A program made the translations under genes and the position numbers. Shown here in pieces: positions 1-64,000 of a stretch of 64,000 nucleotides of DNA; within the stretch, counting starts at the first letter, position 1, and each line of letters begins with the position of its first letter. This DNA is from Actinoplanes oblitus (lineage in GTDB: Bacteria; Actinomycetota; Actinomycetes; Mycobacteriales; Micromonosporaceae), in the NCBI RefSeq assembly GCF_030252345.1, contig NZ_CP126980.1, positions 7,021,501 through 7,085,500 on the forward strand, read 5' to 3'. The notes under the pieces were generated by a model. That model had not been told where the DNA came from, searched no databases, and saw only the letters and a list, made by a program, of their open reading frames with translations.

Positions 1-539
1 TGCTGCGCGAGGTGTTCCGGCACGCGGCGCGATGGGGCATCGATCCGGGGCGGGTCGCCCTGTTCGGGGAGAGCGCCGGCGCGGCGATCACCGGGACCGT
101 CGCGCTCCGGGCGCGCGACGCCGGGCTGGCACTGCGCGCGCAGGTCCTGGTCAACCCGTGCACCGACCTGACCGCGACGGCGTTCGACTATCCGTCCATG
201 CGGGAGCACGCGGACAGCCCGACGCTCACCGTCGGGCAGATGCGGTTCTTCCGGCGGATGGCGGTGCCGGACGGGACCGACCCGCGGGCGGTGTCGCCGT
301 TGCACGCGTGGGACGCGGCCCGGCTGGCCCCGGCGCTCGTGGTGGTGCCGACAGTGGACCCGGTGGCGGATCAGGGGCGGGCGTACGCGCAGCGGCTGCG
401 GATCGCCGGCACGCCGGTGCGGCTCACCGAGCATCCCGGGGCCACGCACGCGTTCGTCAGCATGCCGGGCGTGGTGCCACAGGCTCGGGCCGCCCGCGCG
501 GAGATCGTCGGTTTCCTGCGGGAGCGGCTCGGAAGCTGA
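1..539 (+). CDS. Alpha/beta hydrolase (HSL-type esterase), 5'-truncated by the window edge
   Basis: The reading frame is open from the first complete codon at base 3 to TGA at 537-539, so only the C-terminal ~178 residues are present. The nucleophile elbow GESAGA with Ser, a following LVNPCTD stretch, a conserved PTVDPVADQG segment (acid Asp) and a closing HAFVSMPG (His) form the Ser-Asp-His triad of the hormone-sensitive-lipase (fold-3) esterase family. The oxyanion HGGG motif must lie upstream of the window. Members hydrolyse short acyl esters in the cytoplasm; the substrate cannot be read from the sequence. A GTG at base 12 is unlikely to be the true start because the conserved N-terminal half would be missing. 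Confidence 0.85.
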   Translation, partial: LREVFRHAARWGIDPGRVALFGESAGAAITGTVALRARDAGLALRAQVLVNPCTDLTATAFDYPSMREHADSPTLTVGQMRFFRRMAVPDGTDPRAVSPLHAWDAARLAPALVVVPTVDPVADQGRAYAQRLRIAGTPVRLTEHPGATHAFVSMPGVVPQARAARAEIVGFLRERLGS

Positions 540-609
540 CGAGTCGGGGAGCGGACCCGGCGTACCGGAATCGGGGTTGCTCCTGAGGTTTGCGGGGCAA
601 CCGGGAAAC

Positions 610-1974
610 ATGACGAAAGAGGGCTCCGCTCAGACATTGATGATTCTGGGTGCTTCCGGGGACTTGACGGCGCGGCTGCTGCTGCCCGGGCTCGGAGCGT
701 TGCTCGCGGCCGGTGACGCGCCGCCGGTGACGCTGGTCGGGGCCGGCATGGACGAGTGGGACGCCGGGCGCTGGCAGGACCGGGTGCGGAAGGCGTTCGG
801 GGAGCACGCGGACGCCGGGCAGGCGGCGCCGACCCTGGCCGGGACGCGGTACGCGCGGGCCGACGTGACCAGCGCCGACGACCTGCGCCGCCTGCTCGAC
901 GGTGCGGACGGCGCGGTGTCGATCTTCTTCGCGCTGCCGCCGGCGGTGACCGTGAAGGCGTGCGAGGCGCTGCTCGAGGTGGGGTTGCCGGAGGGCACCC
1001 GGCTGGTGCTAGAGAAGCCGTTCGGGACCAGCGCGTCGTCGGCCGCGTCGCTGAACCGGCTGCTCAACCGGCTCGCGCCGGAGGAACGGATCCACCGGGT
1101 CGACCACTTCCTCGGCAAGTCCACCGTGCTGAACATCCTCGGACTCCGGTTCGCCAATCGGATCTTCGAACCGCTGCTCGGCTCGGAGCACGTCGAGTCG
1201 GTCGACATCGTCTTCGACGAGCAGCTGGCGCTGGAGGGGCGGGCCGGCTACTACGACAAGGCCGGCGCGCTGGCCGACATGATCCAGAGTCACCTGCTGC
1301 AGATCCTGGCGCTGCTGACCATGGAGGCGCCGCTGTCACTGGACCCGGCGGTGTTCCGGGACGCGACGGCGGAGGCGCTGCGGGCCACCCGGCTGTGGGG
1401 CGGCGACGCGAAGACGTCGAGCCTGCGGGCGCGGTACGCGGGGTATGCCGGCGAGCCGGGGGTGGATCCGGCGCGGGAGACCGAGACCCTCGCGGAGATC
1501 GTGCTGGCGGTGGACAACTGGCGGTGGGCCGGGGTGCCGTTCCGGCTGCGATCGGGCAAGGCGCTGGGGACCGGGCGCAAGGAGGCGGTGGTCACGTTCA
1601 AGCACCCGCCGCGGATCCCGAGCGGGTTCCGGGGACCCGACCAGCCGGACCGGTTGCGGATCAGTTTCGGACCCGACCGGCTGGCGCTGGACTTCGACAT
1701 CAACGGGCCGGGTGACCCGTTCGTGCTGGACCCGGTGACGCTGGAGGCCGAGTTCGGCCCGGGTGGCCTGCCGCCGTACGGCGAGGTGCTGCGCGGGGTG
1801 TTCGAGGACGATCCGCTGCTGTCGGTGCGCGGCGACACCGCCGAGCAGTGCTGGCGCATCGTCGAGCCGGTCACCTCGGCGTGGCGGGCCGGGCAGGTGC
1901 CGCTGCTGGAGTACGAGGCGGGCGGCTCCGGGCCGGAGGAGTCGCTGCTTTCACCCACCCGTACGGCTGGGTGA
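610..1974 (+). CDS. zwf: Glucose-6-phosphate dehydrogenase
   Basis: 454 residues. It oxidises glucose-6-phosphate to 6-phosphogluconolactone with NAD(P)+, the first step of the oxidative pentose phosphate pathway, in the cytoplasm. The N-terminal dinucleotide-binding motif GASGDLT lies near residue 14, EKPFG follows, and the substrate/catalytic signature RVDHFLGKS contains the His and Lys expected of the family. Length is slightly short of the usual 480-510 residues. The ATG at 610 is preferred over an in-frame start at 577 because it places the Rossmann strand directly at the N terminus; the ribosome binding site is weak. No opcA, pgl or transaldolase gene is adjacent, so this looks like an isolated, possibly second, copy. 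Confidence 0.92.
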   Translation: MTKEGSAQTLMILGASGDLTARLLLPGLGALLAAGDAPPVTLVGAGMDEWDAGRWQDRVRKAFGEHADAGQAAPTLAGTRYARADVTSADDLRRLLDGADGAVSIFFALPPAVTVKACEALLEVGLPEGTRLVLEKPFGTSASSAASLNRLLNRLAPEERIHRVDHFLGKSTVLNILGLRFANRIFEPLLGSEHVESVDIVFDEQLALEGRAGYYDKAGALADMIQSHLLQILALLTMEAPLSLDPAVFRDATAEALRATRLWGGDAKTSSLRARYAGYAGEPGVDPARETETLAEIVLAVDNWRWAGVPFRLRSGKALGTGRKEAVVTFKHPPRIPSGFRGPDQPDRLRISFGPDRLALDFDINGPGDPFVLDPVTLEAEFGPGGLPPYGEVLRGVFEDDPLLSVRGDTAEQCWRIVEPVTSAWRAGQVPLLEYEAGGSGPEESLLSPTRTAG

Positions 1975-2014
1975 TCGTTGCGTGGTCGCCGGTCCGGCGG
2001 GAACGCTGGGTCGG

Positions 2015-2776
2015 GTGGCTGACTGGATGCTGGTCCCGTGCCTGGTGGCGTTGCGCGCCGAGTTCGACGTGCTGGCGCCGGGCCGGGACCGCGCCTCGGA
2101 CGGGGCGCTCGGTGACCGCGCGCACGCCCGGACGAGTTCGGACCACAACCCGGACGAGACCGGGGCGACGCCGTACGAGGACGCCGACCACCTCGACGAG
2201 GTGCACGCCATCGACGTGGACGACGACCTGCGTACGTCCGGCTGGAGCATGAACCGGGCGCTGCGGATCATCATCGAGCGCCACCGCGCCGGGCACGACG
2301 ACCGCCTGCAGAACGTCATCTACGACCGGCGCATCTGGTCACGCAGCTGGGGCTGGACGGCCCGGGCGTACCGGGGGGCCAGCTCGCACACCGAGCACGC
2401 GCACTTCTCCGCCCGATACACGACCGCGCAGGAGCGGGACACCCGCGCCTGGGGACTGCTGGAGGACGACATGACCGAGGCCGACGTGATGGCCGCCGTC
2501 TACAAGGCACTGGAGTCGGAGCGCGGGCAGCGGGCGCTGGGCGCGGGCGCGTGGAACCACGTGGAGGTGGACCCGTCCAGTGGCCGCCGGGACTTCCGGA
2601 TGGGCGGCTGGGCCCGCAACGACCTGGCCCGCGCCAACCAGCGGATGGACATCCTGACGGCCCGCCTCGACGCGATCCTGGCGGTGCTCGGCCAGCGGCC
2701 GGCCGAGGAGATCGCCGCGACCCTGCGCCGGACCCTGGGCGACCGGGCGGCCGAGGTCGGCCGGCTGCTGGTCTAG
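2015..2776 (+). CDS. Endolysin-like M15-type peptidase domain protein
   Basis: 253 residues. The protein contains SDHNP, HAIDVD and HTEHAHFS segments in the order expected for zinc ligands of D-Ala-D-Ala carboxypeptidase/endolysin-like (M15-type) enzymes, so it may cleave peptidoglycan peptides. The C-terminal ~80 residues are helical and alanine-rich, with no recognised domain. No signal peptide is visible. GTG 2015 (VADWMLVPCL) is chosen because related actinobacterial proteins, as I recall them, begin with this segment; GTG 1982 is an alternative. The frame remains open upstream through zwf, which is a high-GC artefact. The function is inferred from motif order only. Confidence 0.6.
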   Translation: MADWMLVPCLVALRAEFDVLAPGRDRASDGALGDRAHARTSSDHNPDETGATPYEDADHLDEVHAIDVDDDLRTSGWSMNRALRIIIERHRAGHDDRLQNVIYDRRIWSRSWGWTARAYRGASSHTEHAHFSARYTTAQERDTRAWGLLEDDMTEADVMAAVYKALESERGQRALGAGAWNHVEVDPSSGRRDFRMGGWARNDLARANQRMDILTARLDAILAVLGQRPAEEIAATLRRTLGDRAAEVGRLLV

Positions 2777-2825
2777 CCGGTCGCCCTCGACACCCGCGGT
2801 TGGCGCGGTCCGGGAGAATGGCGCG

Positions 2826-3479
2826 GTGATCACACCCGCCGCCGCGCCCCGCCGCCGTGAGCCCGCCGTCCTGCTGACCGTGGGCCTGATCGCCCTGGCG
2901 GTCTCCGCGATCGGCGCCAAGTCGCTGGGCACCTGGTTCCTGGAGGTGTTCGCGGCCATCGTCGCGGCGGTGATCCTGGTCGTCACCTATCGCCGGTTCC
3001 CGCTCAGCCCGCTGGCCTACCGGCTGATCCTGGCCCACGCGCTGGTCCTGATGATCGGCGGCCACTGGACCTACGCCGAGGTGCCGGCCGGCGACTGGGT
3101 GCGCGACGCGCTCGGGCTGACCCGCAACCCGTACGACCGTCTCGGCCACTTCGTCCAGGGGTTCGTGCCGGCCATCGTGGCCCGGGAGGTCCTGCTGCGC
3201 CGCACCCCGCTGCGGCCCGGCCGCTGGCTCACCGCGCTGGTGCTCTGCGTGGTGATGGCGGTCAGCGCCACGTGGGAGCTGTTCGAGTGGCTGTCCGCCG
3301 TGGTCGGCGGCTCCTCGGCCGACGACTTCCTGGGCACCCAGGGCGACGTCTGGGACACCCAGTGGGACATGTTCATGGCCGGCGTCGGGGCGAGCGTCAG
3401 CCTGTTGCTGCTCAGCCGTCCGCACGACCGTCAACTCCGGGACCGGTTCCCGGCACCCACGCCGGCCGTCCAGGTCTGA
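2826..3479 (+). CDS. YjdF/DUF2238 family inner-membrane protein
   Basis: 217 residues, starting at GTG 2826. At least five hydrophobic segments are visible (near residues 14-32, 36-54, 65-80, 133-150 and 183-198), separated by charged loops. The conserved pattern of the DUF2238/YjdF family is recognisable: HWTYAEVP, YDRLGHFVQGF, TWELFEW and GDVWDTQWD, with many acidic and histidine residues facing the membrane. The biochemical role of the family is unknown. The gene stands alone and converges on the aldo/keto reductase, with a hairpin between them. Confidence 0.85.
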   Translation: MITPAAAPRRREPAVLLTVGLIALAVSAIGAKSLGTWFLEVFAAIVAAVILVVTYRRFPLSPLAYRLILAHALVLMIGGHWTYAEVPAGDWVRDALGLTRNPYDRLGHFVQGFVPAIVAREVLLRRTPLRPGRWLTALVLCVVMAVSATWELFEWLSAVVGGSSADDFLGTQGDVWDTQWDMFMAGVGASVSLLLLSRPHDRQLRDRFPAPTPAVQV

Positions 3480-3537
3480 CCGGCCCCGCGCGAGCGACTC
3501 GCACGGTCACGAGCGCGGCCGTTCGCTTGCCGGTTGC

Positions 3538-3572
3538 GGCGGCGCGAGTGCTCACGACGCGCTCGCGCCGCC
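3538..3572. terminator. Bidirectional hairpin terminator between convergent genes
   Basis: GGCGGCGCGAG at 3538-3548 pairs perfectly with CTCGCGCCGCC at 3562-3572 (11-bp GC-only stem, 13-nt loop). It sits between the stop of the YjdF gene and the stop of the aldo/keto reductase on the other strand. There is no U-tract, as is usual for actinobacterial terminators. Confidence 0.6.
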
Positions 3573-3581
3573 GTGACCCGG

Positions 3582-4550
3582 TCAGCGTCGCGGGTACGGG
3601 TCCGCCCAGGTGGACCGGTCCGCCGCGTCGAGGCGCTCGACCTGCTCCGGGGTGAGTTCCAGGGCCACCCCGTCGAAGGCGCTGTCGAGCTGGTGCACCT
3701 TGCTGCCGCCCAGCATCGGGCGGATGTCGTGGCTGAGCAGCCAGGCCAGCACCACCTGGCCGCGGGACGCGCCGAGCTCGGTGGCGACCTCGTCCAGCAC
3801 CTTCAGCCGGGCGGTGTTGCCGGGGTGGTCGTACACCTCCGGGATGGGCTTGGCCGGGTTGTCGTAGGCGCCGGACAGCAGCGGCGTGTACGCCCACAGG
3901 TCCATCCCGTGCTCCGCGGCGTAGTCCGCCTGCTCGTCGCTGAGCACCCCGAACCGGTGCACCACCCCGGGCGGCAGCGTGCCGGGCCGGGCCCGCAGAT
4001 ACGTGGCGTTGAGCTGCATCGCGTCGAACGGTCGCGCCCCGATCGCACGGGCGTGTGCCCGCCCGCGCTCGACCCGCCACGCCGGGTGGTTGGAGACCCC
4101 GAACCGGTCGGCGGCCAGCCCGGCGAGCGCGCCGACAGTGTCCTCGATGGGCGTCGAACGGTCCTCCTGGTGCAGCCAGAGCAGGTCGACCCGATCGACG
4201 CCGAGCCGTCGCAGGCTGCCGGCGAACGCGGTGCGCACCGCGTCCGGGGACAGGCCCTGGCGACCGTCCGGCCATGAACCCGGCTGGAGCGGTTCGGCTC
4301 CCAGCTTCGTGGCGATCCGGACCCGGTCGCGGACGCCGGGACGGGCCGCGAGCCACCGGCCGAGGACCCGCTCGCTGGCGCCACCGAGCCCGGTGTCGCT
4401 GGCCCAGAAGGAATAGCAGTCGGCGGTGTCGATCCACTCACCACCGCGTTCGACGAAGCGGTCGAGCAACGCGAACGACGTCTGCTCGTCGACGGTGGTA
4501 CCGAACATCATCGCGCCGAGCACGAGTCGGCTGTGCGTCTTGTCGATCAT
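3582..4550 (-). CDS. Aldo/keto reductase
   Basis: 322 residues, cytoplasmic NADPH-dependent oxidoreductase of the AKR superfamily, TIM-barrel type. The catalytic tetrad is recognisable: Asp and Tyr in TADCYSFW (near residue 45), Lys in IATKLG, and His in LLWLHQED. The C-terminal LGGSKVHQL resembles the cofactor phosphate-binding loop. Substrate is unknown. The ATG at 4550 follows a MerR-type promoter so closely that the transcript may be leaderless. It lies 51 nt downstream of the acyl-CoA synthetase on the same strand, so it may be transcribed both from its own promoter and from upstream. Confidence 0.88.
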   Translation of the reverse strand: MIDKTHSRLVLGAMMFGTTVDEQTSFALLDRFVERGGEWIDTADCYSFWASDTGLGGASERVLGRWLAARPGVRDRVRIATKLGAEPLQPGSWPDGRQGLSPDAVRTAFAGSLRRLGVDRVDLLWLHQEDRSTPIEDTVGALAGLAADRFGVSNHPAWRVERGRAHARAIGARPFDAMQLNATYLRARPGTLPPGVVHRFGVLSDEQADYAAEHGMDLWAYTPLLSGAYDNPAKPIPEVYDHPGNTARLKVLDEVATELGASRGQVVLAWLLSHDIRPMLGGSKVHQLDSAFDGVALELTPEQVERLDAADRSTWADPYPRR

Positions 4551-4556
4551 GTCTTG

Positions 4557-4587
4557 ACCCTGGCACCTGGAGCGCGCTCCAGGTCAA
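4557..4587 (-). promoter_or_regulatory. MerR-type promoter/operator of the aldo/keto reductase
   Basis: Read on the minus strand: -35 TTGACC (4587-4582), a 19-bp spacer and -10-like CAGGGT (4562-4557). The spacer is overlapped by a perfect 20-bp palindrome at 4565-4584 with half-site ACCTGGAGCG. A dyad in an over-long 19-bp spacer is the hallmark of promoters untwisted by MerR-family activators. The expected transcription start is within a base or two of the ATG at 4550. No merR-like gene occurs in the window, so the regulator must be encoded elsewhere. Confidence 0.65.
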
Positions 4588-4601
4588 GGGCGAACCGGGG
4601 A

Positions 4602-6203
4602 TCAGGGCAGCGGCCCGGCCGGAAGGTCGCGGCGGATCACCTTACCGGTCGGGTTACGCGGCAGCTCGTCGATGAACACCACGTCGCGCGGCACCTTGTA
4701 CCGGGCCAGCAGCGCCTTCACATAGTCCCGGATCTCCTGCGGGTCACGGGCGGCGTCGGCGGTCGGCACGACGAAGGCGCGCAGCCGCGTACCGAAGTCC
4801 GGGTCGTCCACGCCGATCACCGCGGCCTCGACCACGTCGTCCCGTTCGGCCAGCAGGTTCTCCACCTCCAGCGGGTAGACGTTCTCCCCACCGGAGATGA
4901 TCATGTCGTCGGCCCGGCCGTCGATGTGCAGCAGCCCGTGCTCGTCGAAGTGGCCGCGGTCCCCGGTGGACATGAAGCCGTCGATGATCTGCTTGTGCTG
5001 CCCGTCGGTGTAGCCCTCGAACGGGATGCCGGTACGGACGAAGACCCGGCCGGTCGTGTGCGGCCGGTCGATCCGCTCGTCCCGGTCGTCGTAGACGGCG
5101 ACGTGCACGGTGACCGGCGGCCTGCCGACCGTGCCGGGCGCCCGGCGGGACTCGGCCGGCTGGGCGACCGAGGCGACGGCGACCTCGGTGGAGCCGTACA
5201 CGTTGTAGACGACCTCGCCGAACTGGTCCTGGAACCGGTTGGTGAGCTCGGGGGCGAGCGGCGAGCCGGCCACGAAGACGGTACGCAACGCCGAGGTGTC
5301 GTACTTGCCGATGACGTCCGGGCCGAGTGACAGGATCCGGGTGAGCATCGTCGGCACGGCGACCAGCATCTGCGCCCGGTGCTCGGCGAGGGCCCGCAGG
5401 ATGCCCTCCGGGTCGAAGCGGCGCAGCAGCACGGCGTGGTCGGCGAGCGACATGCCTACCGTCCAGGCGCCGAATCCGGTGCTGTGGAACAGCGGGGAGG
5501 CGACCACGATGGTGCCCTGCCGCGGGAACGGAATCCGGTCCGCGATCAGCGCGCTGGCCAGCGGGGAGACCTTGGTGCGCGGGGCGCCCTTGGGCAGCCC
5601 GGTGGTGCCGCTGGTCAGGATGATGAACCCGGCCGGGCGGTCCGGCAGCGGCAGCGGGGTGATCGGCCGTCCGGCGCTCAGCATGTCGATGGTCTTGTCG
5701 GCGGCGCCCTCGTCGGCCCAGGTCAGGTAGCGCGGGACGGTGTCCGGCAGGGCGTCGATCAGGGTGGCGAACTCGCTGTCGTAGAACACCGCGCGCACCT
5801 TCTCGCGGGCCACCACCTCGGCGAACTGCTGCGGAGCGAGGCCGGTGTTCATCAGCGCGAGGCGCAGCCCGGCGCGGGCCGCGGCGCTGATCGTCAGCAC
5901 CAGGCCGCGATGGTCCCGGGCCAGCACTCCAATCACCGATCCGCCGGGCAGGCCGAGATCGGTGAAGCTGTGCGCCAGCGCGTTGGACTGCTCGTCGAGC
6001 TGCCGGTAGTCGAGTGTGCCGCGCTCATCCGTAAGGGCCGGCGCGTGTGGATGCTCGATGGCCGCCTTCATGATCAGAGCGGCCTGCGGGCCGAGCCGGG
6101 CGTTGCGGATCGCGGAGCCGGCCAGGCGGTCCGGCCGGAGCAGGTTGACGATGCCGATCTGGTGCATCCGCAGCACCGCGTGCAGGTTCTCAAGAGCGCT
6201 CAC
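4602..6203 (-). CDS. AMP-forming acyl-CoA synthetase
   Basis: 533 residues, ANL superfamily. It would activate a carboxylic acid (fatty or aryl) to its CoA thioester with ATP. Visible motifs: phosphate-binding loop ILTSGTTGLPKGAP, VYGSTE, the hinge/ATP motif STGDRGHFDE, the A8 segment GRADDMIISGGENVYP and the C-terminal catalytic Lys in RNPTGKVIRRDL. GTG 6203 is chosen because GGAAG lies 7 nt upstream (6215-6211). This start overlaps the end of the upstream fusion gene by 14 bp, so translation is probably coupled. Its context with a thiolase/hydratase fusion and an acyl-CoA dehydrogenase suggests a beta-oxidation-like route for an unidentified acid. Confidence 0.9.
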   Translation of the reverse strand: MSALENLHAVLRMHQIGIVNLLRPDRLAGSAIRNARLGPQAALIMKAAIEHPHAPALTDERGTLDYRQLDEQSNALAHSFTDLGLPGGSVIGVLARDHRGLVLTISAAARAGLRLALMNTGLAPQQFAEVVAREKVRAVFYDSEFATLIDALPDTVPRYLTWADEGAADKTIDMLSAGRPITPLPLPDRPAGFIILTSGTTGLPKGAPRTKVSPLASALIADRIPFPRQGTIVVASPLFHSTGFGAWTVGMSLADHAVLLRRFDPEGILRALAEHRAQMLVAVPTMLTRILSLGPDVIGKYDTSALRTVFVAGSPLAPELTNRFQDQFGEVVYNVYGSTEVAVASVAQPAESRRAPGTVGRPPVTVHVAVYDDRDERIDRPHTTGRVFVRTGIPFEGYTDGQHKQIIDGFMSTGDRGHFDEHGLLHIDGRADDMIISGGENVYPLEVENLLAERDDVVEAAVIGVDDPDFGTRLRAFVVPTADAARDPQEIRDYVKALLARYKVPRDVVFIDELPRNPTGKVIRRDLPAGPLP

Positions 6204-8940
6204 GATCAGCCTTCCGTAGGTCGGAACTCGCGGAGCCGAGGACCTGGGCGGCGATCTCGGACAGGTGCTCGAAGGCCTCCGCCGTCGACCAGTCGGACTG
6301 CTCGTCGACGATGCGTCTGGCGGCGAGGACGGCGGGCTGCGGGTGGCCGGCGATCGAGGCCGCCAGATCACGAGCCGTTTCGTACGCCTTCCCGACCGGC
6401 GTCACGCGATTGATCAGCCCGAGGTCGTGCAGCCGCCGGGCCGGCATCGGCTCCCCGGTCAGCGCCAGCTCCAGCGCCGTGGCCCGGGGCAGGCCGCGCG
6501 CCAGCCGCAACACACCGCCGGCCGCCGCGACCAGGCCGCGCTCGATCTCGGGGAGGCCGAACAGCGCGTCCTCGGCGGCGACGATCAGGTCGGCGGCCAG
6601 CGCGAGTTCGAACCCGCCGGCCAGGGCCGCACCCTCGACCGCCGCGATCAGCGGTTTGCCCGGCCGCCTGCCGGCGAGCCCGAGCAGCCCGCACCCCTCG
6701 GTGACCGGGAACTCGCCACGGGCGGCCGCTTTCCGGTCCCTCCCGGCGCAGAAGATCGGGCCGTTGCCGGTGAGCACGGCGACCCGGGCGTCCGGGTCGG
6801 CCTCGAAGTCGTCGACGGCCCGTTCCAGGGCGCGGGCGGTGGCCAGGTCGATGGCGTTGCGGACGGCGGGCCGGTTGAGCCGGATCACGGTGACCGGGCC
6901 GTGCCACTCGACCAGCACCGGCGGCTCCCCGGGCGGCGGCAGCGGCACCGGGGGGTGATCGAACGGATCCCCGTCGAGGGGCTCGGTGGCCCGCACCACC
7001 CGGGTGCCATCGCCGAGGATCTCGGTGACGATCCCGGCCTCCGGCGTGCCGTCGCGGCGATACGTGACGGTGTAGGCCTCCAGCACGCCCGGCTCCTCGG
7101 CGCTCGCCACGGCTCTTCGCGTCGGACGGCGCAGCCGCACGTCCGCGTCGATGTCCCGGAACGGCGAGACCGGCGGGTCGGTGGAGAGCACCGTGGCGGC
7201 GTGCTTGGTCAGGTACCAGCCGACCGCGGTGGCCAGGCCGTAGCCGCCCGGCTCGTGGCGCAGCCGGTGGTGCAGGTTGGCCAGCGAGTGACCGGCGTAG
7301 TTGTTGCCCGGGCCGCCGGCGAAGGTGAGGCCGCCGGTGACGGTCAGCGGCCGCCGCGGATCGTCGATCGGCAGGCCGAGCTCGGCGGCGGCGATCTGCA
7401 CCGCGGCGGGGAAGCAGGCGTACAGGTCGAGGTACCCGATGTCGTCGATGGTGAGCCCGGAGTGGCCGAGCACGGCCCGGCCGACCGCGCGCAGGGCGGG
7501 CGAGGCGGTCAGGTCGGCGCGTTCGGTCACGTACCACTCGTCGGTGGCGTGCGCCCCGGCATGCGGGAAGACCCAGTTCTGCTGCGGGATCCCGGCCTCC
7601 CGGGCCGCCTCGGCGGTGCACAGGATCAGGCCGCTGGCCAGGTTCACCTGCAGGTTCGCGGTGAGCAGCTTGGTGTAGGGCGCGCAGACCCAGCGGTTGC
7701 CGGCGTCGGCGGTGGCGAGTTCGGCGGGGGTCCGGGACTCCCGCAGCCAGGCGTACGGGTTCCCGGCGGCCGTCTCGGACAGCCGGGACCACAGCTCGGT
7801 GATCTTCTTCCGGTGCTCGGCCACGCCGAGCCCGTCGCGGCGCCGCAGCGCGGACTCGATCAGGGCGTACACGTGCAGCGGGGCGACCAGGCCGGCGGCG
7901 GTCTCGGCGGCGCTGTTCGGCTCGCGGTCGGTGCCGAGCACCCGGGTGGGCGCCGTACCCTCGGGTTGGCGCGGCCAGTTCAGCGGCGTGCCGGCGCGTT
8001 CCGCGGCCGCCGCCGTCGCGGCCGCCTCGGCGCCGGCCAGCAGCGCGATCCGGGTCTCGCCCCGGGCGATCGAGGCGGCGACGTCGTTGAACAGCCGGAG
8101 CGGGCCGTCCCCGCCGAAGAGGCCGGTCTGCACGGTCCGCGCCGGGCGGGCCCCGAGACGTTCGGCGAGCAGCGCGGCGCCGTCCGGGTACTGCCAGGAG
8201 ACGCTGGCCACCCAGCCGACGGTGTCGGCGGCCGTCAGCAGGCCGCTGACCTCGCGGGTGTCGCCAGCGGCGTCGCGCAGCGCGTGGCCGGCGAGGCCGA
8301 CCGGGTCGCCCGAGCCGGGATCGGTGGACCGCCCGCGATGCTGCCCGGCGCCGACGATCACCGGGGTCGACGGGTCGATCCGCCGCCCGGTCCGGCGATG
8401 GACGATCTTCCCGGTGGCGGCCCGGCGCATCGGTGCGGCCGCCGGCAGATCCGCTCGCGTCAGCCGCCGCAACGAGGTCCGCAACGCGTCGGTGAGGCTC
8501 CGCGCCACCATCGGCCCGAGCGGCCCGTCCGTCGGCCCGCCCTGCACCCCGCCGTCGAGCTGGACCCGCGTGCCGGTGCCGTCCGGCGCGAGCGACAGGT
8601 AGAGCCCCACCTCGATCCCCATCGGCCCGGTCCCGTCCAGCCAGACGCTGCGCGACGAGAGCCCCCGGACCGTCCAGCGCACCTCGACCGGCGTACCCAT
8701 CAGCTTGACCCGCTGCGCGAACCGGCCGCCCTCGGTCAGCGTGTCCGGCGGGGTGCCCGGCCACCCGGTGTGCATGACCAGCCAGTCGGCCATCCGGGCC
8801 GGGGTGGCGAGATAGGCGAGCACCCGCTCGGGCGGTGCCGGCAGCACGGCGGACAGGGTCCAGGGCCGGTTCAGCCGGCGCGGCGGCTGCACGGCGGGCG
8901 GTGCTGCGGGTACGGCTCGGCGACCGAAACGCATCGACAT
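6190..8940 (-). CDS. Three-domain fusion: SRPBCC, thiolase-like and enoyl-CoA hydratase
   Basis: 916 residues from ATG 8940 (ATG TCG ATG preceded by a G-run; GTG 8985 is possible). Residues ~25-165 form an SRPBCC/polyketide-cyclase-like domain. Residues ~193-640 match the thiolase-like acetyl-CoA acetyltransferase group (VIVGAGQHRGRS; LLAGAEAAAT; TGGLTFAGGPGNNYAGHS), with no obvious classical N-terminal nucleophile Cys. Residues ~675-916 are a crotonase with GNGPIFCAGRD (oxyanion loop), GGFELALAAD and PEIERGLVAAAGG, which retain the two catalytic glutamates. The order thiolase-hydratase in one chain would couple hydration and thiolysis of an acyl-CoA; a separate dehydrogenase would be needed for the middle step. 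It is the first gene of an operon with the acyl-CoA synthetase and is divergent from a TetR gene. Confidence 0.85.
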   Translation of the reverse strand: MSMRFGRRAVPAAPPAVQPPRRLNRPWTLSAVLPAPPERVLAYLATPARMADWLVMHTGWPGTPPDTLTEGGRFAQRVKLMGTPVEVRWTVRGLSSRSVWLDGTGPMGIEVGLYLSLAPDGTGTRVQLDGGVQGGPTDGPLGPMVARSLTDALRTSLRRLTRADLPAAAPMRRAATGKIVHRRTGRRIDPSTPVIVGAGQHRGRSTDPGSGDPVGLAGHALRDAAGDTREVSGLLTAADTVGWVASVSWQYPDGAALLAERLGARPARTVQTGLFGGDGPLRLFNDVAASIARGETRIALLAGAEAAATAAAAERAGTPLNWPRQPEGTAPTRVLGTDREPNSAAETAAGLVAPLHVYALIESALRRRDGLGVAEHRKKITELWSRLSETAAGNPYAWLRESRTPAELATADAGNRWVCAPYTKLLTANLQVNLASGLILCTAEAAREAGIPQQNWVFPHAGAHATDEWYVTERADLTASPALRAVGRAVLGHSGLTIDDIGYLDLYACFPAAVQIAAAELGLPIDDPRRPLTVTGGLTFAGGPGNNYAGHSLANLHHRLRHEPGGYGLATAVGWYLTKHAATVLSTDPPVSPFRDIDADVRLRRPTRRAVASAEEPGVLEAYTVTYRRDGTPEAGIVTEILGDGTRVVRATEPLDGDPFDHPPVPLPPPGEPPVLVEWHGPVTVIRLNRPAVRNAIDLATARALERAVDDFEADPDARVAVLTGNGPIFCAGRDRKAAARGEFPVTEGCGLLGLAGRRPGKPLIAAVEGAALAGGFELALAADLIVAAEDALFGLPEIERGLVAAAGGVLRLARGLPRATALELALTGEPMPARRLHDLGLINRVTPVGKAYETARDLAASIAGHPQPAVLAARRIVDEQSDWSTAEAFEHLSEIAAQVLGSASSDLRKADRERS

Positions 8941-8971
8941 CCCCCAAACAGTCTCGCGTGACGGTAAGCCA

Positions 8972-8985
8972 GTGACCTGGGTCAC
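8972..8985. promoter_or_regulatory. Candidate operator in the TetR/fusion divergent region
   Basis: GTGACC-tg-GGTCAC is a perfect 6-bp inverted repeat with a 2-bp spacer, 32-45 bp upstream of the fusion gene's ATG. It is a plausible binding site for the divergently encoded TetR protein or another dimeric regulator. No experimental basis. Confidence 0.4.
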
Positions 8986-9030
8986 GACAAGACAGCGAAC
9001 GGCCAGGAAAATCGACAGTGGACCAGATTA

Positions 9031-9048
9031 ACCGTCAGGTCGTACGGT
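9031..9048. promoter_or_regulatory. Candidate TetR operator upstream of its own gene
   Basis: ACCGT (9031-9035) and ACGGT (9044-9048) form an inverted repeat with 8-bp spacing, ending 7 bp before the GTG start of the tetR gene. TetR-family repressors usually bind such dyads over their own promoter, which would also allow control of the divergent acyl-CoA operon. Confidence 0.45.
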
Positions 9049-9055
9049 AAGTGCC

Positions 9056-9676
9056 GTGAGGCGCACGCAAGCCCAGCGCAGCGCGGCCACCCGGGCCCGG
9101 ATCCTCGACGCCACCTGTCAGTCGATGGTCGAGCGGGGTTACGCCGAGACCACCACCGCCGAGGTGCTGGCCCGCGCCGACGTGCCGCGCGGCACCCTGC
9201 TGCACCACTTCCCCACCAAGGTCGACCTGCTGGTCGCCGCGGTGCGGCACGTCGCCAGGCGACGGCTGGCGACGCTGGTCGCCGAGCTGTCCGCGCTGCC
9301 CGACGACGCCGACGAGCTGGACGCGTTCGTCGACGGGGTGTGGCATCACTTCTCCGCCCCGCTGTTCTGGGCCGCCCTGGAGTTGTGGAACGCGGCCCGC
9401 ACCGACGCCGAGCTGCGCACCGCGCTGATGCCGGTGGAGAAGGAGATCTTCGGGGTGCTGCACGAGCGGGCGAGCGCGCTGCTCGGTGACGACCCGCGGG
9501 TGCCGACAGTGGTGCAGATGACCTTCGAGGTGATGACCGGCCTGGCGATGACCGGCATCGTCAGCGGGGAGCTGGGCCACCGCGAGTTGTTGATCCGCCG
9601 GTGGAAGAGGGCGGCCGCGATCCTGCTCGGCCGGCGCGCCCCGGACACCCTCGTCGAACGCGCGAAGGGAACCTGA
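9056..9676 (+). CDS. TetR-family transcriptional regulator
   Basis: 206 residues. The N-terminal helix-turn-helix shows the typical TetR pattern TRARILDAT...GYAETTTAEVLARADVPRGTLLHHFPTKVDLL (residues ~12-56); the C-terminal helical domain would bind a ligand, probably an acyl-CoA given the neighbours. The start is GTG 9056, just after a candidate operator dyad. The stop TGA (9674-9676) is 2 nt from the ATG of the acyl-CoA dehydrogenase, so the two are cotranscribed. It most likely represses its own operon and the divergent fusion/acyl-CoA synthetase operon until a CoA-thioester intermediate accumulates (inference). Confidence 0.85.
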   Translation: MRRTQAQRSAATRARILDATCQSMVERGYAETTTAEVLARADVPRGTLLHHFPTKVDLLVAAVRHVARRRLATLVAELSALPDDADELDAFVDGVWHHFSAPLFWAALELWNAARTDAELRTALMPVEKEIFGVLHERASALLGDDPRVPTVVQMTFEVMTGLAMTGIVSGELGHRELLIRRWKRAAAILLGRRAPDTLVERAKGT

Positions 9677-9678
9677 GG

Positions 9679-10830
9679 ATGTACGAAGATCCGTTCGAGA
9701 CCGCGGAACGCGCCACGTTACGGGAGGCGATGGCCGCCTTCGTACGCCGGGAGGTCCTGCCGTTCCTGGACGACTGGGAACGGGCCGGCGAGATCCCGCG
9801 CGAGCTGCACGCCGGCGCCGCGAAGGCGGGACTCTACGGCGTCGGCTTCCCGGAGGAGGTGGGCGGCGACGGCGGGGACACCGTCGACATGGTCACCGCC
9901 ACCGAGGCGTTCCTGGAGGCCGGCGGCTCCTCCGGTTGCCACGCGGCGCTGTTCACCCACGGCATCGCGCTGCCCCACATGATCGCGTCCGGCGACCCGG
10001 AGCTGATCGATCGGTTCGTCCGCCCGGCGCTGGCCGGACGGAAGATCGGCTCGCTCGGCGTCACCGAGCCGGACACCGGCTCCGACGTCGGCGCGCTGCG
10101 GACCACGGCGGTCCGCGACGGCGACGACTACGTGGTCAACGGCGCCAAGATGTTCATCACCTCCGGCACCCGGGCCGACTTCGTGACCACCGCGGTGCGT
10201 ACCGGCGGGCCGGGCTCGGCCGGGATCAGCATGCTGGTGATCGAGCGCGGCACGCCCGGCTTCACGGTGTCCCGCAAGCTCGACAAGATGGGCTGGCTCT
10301 GCTCCGACACCGCCGAGCTGTCGTTCGCCGACTGCCGGGTGCCGGCCGCCAACCTGATCGGCGCGCCGGACGGCGGGTTCCCGCTGATCGCCCAGGTCTT
10401 CGTGCCGGAGCGGATCATCGCGGCGGTGCACGCGTACTCGATAGCGCAGCGCTGCCTGGACCTGAGCCTGGAGCAGGTGCGGCGCCGGGAGACCTTCGGC
10501 CGGCCGCTGATCAGCCGGCAGGTGGTCCGGCACAAGCTGGTCGGGATGCGGCAGCGGATCGAGCTGGCCCGCACCTTCACCCGCCGGGTCGCGGCCCGGC
10601 ACGCCGCCGGCGAATGGGTGGCCGGCGAGGCCTGCCTGGCCAAGAACGCCGCTGTCGAGACCGCCAAGCACGTCGTCGACGAGGCCGTCCAGCTGCACGG
10701 CGGCATGGGGTACCTGCGCGAGTCCGAGGTCGAGCGGCACTACCGCGACAGCCGCATCCTCGGGATCGGTGCCGGCGCCACCGAGGTGATGACCGACCTG
10801 GCCGCGAAGATCTTCCAATACGACCACTGA
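9679..10830 (+). CDS. Acyl-CoA dehydrogenase
   Basis: 383 residues, FAD-dependent alpha,beta-dehydrogenation of an acyl-CoA. Family motifs: LGVTEPDTGSDVGALRTTA, the KMFITSG segment, ETFGRPL, and the helix VQLHGGMGYLRESEVERHYRDSRI. The C-terminal motif reads GIGAGATEVM instead of YEGT, so the catalytic base is not the usual C-terminal Glu. The subgroup with this sequence uses a Glu of the central helix, here probably the one in VPERIIA, as in isovaleryl/long-chain enzymes. ATG 9679 has GAGG (9675-9678, overlapping the tetR stop) immediately upstream. It would supply the oxidation step missing between the acyl-CoA synthetase and the hydratase/thiolase fusion. Confidence 0.9.
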   Translation: MYEDPFETAERATLREAMAAFVRREVLPFLDDWERAGEIPRELHAGAAKAGLYGVGFPEEVGGDGGDTVDMVTATEAFLEAGGSSGCHAALFTHGIALPHMIASGDPELIDRFVRPALAGRKIGSLGVTEPDTGSDVGALRTTAVRDGDDYVVNGAKMFITSGTRADFVTTAVRTGGPGSAGISMLVIERGTPGFTVSRKLDKMGWLCSDTAELSFADCRVPAANLIGAPDGGFPLIAQVFVPERIIAAVHAYSIAQRCLDLSLEQVRRRETFGRPLISRQVVRHKLVGMRQRIELARTFTRRVAARHAAGEWVAGEACLAKNAAVETAKHVVDEAVQLHGGMGYLRESEVERHYRDSRILGIGAGATEVMTDLAAKIFQYDH

Positions 10831-10897
10831 CTGTTGCCTTTCCCGACCGCTAACGATAGACATTTGTGTCTGTCCGATAGGGATCGTGGAGGGTGCC

Positions 10898-11704
10898 GTG
10901 ACGGAGCCGAACGACTGGGTGCCGGCGGGGATCGACGTCAACCAGCCGAGCGCCGCCCGGGTCTACGACTACTTCCTGGGCGGGGCGCACAACTTCGCGG
11001 TGGACCGGGCGCTCGCCGAGCAGATCGCCGCGATGACGCCGAACATCGGCGAGACGATGCGCTCCAACCGGGTCTTCCTGCGCCGCGCGGTGCGCTACCT
11101 CGCCGAGCGGGGCGTCCGGCAGTTCCTCGACATCGGCTCCGGCATCCCGACCGCCGGCAACGTGCACGAGATCGCCCTCGCGGCGGCCCCGGACGCGCGG
11201 GTGGTCTACGTCGACATCGACCCGGTCGCCGTCGAGCACAGCCGGGCGATCCTGGCCGGCATCGACGGCACCGGGGTGATCCTGGCGGACGTGCGCGACG
11301 TGGACCGGGTGCTGGCCGAGGCGGCGAAGGCGGGACTGGACTTCAGCCGGCCGGTGGCGGTGCTGCTCGCCGGGGTGCTGCACTTCGTGCCGGACAGCGA
11401 CGACCCGGCCGCGCTGGTGGCGGCGCTCGGGGCCGCCGTGGCGCCGGGCAGCTACCTGCTGATCTCGCACGCCACGGCGGACGGGCAGCCACCCGAGGTG
11501 GTCGAGGCACAGCGGCTCTCCGGGCGTACCGGGACCGAGATCGTGCTGCGCCCGGCGGCGGTGCTCGCGACGTACTTCACGGGTTTCGATCTCGTCGAAC
11601 CCGGTCTGGTCTTCATCCCGCGGTGGCGCCCGGACCCGAGCGACCCGGTCGACGAGCATCCCGAGCGAGTAGGCGCGTACGCCGGAGTCGGCCGCAAGGG
11701 ATGA
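10898..11704 (+). CDS. DUF574 / SAM-dependent methyltransferase
   Basis: 268 residues. It belongs to the actinobacterial S-adenosylmethionine methyltransferase family formerly DUF574: AARVYDYFLGGAHNFAVDR near the N terminus, FLDIGSGIPTAGNVHE as the SAM-binding loop, VYVDIDPVAVEHSR as the acidic ribose-binding strand, and LAGVLHFVPD. Substrates of these proteins are unknown. GTG 10898 is preferred over GTG 10886 because GGAGGG sits 4-5 nt upstream. The stop codon overlaps the ATG of the PAS-GGDEF-EAL gene (ATGA at 11701-11704), so the two are translationally coupled and may act in one signalling process. Confidence 0.88.
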   Translation: MTEPNDWVPAGIDVNQPSAARVYDYFLGGAHNFAVDRALAEQIAAMTPNIGETMRSNRVFLRRAVRYLAERGVRQFLDIGSGIPTAGNVHEIALAAAPDARVVYVDIDPVAVEHSRAILAGIDGTGVILADVRDVDRVLAEAAKAGLDFSRPVAVLLAGVLHFVPDSDDPAALVAALGAAVAPGSYLLISHATADGQPPEVVEAQRLSGRTGTEIVLRPAAVLATYFTGFDLVEPGLVFIPRWRPDPSDPVDEHPERVGAYAGVGRKG

Positions 11705-13722
11705 CCGACTTCGCCCAGCTCTGGCGGGAGCGGGTGGCACCCGAGGGTTTCGTGCCGCTGGACGGTGCCGCCCTGGAAGCCCTGCTAGACCGGCTCACCG
11801 GCCGGCTCCTCGAGGACGATCCGGACGCGGCCCGCGAGGTGGGCGCCGAACTGGTGCACGCCCACCTGACCGATCCTGCCGTGCTCGCCGCCACCATCAC
11901 CACGATCGGCGCGGCCCTGCCCAGCGCGCGGCCCGCGGCGATCCAGGCCGCCGTCGCCGAGGGTTTCGCCCAGGCCCTGCGCGCGGCCACCATGGCCGAG
12001 CAGGAGCGGCTCACCCGGGCCGTGCTGGACGCGCACGCCACCGCCGAACGCGCGTTGCGGGCCAGCGAGTCCCGGCTGCGCGCGATCTTCCACAACGCCG
12101 CCGTCGGCATCGGGGTGAGCACCATGGACGGCCGCATCGTGCGGGTCAACCAGGCGTTCGCCGACCTGCTCGGTTACACCCCGGACGAGCTGTGCGCGAT
12201 GACCGTGCCGCAGCTCGCCCACCCCAGCGACCAGCCGGGCATGTGGCGGCTCTACGACGAGATGCTCCGCGGGGAGCGGGATCACGTGCGGCTGGAGAAG
12301 GCGTACCCCCGCAAGGACGGCACGGCGGTCTGGACCGAACTGACGTCCTCGCTGATCCGCGACGAGGACGGCACCCCCGAGCTGACCATGGTGATGGTGC
12401 AGAACATCACCGACCGGCGCCGGCTCGAGGAGAGCCTGCAGTACCAGGCCGGCCACGACCCGCTGACCGGCCTGCCGAACCGGGTGATGATCGCCGCTCA
12501 CCTCGACAAGGTCTTCGCCACCGCCGGCCGGGTCGGGCTCTGCTACCTCGACCTGGACGGCTTCAAGCGGATCAACGACACGCTCGGCCACCAGGTCGGC
12601 GACGCCCTGCTGGTCACCGTCGCCGAGCGGATCGCGGCGTGCGCCGACGAGCCGTGCCGGATCGCCGGCCGGATGAGCGGCGACGAGTTCGTCCTGGCCG
12701 TCCGCGACCCGTCCGGCCCGGCCGAGATGCGGGACCTGGCCGAGCGGCTGCTGGCCACGCTGACCAGGCCGTACGAGGTCGGCCGGCACCGGCTGCGGAT
12801 CTCCGCGAGCATCGGCGTGGTGGACAGCGACGTGTCCAGCACGTCACCCGACGAACTGATGAAGGCCGCCGACCTCACCCTGTACGTGGCGAAGTCCGAG
12901 GGCAAGGCCCGGTTCGTGATGTACGACGCGGACCGCAACGCCCGGCAGGCCGCCCGCTACACGCTGGCCGCCGCCATCCCGGACGCCCTGGACCGCGGCG
13001 AGTTCACCGTGGTCTACCAGCCGCTGGTGTCGTTCACCGACGAGCGGCTGTGCGGTGTCGAGGCGCTGGTCCGCTGGCGGCACCCGGTGCTCGGCACGCT
13101 CTCGCCGGACACGTTCATCCCGCTCGCCGAGGAGACCGGGGTGATCGTCGCCCTCGGCCGCCACGTGCTGCGCCAGGCCTGCGCCCAGGCCGCGTCCTGG
13201 ACCGGCGTCTTCGTCAGCGTCAACGTGACAGTCGCGCAGGTCCGCGAGCCCAGCTTCCCGGCCGAGGTGGCGGCGATCCTGGCCGAGACCGGGCTGGACC
13301 CGCGCCGGCTCGTCCTGGAACTGACCGAGAGCGCCATCATGGACACCGACGGGGCACCGCTGGCCGCCCTGGACGGCCTGGCCGCCCGCGGTATCCGGAT
13401 CGCGATCGACGACTTCGGGACCGGGTACTCGAACCTCGCCTATCTGCGCCGCCTGCCCATCCACATCCTCAAGCTGGCCGGGCCGTTCGTGGAGGGGCTG
13501 CGCGCGTCGTCATCGGTCGACGAGCAGATCGTGCGGACGATCGTGACGCTGGCGCACGCGCTGAAGGTGACGGTCACGGCGGAGGCGGTCGAGACGCGCG
13601 ACCAGGCCGACCGGCTGCGGGAGCTGGGGTGCGACACGGCGCAGGGCTATCTGTTCTCCCGGCCGCTGCCCGCCGAGTCCCTGCTTCCGCTCCTCCAGGA
13701 ACCCATTTTCAGTACGCCGTGA
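11701..13722 (+). CDS. PAS-GGDEF-EAL cyclic-di-GMP signalling protein
   Basis: 673 residues, no membrane segment. After a helical N-terminal region (1-115), residues ~122-243 form a PAS/PAC domain (FHNAAVGIGVSTMDGRIVRVN). A GGDEF domain (~248-412) has the active-site loop RMSGDEF at 324-330, an SGDEF variant known in active cyclases. An EAL domain (~425-665) shows EALVRW (454), NVTVAQ, ELTES, DDFGTGYSN and TAEAVET. In the EAL loop that usually reads KID, the sequence is ILKLAG, so the Lys is present but the following Asp is Ala, which may weaken phosphodiesterase activity. Input to the PAS domain is unknown. Coupled to the upstream methyltransferase. Confidence 0.92.
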   Translation: MTDFAQLWRERVAPEGFVPLDGAALEALLDRLTGRLLEDDPDAAREVGAELVHAHLTDPAVLAATITTIGAALPSARPAAIQAAVAEGFAQALRAATMAEQERLTRAVLDAHATAERALRASESRLRAIFHNAAVGIGVSTMDGRIVRVNQAFADLLGYTPDELCAMTVPQLAHPSDQPGMWRLYDEMLRGERDHVRLEKAYPRKDGTAVWTELTSSLIRDEDGTPELTMVMVQNITDRRRLEESLQYQAGHDPLTGLPNRVMIAAHLDKVFATAGRVGLCYLDLDGFKRINDTLGHQVGDALLVTVAERIAACADEPCRIAGRMSGDEFVLAVRDPSGPAEMRDLAERLLATLTRPYEVGRHRLRISASIGVVDSDVSSTSPDELMKAADLTLYVAKSEGKARFVMYDADRNARQAARYTLAAAIPDALDRGEFTVVYQPLVSFTDERLCGVEALVRWRHPVLGTLSPDTFIPLAEETGVIVALGRHVLRQACAQAASWTGVFVSVNVTVAQVREPSFPAEVAAILAETGLDPRRLVLELTESAIMDTDGAPLAALDGLAARGIRIAIDDFGTGYSNLAYLRRLPIHILKLAGPFVEGLRASSSVDEQIVRTIVTLAHALKVTVTAEAVETRDQADRLRELGCDTAQGYLFSRPLPAESLLPLLQEPIFSTP

Positions 13723-13813
13723 GCACGGCCCCGCGGGCAGCGCCCCGAGCGCGTCCCGTGGAACCGCGACACCATGCCGTGCCCGACCGCGCACCCGCTT
13801 CGTTGAGCCGGGC

Positions 13814-14251
13814 ATGTCTCGCACGCTTGTCCTCGCCGCTGCCGCCGCCCTCGCCGTCACCCTCACGGGATGCTCCAGCGGATCCGACTCGACGATCGCC
13901 CCGGCCGCGCAGAACTCCCCGCCACCGGTCGCCGGGCAGCCGCAGTCCGACCTGCGGGCCAGCATGGAGGCGCAGCTCGGTTTCCCGCCGAAGCCGGACG
14001 ACCAGACCGCGCGGGCCTACCTCGCCGACCTGAAGAGCATCGATCCGGCGCTGGTCGCCGCCGGCACCCCGGACGCGCTGGTCAACCGTGGCCGCGACCA
14101 GTGCCGCGATCTGAAAGTGCGCCCGCAGAAGGACTGGACCACCGCGGCCAGCCAGCGGTTCACCACCCCACAGGCGCCCCGCGGCCTGGACCCGGCCGCC
14201 GCCGAAAAGATCATCAAGGTGGTCCGGATCCGCCTCTGCCCGACGTTCTGA
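13814..14251 (+). CDS. Small secreted lipoprotein, DUF732-like
   Basis: 145 residues. A signal peptide of ~19 residues ends in the lipobox LTGC with the lipid-modified Cys at position 20, followed by a Ser/Pro-rich linker. The mature part has the pattern of small DUF732-type actinobacterial proteins: AYLADLKSIDP, DALVNRGRDQCRDL and a final Cys (RLCPTF), so one disulfide is likely. Anchored outside the cytoplasmic membrane; function unknown. Confidence 0.8.
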   Translation: MSRTLVLAAAAALAVTLTGCSSGSDSTIAPAAQNSPPPVAGQPQSDLRASMEAQLGFPPKPDDQTARAYLADLKSIDPALVAAGTPDALVNRGRDQCRDLKVRPQKDWTTAASQRFTTPQAPRGLDPAAAEKIIKVVRIRLCPTF

Positions 14252-14347
14252 CGCGGTGACTCCCGGCCGTCGACCGACGAGGGCCGGCGATGACCTCCGC
14301 ACGGGTGACGACGGTGGCGATCGCCCGGGCCGCCGGCCGGTCCGTCC

Positions 14348-15157
14348 TCACCGTCTCCCGGTGCCGAGGGGGCCGGACGGCGTCTCGCCGGCCACCTGCC
14401 GGACGCTCGCGGTGAGGTCATCGAAGAGCGCCTCCGGAACGGCGTCCACCAGCCGCCGCCAGTACCCGCTCCCGCAGGCCCACGCCGCGGCGATCGCCTC
14501 GTGCACCGCCCGCGGATCCCCCGCCGGGGCCGACGCCCGCCGCACCGCGGCCACCACCTCCGGCGGCAGCTCCCGCTCCGCCGCCCGGGACGGTGTCAGC
14601 CAGTGCTCGGTACGCCCCTCCGCCAACCGCGCCATCCACAGCAGATGCCGCTGCGCGTGCGCCAACGCGTCGACAGCCCGCAGCGTCTCCCCGCGCCGGG
14701 CCACCTGGTGCGCCAGGACCAGCCAGTTCGCGAACCGCCCGCACACCCGCGCGGCGTCCGGCAGCGCGGCGTGCGCCGGCAGCGACGCGAGAGCGGTCCG
14801 CAGCTCACCGGTGCGGTCCACCACGATCATCCGCTCGACGTCCGCGCCACGCGCCGGCCAGGTCGCCACCGACCCGATCTCGGCCGCCGTGGCGAAGTGG
14901 AACTCCCCGCGCAGCAGCCCGGGGAAGAACACCACGTGCGCGCCGAACTCGTTGACCACCACGTGCCGGAACTCGGCGATCGTTTCCAGCCACGCGACCG
15001 GGTCCGCGAGCGGCGCCCCGAAGAACAGCCAGTACTCGATGTCGCTGTGCTCGTCCGCCTCGCCGCTCGCGAACGACCCGTAGGTCAGCGCAGCCACCAG
15101 CCGCTGATCGCGGCGGCAGAGGTCGCCGACCCGCTCGATCAGCTCGTGCTGCCGCAC
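14348..15157 (-). CDS. Lincosamide nucleotidyltransferase-like protein (Lnu(B)/Lnu(F) type)
   Basis: 269 residues. The nucleotidyltransferase core TYGSFASGEADEHSDIEYW (Gly27-Ser28, Asp39, Glu41) matches the GSx10-12-D-x-[DE] signature. The order of conserved segments across the whole protein resembles plasmid-borne lincosamide nucleotidyltransferases of the Lnu(B)/(F) type: EFGAHVVFFPGLLRGEFHF, DRTGELRTAL, FANWLVLA, RRGE and HWLTPSR. Such enzymes adenylylate a lincosamide hydroxyl. Whether this chromosomal homologue does so is not shown. GTG 15157 lies 1 nt after the stop of the upstream Asp23 gene, implying translational coupling. Codon usage is like its neighbours, so it looks resident rather than recently acquired. 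Confidence 0.75.
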   Translation of the reverse strand: MRQHELIERVGDLCRRDQRLVAALTYGSFASGEADEHSDIEYWLFFGAPLADPVAWLETIAEFRHVVVNEFGAHVVFFPGLLRGEFHFATAAEIGSVATWPARGADVERMIVVDRTGELRTALASLPAHAALPDAARVCGRFANWLVLAHQVARRGETLRAVDALAHAQRHLLWMARLAEGRTEHWLTPSRAAERELPPEVVAAVRRASAPAGDPRAVHEAIAAAWACGSGYWRRLVDAVPEALFDDLTASVRQVAGETPSGPLGTGRR

Positions 15158-15158
15158 C

Positions 15159-15617
15159 TCAGGCCATCAGGATGTCGTCGACCTTGACTGTGCAGTTGCT
15201 GACGTGCACGCCGTACTTCTCCACCGCCTCGATGACTCGCGCGCGCACCTCGCTGGTCACCTCGGCGACCACCTCGCCGGCCCGCAGGCAGAGCACCACG
15301 GTGATGTCCACGTCGATGCCGTCCACCTTGGCCGTCACCCCGCGCGTCGCGTCGCCGACCTTGTCCAGGCCGACCTTGTCGAGCACCGCGTTGAAGAACC
15401 GGGCCACGTCCCCGCCGAGCTCGGCCACCCCGGGCACCGACTTGGCGGCCGCCGCGGCCAGCTTCTCGATCACCTCACGCTCGAAGACGGTGTCCCCACG
15501 ATAGGCCGCGACCTCGATCACCTCGGCCCCGCCGTGCTGCGGCGGCACCGGCTTGGCGACCGCGGGAAGGAACATCTCCTGGGTACGGTCCGCGTGGAAC
15601 TCGGACTCGTCGTTCAT
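15159..15617 (-). CDS. Asp23/Gls24 family envelope stress protein
   Basis: 152 residues. The central region has the Asp23/Gls24 pattern: EREVIEKLAAAAAKSVPGVAEL, then a strand-rich VDGIDVDITVVLCLRAGEVV and VRARVIEAVEKYGVHVSNCTVKVDDI. Family members are abundant, membrane-associated or alkaline-stress proteins without known catalytic activity. No signal peptide. AGGGGA precedes the ATG at 15617. First gene of an operon with the nucleotidyltransferase-like gene. Confidence 0.85.
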   Translation of the reverse strand: MNDESEFHADRTQEMFLPAVAKPVPPQHGGAEVIEVAAYRGDTVFEREVIEKLAAAAAKSVPGVAELGGDVARFFNAVLDKVGLDKVGDATRGVTAKVDGIDVDITVVLCLRAGEVVAEVTSEVRARVIEAVEKYGVHVSNCTVKVDDILMA

Positions 15618-15725
15618 CGAGCGATCCCCTGATTCGATAGGTGTGCCGTCAGCCTACAAGAGATCAATTCCTCGGCCCGGTGCCGAGTGCTCACCCGCGA
15701 AGCGCCGATCTCGAGGCACCACCCC

Positions 15726-16030
15726 GGCTGGTCCTCACGACCCCATCCCCGCCCCGAACACCCACCACAACCAGCCACCGAACCCCGGCTGGCACTCACG
15801 ACCCTGTCACCGCCCCCGACACCACCACCACAACCAGCCACCGCACCCGAGCTGGCACTCACGACCCTGTCACCGCCCCGGACACCACCACCACGACCAG
15901 CCGGCGAACCCGGGCTGGCACTCACGGTCCTGTCAGCGCCCCGGATGGCACCACCACGACCAGCCGGCGAACCCGGGCTGGCACTCACGGTCCTGTCAGC
16001 GCCCCGGATGGCACCACCGCGACCAGCCGG
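15726..16030. repeat. Tandem array of five 63-bp repeats
   Basis: Units start at 15726, 15787, 15850, 15913 and 15976 (spacing 61, 63, 63, 63). Each begins with GGCTGG (AGCTGG in the third), continues with CACTCACG...TGTCA..GCCCC and ends with CCAGCC plus a ~10-bp spacer. The last two units are almost identical, indicating recent duplication. The array lies between the divergent Asp23 and SHOCT genes. Because 63 is a multiple of three, all frames stay open here, but the encoded peptides are repetitive His/Pro or Arg-rich and not protein-like. Confidence 0.9.
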
Positions 16031-16200
16031 GCGGTGCGGCGGGGCGCGTGCAGGGGGCGTACCGGAAATGCCGGACGGCGGCCGGAAGCGGGCGACCCAC
16101 CGGAACCCACCGGGTCTGACCAGTCGAGGTCAGTCAGCCGGTTCCGGGGCAGAAATGGTCCGTTGCGGATGAGGTAGCGGGAACCCTCCGGCGGTGCACT

Positions 16201-16623
16201 GTGTCCATGTTCGATGACAACGGATCGTTCCTGCTGGCAACACTGGAGTTCTTCATCTTCCTGGCCTGGTTCATGTGCCTGTTCTGGATCTTCGGCGACC
16301 TGTTCCGGAGCAAGGACCTGGGCGGCTGGGGAAAGACCCTCTGGACCCTCTTCCTGATCTTCCTGCCGGTGATCGCGATGCTGGTCTACCTGATCGCCCG
16401 CGGCAACGGCATGACCGAACGCGCGATGGCGCACCAGGTTGAGCTGCAGCAGCGGCAGGAGGCCTACATCCGCCAGGTCTCCACCGCCACCCCGGCCCGT
16501 GACTCCGGCGCGGCCGGCGAGATCGCGGCGGCCAAGGAACTGCTCGACGCGGGCACCATCAGCGCCGCCGAGTTCGAGCAGCTCAAGAGCAGCGCCCTGC
16601 GGAAGACCCCGGCAACCGCCTGA
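16201..16623 (+). CDS. Two-TM protein with SHOCT domain
   Basis: 140 residues. Two hydrophobic helices (about residues 10-36 and 46-68) with the pattern FFIFLAWFMCLFWIFGDL and WTLFLIFLPVIAMLVYLIARG resemble the phospholipase-D nuclease N-terminal-like membrane module. The C-terminal IAAAKELLDAGTISAAEFEQ (about residues 108-128) is a SHOCT (short C-terminal) domain. Proteins of this layout are common in actinobacteria and of unknown function. GTG 16201 and ATG 16207 are both possible starts. Confidence 0.8.
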   Translation: MSMFDDNGSFLLATLEFFIFLAWFMCLFWIFGDLFRSKDLGGWGKTLWTLFLIFLPVIAMLVYLIARGNGMTERAMAHQVELQQRQEAYIRQVSTATPARDSGAAGEIAAAKELLDAGTISAAEFEQLKSSALRKTPATA

Positions 16624-16685
16624 CCCCGCCCCCGGCGACGGCTGGCCGCCGTCGCCGTCCGGGCCGGCGACTACGATCGGTGCTC

Positions 16686-17039
16686 GTGTCGAGCGTCGCG
16701 GAACTGACCGAGCGGGTGCGCGCCTTCGCGCACGAGCGGGACTGGCAGCAGTTCCACACCCCGAAGAACCTGGCGATGGCCCTGGCCGGCGAGGTCGGCG
16801 AGTTGCTGGCCGAGCTGCAGTGGCTGACACCCGAGCAGTCGGCGCGGGTGATGGCCGATCCGCTGCTCGGGCCGCGGGTGCGCGCCGAGATCGGCGACGT
16901 CACCATCTATCTGGTGCGGCTGGCCGACGTCCTGGGGATCGACCTGGTCCAGGCCGCCACCGAGAAACTGGCCGAGTCCGCCACCCGCTACACCGTCGAG
17001 GCCGCCCGGGGCCGGGCCGACAAGATCAAAGACGTTTGA
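16686..17039 (+). CDS. MazG-like nucleotide pyrophosphohydrolase
   Basis: 117 residues, single MazG-type domain of the dCTP-pyrophosphatase/RS21-C6 kind: FHTPKNLAMALAGEVGELLAELQW supplies the EVGELLAE metal-binding helix, and EIGDVTIYL the second metal motif. It would hydrolyse a (deoxy)nucleoside triphosphate to monophosphate and pyrophosphate, a house-cleaning role. A TACGAT -10-like hexamer at 16672-16677 would start transcription close to the GTG at 16686, so the mRNA may be leaderless; GTG 16680 is the alternative. Its 3' end overlaps the 3' end of selB (convergent) by 14 bp. Confidence 0.85.
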   Translation: MSSVAELTERVRAFAHERDWQQFHTPKNLAMALAGEVGELLAELQWLTPEQSARVMADPLLGPRVRAEIGDVTIYLVRLADVLGIDLVQAATEKLAESATRYTVEAARGRADKIKDV

Positions 17040-18780
17040 CGGTACGGCGATCGTCCGCCCCCCGCAGCGTCACGCCGGTCCGGTCCAGCAGTTCGAGCAG
17101 CGGAACGGCGACCCGGCGGGTGGTGTCCAGTGCCCGCCGCGCCTCGCTCGGCGTGAACGGCTGCGGCCCGCTCGCCAGGATCGCCGCGGCGCGGGCCGGT
17201 GCGTCGGCGGGCAGCACCACGTTCGGCGCGAGCTGGACGATCAGGCCGAGGCGTACGGCGGCCCCGAGTTGGCGGGCGCCCAGGCCGAGCTCGGCCAGCC
17301 GGTGGGTCTCCGGCGCCGCGAACGGCCGCTCCGGGTCGAACGCCCGCCGTACCGCCGCCAGCAGTTCGGCGGGGATCCCGGACCGGGCCGGCGCGACCCG
17401 CCCGCCGTGCAGGGTCAGCGGATCCGTCACGAGCGCCTCGACGAGACTCCGATCAGGCAGCCCCAGTTGATGGCGCAGCATCTCCACCGGCATGCCGGGT
17501 TCCAACGGATTTTTCTCGACATAGTCGGTGACCTCGTCGGCGAGCCGTGCGCCCAGGCCCACCCAGTATTCCGGGTCCGCGAACCAGTCCCCCGCCACCG
17601 GCTCGCCCAGTGCCGGTTCGGCGAAGCCCATCCGCACCAGCTCGTCGCGCCGCATCAACCGCCGTCGCCGCAGCTCGCCACCCAGGTCGGCGCTGCCGTC
17701 CATCCCGGCCAGCTCGGCGGCCCGCGCCGCACCGGCCCCGCGCCGCCCCAGGCCGGGCGGCGCGACGTCGAGCACCGTCACCCCACCGGACACGTGATGC
17801 CGCCCCGGGTCCCGCAGCAGCGCCCGATCCCCGATCCGCAACGGCAGCGGCCGGTCCAGCCGCAGCCGGGCGGTGTCCACGCCGAGCGGCCGCACCCGCA
17901 CCGGCACCGCCGCCGACCCGAGGTGCAGCGTGACGGTCTCCGGCAGCGACGCCACCGCGTCCCCGCGCACCCGCACGTCGACCAGCTCGGTCAGCCGGAA
18001 CCGCCCCGGTGTCAGCAGCGCCTCCCCACGCCCCACGTCGGCCCTGTCCACCCCGCGCAGGTTGACCGCCACCCGGGCCACGGCACCCACCTCGTCCGCC
18101 GGCTCCCCGAGACACTGCAGTCCCCGGACCCGGACACCGCGCCCCGATCCGGCCAGCTCCAGCACGTCCCCGGTACGCAAGGTGCCCGCCCCGAGCGTCC
18201 CGGTGACCACCGTCCCGGCGCCCCGGATGGTGAACGCCCGGTCGATCCAGAGCCGCACCGCCCCGCCCCGATCCGCCGCCGGCAGTTCGGTGACCAGCCG
18301 GTCCAGGGCCGCCCGCAGCTCACCGATCCCGGCGCCGGTCACCCCGCTGACAGCGACCGCCGGCACCCGTCCGAGCGAGGTCTTCGCGATCTCCGCCAGT
18401 GCCGCCTCCGTCGCCGCCGCCGGATCCGCCAGGTCCGCCCGGCTCACCACCAGCAGCCCGTGCCGGACCCCGAGCGCGTCCAGCGCCGCCAGGTGCTCCG
18501 CCGACTGCGGCATCCACCCCTCGTCCGCCGCCACCACGATCATCGCCGCCGGCGCCGGACCCACCCCGGCCAGCATGTTCGGCACGAACCGCGCATGCCC
18601 CGGCACGTCGACGAACGCCACCGTCGCCCCGGACCCCAGCCGCGTCCACGCGAACCCGAGGTCGATGGTCATCCCCCGCCGGCGCTCCTCCGCCCACCGG
18701 TCCGGCTCCATCCCGCTGAGCACCCGGACCAGCGTCGACTTCCCATGATCGACATGCCCCGCCGTCGCCACCACGTGCAC
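17026..18780 (-). CDS. selB: Selenocysteine-specific translation elongation factor SelB
   Basis: 584 residues. An N-terminal GTPase has the P-loop GHVDHGKS (8-15), switch II DVPGH and the VVSRAD nucleotide-specificity motif, the SelB-type divergence from EF-Tu NKxD. It is followed by EF-Tu-like beta-barrel domains (RAFTIRGAGTVVTGTL) and a C-terminal region of winged-helix repeats (~380-584) ending FTPSEARRALDTTRRVAVPLLELLD, which binds the SECIS hairpin. It delivers Sec-tRNA to the UGA codon. Located 60 bp downstream of selA on the same strand, with selA-selB probably cotranscribed. The partner mRNA in this window is fdhA. Confidence 0.95.
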   Translation of the reverse strand: MHVVATAGHVDHGKSTLVRVLSGMEPDRWAEERRRGMTIDLGFAWTRLGSGATVAFVDVPGHARFVPNMLAGVGPAPAAMIVVAADEGWMPQSAEHLAALDALGVRHGLLVVSRADLADPAAATEAALAEIAKTSLGRVPAVAVSGVTGAGIGELRAALDRLVTELPAADRGGAVRLWIDRAFTIRGAGTVVTGTLGAGTLRTGDVLELAGSGRGVRVRGLQCLGEPADEVGAVARVAVNLRGVDRADVGRGEALLTPGRFRLTELVDVRVRGDAVASLPETVTLHLGSAAVPVRVRPLGVDTARLRLDRPLPLRIGDRALLRDPGRHHVSGGVTVLDVAPPGLGRRGAGAARAAELAGMDGSADLGGELRRRRLMRRDELVRMGFAEPALGEPVAGDWFADPEYWVGLGARLADEVTDYVEKNPLEPGMPVEMLRHQLGLPDRSLVEALVTDPLTLHGGRVAPARSGIPAELLAAVRRAFDPERPFAAPETHRLAELGLGARQLGAAVRLGLIVQLAPNVVLPADAPARAAAILASGPQPFTPSEARRALDTTRRVAVPLLELLDRTGVTLRGADDRRTVKRL

Positions 18781-18840
18781 CCGGCGCCCACCTCCGTGAA
18801 TACGACTCCAGCCGATCAGATCACCGCTCGCCGGCCCGGC

Positions 18841-20295
18841 TCACGCACCCGCACGTGGCGCGCTCGCGGCGCATCGGCGGATCGCGGCGGCGAGGGTGTC
18901 GTCCGCCGCCGCCGGTACGCAGCGCAGGTCCAGCAGCAGCCGGCCGTGTTCCACCCGGCCGACGACCGGGGGATCCGTGTGGCGGAGCGGCTCGGCGTAC
19001 CCGGACGGCAGCGACAGCGACCACGACGGAAGCTGGAGTTCCGGCGCGCCCCCGCCGCCGACGACCGCTACCGAGGGGACCACCGAGGCGTCGGGATGGT
19101 TCAGCCGCGCGCACAGGCGGGTGGTGCGGTCCCGCAGCTCGTCCGCGTCGTAGCGAAGCGCCTGCCGGGTCGGCGGGAGCGGACCGGCCACTGTGGCCTG
19201 CAGTGCCGCGAGGGTCAGCTTGTCCACCCGCAGCGCCCTGGCCAGCGGATGCCGGCGCAGGCGCTCGACCAGCGCCGACGATCCCAGCAGCAGTCCGGCC
19301 TGCGGGCCGCCGAGCAGTTTGTCGCCGCTGGCGATCACCAGGTCGGCGCCGGAGCGCAGCGTGCCGGCGGCATCCGGTTCGCCGGGCAGCAGCGGGTCAG
19401 AGGCGAGCAGTCCGGATCCGATGTCGACCACGACCGGTACGCCCAGGCCGGTCAGCGAGGCGACCGGGGCCGCGCTGGTGAAGCCGCGCACCACGAAGTT
19501 CGACGGGTGCACCTTGAGGACGAAGCCAGTCGCCGGGCCGACGGCGGCCGCGTAGTCGGCGGGCGACGTGCGGTTGGTGGTGCCCACCTCGCGCAGCCGC
19601 GCGCCGGTCGATTCCAGCAGGTCGGGCAGGCGGAAGCCGTCGCCGATCTCCACCATCTCGCCGCGGCTGACGACGATCTCGCGCCCGGCGGCCAGCGCGG
19701 TGGCGGCCAGCACCAGGGCGGCGGCGCCGTTGTTCACCACGTGCACCGCCTCGGCGGCCGGTACCGCGGCGGCCAGGGCGGCGAGGGCGGTACGGCCGCG
19801 CCGGGCCCGCTTGCCGGTGTCCAGGTCGAACTCGACGTCGGTGTGCCCGCCGGCCGCCACTATCGCGTCGAGCGCCGCGGCGGACAGCGCGGCCCGGCCG
19901 AGGTTGGTGTGCAGGACGACGCCGGTGGCGTTGAGCACCGGCCGCAGGCCGCCGGCGGTCGCCGGGAGGGCGGTGACGGCGGCGTCCGCGACGTCGGTGG
20001 GTGCCAGCTCGCCGGCCCGGGCCCGCTGCTGGGCGGCCCGGACCGCGGCCTTGACCGGCTCCCGGCCGAGCCGCTCCACGGCCGCGCGCAGGCGCGGGTC
20101 GGCCAGCAAAGCGTCGGTCCGCGGAATCCCGCGCCGCCGGTCCACACCGGCCTGCCCCGCGGCGACCGAGGCGGTCCCGGCGGAAGCGGTCCCGGCGGAA
20201 GCGGTCCCGGCGGAAGCGGTCTCGGCGGAAGAAGACCCCGCGGCAGTGGACCCGTGGGAAGCAGAGCCCGCGGCAGCGGAAGACGGCCGATCCAC
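18841..20295 (-). CDS. selA: L-seryl-tRNA(Sec) selenium transferase SelA
   Basis: 484 residues. It converts Ser-tRNA(Sec) to Sec-tRNA(Sec) using selenophosphate. The PLP lysine lies in ASGDKLLGGPQAG (Lys326). Other family segments are NATGVVLHTNLGRA, NNGAAALVLA and GTTNRT. GTG 20295 is chosen because GGAGG (20305-20301) is 5 nt upstream; the frame is open upstream only by running through the tRNA gene. The N-terminal ~50 residues are a low-complexity Ser/Ala/Thr/Gly extension built from a 15-bp tandem repeat, not seen in typical SelA. The tRNA-Sec gene lies 32 bp upstream on the same strand, so tRNA, selA and selB may form one unit. Confidence 0.95.
   Translation of the reverse strand: MDRPSSAAAGSASHGSTAAGSSSAETASAGTASAGTASAGTASVAAGQAGVDRRRGIPRTDALLADPRLRAAVERLGREPVKAAVRAAQQRARAGELAPTDVADAAVTALPATAGGLRPVLNATGVVLHTNLGRAALSAAALDAIVAAGGHTDVEFDLDTGKRARRGRTALAALAAAVPAAEAVHVVNNGAAALVLAATALAAGREIVVSRGEMVEIGDGFRLPDLLESTGARLREVGTTNRTSPADYAAAVGPATGFVLKVHPSNFVVRGFTSAAPVASLTGLGVPVVVDIGSGLLASDPLLPGEPDAAGTLRSGADLVIASGDKLLGGPQAGLLLGSSALVERLRRHPLARALRVDKLTLAALQATVAGPLPPTRQALRYDADELRDRTTRLCARLNHPDASVVPSVAVVGGGGAPELQLPSWSLSLPSGYAEPLRHTDPPVVGRVEHGRLLLDLRCVPAAADDTLAAAIRRCAASAPRAGA
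20171..20230. repeat. Four 15-bp tandem repeats inside selA
   Basis: Unit GCGGTCCCGGCGGAA starts at 20171, 20186, 20201 and 20216 (last copy one mismatch). On the selA strand it encodes repeated five-residue units (TASAG). The period is in frame, so copy-number change would lengthen or shorten the SelA N terminus without a frameshift. Confidence 0.9.
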
Positions 20296-20326
20296 ACCGA
20301 CCTCCCATGGCGCAGCGGAAACAGGC

Positions 20327-20422
20327 TGGCGGAGGCGGACGGGAATCGAACCCGCCTGACCCGGATACCGGGTCACGTCGGTTTTGAAGACCGCGAGGAG
20401 CACCAGCAACCTGAACGCCTCC
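20327..20422 (-). tRNA. selC: Selenocysteine tRNA (anticodon TCA)
   Basis: On the minus strand the gene starts GGAGGCGTTCAGG at 20422 and ends CGCCTCCGCCA at 20327, with the CCA encoded. Anticodon arm CGGTCTTCAAAACCG carries TCA, reading UGA. The T-arm is GGCGGGTTCGATTCCCGTC, and a long variable arm (GTGACCCGGTATCCGGGTCA) forms a hairpin. Total 96 nt with CCA. The long extra arm and UCA anticodon are diagnostic of tRNA-Sec. It is positioned between selD (divergent) and selA (same strand). Confidence 0.97.
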
Positions 20423-20453
20423 GCGATCACCGTATCCGACGACGGAGGTCCTA

Positions 20454-21455
20454 GTGTGTAGCGGTATGACGCGTCTGACCCAATACGCCCACGGCGGCGG
20501 CTGCGCCTGCAAGATCCCCCCGGGCGAGCTGGAGCGGATCGTCTCCGGCTTGGCCGGTGCACCGCGGGACGCCAACGCCGAGCTGCTGGTCGGCCTGGAC
20601 GGCGGGGACGACGCGGCTGTCGTCCGGATCGCCGATGGCACCGCCGTCGTGGCGACAGCGGACTTCTTCACCCCGGTCGTCGACGACGCCTACGACTGGG
20701 GCCGGATCGCCGCCGCCAACGCCCTCTCCGACGTCTACGCGATGGGCGGCACCCCGGTCGTCGCGGTCAACCTGCTCGGCTGGCCGCGCGACGTGCTTCC
20801 CATGGAGCTGGCCGCCGAGGTGCTGCGCGGCGGCCTCGACGTGGCCCGGACGGCGGGTTGTCACGTGGCCGGCGGGCACAGCGTCGACGACCCGGAGCCC
20901 AAGTACGGGATGGCGGTCACCGGCGTCGCCGACCCCGCCCGGCTGATGCGCAACGACGCCGGCCGCCCCGGCCTGCCGCTCACCCTGACCAAGCCGCTCG
21001 GCATCGGCGTGCTCAACTCCCGGCACAAGCGGACCGGCGAGGTGTTCCCGCAGGCCGTCGCGGCGATGACCGAGCTGAACCGGGACGCCTCGGCCGCCGC
21101 GCTGGCCGCCGGCGCGGTCTGCGCCACCGACGTGACCGGTTTCGGTCTGCTCGGCCACCTGCACAAACTGGCCCGGGCCAGCGGTGTCACCGCGCGCGTC
21201 GAGGCGGCCGCCGTGCCCTATCTGGACGGTGCCCGGCAGGCGCTCGCCGACGGCCACGTCAGTGGTGGCACCCGGCGCAACCTGGACTGGGTCCGCCCGC
21301 ACGCCGACCTGGGCGGCCTCGCCGAGGACGAGTTGCTGCTGCTCGCCGACGCGCAGACCGCCGGCGGGCTGCTGATCGCCGGCGAGGTCCCCGGATACCC
21401 GGTGATCGGCGAGTTGCTGCCGGCACAGGAGGGCGTCACGCTCACCATCCGCTGA
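20454..21455 (+). CDS. selD: Selenide, water dikinase (selenophosphate synthetase) SelD
   Basis: 333 residues. It makes selenophosphate from selenide and ATP, the selenium donor for SelA. The catalytic Cys17 and Lys20 are seen in GGGCACKIPP, with Cys rather than Sec at position 17, followed by GGDDAAVVRI and ATADFFTPVVDD and the AIRS-type ATP-binding region. GTG 20454 is chosen over ATG 20466 because GGAGG (20444-20448) is 5 nt before GTG but 17 nt before ATG. It starts 31 bp from, and divergent to, the tRNA-Sec gene. Ends within a very long palindrome that probably terminates transcription. Confidence 0.95.
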   Translation: MCSGMTRLTQYAHGGGCACKIPPGELERIVSGLAGAPRDANAELLVGLDGGDDAAVVRIADGTAVVATADFFTPVVDDAYDWGRIAAANALSDVYAMGGTPVVAVNLLGWPRDVLPMELAAEVLRGGLDVARTAGCHVAGGHSVDDPEPKYGMAVTGVADPARLMRNDAGRPGLPLTLTKPLGIGVLNSRHKRTGEVFPQAVAAMTELNRDASAAALAAGAVCATDVTGFGLLGHLHKLARASGVTARVEAAAVPYLDGARQALADGHVSGGTRRNLDWVRPHADLGGLAEDELLLLADAQTAGGLLIAGEVPGYPVIGELLPAQEGVTLTIR

Positions 21456-21545
21456 TCAGAACCCGCTTCGGGTACGCCCGGAGCACCGTCCCATGGGGTG
21501 CCCACGGGACGGTGCTCACCGCGTACCCGAAAGCGGGTTCTGATC
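21454..21545. terminator. Very long palindrome after selD, probable bidirectional terminator
   Basis: Arms of about 40 bp (21454-21493 and 21506-21545) pair almost completely. They share GATCAGAACCCGCTT, CGGGTACGC and GAGCACCGTCCC with their complements, around a ~13-nt loop. The left arm overlaps the selD stop codon, and the right arm ends 24 bp before the stop of the convergent proline-rich gene. It is much longer than a normal terminator and may also be a dispersed repeat element. Confidence 0.8.
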
Positions 21546-21568
21546 GTGGTGGGAGGGACGTCCTGCGA

Positions 21569-23827
21569 CTACTTGACGATCAGCTTCTGGAACTGGGCCT
21601 TCACGTCGGCGGACTTGACGTCGACGTCCATGTGGCGCGGCGGACCGAGGTCGGTGCCGAACGTCGACTGGTAGTGCACCGTCTCCGGGCAGCTGGAGCC
21701 GCCGAACTGCATCGTGGTGTTGTAGACCACCCGGCCGGTGCGGATCTCGATCGCCTTCACCGACACCTTGACCTTGTGGAACGTCACCTTGTAGCTCGGA
21801 CCGGACCCGTAGTTGCTGCGGTAGCTGCAGGTCTGCACCGAGGCGCCCTGGGTGTCGGCGCCGATGCAGACCACCAGCGTCGCGTTGGTGACGTCACTGG
21901 CCGACCAGCCCTTGGGCAGCCTGCCCGACTGCCCGGAGTTGCCGTAGAACAGCGCCCGGTTGGTGCCCTTGCCGTACGGCTTGGCGGCGCTGTACTTCGA
22001 GGGGCTGCCGCAGTACGTCGGGGTGCTGCTGCCGCTGCCGGTGGCCAGCTTCTCCTTGACCGTCTTCAGCTCGAGCTGGAGGTTGGCCCGGGCGATCCCG
22101 GCCTGCGCCTTCGCCTTGCCGCCGTCGTTCGGGTACGCGTCGATCAGGTGCTGGTAGACGCCCTTGGCGTCGGTCCACTCGCTGGCGGCCATGAACGAGT
22201 CGCCGCAGCTGAGCAACGCGGCCGGCTCCTGCTTGGCCACCAGCTCGGTGGTGCGGTCCAGCGTGTTGTTCGTCTTCGGCCGTTTCGCCAGCCAGTCCAT
22301 GATCGTCGCGGTGTCGCAGCCGTCCTTGGCCGGCAGCTGCGTCATGAACTTGTCGACGACCGCGTCGGCCATCTTCTCGTGCCCGGGCAGCGTGGCCAGC
22401 ACCGTGTTGATCTGGTTGAAGCCGGTGTTCAGCTCGGTGACGTCGGCCTCGGTGACGCCGGAGGTGAGCGTCTCGCCGGCCTCGGTCAGCTGGCGGCAGG
22501 CCTTGACCGTGTCGTCGCCCTCGGCCGCGAGCGGGGCGTCCGCCATCCGCAGGCCGAGCCACACCTTGTCCAGGCTCTCCATCGCGTGCTTGCAGTCGCC
22601 GCTGGCCTGGGCGTCGTCGACGGTCTGCCCGATGCTGCCGGCCTGCACCCGCAGCAGGCCGAGCACCAGCAGCACGACAGCGGCGGCGGCACCGCCGACG
22701 ATCCGCTGGCGCAGCTGGGTGGCCGGCTCGACCGGGCCCTTGGCCAAAAAGTAGCCGTGCGCGATCATCGCGAGCCACCAGAGCACCGCGACGATCTCGA
22801 TCAGCACGGTGTGCACCGACGGGACGACGAAGAACAGCAGGATGAAGCTGACCAGCAGGGTCAGCACGCCGAACGCGGCGCGGCGCATCATGAAGTAGCC
22901 GATGCTCAGGAACGACGCGTTGGCGAGCGCGACGGCGAGGCGGTCGGTCTTCTTCGGCTCGCGCGGCGGGGCCGGCGGCATCGGCTGCGGGGCCATCGGG
23001 GCCTGCCAGCCCGGCTGCGGCTGCTGCGGCCAGCCCTGCTGGGGCGGGTAACCGGGCTGCTGCGGCGGGAAGCCCGGCTGCTGCGGCTGCGGCGGGAAAC
23101 CGGCCTGCTGGGGCTGCGGCGGGAAACCGGCCTGCTGGGGCTGCGGCGGGAAACCGGCCTGCTGGGGCTGCGGCTGCGCCGGCCAACCCGGCTGCTGCGG
23201 CCAGCCCTGCTGCGGATGCGGTGGCTGCTGGGGCCAGCCCTGCTGCGGCGGCCAGCCCGGCTGCTGCTGCGGGGGCTGCCAGCCCGGCTGCTGCGGCCAG
23301 CCCTGCTCGGGGACGGGCGGCTGCTGGGTCCAGGCCGGCGGGGGCGGGAAGGCGGTCGTCGGCGGCTCGGCCTGCGGGTCCGCGGGCATCGGTGTGGTCG
23401 GCGGCTCGGCCGCCGGCACGACCGGCTCGGTCGGCTGCGCGACGGACTCGGTCGCAGGTGCGACCGGCTCAGTCGGGTGCACCACCGGCTCGGTCGGCGG
23501 CGCGACCGGCTCAGTCGGGTGCACGACCGGCTCGGTCGCCGGCGCGGTCGATTCAGTCGGGAGCACGGCGGGCTCGGCCGGCTGCGAGGCGGGCTGCGCG
23601 GACGGCATCGGCGTGGTGGGCGGCTCGGCCGCCGGGGCGGCCGCGGCCGGGGCCGGCTGGTCGGCTGCTTGCGCGGCCGGCTGCTCGGCCGACGGCGTGG
23701 CCGAGACCGGAGTGGTCGGCGGCTCCTGGTCGGATGCGGACTGCTGATGCGGCACCTGCGGCGGCTGCCCGTCCTCGGACGGTGGCGGCTGCTGCGGCGG
23801 TTGCCAACCGGACGGCGGCTGGGTCAT
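21569..23827 (-). CDS. Large Pro/Gln-rich membrane protein of unknown function
   Basis: 752 residues. Residues 1-~290 are low-complexity Pro/Gln/Glu/Thr with several internal repeat blocks: PTEPV(V/A) units, then GWPQQPGWQ and QAGFPPQPQ units. They resemble the disordered N termini of actinobacterial membrane proteins. Residues ~295-400 hold about four hydrophobic segments ([61 protein letters not shown]). The C-terminal ~350 residues are predicted extracytoplasmic, with Cys pairs (GDCKHAM, VKACRQL, DGCDTA, YCGSPSK, VVCIG, QTCSYRS, SSCPETV) that suggest disulfides, and a short helical TPR-like stretch. I do not recognise a catalytic motif. Start ATG 23827. Confidence 0.75.
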
Positions 23828-23962
23828 GGTGCTCCCCCGAGCTGAAGGCGTGCGGACAAGGCGCTACGGATCGAGTCCGTCACCTCCCCCGTGACCGATG
23901 GGCAATCCATCGACCAGATCCGCAGCGTACCGGACCCCTGCCAGGGAGTTTCTCAACGGGTA

Positions 23963-24886
23963 TTACGCGGTTTTCCCGGATTGGGACAGCCGTTCCCGTT
24001 GCGGCACCACCGTGTACTTCGGATCCTTCGCCGACGCGACGCCGGCCTCGAAGATGCCGAAGCGGGTGGCCAGCGACGCGGTCAGGAGCGACAAACCGGA
24101 CAGTACGGAGACCGTCCGGCTGCGGCGGCCGAGCACCGCCCCGGCCACCCCGGCCGCGGTCAGCGCCCGCCCGGCACGCAGCAGCCGGCCGGGACGCCCC
24201 TGGGCGTACGGTTCGCTCAGCATGCCCCGGCCCGTCTCGACGCGGTGCGCGCCGTACAGTTCGAGCGCCGCGCCCAGCACCGCCATCCGGCGGGCCGGCC
24301 CGGCTTGCGCCACCGGCGCCGCGAGCAGTCCCACTCCGGCGCCGCTGGCCAGCGCGCTGCCCGCGAAGATGACCGGCAGTTCCCGGTACGCCCCGTGCCA
24401 GCTGGGCGTGGCGGTGTCGGCGAGCAGCACCGCCGTGTAGGTGGCCAGCGCCGGCGCCACGGCGGCCGCGGCGTACTGCCCGGCTCGTCCCAACTGCCGC
24501 AGGCCGGGGATCCGGGGCGCCACCTCGGCCGCCGCCGCGATCCCGGCCGCCCCGCCGAACGCGCTGAGGATCCACGTACCCATCGACATCGGCGAGGTGG
24601 GTTTGGCGACGCGCAGCATGTGGTGGAAGCGTTCCGGCCGGCCGAGGTCGTTGACCAGGAAGTACGTGCTGGCGGCGAGCGCACCGAGGGCGGTCAGCCG
24701 GCCGGCGCGGCGCAGCGCGGGCCGGCCGGTGGCATCGCCTCCGGCGGCCAGCATCGCGGAGCCCGCCGCCAGCCCGCCGGTGAACAGGTAGGCGGCGATG
24801 TCGTGGGTCCAGACGGCCGGCCGCACGATGGGCCGGCCGTAGTAGGAGCGGAAGTCCGCTTTCGGCACCATCGGCCGATCTCTCAC
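23963..24886 (-). CDS. NrfD-like membrane anchor subunit of formate dehydrogenase
   Basis: 307 residues, polysulfide-reductase NrfD type. About eight hydrophobic helices (for example WTHDIAAYLFTGGLAAGSAM, LGALAASTYFLVNDLG, WILSAFGGAAGIAAAAE) and the quinone-site-like RPERFHHMLRVAKPTSPMS are visible. The GTG at 24886 overlaps the stop of the iron-sulfur subunit (GTGA), giving translational coupling. It would anchor the complex and pass electrons to menaquinone. The anchor is not a b-type cytochrome (FdnI), as found in the E. coli formate dehydrogenase-N complex. Alternative start ATG 24871. Confidence 0.85.
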   Translation of the reverse strand: MRDRPMVPKADFRSYYGRPIVRPAVWTHDIAAYLFTGGLAAGSAMLAAGGDATGRPALRRAGRLTALGALAASTYFLVNDLGRPERFHHMLRVAKPTSPMSMGTWILSAFGGAAGIAAAAEVAPRIPGLRQLGRAGQYAAAAVAPALATYTAVLLADTATPSWHGAYRELPVIFAGSALASGAGVGLLAAPVAQAGPARRMAVLGAALELYGAHRVETGRGMLSEPYAQGRPGRLLRAGRALTAAGVAGAVLGRRSRTVSVLSGLSLLTASLATRFGIFEAGVASAKDPKYTVVPQRERLSQSGKTA

Positions 24887-25776
24887 GGTTTCCCTCCCAG
24901 GAACGAGACGACCACGGCGGCGGCCATCGTGAGGCCGACCAGCCCGGCGCGTTTCCACATCTTCGGCAGGTCGCGGGTGGTCACGATCGGGTCCGGTGGC
25001 AGGCCGTACACCTCGGGCTCGTCCAGCAGCAGGAAGAACGCGCCGTCCCCGCCGACACCGTCGTCCGGATCGTGCCCGTACAGCCGCGCCTCGGTCACGC
25101 CCTGCTCCCGCAGCGCGGCCACGCGGTGCTCCGCCCGCCCGCGCAACTCCGCCAGCTCACCGTACTGAATGGACTGTGTCGGGCACGCCGTGGCGCACGC
25201 CGGCATCAGGCCGTCGCCGATCCGGTCGTAACACATCGTGCACTTCCACGCCCGGCCGTCGCCCTCGCGCTGGTCGATCACGCCGTAGGGGCAGGCCGGG
25301 ATGCAGTACCCGCAGCCGTTGCAGATGTCCTCCTGCACCACCACCGTGCCGAACTCGGTGCGGAACAGCGAACCGGTCGGGCACACGTCCAGGCAGCCGG
25401 CGTGCGTGCAGTGCTTGCACACGTTGGACATCATCAGCCATTGGAGATCGCCGCCGGTCGCGGCCTCCTGAAAGACGTCGACCGTTTCGGGCACGCCCGG
25501 AGCGACGCCCCCGTGGTTCACCGCCACCGCCGGCTGTTCGATGAACGCCACGTGCCGCCACGAGTTCGCGCTCAGCCCACCGGTGTTGTCGTAGGAGTGC
25601 CCGAGCAGGTTGAACCCGTCGTCGGGCACCGCGTTCCACTCCTTGCAGGCCACCTCGCACGCCTTGCAGCCGATGCAGACGCTGGTGTCGGTGAAGAAGC
25701 CCATCCGCGGTGGCGCGTCCGGGTACCCCGCGTCGGGGGCCGGATCGAGCGGGCCGTACAGGCTGTTCTCGCCCAC
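24883..25776 (-). CDS. fdhB: Formate dehydrogenase iron-sulfur (beta) subunit
   Basis: 297 residues. Four ferredoxin-type cysteine clusters are visible: CIGCKACEVACK (~34), CKHCTHAGCLDVCP (~121), CNGCGYCIPACP (~153) and CTMCYDRIGDGLMPACATAC (~180). They would carry four [4Fe-4S] clusters passing electrons from the molybdenum/tungsten subunit to the membrane anchor. A single hydrophobic helix near the C terminus (LVGLTMAAAVVVSFLGG) matches the C-terminal anchor of FdnH/FdoH-type subunits. The GTG at 25776 directly abuts the TGA of fdhA. Middle gene of a three-gene operon. Confidence 0.93.
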   Translation of the reverse strand: MGENSLYGPLDPAPDAGYPDAPPRMGFFTDTSVCIGCKACEVACKEWNAVPDDGFNLLGHSYDNTGGLSANSWRHVAFIEQPAVAVNHGGVAPGVPETVDVFQEAATGGDLQWLMMSNVCKHCTHAGCLDVCPTGSLFRTEFGTVVVQEDICNGCGYCIPACPYGVIDQREGDGRAWKCTMCYDRIGDGLMPACATACPTQSIQYGELAELRGRAEHRVAALREQGVTEARLYGHDPDDGVGGDGAFFLLLDEPEVYGLPPDPIVTTRDLPKMWKRAGLVGLTMAAAVVVSFLGGKP

Positions 25777-28700
25777 TCAGCGCTCCCCGGTGTCCAGGCC
25801 GGCCCGTTTCCGGTACCCGGCGACGTACGCGAGCAGTTCCGGGCCCCGCGGCCGGCGGCCCGGCTGGATGTCGCACGTCCCGACCTTGCTCTCCTGGATC
25901 AGCACGTTCGGGTCGAGGGTGATCCCGATCAGGTCGTTCGCCGAGTCGCCGGTGACCAGCCCGGCGCCACCCCAGTGATAGGGCATCCAGATCTGGTGCA
26001 GCACCCGGCCGTCGACGCGCAACGGCGTGAGCCGATCGGTGACCAGCACCCGGGCCTCGATGGCGGCGCGGGTCGTGACGACGTGCGCCCAGCCGAGGTG
26101 CTCCAGCCCGCGCTCGGCGGCCAGCTGCGGGGAGACCTCGACGAACATCTCCGGTTGCAGCTCCGAGAGGTACGCCAGCTGGCGGCTCATGCCACCGGCG
26201 GTGTGGTGCTCGGTCAGGCGGCTGGTGCTGAAGACGTACGGAAAGACCTCGGAGGTCGGGTTCACCGGGTTCTCCGGGCGGTCGTAGGTCTTGCGGGCCG
26301 GGTTGGCCTGCTGCCCGTAGAGCGGGTTGCGCACCGTCGACTCGGCCGGCTCGTAGTGCGTCGGCAGCGGGCCGTCGATCAGGCCGCTCGGCGCGTACAG
26401 CCAGCCCTTTCCGTCGCCCTGCATGATGAACGCGTCGTCGCCGGCGATCGCCTCGACACCCGACGCGCCGTCCGGCGGGCGGTAGCCGGGCGCCTTCGTC
26501 TTCTCGAAGTCGGGCACGTCGTAACCGGTCCACTCGCCGGCCTCGGCGTCCCACCAGACGTACTTCTTCCGCTCCGACCACGGCTTGCCGTCCGGGTCGG
26601 CGGAGGCGCGGTTGTAGAGCGTGCGGCGGTCGGACGGCCAGGCCCAGCCCCACTCGGCGGCCACCCAGTCCTGCTCGCCGCCGGGTTTGCGGCGGGCGGC
26701 CTGATTCACCCCGTCCTTGAAGACGCCGGAGTAGATCCAGCAGCCGCAGGCCGTCGACCCGTCGGCCTTGAGCGCGGTGAAGCCGGGCAGCGGCTTGCCG
26801 GTGGCGACCTCGTACCCGTTGATCTCCTTGAGCACGCCCTCGCCGTCGTCCGGGTCGTAGTCCCAGTTCAGCTTGAGCAGGGCCTGGTCGCGGGGCAGCG
26901 TCGAGCCGGCCAGCCGCTCCCGGAGGATCCGGCCGAGGTGGTGGAAGAACCACAGCTCGGAGCGGCAGTCGCCGGGTGGGTCCAGGGCTTTCTCCCGCCA
27001 CTGGAGCAACCGGTGGGTCTGGGTGAAGGTGCCCTCCTTCTCGGCGTGCGAGGCGGCCGGCATGAAGAACACCTCGGTCCGGCACTCCTCGGGGACGATC
27101 TCGCCGGTGGCGACCTCGGGACTGTCCTTCCAGAACGTCGCCGACTCGATCATGAACAGGTCGCGGACCACCAGCCAGTCCAGGTTCGCCATGCCGAGCC
27201 GCTGCGCCTTGCCGTGCGCGGAGCCGACCGCCGGGTTCTGGCCGAGCAGGAAGTACCCCTTGATCTTGCCGTCGATCATGTCGAGGACCTGCTGATACGT
27301 ACCGTGGTCGCCGGTGAGCCGGGGCAGCCACCCGAACCCCCAGTCGTTCTCCGCGGTCGCCGCCTCCCCCCAGTACGCCTTGAGCAGGCTCACCGCGTAC
27401 GCCTCGGCCTCGGCCCAGAAGCCTTTCTGCTCGGGGTGCCGGATCGCGTCCACCCACTGGCGGAACGTCTCGTGCTGCGTGTGGTGCGGCATCGGCAGGT
27501 AGCCCGGCAGCAGGTTGAACAGGGTCGGGATGTCGGTCGAGCCCTGGATGCTGGCGTGCCCGCGCAGCGCCATCACACCGCCGCCGGGCCGGCCCATGTT
27601 GCCCAGCAGCAGCTGGATGATCGCCCCGGTGCGGATGTACTGCACGCCGACGCTGTGCTGGGTCCAGCCGACCGAGTAGACCAGCGCGGTGGTGCGCTCC
27701 CGGCCGGAGTTGCTCGTCCACGCCTCGCAGACCTCGAGGAACTTGTCCCGCGGCACGCCGCAGACCCGCTCCACCAGCTCCGGGGTGTACCTGGCGTAGT
27801 GCCGCTTGAGGATCTGGTAGACGCAGCGCGGATGCCGCAGCGTCGGGTCGCGGGGCACGTCGGCGGGCACCGGCGGGCCGTGCGACTCCTGCTCCAGCCC
27901 GGAGGCCGTCTCCCGGTCGATGTGCGACTCTTCGTGATCCTGGACCGCGTCGTCGTCGTGCTGCCCCTGGTACGCCCAGCTGGCCTGGTGGTACGCGCGG
28001 GTCTCCGGGTCGAAACCGGAGAACAGCCCGTCGAGGTCCTCGGTGTCCTGGAACTCCTCGCTCACGATCATGGACGCGTTGGTGTACGCCACGACGTACT
28101 CCCGGAAGTCCTTCTCGTTGCCGAGGATGTAGTTGATCACCCCGCCCAGGAACGCGATGTCCGCCCCGGCGCGCATCGGCACGTAGGTGTGCGCGAGCGC
28201 GCTGGTCCGGGTGAACCGCGGATCGATGTGGATCACCTTGGCGCCGCGGTTCTTCGCCTCCACGACGTACTGGAAACCCACCGGGTGGGCCTCCGCCATG
28301 TTGGAGCCCTGGATGATGATGCAGTCGGCGTTAGCCAGATCCTGGAGGAATCCGGTGGCCCCGCCGCGGCCGAAGCTGGTCCCCAGACCGGGGACGGTGG
28401 CGGAGTGTCAAATCCGCGCCTGATTCTCGATCTGCAACGCGCCCATCGCGGTGAACAGCTTCTTGATCAGGTAGTTCTCTTCGTTGTCCAGCGTCGCGCC
28501 GCCGAGGCTGGAGATGCCCATCGTCCGGTTCAGCGGGCGGCCCTGGTCGTCGGTGTCCTCCCAGGTGTCCGCGCGGGCCTTGAGCACCCGGTCCGCGATC
28601 ATCTCCATCGCGGTGTCCAGGTCCAGGGTCTCCCAGTCGGTGCCGTAGGGCCGCCGGTAGAGCACCGTCTTCTGCCGGCGGTCGCTGGTGACCAGGCTCT

Positions 28701-28977
28701 TGCTGGCCGAACCTTTCGGGCAGAGGCGGCCCTTGGAGATCGGGCTGTCCGGATCGCCCTCGATCTGGGTGACCTCGCCGTCCTTCACGAAGATCCGCTG
28801 GCCGCAGCCGACGGCGCAGTAAGGACAAACCGAGCGGGCCATCGAGTCGGCGGTCTCGGTGCGGGCGGTCAGACTCCGGGACCGGGCACTCTGCACCGCG
28901 GCACCACGACCCAGCGGGTCGGTGCCGGTCAGCTGCCGATAGACCGGCCAGCCCTCGATCCAGGTGCGGACACCCAT
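25777..28977 (-). CDS. fdhA: Selenocysteine-containing formate dehydrogenase alpha subunit
   Basis: 1066 residues when TGA at 28410-28408 is read as selenocysteine (Sec190). The context ENQARI-Sec-HSATVPGLG is the formate dehydrogenase active-site pattern. The N-terminal [4Fe-4S] motif is CPYCAVGC...GRLCPKGS; the rest is a molybdopterin-dinucleotide oxidoreductase fold ending in a MopB C-terminal domain (~970-1066). It oxidises formate to CO2 at a Mo/W-bis-MGD centre. ATG 28977 (MGVRTWIEGWPVYRQL) is preferred over upstream starts, which run into the divergent gene. No twin-arginine signal is visible, so the catalytic subunit may face the cytoplasm. The frame continues without a break after the UGA; this is not a pseudogene. 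Confidence 0.95.
28379..28410 (-). promoter_or_regulatory. Bacterial SECIS element with the UGA codon of fdhA
   Basis: The UGA (28410-28408) is followed after 12 nt by GTCCCC-GGTCT-GGGGAC (28395-28379), a perfect 6-bp stem with a 5-nt loop. The loop GGUCU is identical to the core of the E. coli fdhF SECIS apical loop as I recall it, and the loop's distance from UGA is in the range SelB requires. Placement inside the coding region is the bacterial arrangement. Confidence 0.85.
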
Positions 28978-29106
28978 GTGATCGACCCTAACCCGGTTCG
29001 GATGACCGCGCACGGCTTGGCGAACGTGCCAGATACATGTTCGAGTGGGCGGTTGCCGGTCGTCGTCACTAATATCGTCCCGTCCGGTCACGGAGGGGAG
29101 GCATGG

Positions 29107-32031
29107 ATGGATTCGGAGCGCGACGACGCGGAGCGGGCACGCAGCCCGGGGCCGTGGGACACGCCGCCGCCTCGCAAGGCGGCTGCCGCGCCGGCGTCCG
29201 CTGATCCTCCCGCGCCTCCTCCGCCGTCGGGTCCTCCGCCGTCGGGGTCTCCGCCGCCGGGGTCTCCGCTCAGCCGCTCGTCGGGCAAGCACCGGAGATC
29301 CACCATTCCGTCCCGGGCTCCTGCGCCCGAGCCACCGGCGCCGGTCGAGTCGCCACCGGCCGCGCCTCAGTCCCCGGCCACTCCCCCGGCGCCACCTGCC
29401 GCGCCACAGCCGCCACCCGCCACTCCTCAGTCGCCATCGGCCGTGCCCCAGTCGCCGGCCCCTCCCCTGGCGCCACCCGCCACGCCGCAGCCGACCACCG
29501 CGACCTCACCGCGGGCCGCGACGTCGCGGCTGGCGAACCCCTGGGCCACGGCGGCTCCGCCACGGGCCCCGGGGCCGGGCACGCCGCCGCCGCGCGGCCC
29601 GGATCCGAGTGCGCAGGCGCCTCGCCGGCCCGAACCGGTGACTCCCCCACCACAGGCTCCGGCACCGATCACGCCGCCACCTGTCGCTCCACCGCCTTCG
29701 TCCGGTTCCCCGCCTCGGCGGCCGCCGTTCGCCGCCGTTCCGAGACAGCGGCCGTCCGAAACGACGCCGCCGGCTCCTGCTCGCCGCCAGCGCGCGGAAA
29801 CCCGTTCCCGGCGTGAGGACGCTCCCGGCTCGGCGACTGACTATCCGCAGAACTCCGCCGTACATGCGCCCGCGCCGGTCGTTCACCCACCACCGCCGGC
29901 CGCTCCATCGCCGGCTCCAGCCGGGCCTCCGCCGCCGGCCGCGTTTCCGGCGGCTCCGGGCGTGCACTCGCCGCCGGCCGCTCATTCGGCGGCTCCGCCG
30001 GCCGCCTATCCACCGGCCACTCAGCCGGCTCCGTCGGCCGCTTATCCGCCGGCCGCTCAGCCGGCTCCGTCGGCCGCTTATCCGCCGGCCGCTCAGCCGG
30101 CCGCTCCGGCGGTGCATTCGCCGCCGGGCGCTTTTCCGCCGCCTCCGGAACGCCAACCGGCTCCGCCGCCCGGTGCCTGGGAATCGCCGCCGGGCCACGC
30201 CGAGCCCGTACCCCGAATGCTCGTTCCGCTGCCCGTACCGCACAAGGAAACCGCGCGGAAAGCGGCGCTGGATCTGCCCCGGCGACATCTCGTGCTGATC
30301 TGCGTCGCGTTGCTCCTGGCGGTGGCCGCCGCCGGCAGCCTGGTCTATCTGCGGACCCGATCCGGCGATTCGCCGGACCCGAAAGCCGCCGCCGCGCAGG
30401 CCGCGGCGGCATTGCGTGGCCAGGACGCCGCCTCGCTCAAGGTGACTTTCTTCGACCAGACCGGATTGGACGTCACCGGCGATCTGACGGTCACCGCGGG
30501 CGGGACCGCGCAGGGCACGCTCACCGACGCGGGTGGCGGAAAAGCGGAATTCCGCGCTGCGCGCGACGACACCGCGATCCGCGGGGACGAGGCGTGGTGG
30601 GCACGTCGCGACGCCGCCCGGGTCGGGGCGTTGAAAGGCCTTTGGGTACGCCCGGAAGGGCTGGCGTTCCCCATCGAAACGCCCGCCCTGCAACCCGAAT
30701 CGCTGGCCGGAATGGTGGACTGGGTCCGCAATGACGGGACAGCCGCGTCCGACGTGACCTCGGTCGCCGGCCAGCCCGTGGTGGGATTGCGGCGCGGCGG
30801 GTGGACGTTCCTGTTCAGCCGGGCCGAGCCGCACCGGCTGGTGTGGTTCGGCGGTGCGGTCCAGGACCGGGCGCCGATCGCGCCGCTGCAGCCGGGGACC
30901 GCCGCCAGATACCGCTCGTCGCAGATGGCGCCGCCGACGCCGCCCTACGTGAGCGCGCTGGTCGATCCGGCGCCGGCGGACGCCCGGATCGCCGATTTCC
31001 CGGACGACGCCGTGGTCGAGGAGAAAGCCACGGTGAAACGACCCGCCTTCGACGTCACCGTGAATGCCACCACCTGCCGGACGACGACCTGCACCTGGTC
31101 GGTGACGGTGACCAATACCGGTTCCGCGGCCGGTACCGCCTCGGTGGTCGCGTCGGTGTCGCCGGGCATGCCGGAGACCCGGGTCATCTCGCTGGGCACC
31201 ATGCAGCCGGGCGCGATCAGGTCCACCGCGACGATGAGTTTCCGGAATCCGGCTCCGACCAACCGCGACGTGTCCGCCGACTACCGGGCCGAAGTGTTCG
31301 CCAAGGAGTTGCACGGCCCGAACCTGAAACTGATCCGGCGACTCCAGGAGAGCGGTGTGGTCGTCGGCCGCTCGGAAACGCTGACCGGCCTCGATCCGAG
31401 CCAGCTGCCGACAGCGCTACTGGTCCTGGACGCGATGCGCGCGGCGCCGCATTTCGACGCCGGCAAGGCGGTCGACGCGATGGAGAACGCGGTCACCTAC
31501 GGCGCGTTGCCGGAACTCGGTGAGCTGGTCCGCTCCGGCCGTCTGGAGAACCCGGAGATCCTGTACCCGAAACTGCAGAACCTGATTTTCGAATACGACA
31601 CCGGAGCGCCGGGGACACCCTTCCACGAGAAACTGGGCTCGCGGCGGCAGTTGCAGATCGCCGCCGGCATCCTGCTCGAGGACCCGGCCGCGAAGGTGAC
31701 CCTCGACGGCGCGGCCGACGTGCTGGTCCACACCGGGCAGAACACCACCTCGGCCATTCAGACGAGGTCGGTGAGCAGCGATTCGGTGACCACCAACCTG
31801 CGCGGCGCCCTGAAGGAACTGGCGCGGGACGCGCCGCCCGGCAGCACCCGGGTCGTGTGGCTGCATCTGGAGGCGCCGTCGGGTCCCGCGCACGCCGCCG
31901 GTCGCGACTACTTCGACGCCGCGCTCAAGAAGGCCGGCTCCGACCTGTGCAAGAAGGCGGACGAGGTGGTCGTGGTCAACCAGTCCGGTGTCCAGCGCTG
32001 GACCAGGCAGCAGTTCCCCGGCTGTGACTGA
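29107..32031 (+). CDS. Proline-rich single-pass membrane protein with large C-terminal region
   Basis: 974 residues. ATG 29107 is preceded by a strong GGAGGGGAGG (29092-29101). Residues 1-~385 are Pro/Ala/Ser-rich and contain 12-residue repeats of the form QPAPSAAYPPAA. One transmembrane helix lies at ~394-415 (HLVLICVALLLAVAAAGSLVYL region). The following ~560 residues are predicted extracytoplasmic. They include a lipoprotein-carrier-like beta region (KVTFFDQTGLDVTGDLTVTA), a FxxLF-type adhesion-like beta segment with a CRTTTC pair, and a final ~180-residue domain with ADVLVHTGQ...AIQTRSV, RVVWLHLE and ADEVVVVNQ. This last domain faintly resembles restriction-nuclease-like folds, but I cannot name it. 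Confidence 0.75.
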   Translation: MDSERDDAERARSPGPWDTPPPRKAAAAPASADPPAPPPPSGPPPSGSPPPGSPLSRSSGKHRRSTIPSRAPAPEPPAPVESPPAAPQSPATPPAPPAAPQPPPATPQSPSAVPQSPAPPLAPPATPQPTTATSPRAATSRLANPWATAAPPRAPGPGTPPPRGPDPSAQAPRRPEPVTPPPQAPAPITPPPVAPPPSSGSPPRRPPFAAVPRQRPSETTPPAPARRQRAETRSRREDAPGSATDYPQNSAVHAPAPVVHPPPPAAPSPAPAGPPPPAAFPAAPGVHSPPAAHSAAPPAAYPPATQPAPSAAYPPAAQPAPSAAYPPAAQPAAPAVHSPPGAFPPPPERQPAPPPGAWESPPGHAEPVPRMLVPLPVPHKETARKAALDLPRRHLVLICVALLLAVAAAGSLVYLRTRSGDSPDPKAAAAQAAAALRGQDAASLKVTFFDQTGLDVTGDLTVTAGGTAQGTLTDAGGGKAEFRAARDDTAIRGDEAWWARRDAARVGALKGLWVRPEGLAFPIETPALQPESLAGMVDWVRNDGTAASDVTSVAGQPVVGLRRGGWTFLFSRAEPHRLVWFGGAVQDRAPIAPLQPGTAARYRSSQMAPPTPPYVSALVDPAPADARIADFPDDAVVEEKATVKRPAFDVTVNATTCRTTTCTWSVTVTNTGSAAGTASVVASVSPGMPETRVISLGTMQPGAIRSTATMSFRNPAPTNRDVSADYRAEVFAKELHGPNLKLIRRLQESGVVVGRSETLTGLDPSQLPTALLVLDAMRAAPHFDAGKAVDAMENAVTYGALPELGELVRSGRLENPEILYPKLQNLIFEYDTGAPGTPFHEKLGSRRQLQIAAGILLEDPAAKVTLDGAADVLVHTGQNTTSAIQTRSVSSDSVTTNLRGALKELARDAPPGSTRVVWLHLEAPSGPAHAAGRDYFDAALKKAGSDLCKKADEVVVVNQSGVQRWTRQQFPGCD

Positions 32032-32122
32032 GTCATCCCCGGCCCGGGACGCCGAGCCCCGCGAAGTGTGGCGTGAATCGCCCGATGTGCGCATCCGGCC
32101 GGCGACTCCGTATCCTGCCCAC

Positions 32123-33826
32123 ATGGACGAAACCGCCGCTACCAGCACCGATGCAGGATTCGCCGAGCTGGGGCTGCGTCCCGAACTGCTGCGCGCGCTC
32201 GCTGATCTCGGGTACGAGGAGCCCACGCCGATCCAGCGGGAGGCGATCGCGCCGCTCGTGGCCGGGCATGACCTGGTGGGGCAGGCGGCGACCGGCACGG
32301 GAAAGACGGCGGCGTTCGCCCTGCCCCTGCTGCAGCGGCTGACGGCCGGCGAGGCGGACGGGCCGGTGGCGCTGGTGCTGGTGCCGACCCGGGAGCTCGC
32401 CGAGCAGGTGTCGCAGGCGGTGCACCGCTACGGGCGGGACCTGAACGTGCGGGTGCTGCCGGTCTACGGCGGGCAGCCGATCCAGCGCCAGCTCCAGGTG
32501 CTGCGGCGCGGCGTGGATGTGGTGGTCGGCACCCCCGGCCGGATCCTGGACCACATCGAGCGGGAGACGCTGCGGCTCGACGCGATCCGTACCGTCGTGC
32601 TGGACGAGGCCGACGAGATGCTCGACATGGGGTTCGCCGAGGACATCGAGGCGATCCTGGCGGAGACGCCCGAGGAGCGGCAGACCGTGCTGTTCTCGGC
32701 CACCATGCCGCCGCGGATCGACGCGATCGCCCGGCGTCACCTGCGGGAACCGCTGCGGATCCGGATGGGGCGGGAGACCGCCGAGGCCGACGCGCTGCCG
32801 ACGGTACGCCAGAGCGCCTACCTGGTGGCCCGCGCGCACAAGGCGGCAGCTCTCGGCCGGGTGCTCGACGTGGAGGCGCCGACCGCGGCGATCGTCTTCT
32901 GCCGCACCCGCGAGGAGGTCGAGGAGGTCACCGAGAGCCTGAACGGCCGGGGTTTCCGCGCCGAGGCCCTGCACGGCGGGCTGAGCCAGGACCAGCGGGA
33001 CCGGGTGATGGGCCGCCTCCGCGCGGGCACCACCGAGCTGCTGGTCGCGACGGATGTGGCAGCTCGCGGGCTGGACGTCGAGCAGCTGACCCACGTCATC
33101 AACTTCAACGTGCCGTCGGCCCCGGAGGCGTACGTGCACCGCATCGGCCGGGTGGGCCGCGCCGGCCGGACCGGTGCCGCCATCACCCTGGCCGAGCCCC
33201 GCGAGCAGCGGATGCTGAAGGCCATCGAGCGGTTGACCGGTCAGCGGATCGTACTGGAAAAGCTCCCGACCGTGACCGACCTGCGGGCCCGGCGCCTGGA
33301 AGTGGTCCGCACCACCGTCCAAGAGGCCCTGGACGCCGACGACCTGGACCGTTTCCGATCGGTGCTGGCCTCCCTCACCGACGAGGCCGACCTGGAACAG
33401 ATCGCGCTGGTCACCCTGAAGCTGCTGCACGAGGCGAACGGCGGCGACGTCGACGAGCCGGAGATCCCGTCGATCGCGCCGCAGCGTGAGCGCGAGTTCG
33501 ACAATCGCGCCGCGCGCCGCAACGGTCCCGGCGCCGACCGCAACGGCGACCGCGGTCCGGGCCGAGGCCGGTCCGGGGGCGGCGCGGTGACCCGCGTCTT
33601 CGTCGGCCTGGGCCGGCGTGCCGGGCTGCGCCCGCAGGACCTGGTCGGCGCGATCGCCGGCGAGGCGGGCCTGCCGGCGCGGGACATCGGCGCCATCCAG
33701 ATCACTGACCGTTTCTCGCTGGTGGAGGTCCCCGAGGCCGACGCCGACCGGGTGATCCGCGCGCTGAGCCACAGCACCATCCGGGGCCGCCGCCCGACGG
33801 TCCGCCGCGACCGCCCCCACCGCTGA
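32123..33826 (+). CDS. DEAD-box ATP-dependent RNA helicase
   Basis: 567 residues. All helicase motifs are present: TPIQ (Q), ATGTGKT (I), PTRELA (Ia), TPGR (Ib), DEAD (II), SAT (III), VFCRT (IV), ATDVAARGLD (V) and HRIGRVGRAG (VI). Residues ~430-480 form a basic linker (RRNGPGADRNGDRGPGRGR). The C terminus (~490-567; VTRVFVGLGRRAGLRPQDLV) is a DbpA-type RNA-binding domain, as in CsdA/DeaD proteins. It unwinds RNA, probably in ribosome assembly or cold adaptation. ATG 32123 is chosen at the start of the conserved FAELGL segment. Confidence 0.93.
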   Translation: MDETAATSTDAGFAELGLRPELLRALADLGYEEPTPIQREAIAPLVAGHDLVGQAATGTGKTAAFALPLLQRLTAGEADGPVALVLVPTRELAEQVSQAVHRYGRDLNVRVLPVYGGQPIQRQLQVLRRGVDVVVGTPGRILDHIERETLRLDAIRTVVLDEADEMLDMGFAEDIEAILAETPEERQTVLFSATMPPRIDAIARRHLREPLRIRMGRETAEADALPTVRQSAYLVARAHKAAALGRVLDVEAPTAAIVFCRTREEVEEVTESLNGRGFRAEALHGGLSQDQRDRVMGRLRAGTTELLVATDVAARGLDVEQLTHVINFNVPSAPEAYVHRIGRVGRAGRTGAAITLAEPREQRMLKAIERLTGQRIVLEKLPTVTDLRARRLEVVRTTVQEALDADDLDRFRSVLASLTDEADLEQIALVTLKLLHEANGGDVDEPEIPSIAPQREREFDNRAARRNGPGADRNGDRGPGRGRSGGGAVTRVFVGLGRRAGLRPQDLVGAIAGEAGLPARDIGAIQITDRFSLVEVPEADADRVIRALSHSTIRGRRPTVRRDRPHR

Positions 33827-33841
33827 CGGGGATCAGGAGCG

Positions 33842-34277
33842 TCAGCCGAGCGGCCCGGGGTCGGCCAGCCGCGGCCGTTGCCCGGGTTGCTCGAAGTAGT
33901 ACCGGAGCGCTCGGTAGGCGGGCACCGCGTTTCCTCCCAGCCAGGACGCGCGAATAACCATGAACGGCAGGAATTGCCCCTCGAATGCGTGGAGCCTGCC
34001 GGTGAGGCGACGCTCGCGTGTCCCCTCCGCCGGCACCGCCTTGACCGCGATCATCGGCTGCGCATCCTCCAACGGCAAGGATGTCGCCGATGGCTCCCCA
34101 CGGGACGAAATGTTCGAGCAGCAGCGAGCGGTGATACACCCCGGTCGGCGTCAGCACGACTCTCCCCGGCGCCAGGCGTAGCAGGACGGTGAGGATCCAC
34201 CCGATGCCGCCGGCAGCAAGCACCGCGACCACCGACTTCGCCCAGTCGGCAGGCGTCCCGTCCCGGGCGAAGAGCAA
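33842..34277 (-). pseudogene. Frameshifted PH-like membrane protein
   Basis: One frame gives a hydrophobic helix and a PH-domain-like strand pattern (GGIGWILTVLLRLAPGRVVL, VYHRSLLLEHFVPWGAIGDI) from ~34277 to ~34090. The natural continuation (LPLEDAQPMIAVKAVP...FMVIRASWLGG...ALRYYFEQPG, to TAG/TGA at 33842) is in another frame. A single-base shift near 34085 would join them into one ~145-residue protein. The product resembles small actinobacterial bPH membrane proteins. No intact start is clear. Confidence 0.6.
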
Positions 34278-34426
34278 CCGCGAAACAGTAACGCGACCCG
34301 GCCCTCCCGGGTCATCCGCAGATCGACGACCAGCTCACCCTGGGCCTGCACCGACGCGCAGGGAACGTACACAACCGGCGGGAATGCCATCGCCTCACGC
34401 CCACCGGGAACAGCTGACTCGCGCAT
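34278..34426 (-). pseudogene. 5' remnant of a SAV_915-like protein
   Basis: The frame beginning near 34390 (MAFPPVVYVPCASVQ...VVDLRMTREGRVALL) matches the N-terminal half of small actinobacterial proteins of the SAV_915/SseB-like type. The match stops abruptly after VALL, where the neighbouring PH-like remnant begins in another frame. The C-terminal half is missing, suggesting a deletion fusing two broken genes. Confidence 0.45.
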
Positions 34427-35118
34427 CTCCGCCCTCCCGTCACCGGCGCTATGTGAGCGGGTACGTCTGGCGCAGGACTTCGGTTCGACACGTGACAGTG
34501 GAAGCGGCTACGGGACGCGCGAGACGAGTTGCTCCTGCCGCACAGGGCCCCAGCCAACGATGACCCCCGTCGTCGGCGGCAGCGACCCGTCCGTGCAGAT
34601 GCGACAGCGGGACATGGCGCTCGTCGTCGCCGGGCTGAAGCTTCAGAGGTCTCGAGGCCACCGTCCGCGCGCGTTCCGGTCCCCTCGCCCGGAATGGGTG
34701 AGGTAGTCGGTGGACCATTCGACGGCTGCTCCCGGCTGCTCCGAGACGACATTCGCGAAGCAACACATTCGTCCTGGTGGCGAAAGCGGGCTCAAGTAGC
34801 ACGGCCCGTCACCTTGGAGACGTCCTCACATCCCGGCGACGCCGAGATCCAGCCCGCCACAACGTTCTCGGCGAGGCCCCTTGGTCGCGTGACTACCAGC
34901 ATTAAGACAAGTTGACGCCCATCTACCTCGTCGGTTCTTAAAGTCCGACCATGAGACGGCGCGAAAAGACGGGTGACATCGGAATCAACTGTCCAGTCAG
35001 TCCGTGCGGGGAGTTCGCCGGAGCGAACCTCCAGAGCCCATGGCCCACTCCGCAAAATCGGCCGGTTGAAAGGCTGCAACCGGGTGCCGGCCGATGGCCG
35101 GGAGAGGGAGCCTGAGCG
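34427..35118. other. 692-bp gap without a supportable gene
   Basis: GC falls below that of the neighbours and no frame gives a recognisable protein. Short frames on both strands (for example minus 34449-34802 and minus 34792-35079) lack family patterns and ribosome binding sites. The segment probably contains decayed DNA at the border of an acquired region and the promoter of the downstream DUF2075 gene. Confidence 0.6.
34912..34940 (+). promoter_or_regulatory. Candidate sigma-70-type promoter for the DUF2075 gene
   Basis: TTGACG (34912-34917), 17 bp, then TTCTTA (34935-34940), about 180 bp upstream of the ATG at 35119. The -35 is close to consensus, the -10 is poor, and the local AT content is higher than average. 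Weak evidence. Confidence 0.3.
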
Positions 35119-37050
35119 ATGGCAAGCAAGAATACCTGGGCACCGCTAGAGGCCTATTGGTCTGCTGACGATCTGGTGCGACGCCGTAATAGACTGATCA
35201 AAGAAGTCGAGCAGTGCTATCAGCGAGCCCATCCTAGCGGCTCAGGCCCCTCCCGAAGCGAAGTCCAGTCTTGGCGCGAGAGCCTCTATGAGGTCGCGAC
35301 CACCCTCGTCGATAGCGGGCTGGGGCAGGTCTGGATGTTCATAGAATACCGAGTCGATCCGGGCATGAGCCCCATCGACGTGGTTCTCGCCGGAAGCCAT
35401 CCGGTGGACGGCTTGAGTTACGCCGCCCTGGAGTTGAAACAATGGGGCTCCGCCGAACGGCCCACCGCCTCGATACCTGCCGGACTCTGCGCCTCCTGCA
35501 GATCCGCCGGAGGGTCTCAGCTGTGCAGAAGATGCTCTATCGAGTGCGTTTACGCGCCTTTCTACCAGAAACACAAGAAGCATCCCGCGATTCAGGTACG
35601 CGACAATCTGATCGCTCTCAAGAAGCACCACAGCATGTTCGACGACCGCTACATCAACCTCGTCGGCGCCGCCTACCTGCACAACCTCAAGGGCCAGGAC
35701 GACCAATGGATCAGCCTCGTCGCCCCCTGTCCCGGCATCCCGACCTTCACCGCCCGGCATCCCAATGATCTACGAGAATTCCTCACGAGCAATTTCAGCC
35801 CCACATCGGGTGCCAAAGCCGCCCAGGCACTGCTTGAACGCCGCCGCTCGAATCTACCGATCACCAGCGAACTGGGTGCCGTTGTCAACGGGCACACTCG
35901 ATTCAGCCTGGTAGAGAACCAGCTACGCGCCGTCACCAGCGTGATGGAATCGGTACGAACAGCCGCACCGTCCGGAGCGAAGAAGGTTTTCGTCGTGAGC
36001 GGTCGCGCCGGGACCGGAAAGTCGCTCGTCGCGCTCACCCTGCTCGGAAAGGCGCTCGAGAGCCGATACAAAGTGCGTTACGTATCCGGGGGAATCGCGT
36101 CACGCGAGACCTTCAAACGCGCCACAATCGGCCAGCGTCACGCGTTCACCACCCTGAACAATATCGCCGACAACATGACGGCCGACGAGCAGGACTTGAT
36201 CCTTTGTGACGAGGCGCACCGGCTCACCGAGCGGCCGATGAGAGGGTCCTTCTCCGTGCGGCCCGGAGAAACGTCAGTCGCGGTGGTCGTTACGCGCGCC
36301 AGGGTGCCAGTCTTCTTCATCGACGGCGACCAGCGCCTGTTCGCTGACGAGGTCTGGAGCCCGGAGGTGCTGAAACGAGAGATCCAGAGCCTAGGCGCCG
36401 AGGTCGTACCGATCACCCTGGACAGGCCGCTGCGGGCCGTGGGCAGCGCCACGTACGACACGTGGATCCAGCGATTCCTAGCCGGCGACCCGGTCCCCTG
36501 GAATGCCGACGCCGACTCCGATCCGGAGCCCTTCGAGCTGTACTACGCCAACAGCGCCGCCCAGATGGAGGCCTTCCTTCGCAGCAAGGAGGAATCGGGC
36601 GCCAGCGCCCGGATCAGCGCCGGCCTGTGCTGGAACTGGACCGACGACACCGGCACCTTCCCGGATGTCACCCCCGACCCTGATTGGGCCCGTCCTTGGA
36701 ACGCCGGTGACAACCACAAGACGCCGGGCGTGCCGAAGCGACGGTACTGGGCGACCGAGGCCGGGGGTTTCGGACAGATCGGCTGTGTGCACACCGCGCA
36801 AGGCCTGGAGTACGAGTGGGGCGGAGTGATCATGGGACCGGATCTCACGTTGGATGGCCGTACTTGGCGGGTGCACCGCGAGCACGTACGCAGCAAAGCA
36901 AGCAGAATTCGTAACGATCGGGAGCTCTTGCGGGCGATCTGCAACGCCTACGGAGTCCTCATGACCCGCTCTATCCGCGGCACGGTGCTCTATTCGGTCG
37001 ACCCGGCTACTCGACAGCTCTTCGCCGACCTCGGCCTCAGCAAGATTTGA
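35119..37050 (+). CDS. DUF2075-type helicase with N-terminal PD-(D/E)XK-like nuclease domain
   Basis: 643 residues. The N-terminal ~190 residues include Asp87 (PIDVVLAG) and Glu105-Leu-Lys107 (ALELKQW), spaced as in PD-(D/E)XK nucleases, then a four-Cys knuckle (CASC...CRRC, ~124-141). Residues ~265-640 are a DUF2075 P-loop ATPase (Schlafen-like helicase group): Walker A GRAGTGKS (295-302), LILCDEAHRL, FFIDGDQRLF, IGCVHTAQGLEYEW and a final NAYGVLMTRSIRG. ATG 35119 follows GGGAGAGGGAG. Codon use and GC are clearly lower than in the neighbours and gene remnants lie upstream, which points to horizontal acquisition. A role in defence against foreign nucleic acid is inferred, not shown. Confidence 0.8.
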   Translation: MASKNTWAPLEAYWSADDLVRRRNRLIKEVEQCYQRAHPSGSGPSRSEVQSWRESLYEVATTLVDSGLGQVWMFIEYRVDPGMSPIDVVLAGSHPVDGLSYAALELKQWGSAERPTASIPAGLCASCRSAGGSQLCRRCSIECVYAPFYQKHKKHPAIQVRDNLIALKKHHSMFDDRYINLVGAAYLHNLKGQDDQWISLVAPCPGIPTFTARHPNDLREFLTSNFSPTSGAKAAQALLERRRSNLPITSELGAVVNGHTRFSLVENQLRAVTSVMESVRTAAPSGAKKVFVVSGRAGTGKSLVALTLLGKALESRYKVRYVSGGIASRETFKRATIGQRHAFTTLNNIADNMTADEQDLILCDEAHRLTERPMRGSFSVRPGETSVAVVVTRARVPVFFIDGDQRLFADEVWSPEVLKREIQSLGAEVVPITLDRPLRAVGSATYDTWIQRFLAGDPVPWNADADSDPEPFELYYANSAAQMEAFLRSKEESGASARISAGLCWNWTDDTGTFPDVTPDPDWARPWNAGDNHKTPGVPKRRYWATEAGGFGQIGCVHTAQGLEYEWGGVIMGPDLTLDGRTWRVHREHVRSKASRIRNDRELLRAICNAYGVLMTRSIRGTVLYSVDPATRQLFADLGLSKI

Positions 37051-37053
37051 AAT

Positions 37054-37099
37054 GCCATCGGCTGTCAGTTCCAGCGCGCTGGGGCTGACAGCCGATGGC
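37054..37099 (+). terminator. Strong hairpin terminator after the DUF2075 gene
   Basis: GCCATCGGCTGTCAG (37054-37068) pairs with CTGACAGCCGATGGC (37085-37099), and the interior contains CCAGCGCGCTGG (37071-37082), itself self-complementary. The hairpin starts 3 bp after the TGA. Together they make one long stem of about 21 bp interrupted by a small internal loop. Confidence 0.75.
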
Positions 37100-37724
37100 G
37101 AGCAACTGAATCTGCGCGTTGACGAGGTGAGTAAACGCGCTGCGAACATCACGGGTGCCAGACCTTTCCGGCACGCCGAGCCTCTTGCATCGGGGCCCTC
37201 AGCGCCGGCAACGCGGCCGCGTAAGCGGGTTCCGAGACGGCCGCCCGCTCTGCCCGCCGGGCCAGCTGACCAGGGACCCCGCGCACCTCGTCAGCAAGCA
37301 CGAACTGCGGGCCAGTTCGAAGACCGGGCTCAGCACCGGCGTGGTGCAGGGCAACCACGGGCAGGTCAAGGGGCGGCGAGTTCGCCGAACTGCCAACAGC
37401 GAAGTGCTGCTGCACCCGATCAATTCCGGACTGTGGTGCAGCGAGCAACCACGTCGCGATCGAGGTCGTCGGCTTGCAGGGACGACTCGGGATCGAAGGC
37501 GGCCGGGAGGCACTGGAGGCGCGGCGAAGTACTTAGGACCAGGTCGGAGGGGGTCGGCACGGCCCTGCGTGTCGGTAACGAGACCCCGGGCCGGGCCAAG
37601 TCGGTGACGGGCCGGTTTGTCCAGCGGGATCGCCGGCCCGGGCGCTCCGCCAGCGCGGCAACGACGAAGAGAGCGTCGACCGAAGCAGCCCCGACAAGGA
37701 GAGCACCGAGCCAGACGGCGATGA
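37100..37724. other. 625-bp gap, no supportable gene
   Basis: Both strands contain open frames but none has a recognisable family pattern. On the minus strand a frame at 37420-37791 begins with one convincing hydrophobic helix (LVIAVWLGALLVGAASVDAL) but then becomes non-protein-like, and it overlaps the 3' end of the DUF5995 gene. It could be a decayed small membrane protein. The region most likely marks the other border of the acquired DUF2075 segment. Confidence 0.5.
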
Positions 37725-38645
37725 CTAGCCGGAGCGGCGACCGGTGAGGCGGCGCCACAGGCGGGACGTCCAGGCTCGCGCGGTCAGCCACAGGACCTGG
37801 AGCAGGCTGGTCCCCCGCAACAGCGCCTCACCGGCACAGGCCGACGCCCGGTCCATGATCCGCAACGCGTGGGCATAGTCCTTCGGGTCCTCGCGCAGCT
37901 CCCACAGCGCCTCGGCCTGTTCCCAGGCCATCGCGCGGGTGGTGCGGACCAGGATGCGCTGGCTCCAGTCGTCCAGGTCGCCGACGCAGCGGTCGATCTG
38001 CAGCTGCCAGGCGGTGGCGAAGCGGCGGCGCAGCAGCGGGATCTGCTGGTAGAAGATCTTGTTGACCAGCAGGTAGTCCGGGTGTTGCGGGCCCTCGCCG
38101 GGGTAGCCGAGGCGGTCCCAGGTGGCGAGCAGGGCCAGGGCCAGGTCGTGGTTGATGTGCGCGTTGACGCCGAGGACCGCGGCGTCCATCACCGTCACCT
38201 TGTCGTCGTAGGCGCGGCGGAACAGCACCTCCCAGGCGTCGGCCGGATTCTTGCCGGGCACACCCCAGGCGCCGAGCGCCTTGAAGTACAGCCGGGCGAA
38301 CTCGACGTCGAGGACCTCGAGCCACTCCGGGTCGACGCAGTCCGCGCTGCGCAGGCTGTCGGCGACCTGTTCGGTGATGGTCAGATAGAGGGTGTTGAAG
38401 GCCGCGACGCGGTTCTTGCCCGGACTCGGCGGCAGAAGATCAAGGATTTTCTGTACGGCCTTGAGCCGCTCGATCACACCGATGATGTCCTCGGGCTGCT
38501 CCTCGACCAGCGCCAGCATCTCCTCCTGCACCGGCGACCAGTCGCTCGCGACGGAGGCGACGGCCAGCGCGATCCGCTGCCGGCCCTCGGCGAGTGCGGC
38601 GGCGCTGGACTCCACTCGTTCTCGATCGAAATTCACGTTCTTCAT
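37725..38645 (-). CDS. DUF5995 family protein
   Basis: 306 residues. Conserved DUF5995 segments are visible: FNTLYLTITEQVADSL, WLEVLDVEFARLYFKAL, AWEVLFRRAYDD and VLGVNAHINHDLALALL. The family is common in actinobacteria and has no known function; the NAHINHDL motif suggests a buried His/Asn/Asp site. ATG 38645 (MKNVNFDRERV) begins the conserved part; a longer start at 38738 adds an unconserved basic tail. The C-terminal ~40 residues are amphipathic and basic. No operon partner. Confidence 0.8.
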   Translation of the reverse strand: MKNVNFDRERVESSAAALAEGRQRIALAVASVASDWSPVQEEMLALVEEQPEDIIGVIERLKAVQKILDLLPPSPGKNRVAAFNTLYLTITEQVADSLRSADCVDPEWLEVLDVEFARLYFKALGAWGVPGKNPADAWEVLFRRAYDDKVTVMDAAVLGVNAHINHDLALALLATWDRLGYPGEGPQHPDYLLVNKIFYQQIPLLRRRFATAWQLQIDRCVGDLDDWSQRILVRTTRAMAWEQAEALWELREDPKDYAHALRIMDRASACAGEALLRGTSLLQVLWLTARAWTSRLWRRLTGRRSG

Positions 38646-38873
38646 GGTGGGGCTGTCACCCCGTACGGAAAACCTCTTCGGACCGTCGGATCCCTGACGT
38701 ATCAGCCGAGCCCTTCGGGAATTTCCGGAATCTGCCATCGGCCCGGCGCCGGCCGTCAGGCGCCACCATGGTGCCCATGCCGGTTGCCGTCGCCGATCCC
38801 GGGCCGAGAACCGGCTGCGGAGCTGTCCGGGAAGGGACAGCGCGGCCCGGACCAGCGCGTGGTCCGGGCCGGC

Positions 38874-40124
38874 TCAGGCGTGCGTCACGATCTCGCTGGG
38901 TACCTCGATCGCCACGTCGGTGGTGCCGCCGGGCGGGCTGAAGACGGTGAGGTAGCCGTCGAACGGGGACAACCGCCGCTCGATGCCGGTCAAGCCGGTG
39001 CCGCGGGCCGGGTCGGCGCCGCCGACGCCGTCGTCGTGCACGGTGACCCGTAGCCGGCCGTCGGTGTAGCGCAGGTCGACGCTCGCCTCGGTGGCCCGCG
39101 CGTGCTTGACCACGTTGCCGAGCAGTTCGGAGATGACGAAGTAGACGGCCGACTCGACCGGCGGCGACACCCGGCCCGGCAGGTTCGCGGTGACCTCCAC
39201 GTGCAGCGGCAGGGTGAGCGCCAGGGACCGGACGGCGTCCACCAGGCCCCGGTCGGCGAGCACCGGCGGGTGGATGCCGCGGACCAGTTCGCGCAGCTCG
39301 CGCAGGGCGTTCGCGGAACTGTTCTTCGCCTCGGTGACCAGGGCGAGGGCCTGGTCCGGGTCGTGCTTGAGCAGCGTCTCGGCGGCCGCCAGGGTCATGC
39401 CCATGGAGACCAGCCGGGCTTGGGCGCCGTCGTGCAGGTCCCGCTCGATCCGCTGGATCTCGGCGGCCTGCTGGCTGATCGCGTCGGACCGGGTGTCGGC
39501 CAGGTGCCGGACCCGGTGGGCCAGATCGGTCCGGCTGCGGCCGTCGAGCATGGCGCCGACCCAGTTGCCGTGCAGGCGCAGGAACCGCCGGCTGAGGTAG
39601 AACCCGGCGGTGATCTCGACGGCGGCGAGCACCCCGGCCAGGTTCGCCGTGGTCTGGCCGAGCAGCGGGACGACGATGAACCAGCTGTTGTTCCAGCCCC
39701 AGTCCTCCACCAGGATCCGCCAGGTGAACGGCAGAGTCAGGCCGAACGCCCCCTCCAGCACCAGCAGCACCGGCAGCAGGCCGAGGAACGTGCCGACCAC
39801 CGGGTTGACCAGCAGCCAGCGCAGGTCGCGCCAGGTGGCCGCGTCGTTGACCATCCCCCAGGACCGCTGGAGGTGGCCGGCGAAGCCCGGCTGGGTCACC
39901 CGGACCGGCAGGTACTGCTCCTCGACCGCGACGCCCGACCACTCGCGGGCCAGCCGGCGCTGCCGCTCGGTCCGCGCACGGGCCGCGTCCAGCGCCCTCG
40001 GCAACAGCGGCACGCCGACGCCGATGGTCAGCACGCTCACGCACAGGTTGATCCAGATCAGCAGGAACAGGTCCGCGGTGGCCAGGCCGGCGAGTTTCAG
40101 CCCGCGTACCAAGGAAGTGAACAT
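38874..40124 (-). CDS. NarL-type sensor histidine kinase
   Basis: 416 residues from ATG 40124. Four hydrophobic segments (residues ~14-37, ~100-125, ~150-180) form a sensor domain. They are followed by a HisKA_3 dimerisation motif with the phospho-accepting His in RIERDLHDGAQARLVSMGM (~215) and a HATPase_c domain with ELLGNVVKHA (N box), HDDGVGGAD (G1) and GTGLTGIERRL (G2). It is divergent from the response regulator at 40194, with 69 bp between the starts, so the two form a two-component system with a shared control region. The stimulus is unknown. Confidence 0.9.
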   Translation of the reverse strand: MFTSLVRGLKLAGLATADLFLLIWINLCVSVLTIGVGVPLLPRALDAARARTERQRRLAREWSGVAVEEQYLPVRVTQPGFAGHLQRSWGMVNDAATWRDLRWLLVNPVVGTFLGLLPVLLVLEGAFGLTLPFTWRILVEDWGWNNSWFIVVPLLGQTTANLAGVLAAVEITAGFYLSRRFLRLHGNWVGAMLDGRSRTDLAHRVRHLADTRSDAISQQAAEIQRIERDLHDGAQARLVSMGMTLAAAETLLKHDPDQALALVTEAKNSSANALRELRELVRGIHPPVLADRGLVDAVRSLALTLPLHVEVTANLPGRVSPPVESAVYFVISELLGNVVKHARATEASVDLRYTDGRLRVTVHDDGVGGADPARGTGLTGIERRLSPFDGYLTVFSPPGGTTDVAIEVPSEIVTHA

Positions 40125-40193
40125 GCTCGAAGCATGCCAAGCGCGGTACACCGGGTCAGTGGTACTGGGACCACAATCGACTAGGGTCGTCGC

Positions 40194-40829
40194 GTGCGGC
40201 TGATTCTCGCGGAGGACCAATTCCTGCTCCGGGAAGGACTCGTCAAGCTGCTGGAGGCGCACGGCCACCAGGTGGTCCGGGCGGTGACCGACGGGCCGGC
40301 GCTGCGGGAGGCGCTCGCGGCCGAGGATTTCGACGTGGCGCTGGTCGACATCCGGCTGCCGCCCACGTTCACCGACGAGGGCCTGCAGGCGGCGCTCGAG
40401 GCGCGCCGGGCCCGGCCCGGTCTGCCGGTGTTGCTGCTCTCCCAGTACGTCGAGCAGCTCTACGCCACGGAACTGCTCGCGGACGGGGCCGGCGGGGTGG
40501 GCTACCTGCTGAAGGACCGGGTGTTCGACGGGGAGCAGTTCGTCACCGCGCTGCGGACGGTGGCCGGTGGCGGCACCGTGATGGACGAGGACGTGGTCTC
40601 CGGCATGGTCGGGCGCAGCGATCGGCTCGCCTCGCTGACCGCGCGGGAGCTGGAGACGCTGGGACTGGTCGCGCAGGGGCGGTCGAACGCGGCGATCGCG
40701 GCCCGGATGTTCGTCACCGAGAAGGCCGTCGCGAAGAACATCAACAGCATCCTGGCGAAGCTCCAGTTGCCGCCGTCGACCGACGACAATCGCCGAGTGA
40801 TGGCCGTCCTCGCCTATCTGGGCGCCTGA
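40194..40829 (+). CDS. LuxR/NarL-type response regulator
   Basis: 211 residues. Receiver domain with the acidic pocket LAEDQF, phospho-acceptor Asp in VALVDIRLPP (~53) and Lys in GYLLKDRVF. The C-terminal LuxR-type helix-turn-helix is LTARELETLGLVAQGRSNAAIAARMFVTEKAVAKNINSILAKL (residues ~150-192). Partner of the divergent sensor kinase. GTG 40194; a TAGGGT -10-like hexamer lies within 20 bp upstream, so a very short leader is possible. Confidence 0.92.
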   Translation: MRLILAEDQFLLREGLVKLLEAHGHQVVRAVTDGPALREALAAEDFDVALVDIRLPPTFTDEGLQAALEARRARPGLPVLLLSQYVEQLYATELLADGAGGVGYLLKDRVFDGEQFVTALRTVAGGGTVMDEDVVSGMVGRSDRLASLTARELETLGLVAQGRSNAAIAARMFVTEKAVAKNINSILAKLQLPPSTDDNRRVMAVLAYLGA

Positions 40830-40896
40830 ACCCCGCAGATCAACCCCTTTCCGGTACGCCCACAGCTCCCGCCGCAGCAGCCCGTCAACCCGGCCC

Positions 40897-41095
40897 GGCT
40901 GGCCGTGACGGTGGTCTCCGGACCGCCGACACCACCGTCAGCACCAGCCGCCCGACCCGGCTGGCCGCCACGGTGGTCTCCGGGGCGCTGACACCACCAT
41001 GAGCACCAGCCGCCCGACCCGGCTGGCCGCCACGGTGGTCTCCGGGGCGCTGACACCACCATGAGCGCCAGCCACACGACCGGGCTGGCCGTGAC
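40897..41095. repeat. Array of 62-bp palindromic repeats (three full, one partial)
   Basis: Units start at 40897, 40959, 41021 and 41083 (partial). Each has GGCTGGCCG...ACGGTGGT at one end and ACCACC...CACCAGCC at the other, so each 53-bp unit can fold into a stem-loop, separated by 9-bp spacers. Same element as the array at 49954-50545. Confidence 0.9.
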
Positions 41096-41116
41096 GGCGC
41101 ACCGATCCGGCCACCG

Positions 41117-41305
41117 GTGGCCGCTACGGCTGCGGAGCTGACCCCGCAGGAGCGGCAGATCGCGGCCCGGGACGGTCGGTCGAGCACCGAGATCGGCGCG
41201 GAACTGTTCTTGAGCAGCCGCACCGTCGAGTGGCACCTGCGCAAGCTCGGGATCGCCAACCGGCGCGAGTTGCGGCCCGCCTTGCCGCACCGGGAACCCG
41301 GTGCA
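41117..41305 (+). pseudogene. Remnant of a LuxR-family C-terminal DNA-binding domain
   Basis: Translation gives AAELTPQERQIAARDGRS, then STEIGAELFLSSRTVEWHLRK, then LGIANRRELRPALP, clearly a LuxR helix-turn-helix. Compared with intact domains a few residues are missing before RDG and after HLRK, and nothing of the usual ~900-residue N-terminal part is present. It begins directly at the edge of the palindromic array. Confidence 0.7.
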
Positions 41306-41365
41306 CGGTACGAGGACCGCGCGCCCGCCCCCGCCGTACCGAAAACCGGTCCTGATCCTGATCGG

Positions 41366-43978
41366 TCAGAGCAGGCCACTGTCGCGGGCCAGGGTGACCG
41401 CCTCGGTGCGTCGCGAGGCGCCCAGTTTGCGATAGACCGACCGCATGTGCGCCTTCACCGTGTTCACCGAGACGCCGAGGTCGGCGGCGATCTCGGCGGC
41501 CGTGAGCATCGTCGCGAGATAGCGCAGGACCTCGGTCTCCCGCTCGCTCAGGCTCTCCACCGGCTGTTCGCCGCGGACCGGTCGCAGGGTCCCGACGAAG
41601 TCCGCGACCAGCGGGGTCAGCAGCCGCGCCCGCTGCAGCAGGGCGTCCAGTCGCGGGTCGGCGGGTATCAGGAACGGCCGGCGGATGTCCTCGCCGGCGG
41701 CCAGCGTCACCGCGTCGGCCAGCAGGTCGGCGGCGTGCACCGGCTGCCCGCGGGCGTCGGCCAGCAGCGCGGCCAGGATGCCGCTCTCGATCCGGCCGAC
41801 GGTGTCCCGCTCGGCGGTGGTCACCTCGGCGAGCAGGCTCTGCGCCCGCCGCAGGTCCCCCTTGGCGAACGCGGCCCGGGCCAGCGGCAACGGCTCGGAT
41901 CCGCCCGGATCGGCGCCCGCGGCCTGGTCGACCGCGGCCTCGGTGCGGGCCAGCCAACGGTCCAGGGCCGGCACCCGGATCCGCGGATGCCGGTCCCGCC
42001 GGGCGTCGTCGAAGAATTTCCGGGCGGCGGCGACATCACCCCGGGCAGCGGCGAGCCGGGCCTGCACCCCGACCGCGACGAGCCACTGCGCCGCCTCCGG
42101 GTCGCTGTGGTGACCGCGCAGCCCCTCCCGCAGCGCCTGCCCGGCCCCGTCCAGGTCGTGGCGTTCCAGCCGGACCAGGGCCAGCGCGAAATACGCGGCA
42201 ACGGTCTGCAACGCGTAGCGCCAGCCGCGCGACTCGGCCAGCTCGACAGCGCCGCCGGCCAGCGTGGCCGCCTCCCGCACCGACCCGGACATCACCTTGA
42301 GCAGCGCCAGGTGGCCGGTCGCGTTGATCTCGGCGAGCTCGACGCCGGCCACCCGCGCGGCGTACGAGCCGGCCCACAGCTCGCGCTCCGCCTCGCCGGT
42401 CCGGTCCAGCCAGAGCAGGGCGACTCCGCGGTTGTTCAGGGCGATGGCCCGGTGCTGGGCGATCGCCGGGACCGGCACCGTCCGGGCGCTGCCGAGCAGG
42501 TCGACCAGCCGGTTCGCGCCGGCCAGCAGCGCCGGCATGTCGCCGGCCGCCCGGTCGGCGGACAGTTGCAGGGTGCGCGACATGATCTCGACCGGTTCCC
42601 GGGTGCCGGCCGGCCGGTCGCGCAGCAGCTCCCGGGCGGCGTACAGCCGGGCCGGGATGCCGTCGTAGTCACCGGCGTGGAACAACAGCAGGGCCGCGCA
42701 GATCATCAGCTCGGGGGTGGCGGTGAGCCGCTCGGCCGGGACGCCGCGGAGGATTCGCACCAGGGCCGGGCGGTGCGCGGACACCATCAGCGGGGCGGCC
42801 TGGGTGGTGACCAGCCGGCCGACGTAGGCCCAGTCGCGCGCCGACACCGCGTGGGCGAGCGCCTCCAGCACCGAGTTGTTCGCCGCGTGCCAGCGGGCCG
42901 CGCGGCGGTGCAGGTCCGGCACCACGGCCGGGCTCTCCAGCCGGAGCCGGTGCCCGAGCACGTCGCGCAGCAGCTGGTGGTAGCGGAACCACAGCGGTTT
43001 CGCGCCGAGCCGGACCACGAAATCGTTGTCGTGCTCCAACTCCTCGAGGATCCGCTGCCCGTCGGTGCGCTGGGTGATCGCGTCGGCCAGGCCGGCACAG
43101 ACGTTCTCGCAGATGCTGGTCTGCAACAGGAAGCGCCGCTGCCGGCGGGTCCGGTCGGCCAGCACCTCCTCGGTCAGGTAGTCGTCCACCCCGCGCACGT
43201 CCCCGGTGAAGTCGGTGATCGTGCGGGTGCCGTCGTGCCCGGCCAGGAACGTGGCCGCCAGCTGCAACCCGGTGGCCCACCCCTCGGTGCGGTCCACCAG
43301 GGTGGCCATCTCCTCGGCGGACAGCGCCAGCCCGTGCCGCCCGACGATCTCGGCCGCCTCGTCGGGCGCGAACGCCAGGTGCTCGGCCCGGATCTCGGCG
43401 AGCTGCCCGGCGGCGCGCAGCCGGTGCAGGCGCAGCGGCGGCTCGGCCCGGCCGATCAGCAGCAGCCGCAGCGGCGCCGGCGGGTGGCGCAGCAGGTCGG
43501 TCAGCTCGCCCAGCACGTCCGCGTCGTCGATCTCCTGGAGGTCGTCGACGACCAGCACAGTGCCGGCGGGCAGCCGGGCCAGCCCGGCGGCGAACAACCG
43601 GCCGCGCTCGCGCGGGTCGGCTGGCACCGCCACGAGATCGGCGAGCGGGTTGCCGGCCGGTACCGCGCCGGCCACCCGCAGCGCGGCCAGCAGGTAGGAC
43701 CAGAACACCTGCGGGTCGTTGTCGTGCCGGTCGACGCTGAGCCAGGCGACCGGCAGGCCACGCTCCTGAGCCCAGCCGGAGACGCCGGTGGTCTTGCCCC
43801 AGCCGGCGCCGGCGCAGATCAGCGTGACCGGTTTGCCGAGCGCGGCGTCCAGCAGGTCGTGCAGGCGCTGGCGGGCGACGCCGCCGCGGATCGTGCGCGG
43901 GCGCGACGTCTTCGCCGCGACCAGCGGTTGCAGGACCGCGGGCGCGACTCGGCCGGGTGTTTCCGCGTCCGCGCTCAA
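41366..43978 (-). CDS. MalT-like LuxR-family ATP-dependent transcriptional regulator
   Basis: 870 residues. N-terminal NTPase with Walker A GAGWGKT (~56-62) and Walker B VLVVDDLQEID, winged-helix and TPR-rich middle (~400-780), and a C-terminal LuxR helix-turn-helix LSERETEVLRYLATMLTAAEIAADLGVSVNTVKAHMRSVYRKL (~806-850). This is the STAND-type architecture of MalT: activation by ligand-induced oligomerisation. The start appears to be TTG 43978, only 2 nt from a GGGGGAGG tract; no better start exists nearby. The regulon is unknown; both flanks carry LuxR remnants. Confidence 0.88.
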   Translation of the reverse strand: MSADAETPGRVAPAVLQPLVAAKTSRPRTIRGGVARQRLHDLLDAALGKPVTLICAGAGWGKTTGVSGWAQERGLPVAWLSVDRHDNDPQVFWSYLLAALRVAGAVPAGNPLADLVAVPADPRERGRLFAAGLARLPAGTVLVVDDLQEIDDADVLGELTDLLRHPPAPLRLLLIGRAEPPLRLHRLRAAGQLAEIRAEHLAFAPDEAAEIVGRHGLALSAEEMATLVDRTEGWATGLQLAATFLAGHDGTRTITDFTGDVRGVDDYLTEEVLADRTRRQRRFLLQTSICENVCAGLADAITQRTDGQRILEELEHDNDFVVRLGAKPLWFRYHQLLRDVLGHRLRLESPAVVPDLHRRAARWHAANNSVLEALAHAVSARDWAYVGRLVTTQAAPLMVSAHRPALVRILRGVPAERLTATPELMICAALLLFHAGDYDGIPARLYAARELLRDRPAGTREPVEIMSRTLQLSADRAAGDMPALLAGANRLVDLLGSARTVPVPAIAQHRAIALNNRGVALLWLDRTGEAERELWAGSYAARVAGVELAEINATGHLALLKVMSGSVREAATLAGGAVELAESRGWRYALQTVAAYFALALVRLERHDLDGAGQALREGLRGHHSDPEAAQWLVAVGVQARLAAARGDVAAARKFFDDARRDRHPRIRVPALDRWLARTEAAVDQAAGADPGGSEPLPLARAAFAKGDLRRAQSLLAEVTTAERDTVGRIESGILAALLADARGQPVHAADLLADAVTLAAGEDIRRPFLIPADPRLDALLQRARLLTPLVADFVGTLRPVRGEQPVESLSERETEVLRYLATMLTAAEIAADLGVSVNTVKAHMRSVYRKLGASRRTEAVTLARDSGLL

Positions 43979-44098
43979 TGCCTCCCCCGTCCCGTCCTAT
44001 CACGATGGCCGCGGCAGTCGGATGCCGTCAATCGTCCCTCGTACGTTTGCTCAGCGGCCGCCAGTCGACGTCTGGTCATAATCGGACAGCTGGCACCG

Positions 44099-44190
44099 TT
44101 AGGAAACACTGAGCCTGGCCAGGATCTTGCGCATGTGCCACTCCACCGTGCGCGGGCTCAGGAACAGCGCCGCAGCTCGGCCGTCTCGCC
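44099..44190 (-). pseudogene. Second LuxR-type helix-turn-helix remnant
   Basis: On the minus strand one frame reads AAALFLSPRTVEWHMRKI followed by LARLSVS and TAA (44101-44099), the recognition helix and end of a LuxR domain. Upstream the frame decays at once. It is too short to be a gene and lies just upstream of the intact MalT-like regulator on the same strand. Confidence 0.6.
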
Positions 44191-44345
44191 TCCCCGGCCC
44201 GGCAGCCTACCGGGGGAAGTCGTCGGGGCACGCCAGAGGCCGAGGAGGCGGTACGGCAGCGCACCGCCTACGTCACCATCCTCATCGGAGCGCGCGACGC
44301 CTGCCGGTGGCCGACGTGCCGGCGATACGGGCCCCCGGGACCGGG

Positions 44346-45368
44346 TCAGCCGATCAGCGCGATCAGGTCCGCCTCGCTGCCCCGGAACGCGTTGCAGTCA
44401 CACGTGTGCTGACCGCCGATCACGCTGTCCGAGGAGAACTGCAGGATCGCCGGGACCCGCCCGCTGTACGGCGCCCACCCCGGATGCCGGTCCTGCCCGG
44501 TGTGCTGCCACTCGGTACGCCAGTCGGCCGGCGCGCCGGACCCGCGGTAGTCGGACGCCCACAGCGGATCGGTGCCCGGGATGCTGTCGCCGTACGCCCA
44601 TTTCGGCGCGTAGTGGAACCCCACCGGCTTGCCGGTCCGCCTGTTCAACTCGGTCAGCAGCGCCGCGCCGGTCTTCGGGCTGACGTGGTCGTAGACCACC
44701 CCGTGCGAGTCCCGCCACACCTCGGTGTCCACCTGCCAGCGGAACCGCTGGTGCCCGATCAGCCCGGGTGCCTGCGCGTCGAGCGTGTCGACGGCGAACC
44801 GCGCCTGGTCGGCGACCGGCCGCCCGGAGCGGGCCACCACGTAGGCGCCGAACCACACCATGCCCGCGTCGCGCGCCGCCGTGAGCATCTCGCCGCACCG
44901 CTTGTGCACCGTCCGGCCGCCGCCACCCCACTCGCTGACCTTGTGGGTGAAGAAACGGATCCCCTCGTCGTGCGCGGCCCGCAGGTGCCCGGTCCGCATC
45001 CCGCGCCCGTAGTCGAAGTCGGACGCGTCCCAGCCGAACACGAACCCGCCGCTGGGCACCAGCCCGGCGGTGCGGAAGAGCCGGGCGAAGTCGTCCGGCC
45101 ACACCTGCCCGAAGAACCGGGTGCCGGGCATCTCGGCCCGCTGGAACGCGGTCACCGCGTCCGCCGTGAGCTTGCCGAACAGCCCGTCCGCCCAGTCGGC
45201 CGCGGGATCGGTCACCCCCGGCACGTACCCCTTGCGGATCAGCTGGCGCTGGATCTCCCGCACCCACGCCTTGTCCTCCGGCGTGGCCCCGCCGTGCGCC
45301 TGCGCCGGACCGCCGAGCCGGCCGAAATAGTGTCCACTCGGCAGCCGCCAGGTGGTCGAGAAAGCCAT
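44346..45368 (-). CDS. Peptidoglycan-binding, GH25-like lysozyme domain protein
   Basis: 340 residues from ATG 45368, preceded by GAGGAGAGG. Residues ~28-95 resemble a peptidoglycan-binding helix bundle (IQRQLIRKGYVPGV, DGLFGKLTADAVTAFQRAEM). From ~105 a GH25-like TIM barrel begins: FVFGWDASDFDYGRGM, GIRFFTHKVSEWG, DAGMVWFGAYVV and QVDTEVWRDS with Asp/Glu suited to acid catalysis, ending AILQFSSDSVIGG. GH25 enzymes cleave the glycan of peptidoglycan. No signal peptide is visible, as in many endolysins, so release would need another route. Assignment to GH25 is by motif order and is moderately sure. Confidence 0.7.
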   Translation of the reverse strand: MAFSTTWRLPSGHYFGRLGGPAQAHGGATPEDKAWVREIQRQLIRKGYVPGVTDPAADWADGLFGKLTADAVTAFQRAEMPGTRFFGQVWPDDFARLFRTAGLVPSGGFVFGWDASDFDYGRGMRTGHLRAAHDEGIRFFTHKVSEWGGGGRTVHKRCGEMLTAARDAGMVWFGAYVVARSGRPVADQARFAVDTLDAQAPGLIGHQRFRWQVDTEVWRDSHGVVYDHVSPKTGAALLTELNRRTGKPVGFHYAPKWAYGDSIPGTDPLWASDYRGSGAPADWRTEWQHTGQDRHPGWAPYSGRVPAILQFSSDSVIGGQHTCDCNAFRGSEADLIALIG

Positions 45369-45547
45369 CTGCCTCTCCTCACCGACTGGTCGACCGGATC
45401 GCCACAGGTGGTCGTCCGTGTCGTGTTCGTGAGCGATCCCCCGACTCTCGACACCGCGGTCCCAGATCGGCAGCCATCTGTCCTCGATCCAGCCCAGCCG
45501 CCGCGTCCGCTCACCGCGCCAGGCGATCCGTTCCCACTGCGCGCCGA

Positions 45548-45650
45548 CCGCCTGTCCGCTTCCACCCACCCCGCCGAGCGTGTGTCGGCTTCCACCCACC
45601 CCGCCGACCGCCTGTCCGCTTCCACCCACCACGCCGAGCGCCAGGCAGTC
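45548..45650. repeat. Three 30-bp tandem repeats
   Basis: The shared GCTTCCACCCACC core occurs at 45558, 45588 and 45618; the full unit is about CGCCTGTCC + core + CCGCCGAG. It lies ~180 bp upstream of the GH25-like gene start. The repeats keep a frame open upstream of that gene but encode only Gly/Val-rich sequence. Confidence 0.85.
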
Positions 45651-45675
45651 GATCCACTTCCGGTTTCACCCTTTT

Positions 45676-45845
45676 TTCGGTACGACTTGGCGTCCCGTGG
45701 CAGTCGGCTCGCGAGGCCGCGGCCACTGCGGACCGCGGCGCGTGTCGTGCGGGTCCGCTGACGGCCGGGGCAGAACTACGAGGCGTTCCGACCCGGCCAC
45801 CGAGCATCGCGGGCCGGCTGTCACGGGACGCCGCGTCGTACCGGA
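45676..45845. repeat. Inverted pair of a dispersed repeat (copies A and B)
   Basis: Copy A (from 45676, plus strand) begins TTCGGTACGACTTGGCGTCC and runs to ~45758. Copy B (45809-45845) is the reverse complement of its first ~37 bases with five or so mismatches. Together they could form a large hairpin 100 bp upstream of the methyltransferase gene. Confidence 0.75.
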
Positions 45846-45947
45846 CAAGGATCCGGACCATCCCGGCGGTGTCGCGGCAGCGCGGATGGTTTGTCCGAAG
45901 TGGAACACGGGGCGGACGGATTTCCGGGGCGGGAGCAGAATGACCTG

Positions 45948-46655
45948 ATGGGACGGCCTGACTACGGGTTGGACGCGCCGCCGGTGGTGTACACGTTCGC
46001 CGGGGTGACGGTGCTCGGGGCGCTGGTCACGGCGGCCGGGGTGGGGTTCGGGCACTGGCCGGTGACAGCGATCGGCGTGCTGTGGCTGGCGATCGGGGTG
46101 CTGACGGTGATCGCCATGGTGCTCTCGTCACGCGTCGGAAAGGTGCGGCTGCGGGACCGGCTGCTCGATCGGGAGCGGCTGGCCGAGGACGCCGACGTGC
46201 TGGATCTCGGGCCGGGGCGGGGGCTGATGCTGCTCGGGGCGGCGGTGCGGGCGCCGCGCGGGACGGCTACCGGGATCGACCTGTGGCGCGCCGGCGACCA
46301 GGGCGGGACCAGCCGGGAGAACTGCCTGGCGAACGCCCGCCGTCTCGGGGTCGCCGACCGGGTGTCCCTGGTCGACGGCGACATGAGCGACCTGCCGTTT
46401 CCCGACGGGTCGTTCGACCTGGTCACCGCGTCACTGGCGGTGCACAACATCGCCGACCGGGCGGCCCGGAACCGGACCGTCCGGGAGGCGGCGCGGGTGC
46501 TGCGGCCCGGCGGGCGACTGCTGCTGATCGATTTCAGTAAGACCGCCGAGTACGCGGAGGACGCCGCGGCCGCCGGGCTGGTCGAGGTCGAACGGTCCGG
46601 GCGCCTGTTCTCGATGTATCCGCCGGTGCGGGTGGTCACCGCCGTCAAGCGCTGA
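45948..46655 (+). CDS. Membrane-anchored class I SAM-dependent methyltransferase
   Basis: 235 residues from ATG 45948. Two N-terminal hydrophobic helices (~12-32, ~38-58) precede a Rossmann methyltransferase: VLDLGPGRGLMLL (motif I), GIDLWRAGDQGG (motif II), VDGDMSDLPFPDGSFDLVTASLAVHN (motifs III-IV) and AARVLRPGGRLLLIDF. The substrate is unknown. The gene is bracketed by inverted copies of a dispersed repeat. Confidence 0.85.
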   Translation: MGRPDYGLDAPPVVYTFAGVTVLGALVTAAGVGFGHWPVTAIGVLWLAIGVLTVIAMVLSSRVGKVRLRDRLLDRERLAEDADVLDLGPGRGLMLLGAAVRAPRGTATGIDLWRAGDQGGTSRENCLANARRLGVADRVSLVDGDMSDLPFPDGSFDLVTASLAVHNIADRAARNRTVREAARVLRPGGRLLLIDFSKTAEYAEDAAAAGLVEVERSGRLFSMYPPVRVVTAVKR

Positions 46656-46724
46656 CCGGCGGCGCGGTCCGACGACGAGCGCCGCCGGCTGCCCGCGGCC
46701 CGCACGAGCCGGCGGTGACCACCC

Positions 46725-46810
46725 GCGGACCCGCACGACACGCGTGGCGGTCCGGAGCGGCGGCGGTCTCGCGGGCCGGTTGCCAGGGGACGCCAAGTCG
46801 TACCGGAAAA
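46725..46810 (-). repeat. Dispersed repeat copy C
   Basis: Read on the minus strand from 46810: TTTTCCGGTACGACTTGGCGTCC..., ending near GTGTCGTGCGGGTCCGC. It matches copy A (45676-45758) over ~85 bp in inverted orientation, so copies A and C flank the methyltransferase gene as inverted repeats. Confidence 0.75.
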
Positions 46811-46923
46811 TGGTTGTCACAAGGCGGCGCGGCTGACGTCGGTGCGGGCCACCGGGGATTATCGGGGCGCCGGGCGGGTACCACAGGGAACTCACGCAGG
46901 TCGATGTCAGCTGTGGAGGCGGC

Positions 46924-48381
46924 ATGACCAACACCGCACCTGTCGCGCGCGCCGACAAGGCGTTCTTCGGGCAGCCCCGGGCACTCGCCAACCTGTTCGG
47001 GGTGGAGCTGTGGGAACGGTTCTCGTTCTACGGCATGCAGGGCATCCTGCTGATCTACCTGTATTACGCGGCGGCCGACGGCGGACTGGGGATCAACCAG
47101 GACACCGCGACCAGCATCGTCGGGGCGTACGGCGGCGCCGTCTACCTCTCCACGGTGCTGGGCGCCTGGGTCGCCGACCGGCTGCTCGGCGCGGAACGGG
47201 TGCTGTTCCTCAGCGCGATCCTGGTGATGTCCGGGCACCTCGCGCTGGCGCTGCTCCCCGGCCTGCTCGGCGTCGGCGCCGGCCTGACGCTGGTGGCGGT
47301 GGGCAGCGGCGGCGTCAAGGCGAACGCCACCTCGCTGGTCGGCAGCCTCTACGACGAGCACGACGAACGCCGGGACGCCGGGTTCTCGCTGTTCTACCTC
47401 GGCATCAACCTGGGCGCGCTGGCCGGGCCGCTGCTGACCGGGCTGCTGCAGGAGAACGCCGGCTTCCACTGGGGGTTCGGGCTGGCCGCGGTCGGCATGG
47501 CGATCGGCCTGACCCAGTACACGCTCGGCCGCCGCAATCTGCCGCCTTCGGGCCGCGAGGTGCCGAACCCGCTGCCCGCCGCGCGCCGCCCGCTGGCCGC
47601 TGGGGTGTTCCTGGCGATCGTCGCGGCCATCGTGATCTCGGCGCTGACCTGGCTGTCCGCGGACCGGCTGTCCACTGTCGTGGTGGTGCTGAGCGTCCTG
47701 GCCGCGGCCGGCTACTTCACGGTGATCCTGACCAGCCGGAAACTCGACGGTACCGAGCGGCGGCGGGTGCTGGCGTTCCTGCCGATGTTCCTGGCCAGTG
47801 CCGCGTTCTGGTCGCTCTACCAGCAGCAGTTCACCGTCGTGACGATCTACTCGGACCAGCGGCTGGACCGGAACCTCGGCGGCTGGGAGATGCCGGTCTC
47901 CTGGGTGCAGTCGATCAATCCGGTGTTCATCATCGTGCTGTCCGGGGTGTTCGCGGCGCTCTGGACCCGGCTCGGCGACCGGCAGCCGTCCACGCCGATC
48001 AAGTTCGCCGCCGGCACGGTACTGATGGGCGTGGCGTTCCTGCTGTTCCTGCCGTTCGCCGGCGGCGGACCGAACAGCACCCCGCTGCTCGCGCTGGCCG
48101 GCATCCTGCTGGTGTTCACCGTGGCCGAGCTGCTGCTCTCCCCGGTCGGGCTGTCGCTGGCCACCAAGCTGGCGCCGCACGCCTTCCACACCCAGATGGT
48201 GGCGCTGTTCTTCCTGTCGGTCGCGCTGGGCACGGCGGCGTCCGGCACCCTCGCCCGGTTCTACGATCCCGGCCACGAGACGGCCTACTTCGGGATCCTC
48301 GGCGCGGTGGCGATCGTCCTGGGGCTGGCGCTGGCCGCGGCGGCCCGCCCGATCACCCGGCTGATGGGCGGCGTCCGCTGA
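46924..48381 (+). CDS. POT-family (PTR2) proton-dependent oligopeptide transporter
   Basis: 485 residues, MFS fold with about 14 hydrophobic helices. Family signatures: FFGQPRALANLFGVELWERFSFYGMQ (substrate/proton ExxER motif) and GAYGGAVYLSTVLGAWVADRLLG. The helix LVAVGSGGVKANATSL follows. It imports di- and tripeptides with protons across the cytoplasmic membrane. ATG 46924 follows AGGCGGC; 268 bp separate it from the methyltransferase. Downstream HAD phosphatase starts 27 bp after its stop and may be cotranscribed. Confidence 0.93.
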   Translation: MTNTAPVARADKAFFGQPRALANLFGVELWERFSFYGMQGILLIYLYYAAADGGLGINQDTATSIVGAYGGAVYLSTVLGAWVADRLLGAERVLFLSAILVMSGHLALALLPGLLGVGAGLTLVAVGSGGVKANATSLVGSLYDEHDERRDAGFSLFYLGINLGALAGPLLTGLLQENAGFHWGFGLAAVGMAIGLTQYTLGRRNLPPSGREVPNPLPAARRPLAAGVFLAIVAAIVISALTWLSADRLSTVVVVLSVLAAAGYFTVILTSRKLDGTERRRVLAFLPMFLASAAFWSLYQQQFTVVTIYSDQRLDRNLGGWEMPVSWVQSINPVFIIVLSGVFAALWTRLGDRQPSTPIKFAAGTVLMGVAFLLFLPFAGGGPNSTPLLALAGILLVFTVAELLLSPVGLSLATKLAPHAFHTQMVALFFLSVALGTAASGTLARFYDPGHETAYFGILGAVAIVLGLALAAAARPITRLMGGVR

Positions 48382-48408
48382 CCACGGTCCCGTGCCACAC
48401 TATGGATC

Positions 48409-48885
48409 ATGAGAGCGCTGGCCGTGTTCGACGTCGACGGGGTGGTCGCCGACGTACGGCACCGGCTGCGGCACATCGCGAACCGGCCGAAGGACTGGGC
48501 GGCCTTCTTCGCCGCCGCCGACCGTGACCCGGCCCTGGCCGACGGGGTGGAGCTGGTCCACGAGTTCACCCGCGACCACGACCTGGTCTGGCTCACCGGC
48601 CGCCCCGAACACCTGCGGGTGGTGACCGAACGCTGGTTCGCCCGGCACGGCCTGCCCGCCGGGCGGCTGCTCATGCGGCCGGCGCACGACCGGCGGCCGG
48701 CCCGCGACTACAAGGCGGACCGGCTGCACGGGCTGGCCGCCGACCGGACCATCGCGGTGGTCGTCGACGACGATCCGGACGTGGTGCGGCGGCTGAAACG
48801 GGACGGTTTCCCGGTGCGGCTGGCCGACTGGGTGCCGCACGAGAAGACGCTGCGGCAGGCACAGGAGCGCGACGGGCGTACCTGA
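48409..48885 (+). CDS. HAD-superfamily phosphatase
   Basis: 158 residues. HAD motif I is VFDVDGVVADV (nucleophile and acid Asp), motif II LVWLTGRPEHLR, motif III Lys in DYKADRLHGL, and motif IV VVVDDDPDVV. The short length and minimal cap suggest a small-molecule or polynucleotide-kinase-phosphatase-like hydrolase. No partner gene clarifies the substrate. Confidence 0.85.
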   Translation: MRALAVFDVDGVVADVRHRLRHIANRPKDWAAFFAAADRDPALADGVELVHEFTRDHDLVWLTGRPEHLRVVTERWFARHGLPAGRLLMRPAHDRRPARDYKADRLHGLAADRTIAVVVDDDPDVVRRLKRDGFPVRLADWVPHEKTLRQAQERDGRT

Positions 48886-48935
48886 AGCGGGTGCGCCGGT
48901 GCTCGTCGGCGCCGGCCACCCGCCCGGTATCCGTC

Positions 48936-49043
48936 TTACTTGGTGGTGCGCCGTTACTTGGTGGTGCGCCGTTACTTGGCGGCGCGGCTTTACTTGGCGG
49001 TGCGGCTTTACTTGGCGGCGCGGCTTTACTTGGTGGCGCGGCC
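48936..49043. repeat. Six 18-bp tandem repeats, each with an in-frame stop codon
   Basis: TTA (TAA on the hemerythrin strand) recurs at 48936, 48954, 48972, 48990, 49008 and 49026. The last is the true stop of the hemerythrin gene; the others are downstream copies of its final codons. Unit on that strand is approximately CGCGCCGCCAAGTAAAGC. Confidence 0.92.
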
Positions 49044-49589
49044 GGTCAGCTTGTCGCGGAGCCGGTCGACCAGGCCGACGCCCGGTCCGACCAGCTTGTG
49101 GAAGAGCTCGCTGTTCGGCGCGCCCGGGTGCGGCCGGGTCGGCGCCAGCTTCTTCGCGGTCTCCACCTTGCCGGCCAGCTCGGCCAGCTCGTCCCGCGGG
49201 ATGAGCCGGCGCAGCTGCGGGAACTGCTCCGACTCCTCGTCCTGCACGTGGTCGGCGAGCACCGTCTCGAGCTTGCGCAGCTTGGTCTCGAACTCGGCGC
49301 CGGACACGTCGACGTCCTCGAGCGCCTTCATCGTCGCCTCGAGCTCCTTGTGCTCCTCGATGTCGTGCTCGACGGCCTTCTCGCCCTCCGGCAGGTACTT
49401 CTTCATCGCCGGGTAGATGTACATCTCCTCGGCGACGGCGTGCCGCACCAGCTCGCTGATCGCGGTGTCGGTCAGGTCGCGACGGATCATCGGGTCGGCG
49501 ACCTGCCAGATCTCTCCGATCAGCGCGGTCACGTCACGGTGGTCGCTGATCAGCACGTCGAACACGTCGGCGCGGGCCGTGTCAGTCAC
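49026..49589 (-). CDS. Hemerythrin-like (HHE) domain protein
   Basis: 187 residues. The HHE pattern includes DVLISDHRDVTALIGEI (His), VRHAVAEEMYIYPAMKKYL (His, Glu), EHDIEEHKELEATMKAL (His, His) and LADHVQDEESEQFPQLRRL (His, Glu). These give the set of His and acidic ligands for a di-iron site in a four-helix bundle. Members bind O2 or NO or act in metal/redox stress. Cytoplasmic. The residues just before the stop (ATK) lie inside an 18-bp tandem repeat array that continues beyond the stop. Confidence 0.9.
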   Translation of the reverse strand: MTDTARADVFDVLISDHRDVTALIGEIWQVADPMIRRDLTDTAISELVRHAVAEEMYIYPAMKKYLPEGEKAVEHDIEEHKELEATMKALEDVDVSGAEFETKLRKLETVLADHVQDEESEQFPQLRRLIPRDELAELAGKVETAKKLAPTRPHPGAPNSELFHKLVGPGVGLVDRLRDKLTGRATK

Positions 49590-49710
49590 AATCTCCTCCA
49601 GGGATCACATCCATCAGACCTGCCACCGCATACCCAGGAACCGCTCCGTTAGTCACGCCGCCGGCTGGTGCCGCGGCTTCGCCGCCGGGACGTGTCGCGG
49701 GTTCACGGCC

Positions 49711-49848
49711 GGACCTACCCCGGCGTCACGGCCAGACCTACCCCGGCGTCACGGCCAGACCTACCCCGGCGTCACGGCCAGACCTACCCCGGCGTCACGG
49801 CCAGACCTACCCCGGCGTCACGGCCGGACCTACCGCGGCTTCGCGGCC
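49711..49848. repeat. Six 23-bp tandem repeats
   Basis: Unit CCTACCCCGGCGTCACGGCC + AGA starts at 49711, 49734, 49757, 49780, 49803 and 49826 (last degenerate). Units abut with no spacers. It lies in the ~1-kb gene-free stretch between the divergent hemerythrin and TM-macro genes. Confidence 0.92.
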
Positions 49849-49953
49849 GGGCCGCCGGTCGCGGTGGCGGATGATCGCGGTCAATGCGGAGTTGCGGCCG
49901 GTCGCGGTCCGCTGTCCGCGCGGTCCGCCCTTTCCAGTACGCCCGCGGCACCC

Positions 49954-50545
49954 GGCTGGTCGTGATGGTGGTGTGAGCGGCGCTGATACCACCACGGGCG
50001 CCAGCCCCGCCGCCGTGGCGTGCCTGCACCTGCGCACTTCCCGTGAGCCTGCGGCTGGCCGTCACGGTGGTATCCCGGCACGCGACACCACCCAGAGCAC
50101 CAGCCGCCCCACCCGGCTGGCCGTCACGGTGGTCTCCGAGCACGGCAGACCACCCTGAGCACTAGCCACGGAAACTGGCTGGGCAGGACGGTGGCATCCC
50201 GACACGGCAGACCACCCTGAGCACCAGCCACGGGGACCGGGCTGGCCGTCACGGTGGTATCCGAGCACGGCAGACCACCGTCAGCACCAGCCGCCACACC
50301 CGGCTGGCCGTCACGGTGGTCTCCGAGCACGGGAGACCACCCTGAGCACCAGCCACGGGGACCCGGCTGGACAGGACGGTGGTGTGAGGGCTTGGGAGAC
50401 CACCGTGAGCACCAGCCACGGGGACCCGGCTGGACAGGACGGTGGTGTGAGGGCTTGGGAGACCACCGTGAGGGCCAGCCACGGGGAGCTGGCTGGACAG
50501 GACGGTGGTGTGAGGGCTTGGGAGACCACTGTGCGGGCCGGCTGC
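49954..50545. repeat. Array of nine 53-bp palindromic repeats
   Basis: Units start at 49954, 50053, 50115, 50177, 50240, 50302, 50365, 50428 and 50491, so the period is 62-63 bp apart from a 37-bp insertion after the first. The unit is an imperfect palindrome: GGCTGG pairs with CCAGCC at the ends, and internally GGTGGTCTCC pairs with GGAGACCACC (perfect in the 50302 unit) around a short loop. The 9-10 bp between units are spacers. It fills the region upstream of the TM-macro gene; the same element occurs at 40897-41095. Confidence 0.93.
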
Positions 50546-50608
50546 GGGACGGATGGGGCGTGGACATGGGGAGTGGGGGCGGGTGAGGATCCCGGGGTGC
50601 GGTGGGTG

Positions 50609-51484
50609 ATGACGGGGCGGGGGTTGCGGCGGTGGGTGATGACGGGGCGGGGGTTGCGGCGGTGGGCGATCCACGCGTTCGCGGCGTTCGGGGTGGTGGC
50701 GCTGCTGCTGCAGTCCTATCAGGCGGTGTGGGACAGGCCGCTGTGGCCCGGGCACGCGGGGACGGTAGCGGCCGCTGTCGCGATCGGCTCCCTGGGGTAC
50801 GGCCTGGTCCGCACCCGCCCCGCGACGGCAGTGGTCCGGGAGTTGAAGCGACCCGGGTGCCGGATCGAGGTGGTGCCCGGTGACCTGTTCGAGCAGGACG
50901 ACGCGCACCTCGTGATCGGGTTCACCGACACCTTCGACACCGACGTCACCGACGACCGGGTGGTGCAGGCCGGCAGCGTGCAGGGACAGTTCCTGACCCG
51001 GGTCTACGGCGGTGACCGGGAACGCCTCGACGCCGACCTGGACAAGCTGCTGGCCGAGGAGCCGGTGGTGACCGAGTTGACGCGCGCCACCAAGCCGTAC
51101 GGAAAACTGCGCCGTCATCTCGTCGGGACCGTTCTGGTGCTCGGGGACCCGCGCCGGCATTTCTTCGCTGTCGCCTACAGCCGGATGGGGCCGAACCTGG
51201 TCGCCCAGTCGTCGGCGGACCAGCTGTGGCAGAGCCTGAGCCGGCTGTGGGCCGCCGTGCACGAGCACGGGCAGCGGCGCCCCCTGGCGATGCCGGTGGC
51301 CGGCGCCACGCTGGCCCGGGTGGACGCGCTCGATCGGGAGGCGCTGCTGCGGCTGATCCTGCTGTCCTTCGTGGCCGCCTCCCGCGATCACCTGATCACC
51401 ACCCGGCTGCGCGTGGTGCTGCGCCCGGACGAGTTCGCCGAGGTGAACCGCGCCGAGCTGCAGGCGTTCCTGGACGCGATCTGA
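50609..51484 (+). CDS. Transmembrane protein with ThsA_Macro (DUF6430) domain
   Basis: 291 residues. Two hydrophobic helices (~22-42 and ~50-68) precede a macro-type domain (~78-291): CRIEVVPGDLFEQDDAHLVI, GFTDTFDTDVTDDRVV, GSVQGQFLTRVYGGD and FFAVAYSRM, which is the DUF6430/ThsA_Macro pattern. Such TM-macro proteins are effectors of Thoeris-type immunity that bind an ADP-ribose-derived signal made by TIR enzymes and damage the membrane (family knowledge). No TIR gene is adjacent; the nearest are 6-10 kb downstream. A 30-bp duplication supplies two identical starts (ATG 50609 and 50639), each with a GTG before it. Confidence 0.75.
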   Translation: MTGRGLRRWVMTGRGLRRWAIHAFAAFGVVALLLQSYQAVWDRPLWPGHAGTVAAAVAIGSLGYGLVRTRPATAVVRELKRPGCRIEVVPGDLFEQDDAHLVIGFTDTFDTDVTDDRVVQAGSVQGQFLTRVYGGDRERLDADLDKLLAEEPVVTELTRATKPYGKLRRHLVGTVLVLGDPRRHFFAVAYSRMGPNLVAQSSADQLWQSLSRLWAAVHEHGQRRPLAMPVAGATLARVDALDREALLRLILLSFVAASRDHLITTRLRVVLRPDEFAEVNRAELQAFLDAI

Positions 51485-51555
51485 GCGCGAGCGGGCGTTG
51501 CCCGGTGGGACCGGGCGTGATTGAGTGGACACGCCACGACATCCTGGGGGCTTTC

Positions 51556-52254
51556 GTGACCGCAGCCGCCTCCCGCCGGCCGAACCCCTGGGCCCCCGGC
51601 ACCTTCCTCGGCAGCCTTCCCGCCGAGGTCGCCCTGGCCCTGGTCGCCGGCAGTGTGAAGCGTCAGTTCGCCGCCGGCCGCGCGCTGCTGCGCGAGGGCA
51701 CCCGGGACACCCACGTCTTCCTGCTGATCCGCGGCTTCGTCAAGGCGACCACGGCTGTCGACGGGGTGGAGACGCTGCTCGGCATCCGGATTCCCGGCGA
51801 GGTGGTCGGTGAGATCGGGGCGCTGACCGGCGAGCCGCGCACCGCGACGGTGACCGCGTGCGGGCCGGTCACCGCCGGGCAGGTCAGCCGCGCCGAGTTC
51901 GAGGCGTTCCTGCGGCGGCGGCAGGACGCGTCGGCGCTGGTGGTCACGGCGATGGGCCGGCAGCTGCGGTGGGCGAACCGGCGGCGGGTGGACTTCGCCG
52001 CGTTCCCCGCGCACATCCGGCTGGCCCGGTTGCTCGCCGAGATCGCCGACGTGTGCGGGCGGCCGCGGCCGGACGGCAGCGTCGAGATCGCGGTGCCGCT
52101 GAGCCAGCCGGACCTGGCCTCGATGATCGCCATCGCCCAGGCGACGGTGCAGAAGGCGCTGCACGAGCTGCGCGACCGCGGGCTGATCGCCACCGGTTAC
52201 CGCCGGCTGATCATCACCGATCTGGAGAAACTGCGGGTCGCCGCCGAACTGTGA
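51556..52254 (+). CDS. Crp/Fnr-family transcriptional regulator
   Basis: 232 residues. Cyclic-nucleotide-binding beta-roll: FAAGRALLREGTRDTHVFLLIRGFVKATTAVDG...IRIPGEVVGEIGALTGEPRTATVTA. A C-terminal winged helix follows, ending LSQPDLASMIAIAQATVQKALHELRDRGLIATGYRRLII. The roll has GEIG-type residues but not the complete cAMP-phosphate Arg/Ser set of E. coli Crp, so the ligand is uncertain. GTG 51556 has GGGGG 5 nt upstream; GTG 51517 would add 13 residues. It follows the TM-macro gene by 71 bp on the same strand. Confidence 0.87.
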   Translation: MTAAASRRPNPWAPGTFLGSLPAEVALALVAGSVKRQFAAGRALLREGTRDTHVFLLIRGFVKATTAVDGVETLLGIRIPGEVVGEIGALTGEPRTATVTACGPVTAGQVSRAEFEAFLRRRQDASALVVTAMGRQLRWANRRRVDFAAFPAHIRLARLLAEIADVCGRPRPDGSVEIAVPLSQPDLASMIAIAQATVQKALHELRDRGLIATGYRRLIITDLEKLRVAAEL

Positions 52255-52536
52255 CCGGTAATTCCGCCAGACCCCCTATTTGTAGGAGATCCGGTCGGTG
52301 CGGTGAGCCCACTATCGGGCGGTGAGGGTCGCGGCGCCGGTTCGCGAAACCGGACAACCGGCCGATAACCGATGTCATCCCGGCGAGTGTGACAGGCCGG
52401 ACGACGAGTGGGTAAACCCCTTGAGGCAATTAACTTGATCACTCCAGCGGACCACAATCGGCAGTCCACCCTCGGAATCCGGCGAGCACGCGAGGGAGCA
52501 CATCCTGGACACCCACGACCACGGCGGGGAACCGTC

Positions 52537-55326
52537 GTGAGCGGCCACATCGTCGGCCGCGCCGGTGAGCTCGCGGTACTGCGCCAGGCACTCGACGACA
52601 CCAAGGACGGCCGCGGTGGCTGCCACGTCGTCGTCGGGCCGCCCGGGATCGGCAAGTCCCGGCTGCTGCTGGCGGCCGGTGACCACGCCGACGAGCGGGA
52701 CATCGCGGTCGCCGCCCGCGAGGCGTTCCGGCACGATCTCGCCGCGCCGCTGGTCACCCTGGCCGGCGCGCTGCGCGCGTGCAGCCCGCCGACCGGCGAC
52801 TTCGCCTGGTTGTCCGGCGTGGACGACCAGCCGGCCGGGAACTACGCCAAGATCCTCCGGTTGCGTGACTCGCTGGAGCGGTTCGCCGCCGCCCAGCCGC
52901 TGCTCATCGTGATCGACGACGCGCACTGGATGGACGAGCTGAGCGCGCTCGCCGTCCGCGAGCTGGTGCCGGCGCTCGCCTCGTTCCCGATCCGCTGGCT
53001 GCTGGCCAGCCGCACCCAGCCGGGCGACACCCCGGGCGGGCAGACGCTGAGCTGGCTGTCGCAGCGCGGCACCGCCATCCACCTGGACGTGCTCGACGAC
53101 GAGGCGACCGAGCGGCTGTGCACCGAGCGGATCGGCGCCCGGGTAGACAACACGGTGCTGGCCCTGGTCGCCGGCTGCGGCGGATACCCGCTGCGGATCG
53201 AGCAGCTGCTGGACGCGCTGGTGGCCACCAAGCAGATCATGATCGCCGACGGGATCGCCACGGTGGTCGGCGAGGACCTGCCGTCCAGCTTCGTCGCCAC
53301 GGTCCGGGAGATGGTCGGCAGCCTCTCCCCCGACGCGCAGCGGCTGCTGCGCTCGGCGTCGGTGCTGGACCGGCCGTTCGACATCGAGAGCGCGGCGCGG
53401 CTGATGGGCAGCACCGACCCGGCCGAGCTGTTCGGGCTGATTGACGAGGTGACCACGTCCGGCCTGCTGGTCGAGGACCAGGACGGGCTGGTGTTCCGGC
53501 ACGCGCTGGTGCACCAGGCGGTGCAGAACAGCCTCGGGAACTCCCAGGCACGGCTGCTGCACGGCAAGGCGGCGGTGCTGGCCCGGGAGCACGGCCGCCC
53601 CACCGCGGAGATCGCGGGTCATCTGTTGCGCAGTGGGCGGGTCGGCGCCGGGGCGGCTGTCGACATGCTGCGCGGCACGGCCGCCGGGGTCGCGGCAACG
53701 GCCCCGGCGACTGCCGCCGACCTGATGTGCCAGGCGTTGCAGGCGATCGGCGAGCACGATCCGGCGCGGCCGGCGATCGTCGCGGACACGGTCGGCCTGC
53801 TCGCCGCGGCCGGCCGGGTCACCAGGGCACACGAGCTGGGCACCGAGGCGCTGCGCACCGAGCTGGACCCGCCCACCCGGGCGACCGTCCTGCTCGGGCT
53901 GGCCGAGGCGTTCCAGCACGCCGGGCGGAACGCCGAGGCCGCCCGGTACGCCGAGGACGGCCTGAACCAGTCGAAGATCGCCGAGGAGGTCCGGGCCCGG
54001 CTGCTCGCGATCCGCGCGCACACCGCGTTCGCCCTGGACGACCTGGCCGTGGCGGAGGCCTCCGGCGCCGAGGCGAGCCGGATCGGCCGGGAGCACGAGC
54101 CCGGCGCCGCAGTCCTCGGCCTGACCGCGCGCAGCCTGGTGGCCGGGGCCGAGGGCCGCCTCGACGACGCGCTGCGGCACGCGAGCGAGGCCACCGAGCT
54201 GGCCGACGCGGCAGGCGGCCCGGCGCCGCACCGGCATCCGCGGCTCTGGCTGGCGAACGCGCTGACCGCGCTGGACCGGTTCGACGAGGCGGAGCAGGCG
54301 CTGCGCCACGGCCGGCCGGAATCCGACGCGCTGGGCGCCGCGTGGGCGCAGCCGCTCTGGCACTACTACTGGGCGGCGTTGCTGACCGCCCGGGGCCGGC
54401 TCGACGACGCGGTGGCCGAGGCCGACGCCGGGGTGACCACGGCGGAGCAGCTGACCGCGTACCGGCTGGCCGTGCCGCTGCTCGGCACCCTGATCCGGCT
54501 GGCGGTGCTGCGCGGCGACCTGCCGCAGGCGCGCGGCCTGCTGGACCGGATGCGACAGCTGCGGGCCACCGGGATCACCGCGGCGCCGGAGGACGCGGCC
54601 TGGGCCGAGGCGACACTGCTGTGCGCCGAGGGCGCCGGGCCGGAGGCGTTCGCGCTGATGCGCGGCTTCTACGACACCGCGATCGACCGGCCCACCCTGC
54701 TGGTGCGGGATCCCGGCGCCGTCGCCGGCCTGGTGCGGCTGGCCGCGGCGGCCGGGGAGCGGGAACGCGCGGAGGCGGTGGTGGCAAGCGCGGCGCGGCT
54801 GGCGCGGCGCAACCCGCTGTCGCACGCCGCGGCCGGGGCGGCCGAGCACGCTACGGGGGTGCTCGGCCGCGACCCGCGCCGGCTGCGGGCCGCGATGACC
54901 GAGTTCCGGCTCGGCCGGCGACCGCTGGCCCTCGCCGCTGCCTGCGAGGACGCCGCCGACCTGAGCCGCGCGGCGGGCGACCGGGCCGGCGCGCGGGCCC
55001 GCTACGACGAAGCGCTGGCGCTGGTCACCTCGGCCGGCGCGCACGGCGTACGGCGGCGGCTGGAGTCCGGCCTGGGCGTCTGGCTCGGGGTCAGCGCGCC
55101 GGAGCCGGCCCCGGGCCGGCACGGGACCGGCCTGCCCGGGCTCTCCCCCGCGGAACGCCCGGTGGCGCTGCTGGTGGCCCGGGGCATGACCAACATCGTG
55201 GTGGCCCGGCAGCTGAACCTCTCCCCGCACACGGTGGACAGTCACCTCCGGAAGATCTTCATGAAGCTGGACATCCGCAGCCGCGTCGAGCTGGCCGCCC
55301 TGGTCGCCCGGGAGTGCCCGGACTAG
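52537..55326 (+). CDS. Large LuxR-family ATP-binding regulator
   Basis: 929 residues. An AAA/STAND ATPase has Walker A GPPGIGKS (~33-40) and Walker B LLIVIDDAHWMDE, a long TPR-like helical middle (~300-850), and a C-terminal LuxR helix-turn-helix LSPAERPVALLVARGMTNIVVARQLNLSPHTVDSHLRKIFMKL (~870-912). This subgroup (LAL) often regulates secondary metabolism or sugar use. GTG 52537 is chosen at the start of the conserved HIVGRAGEL segment, with GGGGA upstream. The FAD monooxygenase 125 bp downstream may be its target (inference). Confidence 0.9.
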   Translation: MSGHIVGRAGELAVLRQALDDTKDGRGGCHVVVGPPGIGKSRLLLAAGDHADERDIAVAAREAFRHDLAAPLVTLAGALRACSPPTGDFAWLSGVDDQPAGNYAKILRLRDSLERFAAAQPLLIVIDDAHWMDELSALAVRELVPALASFPIRWLLASRTQPGDTPGGQTLSWLSQRGTAIHLDVLDDEATERLCTERIGARVDNTVLALVAGCGGYPLRIEQLLDALVATKQIMIADGIATVVGEDLPSSFVATVREMVGSLSPDAQRLLRSASVLDRPFDIESAARLMGSTDPAELFGLIDEVTTSGLLVEDQDGLVFRHALVHQAVQNSLGNSQARLLHGKAAVLAREHGRPTAEIAGHLLRSGRVGAGAAVDMLRGTAAGVAATAPATAADLMCQALQAIGEHDPARPAIVADTVGLLAAAGRVTRAHELGTEALRTELDPPTRATVLLGLAEAFQHAGRNAEAARYAEDGLNQSKIAEEVRARLLAIRAHTAFALDDLAVAEASGAEASRIGREHEPGAAVLGLTARSLVAGAEGRLDDALRHASEATELADAAGGPAPHRHPRLWLANALTALDRFDEAEQALRHGRPESDALGAAWAQPLWHYYWAALLTARGRLDDAVAEADAGVTTAEQLTAYRLAVPLLGTLIRLAVLRGDLPQARGLLDRMRQLRATGITAAPEDAAWAEATLLCAEGAGPEAFALMRGFYDTAIDRPTLLVRDPGAVAGLVRLAAAAGERERAEAVVASAARLARRNPLSHAAAGAAEHATGVLGRDPRRLRAAMTEFRLGRRPLALAAACEDAADLSRAAGDRAGARARYDEALALVTSAGAHGVRRRLESGLGVWLGVSAPEPAPGRHGTGLPGLSPAERPVALLVARGMTNIVVARQLNLSPHTVDSHLRKIFMKLDIRSRVELAALVARECPD

Positions 55327-55451
55327 CACCGGTTCGCCGGACGCGGCCGCCTCGGCGCCGGGCGCTAATCCCGAGGACGCGTGATGTGCCGCGCCGGCCG
55401 GCCGGCCAAGGATGGCGGTAGGTGTCGCCGACGTGCCGGGAAGGACCGGAA

Positions 55452-56891
55452 TTGATCAGTACGACCGTATCCCGCACCCCGGTGCTCGTGGTCGGCGCCG
55501 GCCCGACCGGCGCCGTGCTCGCCCTGGAACTGGCCCGGCACGGCGTGCCCAGCCTGGTCGTCGAACGCGCCTCCCGCCCACCACACCACCCCGAGCTCAA
55601 CCTGGTCGGCGGCCACACCCTGGACCTGTTGCGCCGGCTCGGCGTGGCGGAGCGCATCCTCGCCGCCGGCCTGGACCCGGACGGTCACGACACCGCGGTG
55701 TGGAGCCGGTCGATCGGCCGCCGGCCGGTGGCCACCGCCCCGCTCCCGCCACCCGACCGGCCGGGAGCGGACGGGCCGGGGGTGCTGGTCACCGGCACCG
55801 ACCTGGTCGTCCGGCTGCGCGAGGCGGCCCGCGCCCACCCGCTCGTCGACCTGCGCGAGGGCTGGATCTTCACCGATCTGCGGCCGGTCACCGGCGGCGC
55901 GGTGGCGACACTGCTCGACGGGCACACCGGCATCCGGCACACCGTCGCGGCCGATCACCTGGCCGGTTGCGACGGCGCGCGGAGCACCGTCCGCAGATGC
56001 CTGAGCGTGCCGATGGACGAGACGCTGACCAGCGGGCACTACTACACGATCCAGTTCCGCAGCGAGCACCTGGCGCGCCGGTTCCCCCGGCCGGCCACGC
56101 TGATCGCCGACGGGATCGCGCTGACCCGTTGCTCCGGGCCCGGCATGTGGCTCGGCCACCTGCCGCTGGACGACCCGGACGCGGAGACCGCCGACCCGAT
56201 CGCGCTGCTGCACAGCAAGCTCCCGGACGCCCTGGCCGCCTCGCAGATCCTCGAGGTGACCCAGTGGCCGGACCCGCTCGGGGTGGCCCGCACCTACCGG
56301 CGCGGCGCCGCCTACCTGGCCGGGCAGGCGGCGCACACCCTGCACCCGCCGAGCATCACCGTCGACACCTGCCTCGGCGACGCCGCCGACCTGGGTTGGA
56401 AGATCGCCGCCACGGTGCACCGCTGGGCCGGTCCGGGCCTGCTGGACAGCTACGAGCGGGACCGCCGGCCGCACGCCGTCCGCGACCGCGGGCTGCTCTC
56501 CCGGGAGCTGGCGACGCGGCGGCGGTTCGGCCGGCTGGCGGCGGCCGGCGCGTCCCGGGAACGCCTCGCCGGGGTACTGCGCCGGGACGAGCTGCGGCAC
56601 GCCGGGGCCGGTACGCCGCCCCGGCTGCCGACCGACTGGCTCGGCCCGCAGTTCACCCTGGTGGACGCGACCGAGTCGGGCAGCGGCCGGGCTCTCGTGG
56701 CGACGGCGCGGACCCGCGGCATCCCGATGACCCACCTCGCGGTGGCCGACGCGCCACCGCGCAACCGCTGGCCGGACCGGCTGGTGCTGATCCGGCCGGA
56801 CCAACTCGTGGCGTGGCAGTCGGCCGGCGAGACGGCCGACTGGGACGGCGTCCTCGATCGGGTGACCGGACGCCCGCCCAGGATCACGTGA
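55452..56891 (+). CDS. FAD-dependent (class A) aromatic monooxygenase
   Basis: 479 residues. FAD-binding VLVVGAGPTGAVLALELARHG near the N terminus, the DG motif HLAGCDGARSTVRR (~170), and the GD motif TVDTCLGDAADLGWKIAATV (~310) mark a PheA/TetX-like flavoprotein hydroxylase. The C-terminal ~100 residues fit the thioredoxin-like tail of this family (DWLGPQFTLVDA). It would hydroxylate an aromatic or polyketide substrate with NAD(P)H and O2. TTG 55452 follows GGGAAGG and starts just before the FAD motif; GTG 55422 is an alternative. Its position after a LAL regulator suggests controlled expression. Confidence 0.88.
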   Translation: MISTTVSRTPVLVVGAGPTGAVLALELARHGVPSLVVERASRPPHHPELNLVGGHTLDLLRRLGVAERILAAGLDPDGHDTAVWSRSIGRRPVATAPLPPPDRPGADGPGVLVTGTDLVVRLREAARAHPLVDLREGWIFTDLRPVTGGAVATLLDGHTGIRHTVAADHLAGCDGARSTVRRCLSVPMDETLTSGHYYTIQFRSEHLARRFPRPATLIADGIALTRCSGPGMWLGHLPLDDPDAETADPIALLHSKLPDALAASQILEVTQWPDPLGVARTYRRGAAYLAGQAAHTLHPPSITVDTCLGDAADLGWKIAATVHRWAGPGLLDSYERDRRPHAVRDRGLLSRELATRRRFGRLAAAGASRERLAGVLRRDELRHAGAGTPPRLPTDWLGPQFTLVDATESGSGRALVATARTRGIPMTHLAVADAPPRNRWPDRLVLIRPDQLVAWQSAGETADWDGVLDRVTGRPPRIT

Positions 56892-56967
56892 ACACGTGAT
56901 GTGTCGCCCGCCCCGCTCCGGACACGCTCAACTGGCGAATGCGCCGACCCGAAAAGGACCGAGAACG

Positions 56968-57567
56968 ATGACGAGGGCAATCGCGGATCTGGACAACACC
57001 GTCGTGGGCGGCTGGGTACGCCGGCTGGCCGGCAACGCCTCGCCGCGGCGGAACCACTGGAACACCCGGACCACCTACTACCGGGCCGCCGTGGCGGTCC
57101 TGAACGCCGCCCCGCGCACGGCGGTCACCTGGAAGTCGGTCGTCGCGGCGGCCCAGCCGTACGGGTGCCGCAGCACGTTCTACGAGGTGGCCGGCGCGCA
57201 CGCCCGGCACCGGATGATCGACGACCTGATCGGTGACGGGCGCGCCGACTCGTTGCAGATCGCGCTGCGCTACCTGCGGGTGGACGCCGTGGAGCAGCTG
57301 ATCGACGAGGCCAAGGTGTGGTCGTTCTGGCTGCACCGGCAGCAGCTGACCCGCCGGCTGACCGCCCAGATGACCACCGGCGAGCTGGAGAACGAGCTGA
57401 TCGCCGAGGTGACCGCGTGGGCCCGGCGGCGGCCGGCGCTGGCCCGGGCGAACGGTGCCACGCCGCCGGCCTGCGCCGTGGAGGACCTGACCGTGCTGCA
57501 CGGGCGCCGGCTGTCCGGCACCCAGGCCGCCAACCAGCTCACCGAGGTGGTGCGGGACGCGCTGTGA
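56968..57567 (+). CDS. Conserved protein of unknown function
   Basis: 199 residues from ATG 56968. Almost entirely helical, rich in Arg/Ala/Trp, with a segment TWKSVVAAAQPYGCRSTFYEVAG (~50-72) reminiscent of a TetR-like helix-turn-helix. The rest (LRVDAVEQLIDEAKVWSFW, MTTGELENELIAEVTAW) is not recognised. It may be a DNA-binding protein; no ligand domain is identifiable. It converges on the CATRA gene with a hairpin between. Confidence 0.6.
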   Translation: MTRAIADLDNTVVGGWVRRLAGNASPRRNHWNTRTTYYRAAVAVLNAAPRTAVTWKSVVAAAQPYGCRSTFYEVAGAHARHRMIDDLIGDGRADSLQIALRYLRVDAVEQLIDEAKVWSFWLHRQQLTRRLTAQMTTGELENELIAEVTAWARRRPALARANGATPPACAVEDLTVLHGRRLSGTQAANQLTEVVRDAL

Positions 57568-57578
57568 CGGCGGGACGG

Positions 57579-57595
57579 CTCCGGGCGTACCGGAG
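57579..57595. terminator. Short hairpin between convergent genes
   Basis: CTCCGG-GCGTA-CCGGAG, a perfect 6-bp stem with a 5-nt loop, 12 bp after the stop of the unknown gene and 36 bp before the stop of the CATRA gene on the opposite strand. Confidence 0.5.
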
Positions 57596-57630
57596 AACGG
57601 GGTGACCGGGACCGGAAGCGGACCGTGCGG

Positions 57631-59718
57631 TCAGAGGAGGCCGGCGAAGCGATCGGTGTCGAGCCAGTCGGTGCCGGAGGTGTCGATCGGGAAACCGGCG
57701 ATCCGCAACCGCTGGGCGATCTGCTGCACGAAGATCTCGCGGTCCCGCCGGGTGTCGCCGGCCAGCCGCACCACCTCGCGCCCGTCCAGCTCGGTGACCC
57801 GGCCGGGCCCGCCGATGCGCACCACCATGGTCCGTTCCGGGTGCGACGCGAGCGCCTGACCGGCCCGGATGAGCGTGTCGGGATAGGTCCCGTCGAGGTC
57901 GTCCGGGGTGAGCAGGACCAGTGACGCCGGGCCGATCGCGAAGCCGGCCCGCAGCACCTCCTCGCGGTACGGCATCGGCTTGCCGGTCCGGGCCAGGACC
58001 TCCTCCCAGTCCAGGGGGTGCAGGTTCAGCGAGCGCAGCAGCCCGAAGACGGCCGCGCGGGCCCGCTGCTCGCGGCCGTGGATCACGAAGATCTCCCGGC
58101 GGGCCGGCTCCGGGCCGGCCGGTGCGGCCGGGGTCACCGACCCGCCGGTCCACAGCCAGGCGGTCCGGCGGAACGTCTTGACCCGCACCTCGACGCTGCG
58201 GAACTGGTTCGCGTCCAGCCCCTCGTAGCCCTCACCCACCACGTCCTCGTGGGTGCGGTCGGTGATCAGCGCGACCACGTCGGCGTCCGGATGCTCCACG
58301 ACCGCCTGGCGCAGCGCCGGGCTGTCCAGCAGCCGGCCGATACCGATGATGGTGTTGTCGCTGAACCCGATCGCGGCCGCCGCGAACGGCCCGGAGCCGA
58401 CCGCGAGACGCAGCCGGATCCGGTCGGCCGGGTGCGCGGCATTGTCGGCGACCAGGCAGGCCCGCCAGCCGTGCAGCAGTTTCGGCAGCGCGAGGTGGGT
58501 CGGCACGCCGGCCGGCAGCACCACCATCATGCCGTCGCCGGCGTCCTGCCGGTCGGTCTCGTGCGGTTTCAGGCCGAGGCCCTCGAGCACCCGCTCGACC
58601 ATGCCCGCGACGCGGCGCTGCACCTCGTTGCGGCTCGGCGCGGTCCGGGAGCTGTAGTCGACGACGTCGATGCCGAAGCCGACCCGGTGCTCGACGCCGG
58701 AGCGCGCCGCCGCGGTGGCCGGCGGCCGCTGCTCCGGGATCAGTTTCGCCGTCCGTTCGGCCTGCTCCCGGGTGGCTTCCAGATATTCCACCTCGTCGCC
58801 GATCCGGTCGGCCAGCCAGGTCGCGAGCTCGGCGTCGGCGGGCAGCTGCGGAGCGACCGCCTTGGCCAGGTTGGCCCGGGCGATCTCCACGCTGCGCGCC
58901 ATCCGGCGCAGGCCGCCGAGCGCCGCGACCAGTTCGGCCTCGTCGGCGGTGTACTCGGTGAGGTCGGCCGGGCCGCTCGGCTCCACCCGGTCGAGCACCC
59001 GGGAACGCAGCGCCCGCAGCCCACCTGCGTCCAGTACCCGGGCGTGGTAGCGCAGCTTGGTGGCGTGCAGCAGGTAGCGGCCCAGGGGCGGCAGCGCGGA
59101 GTCGCCGGCGCTCCAGGCGAACTCGCTGAGGGCGCGTTCCTGGCTCGGCCGGCCGACGATCACCAGCCGCCGGTCGGGGCCGCCGCCGGTCGGGGTGACC
59201 TCCCAGGCGGCGAAGCCGTTCAGCACGCAGCGGTTGGTCCACCAGCCGGCGCCGTCGTCGGACCGGGCGGGCACCGCGTCGCGGACCCCGGCGCCGGCCG
59301 GGTCGGCGGCCCGGGCCAGGTAGACGATCGCGCCGCCGAGCAGCCCGCCCGGATCGGTGCCGCGCAGCCGCTCCCACCAGCGGGCGTGGTCGTGCCAGCC
59401 CGGCTGCAACGCGTAGCCCGGCCGCTGGGAGATGCCGAAGGAGACATTGAGGACGTCGTGCTCCCGGCGGACTATCGCCTGGCAGCGCAGCGCCGGATCC
59501 TGCAGCCCGGCGAGCGCGCCGTCCGGCTCCTGCGCCGGGTCGGCGGGCAGTCCGGCGGCCAGGTCCGCGGCGAGGATCGGCTCGGTCATCCCCAGCTGGG
59601 TACGGCATCGCTCCCAGAACCCGTCGAGCCAGGCGAGCGCCGTGGCGGCGTCGGGCCCGTCCAGCGGCGCGTACAGGTGGGCGACGAACTCCTGGTCAAC
59701 GAGCTCGCTGGTCGTCAT
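57631..59718 (-). CDS. CATRA-type conflict protein fused to a class III nucleotide cyclase and a TIR-like domain
   Basis: 695 residues. The N-terminal ~330 residues match the CATRA (caspase- and TPR-associated) conflict-system protein pattern: DQEFVAHLYAPLDGP, FWERCRTQLGMTEPI, QAIVRREHDVLNVS and HARWWERLRG. Residues ~345-523 are a class III nucleotide-cyclase-like domain with metal-binding Asp351 (GIDVVDYS) and Asp395 (DAGDGMMVVLP). Residues ~541-695 are a TIR-like (Cap12/PF10137-type) domain (REIFVIHGREQ, LHPLDWEEVLARTGK, VLLTPDD), but the position of the catalytic Glu reads LIRAG, so Arg618 replaces it. No membrane segments. ATG 59718 has AAGGGGGAG upstream and overlaps the CASP gene by 23 bp. 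Probable immune sensor; function inferred. Confidence 0.8.
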   Translation of the reverse strand: MTTSELVDQEFVAHLYAPLDGPDAATALAWLDGFWERCRTQLGMTEPILAADLAAGLPADPAQEPDGALAGLQDPALRCQAIVRREHDVLNVSFGISQRPGYALQPGWHDHARWWERLRGTDPGGLLGGAIVYLARAADPAGAGVRDAVPARSDDGAGWWTNRCVLNGFAAWEVTPTGGGPDRRLVIVGRPSQERALSEFAWSAGDSALPPLGRYLLHATKLRYHARVLDAGGLRALRSRVLDRVEPSGPADLTEYTADEAELVAALGGLRRMARSVEIARANLAKAVAPQLPADAELATWLADRIGDEVEYLEATREQAERTAKLIPEQRPPATAAARSGVEHRVGFGIDVVDYSSRTAPSRNEVQRRVAGMVERVLEGLGLKPHETDRQDAGDGMMVVLPAGVPTHLALPKLLHGWRACLVADNAAHPADRIRLRLAVGSGPFAAAAIGFSDNTIIGIGRLLDSPALRQAVVEHPDADVVALITDRTHEDVVGEGYEGLDANQFRSVEVRVKTFRRTAWLWTGGSVTPAAPAGPEPARREIFVIHGREQRARAAVFGLLRSLNLHPLDWEEVLARTGKPMPYREEVLRAGFAIGPASLVLLTPDDLDGTYPDTLIRAGQALASHPERTMVVRIGGPGRVTELDGREVVRLAGDTRRDREIFVQQIAQRLRIAGFPIDTSGTDWLDTDRFAGLL

Positions 59719-60034
59719 GCTCCCCCTTCGGCAGCGGTTTGCCGGTGAGCCGGTGCACCAGCTCGTTGCGCCGTTCGAGGACCCGCGCCGGAATGCCGGC
59801 GGCCGGGGCGCTGCCGATCGGGATGAGCCGGAACGACTCCCGCAGGCTCTCCAGCCCGATCGTGGCGTCCTCCAGCTCCACCAGGTCCCCGGCGTCGAGC
59901 GCCGCCTCGATGCGGTCCAGCACCCGGGAGACCGTCGCCCAGCGCTCCGGCGCGGTGGTGAGCAGGACCAGATCGTCCAGCGCGTCGACGGCAGCGGTCA
60001 CGGACGCGGCGTCCCAGTGCTCGGGGAGGTCCAT
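59696..60034 (-). CDS. CATRA-associated small protein (CASP)
   Basis: 112 residues from ATG 60034 (GTG 60043 possible). The helical pattern ALDDLVLLTTAPERWATVSRV, LDRIEAALDAGDLVELEDAT, RLIPIGS and LERRNELVHRLTG matches the small partner encoded with CATRA proteins. Its last 23 bp overlap the start of the CATRA gene, so synthesis of the two proteins is coupled. Expected to bind the CATRA region and regulate it, by analogy with two-gene conflict systems; this is inference. Confidence 0.75.
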   Translation of the reverse strand: MDLPEHWDAASVTAAVDALDDLVLLTTAPERWATVSRVLDRIEAALDAGDLVELEDATIGLESLRESFRLIPIGSAPAAGIPARVLERRNELVHRLTGKPLPKGEHDDQRAR

Positions 60035-60120
60035 GGTGGGCACTGTAGCCAGCGCCGGGGCGTCGCGCCTCCACCGAGCAAACGACCCGTTCCGAGATCC
60101 GGCTGTTTAGCATCGGTCAC

Positions 60121-60666
60121 ATGCCGGACCCCCGCGAAGTCTTCGTCATTCACGGCCGCGACGAGCAGGCCCGTCTCGCCCTGTGGCGGTTCCTGCAGGC
60201 CATCGACCTGCATCCGCTGGACTGGGAGGAGGTCGTCGAGCGCACCGGCCGCGGCGTGCCGTACATGACGGAGGTGCTGGCCAAGGCGTTCGAGGAGAAC
60301 CAGGCGGCGATCGTGCTGTGCACCCCGGACGACGGCGCGATCCTGCACGAGGAGCTGCGCGGGCGGCGGGAGCAGCCGTACGAGACCGAGCTGACCGGCC
60401 AGGTCCGGCCGAACGTGCTGCTCGAGATGGGCATGGCGCTGGCCCTGCAGCCGGCCCGCACGGTCATCGTGGAGATCGGCGACCTGCGACCGGTCTCGGA
60501 CATCGCCGGGATCAACGTGATCCGCTTCAACGGCACCGCGGAGAGCCTCAACAAGATCGCCGGCCGGCTGGAGCTGGCCGGCTGCGCGGTCAACCGGAAG
60601 GGCACCGACTGGCTGGACACCACACCGTTCGAAAACCTGAAGGCGTACCAGCGCACCTTCCGCTGA
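60121..60666 (+). CDS. Stand-alone TIR-like nucleotide-binding protein (Cap12/PF10137 type)
   Basis: 181 residues, essentially a single TIR-like domain: REVFVIHGRDEQARLALWRFL, LHPLDWEEVVERTGRG, AIVLCTPDD and PNVLLEMGMALALQPARTVIVEIGD. Glu102 in LLEMG corresponds to the catalytic Glu of TIR NADases in this family. About 45% of positions in the first 65 residues equal those of the CATRA fusion's TIR domain, so they are paralogues. It is divergent from the CASP/CATRA pair with 86 bp between starts and would share a control region. The domain could cleave NAD+ or make a cyclic ADP-ribose-type signal. A TAGCAT at 60108-60113 may give a near-leaderless transcript. Confidence 0.85.
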   Translation: MPDPREVFVIHGRDEQARLALWRFLQAIDLHPLDWEEVVERTGRGVPYMTEVLAKAFEENQAAIVLCTPDDGAILHEELRGRREQPYETELTGQVRPNVLLEMGMALALQPARTVIVEIGDLRPVSDIAGINVIRFNGTAESLNKIAGRLELAGCAVNRKGTDWLDTTPFENLKAYQRTFR

Positions 60667-60800
60667 TCTCCGGCGCGGTTCCGGAACCTGAAACAAATGG
60701 AACATGTTGACACGCTTCTTCGGCGCGTGTTTCGCTGCGTTCAGCCATGAGGCATCGACTTGTTTCACTGTGTTTCACCGCGACCGGGTGGAGACCGACG

Positions 60801-62324
60801 ATGAAGAGAGTCAGCTGTCGGGCCGGGACCGCCGCCCTGATCACGGTCCTGGCCGCGGCACCCGGCCTGGCCGGCACCCCGGCGAGCGCCGCCGGCCGGC
60901 CCGACGGCTCGGCCCAGGTCTGGGTCACCACGGTGGACCGCGCCGAGTTGCTGCACCGGCGCGCGCCCGTCGCCTTCGGCCGGCAGCCGTCCCGCCTGCC
61001 GACCATCGTGATCGACCCGGCGCTCACCTACCAGCGGGTGGACGGCTTCGGCGCCTCGATCACCGACTCGTCCGCGGCCGTGCTGACCGGGCTGCGCCCC
61101 GCGGTGCGGGAGCGGACCATGCGCGAGCTGTTCGACACCCGCCGCGGCATCGGCGTGAGCTTCCTGCGCCAGCCGGTCGGCTCGTCGGACTTCACCGCCG
61201 CCGCGCGGCACTACACGTACGACGACGTGCCGGCCGGGCAGACCGACTTCGCGCTGCGCCGGTTCAGCATCCGCCACGACCGGGCGCGGATCCTGCCGCT
61301 GCTGCGCGAGGCCCGGCGGCTCAACCCGCGGCTGACCGTGATGGCCACCCCGTGGAGCCCGCCGGCCTGGATGAAGACCACCGGCTCGCTGGTCGGCGGA
61401 CGACTCAGGGACGATCCGGCGATCTACGACGCGTACGCCAGGTACCTGGTCGCGTTCGTCACCGCGTACGCCGCCGCGGGCGTACCGATCGACTACCTGT
61501 CGGTGCAGAACGAGCCGCAGAACCGCACGCCGTCCGGCTACCCCGGCACCGACCTGCCGGTGCGTCAGGAGGCGGCGGTGATCCAGCGGCTCGGCCCGCT
61601 GCTGCGCGCCGCCAGCCCGCGTACCAAGATCCTCGCCTACGACCACAACTGGACCACGCACCCCGGTGACGTGGCCGGCACCCCGCCGGGCGAGAGCCCG
61701 GAGACCGACTATCCCTACCAGCTGCTGGCCGGGCCGGCCGCCCGGTGGATCGCCGGGACCGCGTACCACTGCTACTCGGGTGACCCGAGCGCGCAGACCG
61801 CACTGCACGACGCGTTCCCGGACAAGGGGATCTGGTTCACCGAGTGCTCCGGCTCGCACGGCGCGGACGACCCGCCGGCCACGTTCTTCCGCGACACGCT
61901 GGTCTGGCACGCCCGCACCATCACCATCGGCACCACCCGCAACTGGGCGAAGTCGGTGGTCGACTGGAACATCGCGCTGGACAGCACCGGCGGCCCGCAC
62001 CTGGGCGGCTGCGGCACCTGCACCGGCCTGGTCACCGTCCAGCCGGACGGCTCGGTCACCACCAACGCCGAGTACTACACGATCGGGCACCTGTCGAAGT
62101 TCGTCCGGCCGGGCGCGGTGCGGGTGGCCAGCACGTCGTGGGGCACCACCGGGTGGAATGGGGAGATCATGGACGTCGCGTTCCGCAACCCGGACGGCTC
62201 GACGGCGCTGGTCGTGCACAACGAGAACGACGAGCCGCGCGGTTTCGCGGTGGCGGTCGGCGGGCGGACGTTCGAGTACACCCTGCCGGGCGGCGCGCTG
62301 GCGACGTTCACCTGGCCTCGTTAG
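60801..62324 (+). CDS. Secreted GH30-family glycosidase (glucosylceramidase-like)
   Basis: 507 residues. A signal peptide of ~30 residues ends near ASAAG. The GH30 (beta/alpha)8 barrel has GFGASITDSSA, ATPWSPPAWMKT, the acid/base Glu238 in SVQNEPQN and nucleophile Glu348 in IWFTECSGSH; a C-terminal beta domain (~420-507; VAFRNPDGSTALVVHNEN) completes the family. Exported enzyme hydrolysing a beta-linked glucoside or similar. ATG 60801 follows GGTGGAG. Upstream, TGAAACA (60689) and two TTTCAC copies near 60768 could be regulator sites. Confidence 0.92.
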   Translation: MKRVSCRAGTAALITVLAAAPGLAGTPASAAGRPDGSAQVWVTTVDRAELLHRRAPVAFGRQPSRLPTIVIDPALTYQRVDGFGASITDSSAAVLTGLRPAVRERTMRELFDTRRGIGVSFLRQPVGSSDFTAAARHYTYDDVPAGQTDFALRRFSIRHDRARILPLLREARRLNPRLTVMATPWSPPAWMKTTGSLVGGRLRDDPAIYDAYARYLVAFVTAYAAAGVPIDYLSVQNEPQNRTPSGYPGTDLPVRQEAAVIQRLGPLLRAASPRTKILAYDHNWTTHPGDVAGTPPGESPETDYPYQLLAGPAARWIAGTAYHCYSGDPSAQTALHDAFPDKGIWFTECSGSHGADDPPATFFRDTLVWHARTITIGTTRNWAKSVVDWNIALDSTGGPHLGGCGTCTGLVTVQPDGSVTTNAEYYTIGHLSKFVRPGAVRVASTSWGTTGWNGEIMDVAFRNPDGSTALVVHNENDEPRGFAVAVGGRTFEYTLPGGALATFTWPR

Positions 62325-62361
62325 CCCGTGCTCCGGCCTCGTCAGCGGCGGCCCGGCCTCG

Positions 62362-63042
62362 TCAGCGGTGGATCAGGCCGAGCCGGGCGGCGGCGTCGTT
62401 GGCGAGCAGGAAGCCGACGACGCCGATGATCCAGGCCAGCGTGTTGCTGTTCGACATCCAGTCGCTGAACCGGGTCAGCGGCTTGGCGATCCGGTCGCCG
62501 GCGGCCAGCCGCAGGGCCAGCAGGACCAGCGCGGGAACGATCATCAGCAGGCAGTAGCCGGCCATCACCAGGGCGATCCGGGCGCCGGGCAGCCCCGAGG
62601 TGGCCAGCAGGCCGATCGCCGCCAGGTAGGGCAGCATCGTGGTCAGCTCGGCGGCGGCAGCGGCCAGGGCCAGCGCGGCCAGCCCGGCGGCGCCGCCGTC
62701 GTCGGAGAGGGCGCGCTCCCGCCAGCGCGGCAGGCGGCCACCGGAGGACGGCAGCCGGAAACTGCCGAAGAACAGCGCGACCCCGGCGACCAGCTGCAGC
62801 CACTTCGCCACCGAGGTGTCGAGCAGCCGGGTGATCTGCGGCAGGAAGGCGTCGGCGCCCAGCGCCACGGCCACGCCGACGGCGAAGTAGAAGGCGGCGA
62901 CCGTACCCAGGAAAGCCACGATGCGGCCGGCCCGCACCGGCCCGGGATGCAGCAGCAACCAGATCGGGATCAGCAGGGTGCCGAAGCTCGTGGCATCGAG
63001 GAGAGCGAGCACCGCGAGCGAGCCGAGAAGCGTGACGTCCAT
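62362..63042 (-). CDS. GAP-family membrane protein (Sap-like)
   Basis: 226 residues from ATG 63042. About six hydrophobic helices: LGSLAVLALLDATSFGTLLIPIWLLL, IVAFLGTVAAFYFAVGVAVAL, WLQLVAGVALFFGSFRL, LAALALAAAAAELTTMLPYLAAIGLL, YCLLMIVPALVLLALRL, and a final TLAWIIGVVGFLLANDA. The GAP (Sap, LysE-related) pattern is clear; members move small molecules or glycolipids in mycobacteria. Substrate unknown. Confidence 0.83.
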   Translation of the reverse strand: MDVTLLGSLAVLALLDATSFGTLLIPIWLLLHPGPVRAGRIVAFLGTVAAFYFAVGVAVALGADAFLPQITRLLDTSVAKWLQLVAGVALFFGSFRLPSSGGRLPRWRERALSDDGGAAGLAALALAAAAAELTTMLPYLAAIGLLATSGLPGARIALVMAGYCLLMIVPALVLLALRLAAGDRIAKPLTRFSDWMSNSNTLAWIIGVVGFLLANDAAARLGLIHR

Positions 63043-63157
63043 GCCGCAACGGTGCCGCCGCGCGCGACGCGGCGCGTCCGCCGAAGGATGCCGGCACCGC
63101 TGACGCGTACACACTTCGAGGTACGACGAATGCCGCCGCCCGTGATGGGATGGGTCC

Positions 63158-64000
63158 GTGACGATCCGGGAACGCTGGCGCGGCAGCACCCGTCTGCAGG
63201 ACGCCGGTGCCGCGGCCGCGACGTTCGTGGTGGGACTGGCGTTCAACCTGATCGGCCTGACCGGCATCTGGTCGAGCCTGCCCCGGGGCGACGGGGTGCC
63301 GTCCTGGTGGCACACCGGGCTGCTGGCGATCGGCTGTCTCGGCATGCTCGGCAAGCGCCGCCACCCGCTGCTCGCCCTCGCGGCCGGGGTGGCCGTGACC
63401 GTCGTGGACGGCGCGATCGGCGGCAGTGTCGCGCTGGTCCTGGTGCTCTTCGACGTGCTCTTCGCGGTCGGACTGTACGCCTCGGCGCGGGCCCGGACCG
63501 CGGTGACCAGCGTGGTGTTCGTGGTCATCGGCACGGCGAGCGTGGTCGGCGGCCTGGCCGCCGGCGAGTTCCGGATCGCCGTCTTCATCGGACTGAACCT
63601 GACCACCCTGCTCTTCGTGCCGCTCTGGTGGTCGGCCAACCTGCGTCAGCAGCGGCGGCTGGGCCTGCTCGACGCGGAGCGCACCGCGCGCGAGGCGGTG
63701 CTGGCCGAACGCGCCGCGATGGCCCGCGACCTGCACGATGTGATCGCCGCGCACCTGTCCAGCGCGGCGATCCACTCGGGTGCGGCGCTGGCCCGCCCGG
63801 CCGACAGCGACCGGGACCGGGCGACCCTGCGCGAGGTCCGCGCCGGCAGCCTCGCCGCCCTGGAGGAGATGCGCTCGATGATCCTGCTGTTGCGGGCCGA
63901 CGACCCGGCGGCCGCCGACCCGACGCTGCCCGGCGGCCTCGACCGGCTGCCCGAGCTGGTCGCCGCGGCCGAGGCCGGCGGGTTGCGGCTGACCGCCGGG
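63158..64000 (+). CDS. Sensor histidine kinase, 3'-truncated by the window edge
   Basis: Open from GTG 63158 to the end of the window (281 codons shown). Several hydrophobic segments occupy residues ~20-155 (TFVVGLAFNLIGLTGIW, LVLVLFDVLFAVGLY, VVFVVIGTASVVGGLA, IGLNLTTLLFVPLWW). They are followed by a HisKA_3 domain with the phospho-acceptor His in AMARDLHDVIAAHLSSAA (~193) and EEMRSMILLLRAD. The HATPase domain and stop lie beyond the window. NarL-type two-component kinase; its response regulator is probably next downstream. Confidence 0.85.
   Translation, partial: MTIRERWRGSTRLQDAGAAAATFVVGLAFNLIGLTGIWSSLPRGDGVPSWWHTGLLAIGCLGMLGKRRHPLLALAAGVAVTVVDGAIGGSVALVLVLFDVLFAVGLYASARARTAVTSVVFVVIGTASVVGGLAAGEFRIAVFIGLNLTTLLFVPLWWSANLRQQRRLGLLDAERTAREAVLAERAAMARDLHDVIAAHLSSAAIHSGAALARPADSDRDRATLREVRAGSLAALEEMRSMILLLRADDPAAADPTLPGGLDRLPELVAAAEAGGLRLTAG

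Follow-up and report, generated by a model that had tools for sequence, protein, structure and literature searches.

A CATRA-cyclase protein with a dead TIR domain beside a separate TIR and a ThsA-type macro gene in Actinoplanes oblitus: a possible adaptor arrangement

What might a TIR domain contribute to a protein that also carries a CATRA region and a nucleotide cyclase, when a second TIR is encoded next to it? This question is raised by a locus of Actinoplanes oblitus lying in a 64,000-nucleotide stretch of DNA, referred to here as the window. CATRA conflict systems reportedly go back to an original paper by Burroughs and Aravind from 2020, and many homologues of the proteins discussed here bear the NCBI name 'CATRA conflict system CASPASE/TPR repeat-associated protein'. 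In the literature searched, with the founding CATRA paper and supplements outside the search, we found no experiment on CATRA and no published link between CATRA, cyclase and TIR or between CATRA and Thoeris. Each domain of the locus is already known; it is the wiring between them that looks new.

The 695-aa chain (57631..59718, minus strand), a predicted immune protein delimited from Pfam matches and a predicted model, consists of CATRA-N, CATRA-C, a class III cyclase (about residues 338-527) and a pseudo-TIR (538-694), with low-confidence linkers at 330-340 and 528-537. The CATRA-like N-terminal region named in the preliminary description is borne out by Pfam matches to CATRA-N (1.6e-46) and CATRA-C (1.4e-22), both over the cut-off, and the chain also matches NCBIfam NF038357 (2.9e-91). 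Its partner, likewise rightly recognized, is a 112-aa CASP (CATRA-associated small protein, PF20271; 59696..60034, minus strand), which matches Pfam CATASP at 7.6e-20 (scored on a 115-aa form), shares 23 bp with the CATRA ORF and adjoins the CATRA-cyclase-TIR gene in all 14 such loci, the window included. The locus is indeed a CATRA/CASP pair with cyclase and TIR in one chain, as first proposed. Divergent from CASP runs the gene for the separate 181-aa TIR (60121..60666, plus strand), and a promoter and terminator scan of 59950-60200 found nothing.

Class III cyclases act as dimers, and the cyclase part adopts their fold in the predicted model, with both metal-binding Asp residues (D351 and D395) conserved in 66 of 66 aligned cyclases, so that the early assignment of a nucleotide cyclase holds. 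Equally invariant is R462, which we take to be the catalytic Arg of the class, while the transition-state Asn, presumably expected before it, is missing, the aligned position I458 being Ile in 60 of the 66 sequences and Asn in none. A profile of the cyclase family retrieved cyclases from the PDB and one of the whole protein retrieved none; for both the entire 695-aa protein and the stand-alone TIR, sequence and profile searches against the PDB gave nothing trustworthy, and structure matches to the whole 695-aa model were all taken up by the cyclase domain. Q391 occupies the base-recognition position in 66/66 cyclases and differs from PycC. Base specificity could not be read from the PycC determinants, there being no positional correspondence (Q391/A393/G394), and the PADLOC PycC model matched neither the cyclase part nor the whole protein.

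The TIR at the end of this chain had been described as a TIR-like domain; its kinship to TIRs stands, and its role as an enzyme does not, because the catalytic Glu, replaced by Arg618, and a loop of about 20 residues are gone. Judged by these residues, the fused domain is a pseudo-TIR and catalytically dead, which rules it out as an active effector. All 24 separate TIRs and 12 of the 13 CATRA-TIRs keep the catalytic Glu, whereas 32 of the 36 CATRA-cyclase-TIRs have lost it, the exceptions being the fused TIRs of L048 and L050, with both Glu and loop, and P0016 and P0047, with Glu and no loop. Six further residues, Q94, R96, N98, R123, N132 and C155 in separate-TIR numbering, are conserved at 0.97-1.00 in 36 intact TIRs, while the majority of the 32 dead TIRs no longer have them. 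In a phylogenetic tree, the 36 fused TIRs form a single clade (89/91), which joins 14 intact separate or CATRA-TIRs at 98/90.

The separate TIR, of CAP12/PF10137 type, is a bare domain with an intact RPNVLLE(102)MG motif, the E102 of which is invariant among the 27 intact TIRs aligned, and from its sequence we predict it to be catalytically active. The PADLOC ThsB models did not match it; assemblies of the TIR domains of MyD88/MAL, which are non-catalytic TIR adaptors, are among its matches. The proposed effector lies 8.7 kb away, with regulatory and metabolic genes in between: a ThsA-type macro protein (50639..51484, plus strand) with an N-terminal part (about 1-75) and a ThsA_Macro domain (76-262), matching PF20016 (1.1e-56), PADLOC ThsA (3.5e-76 over 8-280, near full-length) and the PDB ThsA structure 8v6q (2.9e-12). 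Its N-terminal transmembrane part is assigned by homology only, since with a threshold of 1.6 a KD hydropathy scan predicted a transmembrane helix in several homologues, including L096 (90.7% identity), and none in the window's protein. Directly 3' of the macro gene is a Crp-like regulator (cNMP-binding plus HTH; 51517..52254, plus strand; PF00027 1.7e-18, PF13545 3.2e-16), a candidate reader of the cyclase product. This pair is kept in G172 and G167, where the block macro-Crp-LuxR-FAD-199aa is shared with the window at 85-93% identity, and therefore the nearness of TIR and macro may be inherited.

Do these parts belong together? Across a sample of 300 family genomes, at least 39 have the TIR clade, 34 have ThsA-Macro and at least 29 have both (Fisher 8e-27, in tests that treat related genomes as independent); dropping three genomes in which a dead fused TIR is the sole TIR match leaves at least 36, 34 and at least 29. 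TIR and macro lie within 20 kb of each other in 25 of the 29 genomes with both, and, unlike in the window, the distance is within 300 bp in genomes such as G249, G057 and G114. The domain order CATRA-cyclase-TIR recurs in at least 14/300 genomes, and its pairing with the separate TIR, already suspected, is non-random: with closeness set by a 69% cut, placed post hoc at a gap (69% to 63%), 7 of 8 close separate TIRs fall in CATRA-cyclase-TIR genomes (Fisher 7e-10). The eighth, in G155, accompanies a CATRA-cyclase followed by a CATRA with a dead TIR, so that all eight occur in a genome with ThsA-Macro and a CATRA-cyclase with a dead TIR fused or adjoining. Seven of the 14 CATRA-cyclase-TIR genomes have both the close separate TIR and the macro gene, six have neither and one has the macro alone (p 0.0047); three genomes, G206, G230 and G246, have the macro gene next to CATRA-cyclase-TIR and the TIR far off or on another contig, all components being kept. 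The fused TIR is dead in 12 of the 14. Among these, a separate intact TIR was not found among the candidates scored in G044, G218 and G211, the sole one in G192 is distant (49% identity), and G149 has an intact CATRA-TIR in its place; as at most 11 first-look candidates per genome were scored in the separate-TIR screen, and at most three in another family-genome screen, such absences are weak. Six further loci (L076, L080 and L097-L100) bring together CASP, CATRA fused to an intact TIR and a macro gene.

A dead fused TIR beside an intact separate one, near a Thoeris-type macro gene, suggests an adaptor role. As CATRA is fused to an intact TIR elsewhere, the dead domain with its separate TIR therefore looks like the same control exerted in trans. 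Our preferred reading, which taken over all its steps falls a little short of an even chance, is that a conflict system of the CATRA type is connected to a Thoeris-like arm through a dead TIR adaptor. CATRA and CASP would form the sensor, and sensing would switch on the cyclase, whose fold and metal-binding Asp residues are in place. The pseudo-TIR would act as an adaptor, docking the separate TIR to the sensor through TIR-TIR contact, a step we infer from its kinship, retained fold and co-occurrence. The separate TIR would then make an NAD+-derived signal (in TM-macro Thoeris, a base-exchanged NAD+ product) bound by the macro protein, which, by analogy with characterized TM-macro Thoeris, may kill or arrest the infected cell. 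In parallel, the cyclic nucleotide would be a second output, which the product of the Crp-like gene might read.

Two alternatives concern the dead domain itself. That it is a decaying remnant without function would fit the lost active site, with its diverse replacements of Glu (R, Q, S, T, P or deletion), and an evolution faster than that of the separate TIR, yet its dN/dS against G172/G167 (0.40/0.41) is below that of the CATRA (0.75/0.71) and cyclase (0.68/0.62) parts of the same chain, the separate TIR and macro genes standing at 0.28/0.30 and 0.19/0.22. Moreover, a fold core of G548, L566, P568, P583, T630, G636, L671, G675 and W685 is conserved at 0.97-1.00 in the 32 dead sequences, and the region is modelled with high confidence. 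By its dN/dS of 0.40, the dead domain is still held by selection, and we consider a remnant highly improbable. It might also cap the active TIR at rest and release it on sensing, in relatives perhaps through proteolysis by CHAT at 528-537, a linker with pLDDT below 50. A CHAT caspase-like gene does occur in the stretch examined at 8 of the 14 CATRA-cyclase-TIR loci, both closest relatives included, but the window has none, one relative's CHAT protein had no match in the window's own genome, and the two weaker CHAT matches found there lie more than 1 Mb from the locus. We rate capping very unlikely. No other caspase partner was found in the window, the genome's three C14 matches all being at least 0.36 Mb away. 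The CHAT component of relatives, the ThsA-Macro gene and the Crp-like neighbour were all absent from the preliminary description.

The other two alternatives concern the wiring. It had been proposed that CATRA/CASP switches on the cyclase and that, as in Pycsar, the stand-alone TIR is activated directly by the cyclic nucleotide, with the fused TIR as a further effector. The conserved cyclase active site agrees with this, as does a second cyclase of the same genome, 31% identical, that adjoins a PycTM effector gene; with its class III cyclase and TIR the locus does resemble Pycsar as set out in the available part of PMC11224242. However, PycTIR is there given an N-terminal cyclic-nucleotide-binding domain, which the bare TIR lacks, the fused TIR has no catalytic Glu, and, unlike Pycsar in that same part, the cyclase shares one chain with CATRA and the dead TIR, has no PycC match and differs at base-recognition positions. 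Direct activation is accordingly doubtful, and we rate this reading quite unlikely. Finally, the CATRA-cyclase system and the Thoeris-like TIR/macro pair could be independent, functionally uncoupled neighbours, and each does occur without the other: TIR-macro pairs without CATRA in the stretch examined (L101, L104-L109), and CATRA-cyclase without TIR or macro nearby (L051, L053-L055). Against this stand the eight close separate TIRs, each in a genome with CATRA-cyclase and a dead TIR even though three are unlinked, and the six loci with CATRA fused to an intact TIR near a macro gene; we regard uncoupled neighbours as unlikely.

How does an adaptor-based arrangement compare with systems already described? 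CATRA-N, CATRA-C, CASP and overlapping genes are shared with CATRA conflict systems, from which the locus differs in having no CHAT/caspase, in joining CATRA to a cyclase and a pseudo-TIR and in its separate TIR and ThsA-type macro gene. In EACC1 and VMAP conflict systems, according to the available part of PMC7159879, a cNMP cyclase can replace the caspase; the signalling position of the cyclase is alike here, whereas the core proteins differ and cyclase and CHAT are found together in many relatives. TM-macro Thoeris, so far as the accessible text of PMC11204291 covers it, likewise combines a macro gene of ThsA type with a TIR that has its catalytic Glu, the two co-occurring here family-wide; unlike it, the window's TIR is of CAP12/PF10137 type with no ThsB match, TIR and macro are not one operon, and CATRA together with a pseudo-TIR seems to be the sensor. 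On mobile elements, the viral contigs searched held no relative of the locus, 17 plasmid records gave partial matches, none covering 80%, and in three plasmid neighbourhoods around TIR or cyclase matches none of the genes is named ThsA or macro. In one of these neighbourhoods, a gene of Crp type lies two genes away from the cyclase, and an annotated Streptomyces plasmid locus reads CASP-CATRA-CHAT.

The adaptor reading also suggests that CATRA is a regulator of TIR enzymes. A bolder form of the adaptor reading, which we hold to be possible and on balance doubtful, is that the dead TIR, with CATRA and the cyclase, nucleates or gates the enzymatic TIR, so that one complex would couple cyclic-mononucleotide and NAD+-derived signals to the macro effector. 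This would be a bacterial counterpart of MyD88/MAL, alike in that a non-catalytic TIR is proposed to recruit another TIR, and different in being bacterial and cyclase-fused and in having a predicted enzyme as the partner. That genomes differ in whether CATRA is joined to an intact TIR or to a dead one accompanied by a separate intact TIR means that the adaptor idea can be tested directly. If true, it would provide an example in bacteria, open to testing, of an enzymatic TIR that has a pseudo-TIR as its adaptor, and would join three systems so far treated apart, namely CATRA conflict systems, Thoeris and cyclase signalling.

The fused CATRA–cyclase–TIR chain (57631-59718, minus strand, 695 aa; CATRA-Cyc-TIR), whose neighbouring CASP gene lies at 59696-60034 on the same strand, ends in a TIR-like domain. 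Alignment of 73 TIRs shows that all 24 separate TIRs keep the catalytic Glu of the RPNV..E motif, as do 12 of the 13 joined straight to CATRA (CATRA-TIRs) and 4 of the 36 CATRA-Cyc-TIRs. In the window, E102 of the divergent 181-aa TIR (60121-60666, plus strand) has R618 in its place in the fused domain, where the loop ahead of this site is about 20 residues shorter; further positions at 0.97-1.00 in intact TIRs are missing from most members of the dead clade, which retains the core. Judged from these substitutions, the window’s fused TIR is catalytically dead. All 36 fused TIRs form one clade (support 89/91), grouped with 14 intact TIRs (8 separate, 6 CATRA-TIR; 98/90). The four exceptions are L048 and L050, with Glu and the full loop, and P0016 and P0047, with Glu but no loop, while the sole CATRA-TIR without Glu, at L052, has a CATRA-Cyc gene and an intact separate TIR as immediate neighbours. 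The dead domain remains under constraint, because its dN/dS against the closest relatives, G172/G167, is 0.40/0.41 (CATRA 0.75/0.71, cyclase 0.68/0.62, separate TIR 0.28/0.30, macro protein 0.19/0.22); among the parts measured, CATRA evolves fastest, which would suit a sensor. CASP is itself fused to CATRA-Cyc in L052:6653-8707 (CASP C-terminal), P0057, P0059 and P0060, natural fusions useful in modelling the CATRA–CASP contact.

The catalytic core of the fused cyclase is probably active, since D351, D395, R462 and Q391 are each kept in 66/66 aligned homologues. Class III adenylyl cyclases possess a transition-state Asn; the corresponding residue here is Ile458. Base recognition involves F100/R142/Q144 for CTP in EaPycC and Y50/D94/R97 for UTP in BcPycC (PMC11224242), and these residues have no positional match in the fused cyclase. 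Elsewhere in the genome, a 267-aa cyclase (31% identity over the fused domain) adjoins a PycTM effector gene (PF18967, 4.7e-13; PADLOC PycTM, 8e-26) at G000:C1:9598818-9602351, a Pycsar-like pair, so within this one cell the cyclase family also occurs in a Pycsar-like setting.

A putative Thoeris-type arm includes a ThsA_Macro gene at lower coordinates of the window (50639-51484, plus strand; PF20016, 1.1e-56; PADLOC ThsA, 3.5e-76 over 8-280), whose product matches the ThsA macro-domain structure 8v6q (E 2.9e-12). It is directly followed by a Crp-like gene (51517-52254, plus strand), a pair also found in G172 and G167; the Crp-like protein may read what the cyclase makes. Cyclase domains of the same family are fused to ThsA_Macro at L080:10355-11716, L110:10533-12068 and L111:12241-13770, with TIR or CATRA-TIR genes close by and, at L080, CASP as well, seemingly joining cyclic-nucleotide and ADPR-type signalling in one chain.

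Across 300 family genomes the TIR clade occurs in 39, ThsA_Macro in 34 and both in 29 (Fisher 8e-27, related genomes being counted as independent), or 36, 34 and 29 without three genomes whose sole TIR match is the dead fused TIR; TIR and macro genes lie <20 kb apart in 25 of the 29. ThsA_Macro is present in all eight genomes with separate TIRs at >=69% identity, a cut chosen after the list was known (the next TIR is at 63%); six CATRA-TIRs are likewise at 70-76%. Three genomes speak against mere linkage: G206, G230 and G246, where CATRA-Cyc-TIR has the macro gene as its neighbour but the TIR is distant or on a separate contig. In these genomes the separate TIR (L071, L072, L073), far from the CATRA locus, adjoins a 323-aa gene, which in L071 encodes an aldo/keto reductase; L071 and L073 also have CHAT in the vicinity. 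CATRA is fused to an intact TIR alongside CASP and macro genes at L076, L080 and L097-L100.

The preliminary description called for a check on conserved pairing of the fused chain with the separate TIR. CATRA-Cyc-TIR occurs in at least 14/300 genomes, among them seven of the eight with close separate TIRs; in the eighth, G155, CATRA-Cyc is followed by a CATRA gene that carries a dead TIR. Of the 14, 12 have a dead fused TIR. Against coupling of TIR and CATRA stand G044, G218 and G211, where no separate intact TIR was found at the search threshold (at most 11 candidates scored per genome), G192, with only a distant one, and G149, with an intact CATRA-TIR in its place, all having dead fused TIRs; also TIR–macro pairs lacking CATRA in the stretch examined (L101, L104-L109), and the kinship-blind tests.

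An annotated CATRA locus on a Streptomyces plasmid has the order CASP-CATRA-CHAT, whereas the window has no CHAT gene. A search of the window’s genome with the G167 CHAT protein gave no match, and its only two CHAT matches lie >1 Mb away; CHAT is present in the stretch examined at 8/14 CATRA-Cyc-TIR loci, including those of G172 and G167. Directly 3' of CHAT at three such loci is a gene for a 252-254-aa membrane protein without clear family (L038:2998-3759, L039:5967-6728, L044:7019-7774). A block of LuxR-type AAA regulator, FAD monooxygenase and 199-aa gene (52537-57564) suggests a common insertion place, because it also adjoins CATRA loci, whole or in part, in L039-L043 and L057. A vWA-domain gene (L041:10201-10848) adjoins CASP; L042 and L043 carry a homologue at the equivalent position, and in L038, L039 and L057 one lies close to the locus. 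The window also carries a tRNA-Sec gene (20327-20422, anticodon TCA, ARAGORN).

Each domain family is already known, and many homologues are named ‘CATRA conflict system’ by NCBI; a literature search, whose scope did not extend to the founding CATRA paper, returned no account of the pseudo-TIR or of a CATRA/Thoeris link. Domains, predicted folds, catalytic-residue loss and co-occurrence form the direct basis of a model in which CATRA/CASP would sense infection and switch on the cyclase, the dead TIR would dock the separate TIR, either recruiting or restraining it, and the latter would supply an NAD+-derived signal to the macro effector. We put forward this complete chain tentatively, as slightly less likely than not; that the separate TIR and the macro protein act together is the likelier proposition, and one we hold with fair confidence.
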